A stretch of 10,898 bases of DNA from positions 1-10,898 of the forward strand of contig DFHC01000029.1 of assembly GCA_002372575.1 (NCBI GenBank), in the 5' to 3' direction. Under the pieces are notes generated by a model that did not search any database, was not told the DNA's origin, and worked only from the letters and a program-made list of their open reading frames with translations. Positions 1-10,898 of the stretch are shown here, one piece after another (positions within the stretch are counted from its first letter, which is position 1; every line of letters starts with the position of its first letter). Position numbers and translations under genes: made by a program. The stretch is from a bacterium UBA3734. GTDB taxonomy: Bacteria > Bacteroidota > Bacteroidia > Bacteroidales > Bacteroidaceae.

Positions 1-802
1 CATCATCCATTTCGCCGCGTCGAAAGCTGTGGGCGAGAGCGTCGAAAAACCACTGCTCTACTACCGCAACAACCTCATTTCGCTCATCAACCTGCTCGAA
101 CTGATGCCGAAATACGACGTGAAAGGCATTATTTTCTCGTCGTCGTGCACGGTCTATGGTCAGCCGACGAAGGAAAACCTGCCCGTCACCGAGGAGGCCC
201 CGATTCAGAAAGCACTGTCGCCCTACGGCAACACGAAGCAAATCAACGAGGAGATTATCGCCGATTACATCCATTCGGGAGCCCCGATTAAATCGGTGGT
301 TTTGCGTTATTTCAACCCCATCGGAGCCCATCCGAGCGCTGAAATCGGCGAACTGCCCGTGGGCGTTCCCAACAACCTGATTCCCTTCGTCACGCAGACG
401 GCCATCGGCGTGCGCGAGCAGCTGAAAATCTTCGGCAACGACTACAACACGCCCGACGGCACCTGCATCCGCGACTACATCTATGTGGTCGATTTGGCGA
501 AAGCCCACGTGAAGGCGATGACGCGCGTGCTCGACATGGACGGCGAACCGCTGGAATACTTCAACATCGGCACTGGGCGCGGCCTTTCCACGCTCGAAGT
601 GGTGGAAACCTTCGAGAAGGCCACGGGCGTGAAGGTGAACTGGGCGTATGCGCCGCGTCGCGAAGGCGATATTGAGAAAGTTTGGGGCAATGTCGATAAG
701 GCGAATCGCGTGCTGGGTTGGAAGGCCGACACGCCCGTCGATGAGGTGCTTGCCACGGCTTGGAAATGGCAGAAAAAACTGCGCGAAGATGGTGTGATGT
801 AA
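1..802 (+). CDS. galE: UDP-glucose 4-epimerase, N-terminus cut by window edge
   Basis: This enzyme interconverts UDP-glucose and UDP-galactose in the cytoplasm, in the Leloir pathway and in surface-sugar supply. The reading frame is open from base 2, where it reads IIHFAASKAVGESVEKP, the GalE segment after the second Rossmann strands. The GTG at 29 is therefore an internal valine, not the start. About 266 residues are visible. Compared with the usual ~340, roughly 78 N-terminal residues, including the NAD-binding GxxGxxG, lie outside the window. The short-chain dehydrogenase catalytic set is present: Ser at 143-145 in SSSCTVYG, Tyr at 224-226 and Lys at 236-238 in YGNTK. The family blocks RYFNPIGAH, GTCIRDYIYVVDLA and FNIGTGRG follow in order, and the C-terminus is complete. 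ptpA starts 12 bp after the TAA, so the two are probably co-transcribed. It could be a close epimerase with wider substrate range, but the motifs favour GalE. Confidence 0.95.
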   Translation, partial: IIHFAASKAVGESVEKPLLYYRNNLISLINLLELMPKYDVKGIIFSSSCTVYGQPTKENLPVTEEAPIQKALSPYGNTKQINEEIIADYIHSGAPIKSVVLRYFNPIGAHPSAEIGELPVGVPNNLIPFVTQTAIGVREQLKIFGNDYNTPDGTCIRDYIYVVDLAKAHVKAMTRVLDMDGEPLEYFNIGTGRGLSTLEVVETFEKATGVKVNWAYAPRREGDIEKVWGNVDKANRVLGWKADTPVDEVLATAWKWQKKLREDGVM

Positions 803-814
803 AATATTTGACAA

Positions 815-3016
815 ATGAAGGCAAGAATGTTGGCTGTGGCAGTTCTTTTCGGACTGTGCAGCCTGAGCAGCATTGCTCAAGAGAAAAAATCGTTCACGCT
901 CGAAGACCTGAATTTCGGCGGCACGAACTATCGGAATATGATTCCGAAAACGCAATACTACAAGTGGTGGGGCGACGAGTTGGTGCGAATCGACGGGAAG
1001 GAATACTATCTCGTCGATAAGAAATCGGGCAAGGAAACGCTGCTGCTCGACACGGCACAGGTGAACGGAATCATTCGCGACGAGGCGAGCAAGAGTGTGG
1101 TGCGCCATCTGTATAATGTGGAGTTTCCAGAGGCTGGGAAGCCGCTCATCTGGATTTCTACGAGCAACGAGAGTGTGCTGCTCGACTGGAAAAATCGGAA
1201 GATTCTGGAAAGTGTAAAATCAGTTGGCGGGGTCTCTGCAGTTGCTTTTTGCAAGGCTTCAAAAATGGTTTCCGCAGTAAAGGAGCATAATTTGTATGTT
1301 GCTGATAGTCATGGAAATACAAAACAGTTCTCGACCGATGGTTCACGCGAAATCGTCTATGGCCAGAGCGTGCATCGCAATGAGTTCGGCATCAGCAAAG
1401 GAATGTTCTGGAGCCCCGACGGACAACGCTTGGCCTTCTATCGGATGGACCAGTCGAAAGTGGCCGACTATCCGCAGGTGAACATCGAGGCGCGCAGTGC
1501 TGAATATCAGCCCGACAAGTACCCGATGGCCGGCGAGCAGAGCCACGACGTAACGGTGGGAATCTACGATTTGCAGTCTGGGAAAACGGTTTATCTCGAC
1601 ACGCCTAAAAGCAACGATACCAAGCAGTTACCTGCGTCTGGCGAAATGGACGGGAAAGCCGTGTATTTCACCAACGTGGCGTGGTCGCCCGACGGCAAGA
1701 CGCTCTATCTGTTCGAGCTCAACCGCGACCAGAACGACTGCCGACTTGTGGCCTACGACGCCGCGACGGGCCAGCGACAACAGGAACTCTACCGCGAGAC
1801 TTCCGAAAAATACGTCGAGCCGATGCATCCCGTGGCTTTCCTGCCCTGGGACGCGTCGAAATTCCTCTTTCAGAGCCAGCGCGACGGCTACAATCACCTC
1901 TACCTCTTCGACCTGAAGAAATCGACCTACAAGCAGCTGACAAAGGGCTCGTGGGTGGTGATGGAACTCGTGGGTTTCAACGAAAAGGCGCGCTCGGTCA
2001 TCATCGCATCGAACGAGCTCAGCCCGCTCCAGCGCAACCATTTCGCCGTGGATGTGAAGAGCGGTAAGCGCACGCTGCTCGACAACGGTCGCGGCTGGCA
2101 CACGGCAGAGCTCTCGCCCAGTGGCCAATGGCTGCGCGACAGCTATTCCGAGCCCGACGTGCCGCGTGTCATCGCTGTCACGCCGACGCAAAAACCCTCG
2201 CCCAAGACGATTTTCACCGCCGAGGACCCGTGGAAGGGCTACGACGTGCCCGAATATTCGTGTGGAAAGCTGAAAACCGCCGACGGCCAGACCGACCTCT
2301 ACTACCGAATGGTGAAGCCCGTCGGATTCGACCCCGCGAAGAAGTATCCCACTGTCATCTACGTCTATGGCGGCCCGCACGCCCACAGCGTCGATGCCCG
2401 CTGGCACTATAGTTCGCGCAGCTGGGAAACCTACATGGCGCAGAAGGGCTATTTGCTCTTCATCCTCGACAATCGCGGCTCGGAAAATCGCGGTCGCGAC
2501 TTCGAGCAGGCCACGTTCCGCCGCCTCGGACAGGTAGAAACCGAAGACCAGATGCAGGGCGTGAAATTCCTGCAGTCGCTACCTTACGTCGATACCGACA
2601 GAATCGGCGTCCACGGCTGGTCGTTCGGCGGATTTATGACCATCACGATGATGACGCGCCATCCCGAAGTGTTCAAGGTGGGCGTGGCCGGCGGTCCGGT
2701 CATCGACTGGAAATGGTACGAGCCGATGTATGGCGAGCGCTATATGGACTCGCCGCAGCAGAATCCCGAGGGCTACAAGCAGTCCTCGCTCATCGAGCAG
2801 GCCAAGAACCTGAAGGGAAAACTGCAAATCATCACAGGCTACAACGACGACACCGTTGTGCCGCAGCACTGCCTGTCGTTCATCTACGAGTGTAACAAGG
2901 TGGGTACGCAGCCCGATTTCTACGTCTATCCGGGCGAGGGTCACAATATGCGCGGCCACCAGTCGGTGCATCTTCACGAGCGCATTACGCATTATTTTGA
3001 GGACTTCTTGAAGTGA
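815..3016 (+). CDS. ptpA: Exported prolyl tripeptidyl peptidase (S9/DPP IV family)
   Basis: This is a serine exopeptidase expected to release N-terminal tripeptides ending in proline from peptides in the periplasm or at the cell surface. Residues 1-21 form a signal peptide with a likely cut at SIA/Q. A beta-propeller (DPPIV_N) spans about 30-480 and the alpha/beta-hydrolase domain about 500-733. The catalytic triad is Ser603 in GWSFGG, Asp678 in GYNDDTVV and His710 in GEGHNM. Tyr518 in VYGGPHA would form the oxyanion hole. The 733-residue length and the numbering of these residues match Porphyromonas gingivalis PtpA (732 residues; S603, D678, H710) as I recall it. Glu636 also matches, and Glu190 in VHRNEFG corresponds to PtpA Glu205. 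A roughly 14-residue insertion near 270-285 accounts for that shift. It follows galE by 12 bp with an A-rich start region. DPP IV is the alternative, but the human-type Glu-Glu motif is absent. Role in peptide uptake is inferred from the family. Confidence 0.9.
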   Translation: MKARMLAVAVLFGLCSLSSIAQEKKSFTLEDLNFGGTNYRNMIPKTQYYKWWGDELVRIDGKEYYLVDKKSGKETLLLDTAQVNGIIRDEASKSVVRHLYNVEFPEAGKPLIWISTSNESVLLDWKNRKILESVKSVGGVSAVAFCKASKMVSAVKEHNLYVADSHGNTKQFSTDGSREIVYGQSVHRNEFGISKGMFWSPDGQRLAFYRMDQSKVADYPQVNIEARSAEYQPDKYPMAGEQSHDVTVGIYDLQSGKTVYLDTPKSNDTKQLPASGEMDGKAVYFTNVAWSPDGKTLYLFELNRDQNDCRLVAYDAATGQRQQELYRETSEKYVEPMHPVAFLPWDASKFLFQSQRDGYNHLYLFDLKKSTYKQLTKGSWVVMELVGFNEKARSVIIASNELSPLQRNHFAVDVKSGKRTLLDNGRGWHTAELSPSGQWLRDSYSEPDVPRVIAVTPTQKPSPKTIFTAEDPWKGYDVPEYSCGKLKTADGQTDLYYRMVKPVGFDPAKKYPTVIYVYGGPHAHSVDARWHYSSRSWETYMAQKGYLLFILDNRGSENRGRDFEQATFRRLGQVETEDQMQGVKFLQSLPYVDTDRIGVHGWSFGGFMTITMMTRHPEVFKVGVAGGPVIDWKWYEPMYGERYMDSPQQNPEGYKQSSLIEQAKNLKGKLQIITGYNDDTVVPQHCLSFIYECNKVGTQPDFYVYPGEGHNMRGHQSVHLHERITHYFEDFLK

Positions 3017-3080
3017 GGAGTGTGGAGTGTGAAGTGTGGAGTGAAAATTGTCAAATCGTAAAATAGTCAAATAGTAAATT
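3012..3080 (+). repeat. Composite tandem array: 7-bp units then 8-bp units
   Basis: Five heptamers run from 3013 to 3047: GTGAGGA, GTGTGGA, GTGTGAA, GTGTGGA, GTGAAAA. Overlapping their end, four octamers run from 3044 to 3075 with the pattern (A/C)AAAT(A/T/C)GT, followed by AAATT directly before an ATG at 3081. The array begins inside the last codons of ptpA and contributes its TGA stop, yet the PtpA C-terminus has normal length, so nothing is truncated. It fills most of the leader between ptpA and purD. Degenerate short tandem repeats of this type are common between genes in Bacteroidales. Their function is unknown to me, and I see no clear promoter in this array. Confidence 0.8.
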
Positions 3081-3170
3081 ATGGGAATTCGTCACGTACA
3101 GATGCCTTTTTTCCCCGAAAATGAGCTGGAAAAGACGGCGTTTTATCCTTCGGTGGAGCTGAAAAAAAGT

Positions 3171-4469
3171 ATGAAAATCCTGCTCTTGGGCAGTGGCGGT
3201 CGTGAGCACGCGCTGGCGTGGAAAATCGCGCAGAGCAAGAAGTGCGAAAAGCTGTTCATCGCTCCCGGAAACGCTGGCACGAGTGGGGTGGGAGAGAATG
3301 CTCCCATCGGTGTGAGCGATTTTGAGTCGCTGAAGAATTTTTCGGTTGAAAACGGCATCGATATGGTGGTCGTAGGCCCGGAAGACCCGCTCGTGAACGG
3401 CATCTACGACGATTTCCGCAGCGACCAGCGCACGTGTCACATTCCCGTCATCGGACCGTCGAAAGCCGGAGCGCAACTCGAAGGCTCAAAAGACTTCGCC
3501 AAGGCCTTTATGCAGCGTCACCATATTCCCACGGCGCGCTACCAGACCTTCGACGCAGCGCATCTGGCCGAGGGAATCGCGTTTTTGGAGACGTTGCAGC
3601 CGCCCTACGTGCTCAAGGCCGACGGACTTTGCGCCGGAAAGGGCGTTCTCATCGTGCCGACGCTCGACGAGGCGAAACGCGAGCTCCGCGAAATGCTCGG
3701 AGGGATGTTTGGCAACGCATCGGCTCGCGTCGTCATCGAGGAATTTCTCAGCGGCATCGAATGTTCCGTTTTCGTGCTCACCGACGGCGAACATTACCAA
3801 ATTCTGCCCGAAGCGAAGGACTACAAGCGCATCGGCGAGGGCGACACAGGACTGAACACTGGCGGAATGGGCAGCGTTTCGCCCGTTCCATTTGCCACGA
3901 AGGAATGGATGGAAAAGGTCGAAAATCGCATCATCCGACCGACCGTCGAGGGACTTCGCGCCGAGGGAATCGACTACAAAGGTTTTATTTTCTTCGGCCT
4001 CATCAACGTCGAGGGCGAACCGATGGTCATCGAATATAATTGTCGAATGGGCGACCCCGAAACCGAAACCGTGATGTTGCGCCTGAAAAGTGACATCATC
4101 GACCTGTTTTTGGGTGTTGCCGCAGGGAATCTCGACCAAAAACACATCGAATTCGACGAACGCGCCGCCGTGTGCGTGATGCTCGTCAGCGGTGGCTATC
4201 CCGAAGCCTACAAAAAAGGCTATCCGATTAGTTTTCCATCGCTATCATCCCCCCATTTGGGGGGAACGAGGGGGGCTTCCAACACCATCATTTTCCACGC
4301 AGGAACAGCTCTGAAAGACGGCGAAGTGGTCACCAACGGCGGTCGCGTCATTGCCGTTTCTTCTTACGGAAAAGACAAGGCCGAAGCACTCGCGAAATCG
4401 TTTGAAGTGGCGCAAAAAATCGACTTTACCGACAAGTATTTCCGACGCGATATCGGGAAAGATCTTTGA
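3171..4469 (+). CDS. purD: Phosphoribosylamine-glycine ligase (GAR synthetase)
   Basis: PurD joins 5-phosphoribosylamine and glycine using ATP, the second step of cytoplasmic de novo purine synthesis. From the ATG at 3171 the protein has 432 residues and begins [19 protein letters not shown], the canonical PurD N-terminus, which is why I chose this start. An in-frame ATG at 3081 would add 30 residues. The ATP-grasp core includes [13 protein letters not shown] around Lys149, then [12 protein letters not shown], and the metal-binding [11 protein letters not shown] with Glu288 and Asn290. The C-terminal domain carries [19 protein letters not shown]. The odd feature is at residues 358-371 ([14 protein letters not shown]), between KGYPIS and IIFHAGT, where a palindromic GC-rich repeat is read through in frame. 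The site lies outside the ATP-grasp catalytic residues, and all core motifs are intact, so the enzyme is probably functional. An A-rich stretch precedes 3171, with a GGAG at 3155-3158 that is rather far for a ribosome binding site. Confidence 0.95.
4244..4283 (+). repeat. Palindromic GC-rich repeat read through inside purD
   Basis: Six C (4249-4254), the loop ATTT, and six G (4259-4264) form a perfect hairpin, followed by AACGAGGGGGGC. The reverse complement aligns with the element at 4470-4510: both read as a pyrimidine-rich CCCC(T/C) block, a short spacer, CCCCAAAT and then a G-run ending in GGA or GGAGGA. The two copies therefore lie in opposite orientation about 230 bp apart. In purD the element encodes residues 358-371 without shifting the frame. 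Confidence 0.75.
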
Positions 4470-4510
4470 GCAGTCCCCTCCCGGCCTCCCCAAATAGGGG
4501 AGGAGAAAAT
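4470..4510 (+). repeat. Palindromic GC-rich repeat after purD
   Basis: It begins one base after the purD stop. CCTCCCC at 4485-4491 pairs perfectly with GGGGAGG at 4497-4503 around the loop AAATA, and a CCCCTCCC block lies upstream at 4475-4482. It is a diverged inverted relative of the element inside purD. A stem this strong could stall or protect transcripts. It lacks a following T-run on the plus strand, so I do not call it an intrinsic terminator. Confidence 0.7.
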
Positions 4511-4547
4511 GACAAAAAAGTTTGAATGAACTCCCGAACTCCTGAAA

Positions 4548-5519
4548 ATGCCAATTAGAAGACTACAAAACAAGATTGCCGAGAGCCGCTGGGCTCTGCC
4601 GCTGACCGCCGTCTATGGCATCGTCGTCTGCCTGATGCTCGGTGCTGTGGGACAGAAAATGTGGGTGCAGGCGGCGATTCTAGCTCTCTCCACGCTGCTG
4701 ATGGTGGAGCTGAACAACGCCAACGCGCTCATTCGTATCTATAGCCGTATGGTGTCGTGCTCCTTCCTCGTGCTCACGCTCATGGCTTCGTTTCTGTTTC
4801 CTTCGGTTGGCGGTGGTGTCGTTGGTTTGTGCTTCATTGTTTTCTACGTCTTTTTCCTCCACGCCTATCAAGACCGATTGGCTGTGATGCCTATCTTCAC
4901 AGCATTTCTGGCCCTCGGCATTGCCAGTTTTTTCTTCGTGAAGATTCTCTATTTCGTGCCACTCCTCTGGCTTCTGATGGCCGTGCGCCTGCAAGCCTTC
5001 AGTGCGCGCACGTTTTTCGCTTCGTTGCTCGGCCTTCTCACTCCCTACTGGCTCCTGTCGGTGTATTTCTTCATCAAGAACGATTTTGATGCCCCTCTGC
5101 GCCATTTCCAACGGCTGACACAGTTCGATTTTCCCTCTCTGAATCATATTCTTCTGGCTGACAATCAGATTGTTACCGCCATTTTTCTGATATTCTTGGC
5201 CATCACGGGCATCGTCCACTTCGTGCGCCAGCGAAGCCGCGACAAACTGCGCACGCAGATGATTTATGAGCTTTTTCTCGTTGTCACGCTCTTCACGATT
5301 GTTTTTCTCGTGCTCCAGCCCCAATACTACGACTTCCTGCTGCGCATTCTCATCATCCATGCCGCCATTTTCATCGGCCATTTCATTGCACTCACGCGCA
5401 CCAAGGTGACGAACATTGCCGTCATCGTCATCATCGTGGCTACGCTCGCCCTGACGGCTTATAACATTGCCGACGGCCTGTCGCTCATCCCCAACCTTTT
5501 TCAGCGATGGATGCCTTGA
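4548..5519 (+). CDS. Polytopic inner-membrane protein of unknown function
   Basis: I do not recognise a named family. The 323-residue protein is almost entirely hydrophobic helices. I count about 11 likely membrane segments, near residues 16-34, 38-54, 68-86, 87-105, 112-130, 131-147, 152-173, 206-226, 239-257, 262-281 and 285-305. A basic N-terminus (MPIRRLQNK) precedes the first helix. A longer soluble loop of about 30 residues around 174-205 contains aromatic and acidic residues. Other polar features are VELNNANALIRIYSR after helix 2 and the basic loop RQRSRDKLR before helix 9. No transporter signature or catalytic motif is evident. It starts 78 bp after purD, and its end overlaps the DedA-like gene by 13 bp, which suggests translational coupling. 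It may be a membrane partner of that protein, but this is inference from position alone. The ATG at 4548 follows CCTGAAA, and the upstream ATG at 4525 is in another frame and stops quickly. Confidence 0.85.
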   Translation: MPIRRLQNKIAESRWALPLTAVYGIVVCLMLGAVGQKMWVQAAILALSTLLMVELNNANALIRIYSRMVSCSFLVLTLMASFLFPSVGGGVVGLCFIVFYVFFLHAYQDRLAVMPIFTAFLALGIASFFFVKILYFVPLLWLLMAVRLQAFSARTFFASLLGLLTPYWLLSVYFFIKNDFDAPLRHFQRLTQFDFPSLNHILLADNQIVTAIFLIFLAITGIVHFVRQRSRDKLRTQMIYELFLVVTLFTIVFLVLQPQYYDFLLRILIIHAAIFIGHFIALTRTKVTNIAVIVIIVATLALTAYNIADGLSLIPNLFQRWMP

Positions 5520-5959
5520 TTGAAATGCTCTCGAGCCACGGCTATTGGGGCATGTTCGTGGCTGCGATTTTCGCCGGAAGCGTCTTTCCGTTCAGCAGCG
5601 AGGCCGTGATGCTGGCGCTTTTGGCTGCCGGACTCGAACCCTGGCCGCTCATCCTCTATGCCACCGTGGGCAACGTGATTGGCGCAGGCCTGAACTACGC
5701 CGTCGGCCACCTGGGGCGCCTCGACTGGATTGAGCGCTATCTGCACGTGAGCAAGCAGAGCATGGAGCGGGCCGAGCGGTTTATGGCCGGACGCGGTGCG
5801 CTGATGGGCTTTTTCGCCTTTCTGCCCGTGATTGGCAGTGCCATTTCGGTGCTTCTCGGCCTGATGCGTGCCAACATTCCCATCACTTTCCTCAGCATGA
5901 CCGTGGGGAAATTCCTACGCTACGTGCTGCTGGCGTATAGTGTCACCGCGCTGGTGTGA
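5507..5959 (+). CDS. DedA-family (VTT domain, YqaA-like) membrane protein
   Basis: This small integral membrane protein has 150 residues, close to YqaA-type members of the DedA/VTT (SNARE-associated) superfamily. Family members are implicated in lipid scrambling and envelope homeostasis, including undecaprenyl-phosphate or phosphatidylethanolamine flipping. The evidence is an N-terminal re-entrant-like region (GYWGMFVAAIFAGSVFPFSSEAV), the glycine-rich GNVIGAGLNYAVGHLG, the amphipathic segment with RAERFMAGRG, then FFAFLPVIGSAISVLLGL and a C-terminal GKFLRYVLL helix. The ATG at 5507 lies inside the preceding gene, giving a 13-bp overlap, so the two are probably coupled. The substrate cannot be told from sequence. 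Confidence 0.85.
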   Translation: MDALIEMLSSHGYWGMFVAAIFAGSVFPFSSEAVMLALLAAGLEPWPLILYATVGNVIGAGLNYAVGHLGRLDWIERYLHVSKQSMERAERFMAGRGALMGFFAFLPVIGSAISVLLGLMRANIPITFLSMTVGKFLRYVLLAYSVTALV

Positions 5960-5973
5960 GGCCGTTTTTTTCG

Positions 5974-6015
5974 CCAGAAATCGAAATTTTTAGGGAGAAA
6001 ACATCGTTTTTCTGG
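5974..6015. terminator. Possible bidirectional terminator hairpin between convergent genes
   Basis: CCAGAAA at 5974-5980 and TTTCTGG at 6009-6015 form a 7-bp inverted repeat with a long loop of 28 bases. T-runs lie on either side: a plus-strand T7 at 5965-5971 and, on the minus strand, a T5 immediately beyond the right arm. It sits in the 102-bp gap between two genes that end facing each other. The loop is long and the stem modest, so this is tentative. Confidence 0.3.
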
Positions 6016-6061
6016 AAAAAGTTGTAACCCGATATGTTGGAGGCTATGTCGCACGAACATT

Positions 6062-9000
6062 TTACTCTTCCAGCACCCCGAACTCGGCTCCGGTGGCGAA
6101 GTCCTGCCCATCTTGTGAGGAGAGGGCGGTGAAGCGGAGGTAGCGGGCTTGCTGCGGCTTGTCGAAGAGGACGCGCTTTTCCTTGCTCCCCTTCTCAAAC
6201 TGGCCTTCGCAAACGGGTTCGCTCCACGTTTTGCCGTCGTTCGAGAGCTGCACGCGATACTGCTTGATGTGGCCGTTCTTCGAGTCTTGGCGCGGCAGAT
6301 ACGTGAAGCCCTTGATGCGTTTCGAGGTGCCGCAGTCGAAGTCGAGCCAGTGCGGATAGTTCGCCACGGTGACGCTCCACATCGTGTGCCAATAGGTGTT
6401 GGGATTGCCATCGACGAGGTGCTGGGCGTCGCCCTCGCCGCTCTCCACGCTGCTGGCGAAGCTCACGGTGACGGGGATGCGGTCGATTTTCTCAAACGTC
6501 TTCCTGTAAACGGGTTCCGAAGCGGGGAAGTTGCCTTTTTCGTCGATTTTCCGGCAGGCAATCATCGTGCCGCCCTCGCGCAGGCTGAACGGGCCGACGT
6601 AGCGCAGCGTTTTCGCCTCTTTGATTTGCTTTTCCGTGGCGTTTTCGGGCACGATTTTGTAGTAGAATTCTTGGTATCTCGACGGTGTGCTACGAACCAT
6701 TCCTTCGCTGTCGCGGATGATTTGCAGCGGGGCAGGACCGCTGAAGTTCACGCGATAGTCGCTGGGCGTGGGCTGGCGGTTGCTGAGCGGACGAATCATG
6801 AAATAGAACTGGTGCGGGCCGGCCTTCACGCGGTCGTTTTCGAGTGGTCCGCCCTGTCCGCAGGAGTTTCCGCCGAGTCCGGTGATGGCGAGGTCGAGGT
6901 GCAGGTGATTGCCCGACGACGTGGGCAATTCGTGCGGATGGTTGGCCATGGCGAGTTCTTGCGCCGACCACGGCAGCACGCTCACCGACATTGCCGACCA
7001 CGGCTGTGACCACTCCGACCCGGGCGAACTGCCAATGAACAGGGCTCCTGCGCCGCTCTCGTCGGTGAGCGAGCACCAGCGCGTGTCCTGATGGTTGCCC
7101 ATGTCTTGCGGCTTCGGGAAATTCAGGAATTCGTCGGCCACTTTCCCCGCGTAGATGCCGATATTCTGCGACGTTTTGCGGTCGGGGTAGTTGTCGATGG
7201 GACCGCGTCCGTAGTAGCGGAAATGGTCCATCGTCGTGGGCAGTTTCATCGCATAGCCGAGTCGCGGCAGAATGAGCTGCGGATTGTTGGAGTCGATGGC
7301 GGCTTTCACCTCGATGCTGCCGTCGGGATAGACGGTGTAGATGACGTTTTGCGTGAATTTGAAATCGTCTTTGCCGAAGGGTTTGTCGGTGAATTCCGTG
7401 AGGCGTTTCCAGTTGCGGTCGCCGCCTTCGAGCTTGGCTCCGCAGGGTGCCTGCGACTCGATTTCAAACGAAATGCTGACGGTTCCGTCGCTGTTTTCGC
7501 TGACGATGGGCTGTCCGACGGCCTTGTGGCGGAGGTTGTGAAGCCCGTTGGCATACCAGTTCTGATAGGCCCAGTTGTCGTTGTTCACCCATGCGCGGAA
7601 GGCGTCGAGGCGCGGGCCGCAGCCGTCTTCAAACACTTTCTTGCCGCCGTAGCTCAGACTGTGGATGCTGCCGTCGGTTTTCGAGAAAACGACAGTCCCA
7701 CCTCCGACCGCTCCCGACGGGAGGGAAGTAGTTAGTTTTATAGAATTGCCTTCGTCGGAGATAGTGATTTTTCCCTCCTTTTTAATGGCGAAACTGGCAC
7801 TTCCAGCCCTCATCATCAGCTGCTCCTCGGCCTGCACGAAGCCTGCCTTTGCCCAGGGCATATCGTGTTTCAGTCGGAACTCGAAATTCACGAAATATTC
7901 GCGTCCGTCGCTCGTGTCGAAGTTCTTCAGTTCGGGCGTTTCGATGTATTTGAAGGTGCGCGGCGTCACGCTACCCACGTCAATCAGGCCTTCCTTCACC
8001 ACCTCGCCGTCGGCCAGAATCGAGTAGTGGCAATCGTAGTTCGTGAGGCTGTCGGTGTAGTAGTGCTTGTTGAGCACGTTGATGCCTTCGTGACACGCGC
8101 AGTCCCACTTCACGGTGATGTTCTGATAGACCTTTTTCACCTCGAAATACTGCGGTTTGGGCTGCATGTCGCCGAAAACGATGCCGTTCATCACGAACTG
8201 GCCGTCGTTGGGCATGTCGCCGAAGTCGCCGCCGTAGGCTAAGTATTTGTTGGGTGTTGGGTGCTGGGTGTTGGGTGATGAGTGTTGGGTGTTGGGTGAT
8301 GTGTAGTTATACAGGCTTTGGTCGATCCAGTCCCAGATGGCACCGCCCATGATGAAGTTCGACGACTCGATGGCATCCCAATAGTCTTTCAGGTTGCCCA
8401 CGGCGTTGCCCATCGAATGGGCATATTCCGAGATGTGGAAGGGATACTTGATGTTCATCTTGCCTTTCACGGCCTCGCGCACCCAGTTCACACTCGGATA
8501 TTGGTTTGAGCCGAGGTCGACAAAACGGAATTCCGTGTCGCGCTCGTATTGCACGGGGCGCGTCGTGTCGAAGGCTTTCACGGCCTCGTAGGCTGCCACG
8601 AAATTCTCGCCAGGGCCGGCCTCGTTACCGAGGCTCCAGATGACAATCGACGGGTCGTTCACGCGCGCGCGAACCATTTCCATATTTCTGGCCACGTGGG
8701 CGGCACGCCACTCGGTGGGGTGGGAGAGCGACGCCTCGCCGTAGTAGTATTCGTGGCTCTCGATGTTGGCCTCGGCTTCGAGATAGATGCCGAATTTGTT
8801 GCAAAGATAGAAAAAATACGGGTCGTTGGGGTAGTGTGCGGTGCGCACGTGGTTGATGTTTCCGCGCTTCATCATCATCACCTCTTCGAGCATCTGTTCG
8901 CGCGTGACGGCGTGGCCTCGCTCGGGATTCGTCTCGTGGCGGTTCACGCCCTTCAGCTTCAGGGGGCGGCCATTGATGTAGAAATAGCGTCCGGCCAGCC

Positions 9001-10252
9001 CGAACTCGTCGTTTTCGGCCTCCGTGTCTCTGATTTGCACGGTTCGGAAGCCGATTTGCGTGGCGACGGCCTCGGTGGTGCGACCCTTGTGGTCTTTCAA
9101 CTCGGCCACGAGCACGTAAACATTCGGCTCCTCGGCAGTCCACGGCTTCACGGTGGTTGCCGAAAGCAGCTTTTCCACTGACGTGGGACCGGCCACGAGT
9201 TCGTTTTCGTCGGAGTAGAGCTTGTTTTTGTAGAGGCTATAGACGATGCTGTAGTCGCGCGTGAAGCCCGTGTGGTTCTTCACCAGCGCGTCCACGCTCA
9301 GGAATCCTTGGCGTCCGCCCCAGTCGGCCCTGACGCGAAGGTCTTGGATGTGGACTTTCGGCGTGGCGATGAGGCTGACCGAGCGGAAAATGCCCGGCAG
9401 CCGGAACATGTCCTGCGCCTCGAGAAACGAGCCGTCGCTGTTGCGATAGACCTCGACGGAAATCGAGTTCTCGCCCACACGGACAAACTTCGTGATGTCG
9501 AATCGGGCGGCGTTGCGCGAGTTTTTCGAGAAGCCGACGTATTTCCCGTTAATCCAGAGATAGAAGAACGAATCCACGCCGTCGAACTCCACGAACAGCT
9601 CCTGTCCGCGCCACGCCTCGGGCACGTGGAACGTGCGCCGATACGAGCCCACTTCGTTGCGGTATTCGAAGGTGGTCCAGTCGGCAGGCGGCGTGCGCAT
9701 CACGCCCCCGCGCCAGTCGTCTTTCTTCACCTGATGGTAGAAAATCACGGGCTGATTCACGTAGATGGGCTTGCCGTATTTGCCTTCCCAGACGCTTTTT
9801 TCCGCGTTCCACGAGCCTTTCTTCAGACCCACAATGTTCCAGTTCGACGGCACCTCGATGTCGTCCCACGCCGAGCAGTTGTAGCTCGACTTGTAGAAGT
9901 CGGCGGGTCGTTCGCTGGGCGTCTTGGCGAAGTGGAATTTCCACGTTCCGTCGAGGCTCATGCGTCGCGAACTGTGCTCGGGCAGCACCTTTCGTGCTTC
10001 CTCGGCCGTGGCAAACGACGTGAAACTGGCGCGAGGCTGCAGTTTGTTGTAGCCCAACCGCTCGGGCGACTGCCATTCCGTTCCGTCGGGAGCCTTCGCG
10101 TTGCCGTAGGCATAACCCTCGAGTTGCGTCAGCGCAGGCGCTTTCGCCCGAGGTTTCCAGTTCGGCGCGTTGCTTGCGTCGGTTTGGAGGCTTGAGAAAC
10201 TAAACAATACCAGCATCGCCATCACGCGGGCGTGGAAAATCTTCTTCTTCAT
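6062..10252 (-). CDS. Exported GH2 beta-galactosidase with C-terminal F5/8-type domain
   Basis: This large retaining glycosidase should hydrolyse terminal beta-galactosides in the periplasm or at the cell surface. A signal peptide ends near residue 26. The LacZ-type order follows: sugar-binding sandwich (~95-300), Ig-like domain (~302-410) and TIM barrel (~415-700). The acid/base is Glu544 in SLGNEAGPG and the nucleophile Glu609 in ISEYAHSMGN. A linking sandwich comes next, then the beta-galactosidase small domain (~850-1155), with YYGRGPIDNYPDRK and PQDMGNHQDTRW. A chitobiase-C-like module may lie at ~1160-1255, and an F5/8 type C (CBM32-like) domain at ~1258-1396 includes DGNPNTYWHT. At 1396 residues it exceeds LacZ (about 1020), mainly through these C-terminal modules. 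Two short repeat-derived insertions, 652-668 and about 840-854, are in frame. It lies 51 bp after the phosphohexomutase gene. Another GH2 specificity, such as galacturonidase or a glycan-specific galactosidase, is possible. Confidence 0.92.
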   Translation of the reverse strand: MKKKIFHARVMAMLVLFSFSSLQTDASNAPNWKPRAKAPALTQLEGYAYGNAKAPDGTEWQSPERLGYNKLQPRASFTSFATAEEARKVLPEHSSRRMSLDGTWKFHFAKTPSERPADFYKSSYNCSAWDDIEVPSNWNIVGLKKGSWNAEKSVWEGKYGKPIYVNQPVIFYHQVKKDDWRGGVMRTPPADWTTFEYRNEVGSYRRTFHVPEAWRGQELFVEFDGVDSFFYLWINGKYVGFSKNSRNAARFDITKFVRVGENSISVEVYRNSDGSFLEAQDMFRLPGIFRSVSLIATPKVHIQDLRVRADWGGRQGFLSVDALVKNHTGFTRDYSIVYSLYKNKLYSDENELVAGPTSVEKLLSATTVKPWTAEEPNVYVLVAELKDHKGRTTEAVATQIGFRTVQIRDTEAENDEFGLAGRYFYINGRPLKLKGVNRHETNPERGHAVTREQMLEEVMMMKRGNINHVRTAHYPNDPYFFYLCNKFGIYLEAEANIESHEYYYGEASLSHPTEWRAAHVARNMEMVRARVNDPSIVIWSLGNEAGPGENFVAAYEAVKAFDTTRPVQYERDTEFRFVDLGSNQYPSVNWVREAVKGKMNIKYPFHISEYAHSMGNAVGNLKDYWDAIESSNFIMGGAIWDWIDQSLYNYTSPNTQHSSPNTQHPTPNKYLAYGGDFGDMPNDGQFVMNGIVFGDMQPKPQYFEVKKVYQNITVKWDCACHEGINVLNKHYYTDSLTNYDCHYSILADGEVVKEGLIDVGSVTPRTFKYIETPELKNFDTSDGREYFVNFEFRLKHDMPWAKAGFVQAEEQLMMRAGSASFAIKKEGKITISDEGNSIKLTTSLPSGAVGGGTVVFSKTDGSIHSLSYGGKKVFEDGCGPRLDAFRAWVNNDNWAYQNWYANGLHNLRHKAVGQPIVSENSDGTVSISFEIESQAPCGAKLEGGDRNWKRLTEFTDKPFGKDDFKFTQNVIYTVYPDGSIEVKAAIDSNNPQLILPRLGYAMKLPTTMDHFRYYGRGPIDNYPDRKTSQNIGIYAGKVADEFLNFPKPQDMGNHQDTRWCSLTDESGAGALFIGSSPGSEWSQPWSAMSVSVLPWSAQELAMANHPHELPTSSGNHLHLDLAITGLGGNSCGQGGPLENDRVKAGPHQFYFMIRPLSNRQPTPSDYRVNFSGPAPLQIIRDSEGMVRSTPSRYQEFYYKIVPENATEKQIKEAKTLRYVGPFSLREGGTMIACRKIDEKGNFPASEPVYRKTFEKIDRIPVTVSFASSVESGEGDAQHLVDGNPNTYWHTMWSVTVANYPHWLDFDCGTSKRIKGFTYLPRQDSKNGHIKQYRVQLSNDGKTWSEPVCEGQFEKGSKEKRVLFDKPQQARYLRFTALSSQDGQDFATGAEFGVLEE
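7693..7734 (-). repeat. Palindromic repeat inside the GH2 gene
   Basis: CTCCCG (7711-7716) and CGGGAG (7718-7723) form a perfect inverted repeat around one base. On the coding strand it reads CCCTCCCGTCGGGAGCGG followed by a G-rich GGAGGTGGGAC tail. This layout resembles GC-rich palindromic elements seen between Bacteroidetes genes. It encodes about residues 840-854 (LTTSLPSGAVGGGTV), just before VFSKTDGSIHSLSYGGK at the start of the small domain. No second copy of this exact type is in the window, so the assignment as a mobile repeat rests on form and position. Confidence 0.5.
8250..8298 (-). repeat. Seven-copy 7-bp tandem array inside the GH2 gene
   Basis: On the plus strand the units are TTGGGTG, TTGGGTG, CTGGGTG, TTGGGTG, ATGAGTG, TTGGGTG, TTGGGTG, with a decayed eighth unit at 8299-8305. 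On the coding strand this is CACCCAA repeated. Because 7 and 3 share no factor, three units give a 7-residue protein period, seen as SPNTQHS, SPNTQHP, TPN at residues 652-668. It lies between DQSLYNY and KYLAYGGDFGD, where related GH2 enzymes carry only a few loop residues in my recollection. Confidence 0.85.
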
Positions 10253-10268
10253 CTTTCTTTGGTGCTTG

Positions 10269-10299
10269 GAAAATTATGTTTATCTTCGTGATTCCTAAA
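10269..10299 (-). promoter_or_regulatory. Candidate Bacteroidetes-type promoter for the GH2 gene
   Basis: The Bacteroidetes housekeeping consensus is TTTG, about 19 bp, then TAnnTTTG. On the minus strand TTTA at 10299-10296, a 19-bp spacer, and TAATTTTC at 10276-10269 match with one mismatch in each box. The predicted leader would be very short (about 10 bases). It lies in the 51-bp gap after the phosphohexomutase gene and would allow separate expression of the GH2 gene. Confidence 0.3.
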
Positions 10300-10303
10300 T
10301 CAA

Positions 10304-10898
10304 TCAGAGCTTCAAATCTTGTTTGATGGCCTCGATTTTCTCTCTGGCACTGGCCAGACAATGCTCGTAGTCTGCAGCGCTGTGCATGGTGCAATCCTTC
10401 ACCTCGAGATAGAACTTGATCTTCGGCTCGGTACCCGATGGGCGGACGCTCACTTTCGTGCCGTCCTCGCAGAACCACTGGAGCACATTGCTCGTTGTAG
10501 GCATGTTGAGCTTCTCAATGGTACCATCAGCCTTCTTGCCCTCGAGCGTCTGATAGTCTTTCCACAGGCAAATCTTCGAGCCGCCCAACTCCTGAGGTGG
10601 ATTGTTGCGGAAGTTGGTCATCATCTGCTTAATCTCATCGGCACCGCTCTTACCGGGACGTACCACGTTGATGGTCACCTCCCTCGAGAATCCATACTCC
10701 TTATAGATGTTCATCAGCAGGTCATACAGCGTCATACCGTTGTCGCGAGCCCATGCTGCAATCTCACAGATCAGACAGATAGATGCGGGGGAGTCCTTAT
10801 CGCGAACCTTGTCGTAAGGCAGGAAGCCGAACGATTCCTCACCACCACCGATATACTTCTTCTTGCCCTCGTTCACGCGAATCTCGTTGGCAATCCAC
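10304..10898 (-). CDS. Phosphohexomutase (PGM/PMM family), 5' end cut by window edge
   Basis: This alpha-D-phosphohexomutase interconverts 1- and 6-phospho sugars, such as glucose or mannose phosphates, in the cytoplasm. About 198 C-terminal residues are visible. The frame stays open to the window edge, reading WIANEIRVNEGKKKYIGG, so the GTG at 10876-10874 is internal. The sugar-binding loop GGGEESFGFL and the C-terminal phosphate-binding loop RPSGTEPKIKFY are both intact. The phosphoserine loop (usually TASHNP) and the metal-binding DGDxD loop lie outside the window. The segment DKDSPASICLICEIAAWA is typical of the longer, about 580-residue Bacteroidales phospho-sugar mutases. Substrate choice between glucose and mannose cannot be set from this part. 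It ends 51 bp before the GH2 gene on the same strand, so co-transcription is possible. Confidence 0.92.
   Translation of the reverse strand, partial: WIANEIRVNEGKKKYIGGGEESFGFLPYDKVRDKDSPASICLICEIAAWARDNGMTLYDLLMNIYKEYGFSREVTINVVRPGKSGADEIKQMMTNFRNNPPQELGGSKICLWKDYQTLEGKKADGTIEKLNMPTTSNVLQWFCEDGTKVSVRPSGTEPKIKFYLEVKDCTMHSAADYEHCLASAREKIEAIKQDLKL

Follow-up and report, generated by a model that had tools for sequence, protein, structure and literature searches.

The purD locus

The window, that is, the whole stretch of 10,898 nucleotides analysed here, is contig 17 of a draft genome of 1.88 Mb in 187 contigs, which is 58.5% complete, with Prevotella and Prevotellaceae as its closest named relatives. 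Its forward strand carries purD (3081..4469), the gene for phosphoribosylamine-glycine ligase. Translation starts either at 3081, which gives a frame of 462 aa, or at 3171 (MKILLLGS). As the first-pass annotation had stated for its ATP-grasp motifs, the protein has kept its domains: the N, ATP-grasp and C domains all match Pfam (GARS_N, GARS_A, GARS_C), and its PDB relatives are 1gso, 3mjf and 9 more. An AlphaFold model of PurD, with a mean pLDDT of 50.6, was set aside.

A palindromic element lies inside the gene at 4248..4278 on the forward strand. It is composed of TCCCCCC (Y1, 4248-4254), an ATTT loop (4255-4258), GGGGGGA (R1, 4259-4265), an ACGA linker (4266-4269) and a mirror arm, GGGGGG (R2, 4270-4275), followed by CTT. 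The perfect hairpin reported in the first-pass annotation is thus borne out, with a 7-bp stem formed by TCCCCCC and GGGGGGA. The element is translated in frame between KGYPI and TIIFHAGT; the residue numbers given for it earlier, 358-371, fit a start at 3171 and become approximately 388-401 in the frame from 3081. The diverged inverted copy said to lie directly after purD is also present, past the stop codon at 4472..4505 on the reverse strand (Y2 4475-4482; hairpin 4485-4503). It is inverted relative to the purD element, and family scans recover it.

Two other repeats were seen in the window. An array of GTGTGGAGTGTGAAGTGTGGAGTG occupies the intergenic positions 3019-3050 directly before purD and resembles a peptide, RSVECGVKSED, in the PurD loop of a relative (P0027). 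In lacZ (GH2), heptamer-type repeats (SPNTQHSSPNTQHPTPN) run in frame at 8248-8303, another intergenic-type repeat within a gene.

The PurD loop among homologues

Most PurD homologues have only a short loop at this position, as the first-pass annotation had stated. A plain span of 29 residues from GGYP to FHxGT occurs in 74 of 80 loci fetched from GTDB, counting four (L231, L237, L238, L239) that fell outside our script's motif and were scored plain by eye. The same span is found in 27 of 30 same-genus loci, which are the best-scoring ones among 140 genomes with a match and include the window's own, and in 34 of 40 further same-genus loci picked because their PurD length deviated. The solved chains 1gso and 3mjf are 8 residues shorter at the position of the insert. 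Since most of these loci lack the segment, it is not the common property of PurD homologues that ordinary protein sequence would be.

The loci that depart from the plain span are L170 (a longer loop, 36), L178, L181, L188, L219 and L235 in the GTDB set, in which L224 is plain; the window itself, L023 and L029 among the 30; and L241, L243, L244, L245, L273 and L277 among the 40. In L023 the loop holds an oppositely oriented hairpin element of a different subtype, and L029 has the same in degenerate form. L188 and L235 carry other hairpins at this loop, and L181 a heptamer array, to which a peptide in L245 corresponds. When the 120 best PurD homologues were classed by eye from their proteins alone, without DNA, 19 had the window-type loop, 3 a heptamer-like one and 3 another of SSPQSG type. 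Heptamer peptides or arrays similar to those of lacZ sit at this PurD position in other lineages (P0017, P0019, P0022, L181). Other loops of the protein, near query residues 73, 209, 312 and 411, have repeat-like inserts in relatives (L240, L241, L227, L242, L246, L023).

A dispersed hairpin family

We carried out the genome-wide palindrome search that the first-pass annotation had proposed on 120 contigs, each covered over no more than its first 20 kb (1,112,896 bp in all). Perfect C/T-rich 6-bp hairpins occur at 66 places (130 over both strands), compared to 9 over both strands in one mononucleotide-shuffled sequence and a single hairpin of the reverse G..C type. When the second arm was required, under slightly different rules, 73 elements were found; one shuffle yielded 0 and the reversed sequence 1. 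A chance palindrome is ruled out by these counts. The purD segment is almost certainly an insert of this dispersed repeat: it is a copy of a family spread through the genome and is absent from most homologues, which upholds the earlier claim that an intergenic-type element had entered purD. That it is instead an ordinary lineage-specific protein loop, palindromic by chance, might be argued from its retention in the closest homologues (the 19 of 120 above), but this reading is refuted by the existence of the repeat family and deserves practically no credence, given also that other lineages have unrelated repeats at this loop and that a near-identical copy adjoins a DUF559 gene elsewhere (L308, below).

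Many copies lie in genes. Of the 73 elements, 49 fall within an open frame that spans them, across 35 ORFs. By hand tally, 28 of these ORFs have Pfam matches and together hold 42 elements, and in 23 of the 28 a match spans an element or there are matches to either side of one; the remaining 7 ORFs, with one element each, gave no Pfam match. By Pfam domain the hosts include MnmA, FolC, SerS, RNase HII, RsgA, Lon, MutS (2 elements), a MiaB-type radical SAM protein, MurB, an ABC-F-type ATPase, ApbE and a UvrD helicase, and the CCA tRNA nucleotidyltransferase holds 3 elements. Divergent pairs about 50 bp apart are a frequent arrangement. In one WbqC-like ORF (L116:1077-1799), the match covers only profile positions 3-123 of 218 and is followed by an element pair; this gene, whose 2 elements are in the Pfam tally, was possibly broken by the pair. 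One rare subtype, present in 8 of 150 genomes, reaches 29 copies in a single relative and no more than 4 in each of the others, a pattern that fits lineage-specific bursts.

Anatomy of the element

Read outward, the elements are ordered as Y1, loop, R1, 2-4 nt, R2 and usually GGCT, which is found near 96 of 148 hairpins. R2 is a mirror of R1 rather than a direct repeat: across the 148 hairpins the mean match is 0.913 for the mirror and 0.770 for the direct reading, and the mirror is exact in 70 hairpins and the direct repeat in 5. None of 2000 permutations reached this mean, although the elements are related to one another and hence are dependent events. Several arm subtypes preserve the mirror relation; in some of them R2 has T in place of A. 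Because R2 mirrors R1, a switch between Y1-R1 and Y1-R2 pairing is disfavoured; the Y1-R1-R2 geometry, with R2 as a third strand, would suit a purine triplex or a G-quadruplex. In the source genome's own elements, T follows GG..C in 55 of the 64 (out of 71) that can be aligned there. A GTAG tag, counted on either strand, is near 30 of the 148 hairpins, which is about chance by arithmetic, and CGTC, the end typical of Rickettsia palindromic elements (RPEs), is near 12, again on either strand.

Elements contain few stops, 0.69 each compared to 1.79 in random genome windows. We considered six-frame openness as an evolved design and rejected it because the purine/pyrimidine layout alone suffices: shuffles that keep this pattern do equally well (0.62).

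Hairpins flank DUF559 nuclease genes

Two DUF559 domains were found in the source genome, one in PriA and one in the CCA enzyme. Both are in frame and flanked by elements, and both belong to DUF559 (PF04480) with 118 and 104 bits against a curated cut-off of 20.6. In the CCA enzyme (L154), the whole domain sits between two elements. In PriA, query positions 362 to 513 are roughly 150 extra residues, at a point where the solved chain 8fak_H, which we take to be E. coli PriA, is continuous (350/351). At E 1e-5, Pfam gave no protein-splicing domain in the CCA, PriA or AAA helicase hosts.

DUF559 matches, some of them weak, occur in 87 of 150 same-genus genomes and in 109 of 198 genomes across the phylum. 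We collected 80 loci: the 31 best-scoring in the genus, the 29 best-scoring in the phylum and 20 further ones, 13 of which were chosen for long open frames. A hairpin lies within 260 bp of DUF559 in 27 of 31 genus loci (both sides in 25; L288, cut by a contig end, still included), in 24 of 26 phylum loci (both sides in 17; the likewise cut L329 and L336 still included) and in 14 of the 20 further loci (both sides in 10). After dropping all six loci cut by contig ends (L288, L321, L325, L329, L336, L338), the pooled count is 63 of 74, with hairpins on both sides in 52; the other 11 have no hairpin by the rule used. Hairpin density is 3.74/kb near DUF559 (144 in 38.5 kb) and 0.25/kb in the rest of the loci (50 in 200 kb). 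The left and right ends of the units are inverted copies of each other, with a similarity of 0.897 compared to a permutation maximum of 0.779 (52 pairs).

The arrangement extends beyond the phylum. Hairpins accompany 7 of 8 plasmid-borne DUF559 loci from Cyanobacteriota, Deinococcota and Alphaproteobacteria (both sides in 5) and occur nowhere else in those stretches; these 8 were taken from the 40 matches listed, of 56 records. On a Sphingomonas plasmid, a hairpin-DUF559-hairpin unit (L373:1424-1876) lies between genes for transhydrogenase subunits; in two Deinococcus plasmids (L371, L375) such a unit is found at different points of an hpa gene cluster.

The best match to the purD element comes from L308, at a distance of 54 bp from a DUF559 gene: it shares the arms, the linker and the second arm with the purD element and differs in the loop. 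L308 shows a hairpin on one side only. Subtypes vary; the hairpin core of another genome, G039, occurs there just twice, on the two flanks of DUF559. The purD element and the DUF559 flanks are very probably members of one family.

In-frame DUF559 domains in other genomes

DUF559 is also found in frame in other hosts. It occupies the same place in an AAA helicase in L302 and L355 and the same loop of LeuRS in different Bacteroidota families (L313, L316, L353), and it is hosted by MetH (L333, L339), by an NAD-dependent epimerase/dehydratase (L350, L354) and by DegT-type aminotransferases (L351, L358, L359). N-terminal fusions join it to an ArgB-like amino-acid kinase (L306, L360), IspF/YgbB (L310), a SpoU methylase (L289) and a guanylate-kinase-like protein (L349). 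Hosts were called by Pfam for L302, L306, L310 and L289, by NCBIfam, in part below its cut-offs, for L353, L355, L350 and L351, and otherwise by eye from the peptide. In a FastTree phylogeny of DUF559 (one run, 68 of the 80 loci, no support values), the Prevotella LeuRS copy L353 stands apart from L313 and L316, a hint that the LeuRS copies may be separate insertions.

Such recurrence of the unit at one site, in LeuRS, MetH and the epimerase, is what might be seen if in-frame copies were selected, with the hairpin or the loop serving the host gene. The hosts are functionally unrelated, however, and the PurD site conserves neither loop sequence nor the kind of repeat, and we regard a selected function as very unlikely.

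Element number follows DUF559 more closely than Y1 transposase

We searched genomes of the genus with a covariance model of 62 elements and counted the best ~44 matches per genome. Among the matches listed, the median is 35.5 elements in 86 relatives with DUF559 and 1.0 in 63 relatives without it (Mann-Whitney p=1.7e-15, Spearman 0.71; the genomes are related and the tests are therefore not independent). At least 20 elements occur in 62 of the 86 and in 10 of the 63. Of these 10 element-rich genomes without DUF559, 8 have a completeness of no more than 81%, and the other two, G032 and G098, reach 97% and 99%. Four genomes have a strong DUF559 hit yet fewer than 5 elements (G012, G031, G036, G099).

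These counts bear on a further possibility, namely that the palindromes are REPs moved in trans by a RAYT-type Y1 tyrosine transposase, with DUF559 riding along as a passenger or often being hit by REP insertion. Paired REP hairpins and intragenic REPs are known with RAYTs, as PMC3733652 describes, and Y1_Tnp is present in 87 of 150 genus genomes. Among the matches listed, and for related genomes, the median rises from 8 elements to 22 with any Y1 hit (p=0.03), and from 29 to 38 within the genomes that have DUF559. Yet this difference shrinks to 17 versus 13.5 (p=0.31; again related genomes and matches listed) for Y1 hits of about E 1e-10 or better, and in genomes without DUF559 the median among the matches listed is 1 with Y1 and 1 without. 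The source genome, at 58.5% completeness, gave no Y1_Tnp match, and the hairpins are accompanied by GGCT, not by GTAG above chance. From the DUF559 split set against the weak Y1 differences, DUF559 is a far stronger predictor of element number than Y1; the case for the transposase is weakened, though Y1 may have a lesser role, and we consider a RAYT origin improbable.

Somewhat less improbable, though still unlikely, is that G/C-rich hairpins are intrinsically recombinogenic and spread by replication slippage, template switching or repair, a captured DUF559 helping its own copies only. Simple repeats have also entered the PurD loop (the L181 array; peptides P0017, P0019 and P0022) and the lacZ of the window, and loops therefore acquire DNA by several routes. 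Such an origin is harder to reconcile with the tight, paired and inverted flanking of DUF559 in four phyla and with the steep dependence of element number on DUF559.

A putative hairpin-ended mobile element

The reading we prefer, with a probability of roughly 70%, is that the segment in purD represents a REP- or MITE-like solo end of a putative hairpin-ended DUF559 mobile element. The full unit would consist of a DUF559 endonuclease gene between two hairpin ends, each end running from a C/T-rich arm through a small loop to a G-rich arm, followed by a linker of 2-4 nt and a mirroring second G-rich arm. Full units, paired ends and single ends would be spread over the genome, both between and within genes, with solo and paired ends as non-autonomous copies. 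Judging by association and position, DUF559 is probably the mobiliser: the nuclease may recognise the hairpin ends and cut or nick DNA, and during repair the ends could be copied or joined at a new site. Copies within genes would survive if the frame is kept and the position is a loop or linker, and the host protein would then gain a short Pro/Gly/Ser-rich loop where an end is translated, or an extra domain where the whole nuclease is. The in-frame positions could be due to purifying selection and not to targeting. We know of no joining activity of DUF559. A Vsr-like protein has reportedly been studied in Caulobacter in a DNA-methylation setting (PMC12907096); DUF559 may therefore do other things as well.

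It is tempting to go further, and here we see the odds as even: this may be a pan-bacterial mobile element that lacks a transposase. Its sole protein would be a DUF559 restriction-fold nuclease recognising C-rich/G-rich hairpin ends with a mirror-symmetric third strand, and it would spread itself and tens of empty ends per genome, also in frame in essential enzymes, without splicing.

Compared to the first-pass annotation, the analysis adds copies in dozens of genes, other repeats in the same PurD loop, and the probable identity of the family as the ends of DUF559 elements. If the preferred reading holds, it provides a candidate role for a widespread nuclease family whose function is unknown, and the C/G-rich palindromes found throughout these genomes would have a candidate driver. 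Mobile DNA would have supplied essential enzymes (PurD, PriA, LeuRS, MutS, Lon, MiaB) with loops or an entire nuclease domain, and the tolerance of proteins for selfish DNA becomes directly testable.

Comparison with known systems

DUF559 / NF007294 proteins and PDB 3hrl contain the same domain as the units described here and are named merely DUF559 or endonuclease-like protein. In the open literature searched, fourteen papers mention DUF559, in each case outside title and abstract, and no link of DUF559 to palindromic or hairpin repeats appeared in the titles and abstract openings listed.

Homing endonucleases with a Vsr-like (EDxHD) fold exist. The DUF559 units resemble homing endonucleases and inteins in that a nuclease is inserted in frame into essential genes at a site shared between them. 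Unlike these, they have hairpin ends, occupy many unlinked sites and match no splicing domain in the CCA, PriA and AAA helicase hosts.

Intragenic copies of Rickettsia palindromic elements and of GTAG/CGTC REPs are described in PMC3733652, and an in-frame palindrome as such is therefore of a known kind. Like RPEs, which that paper places in frame in genes that are likely still functional, 42 of our 73 elements lie in 28 Pfam-supported, putatively functional ORFs. RPEs have another sequence and anatomy and, according to PMC3733652, end in CGTC; the passages on them there link them to no nuclease gene, unlike the elements here.

GTAG/CGTC REP elements and REPtrons (RAYT) share with our elements the short hairpins, the paired inverted copies, dispersal and some intragenic positions. 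The second mirror arm sets ours apart, as does GGCT near most ends with no excess of GTAG or CGTC. In a REPtron, Y1_Tnp is linked to the repeats; here that link is weak, with no match in the incomplete source genome and an element number that depends weakly or not at all on Y1, and DUF559 stands in the place of the RAYT.

Bacterial MITEs, finally, are likewise small and non-autonomous, have inverted ends and are related to a fuller unit that bears a gene, and the inverted ends seen here are common to the gene-bearing relative (the 52 pairs above, 0.897 vs 0.779). Unlike in MITEs, the gene in this fuller relative encodes a restriction-fold nuclease, not a transposase.
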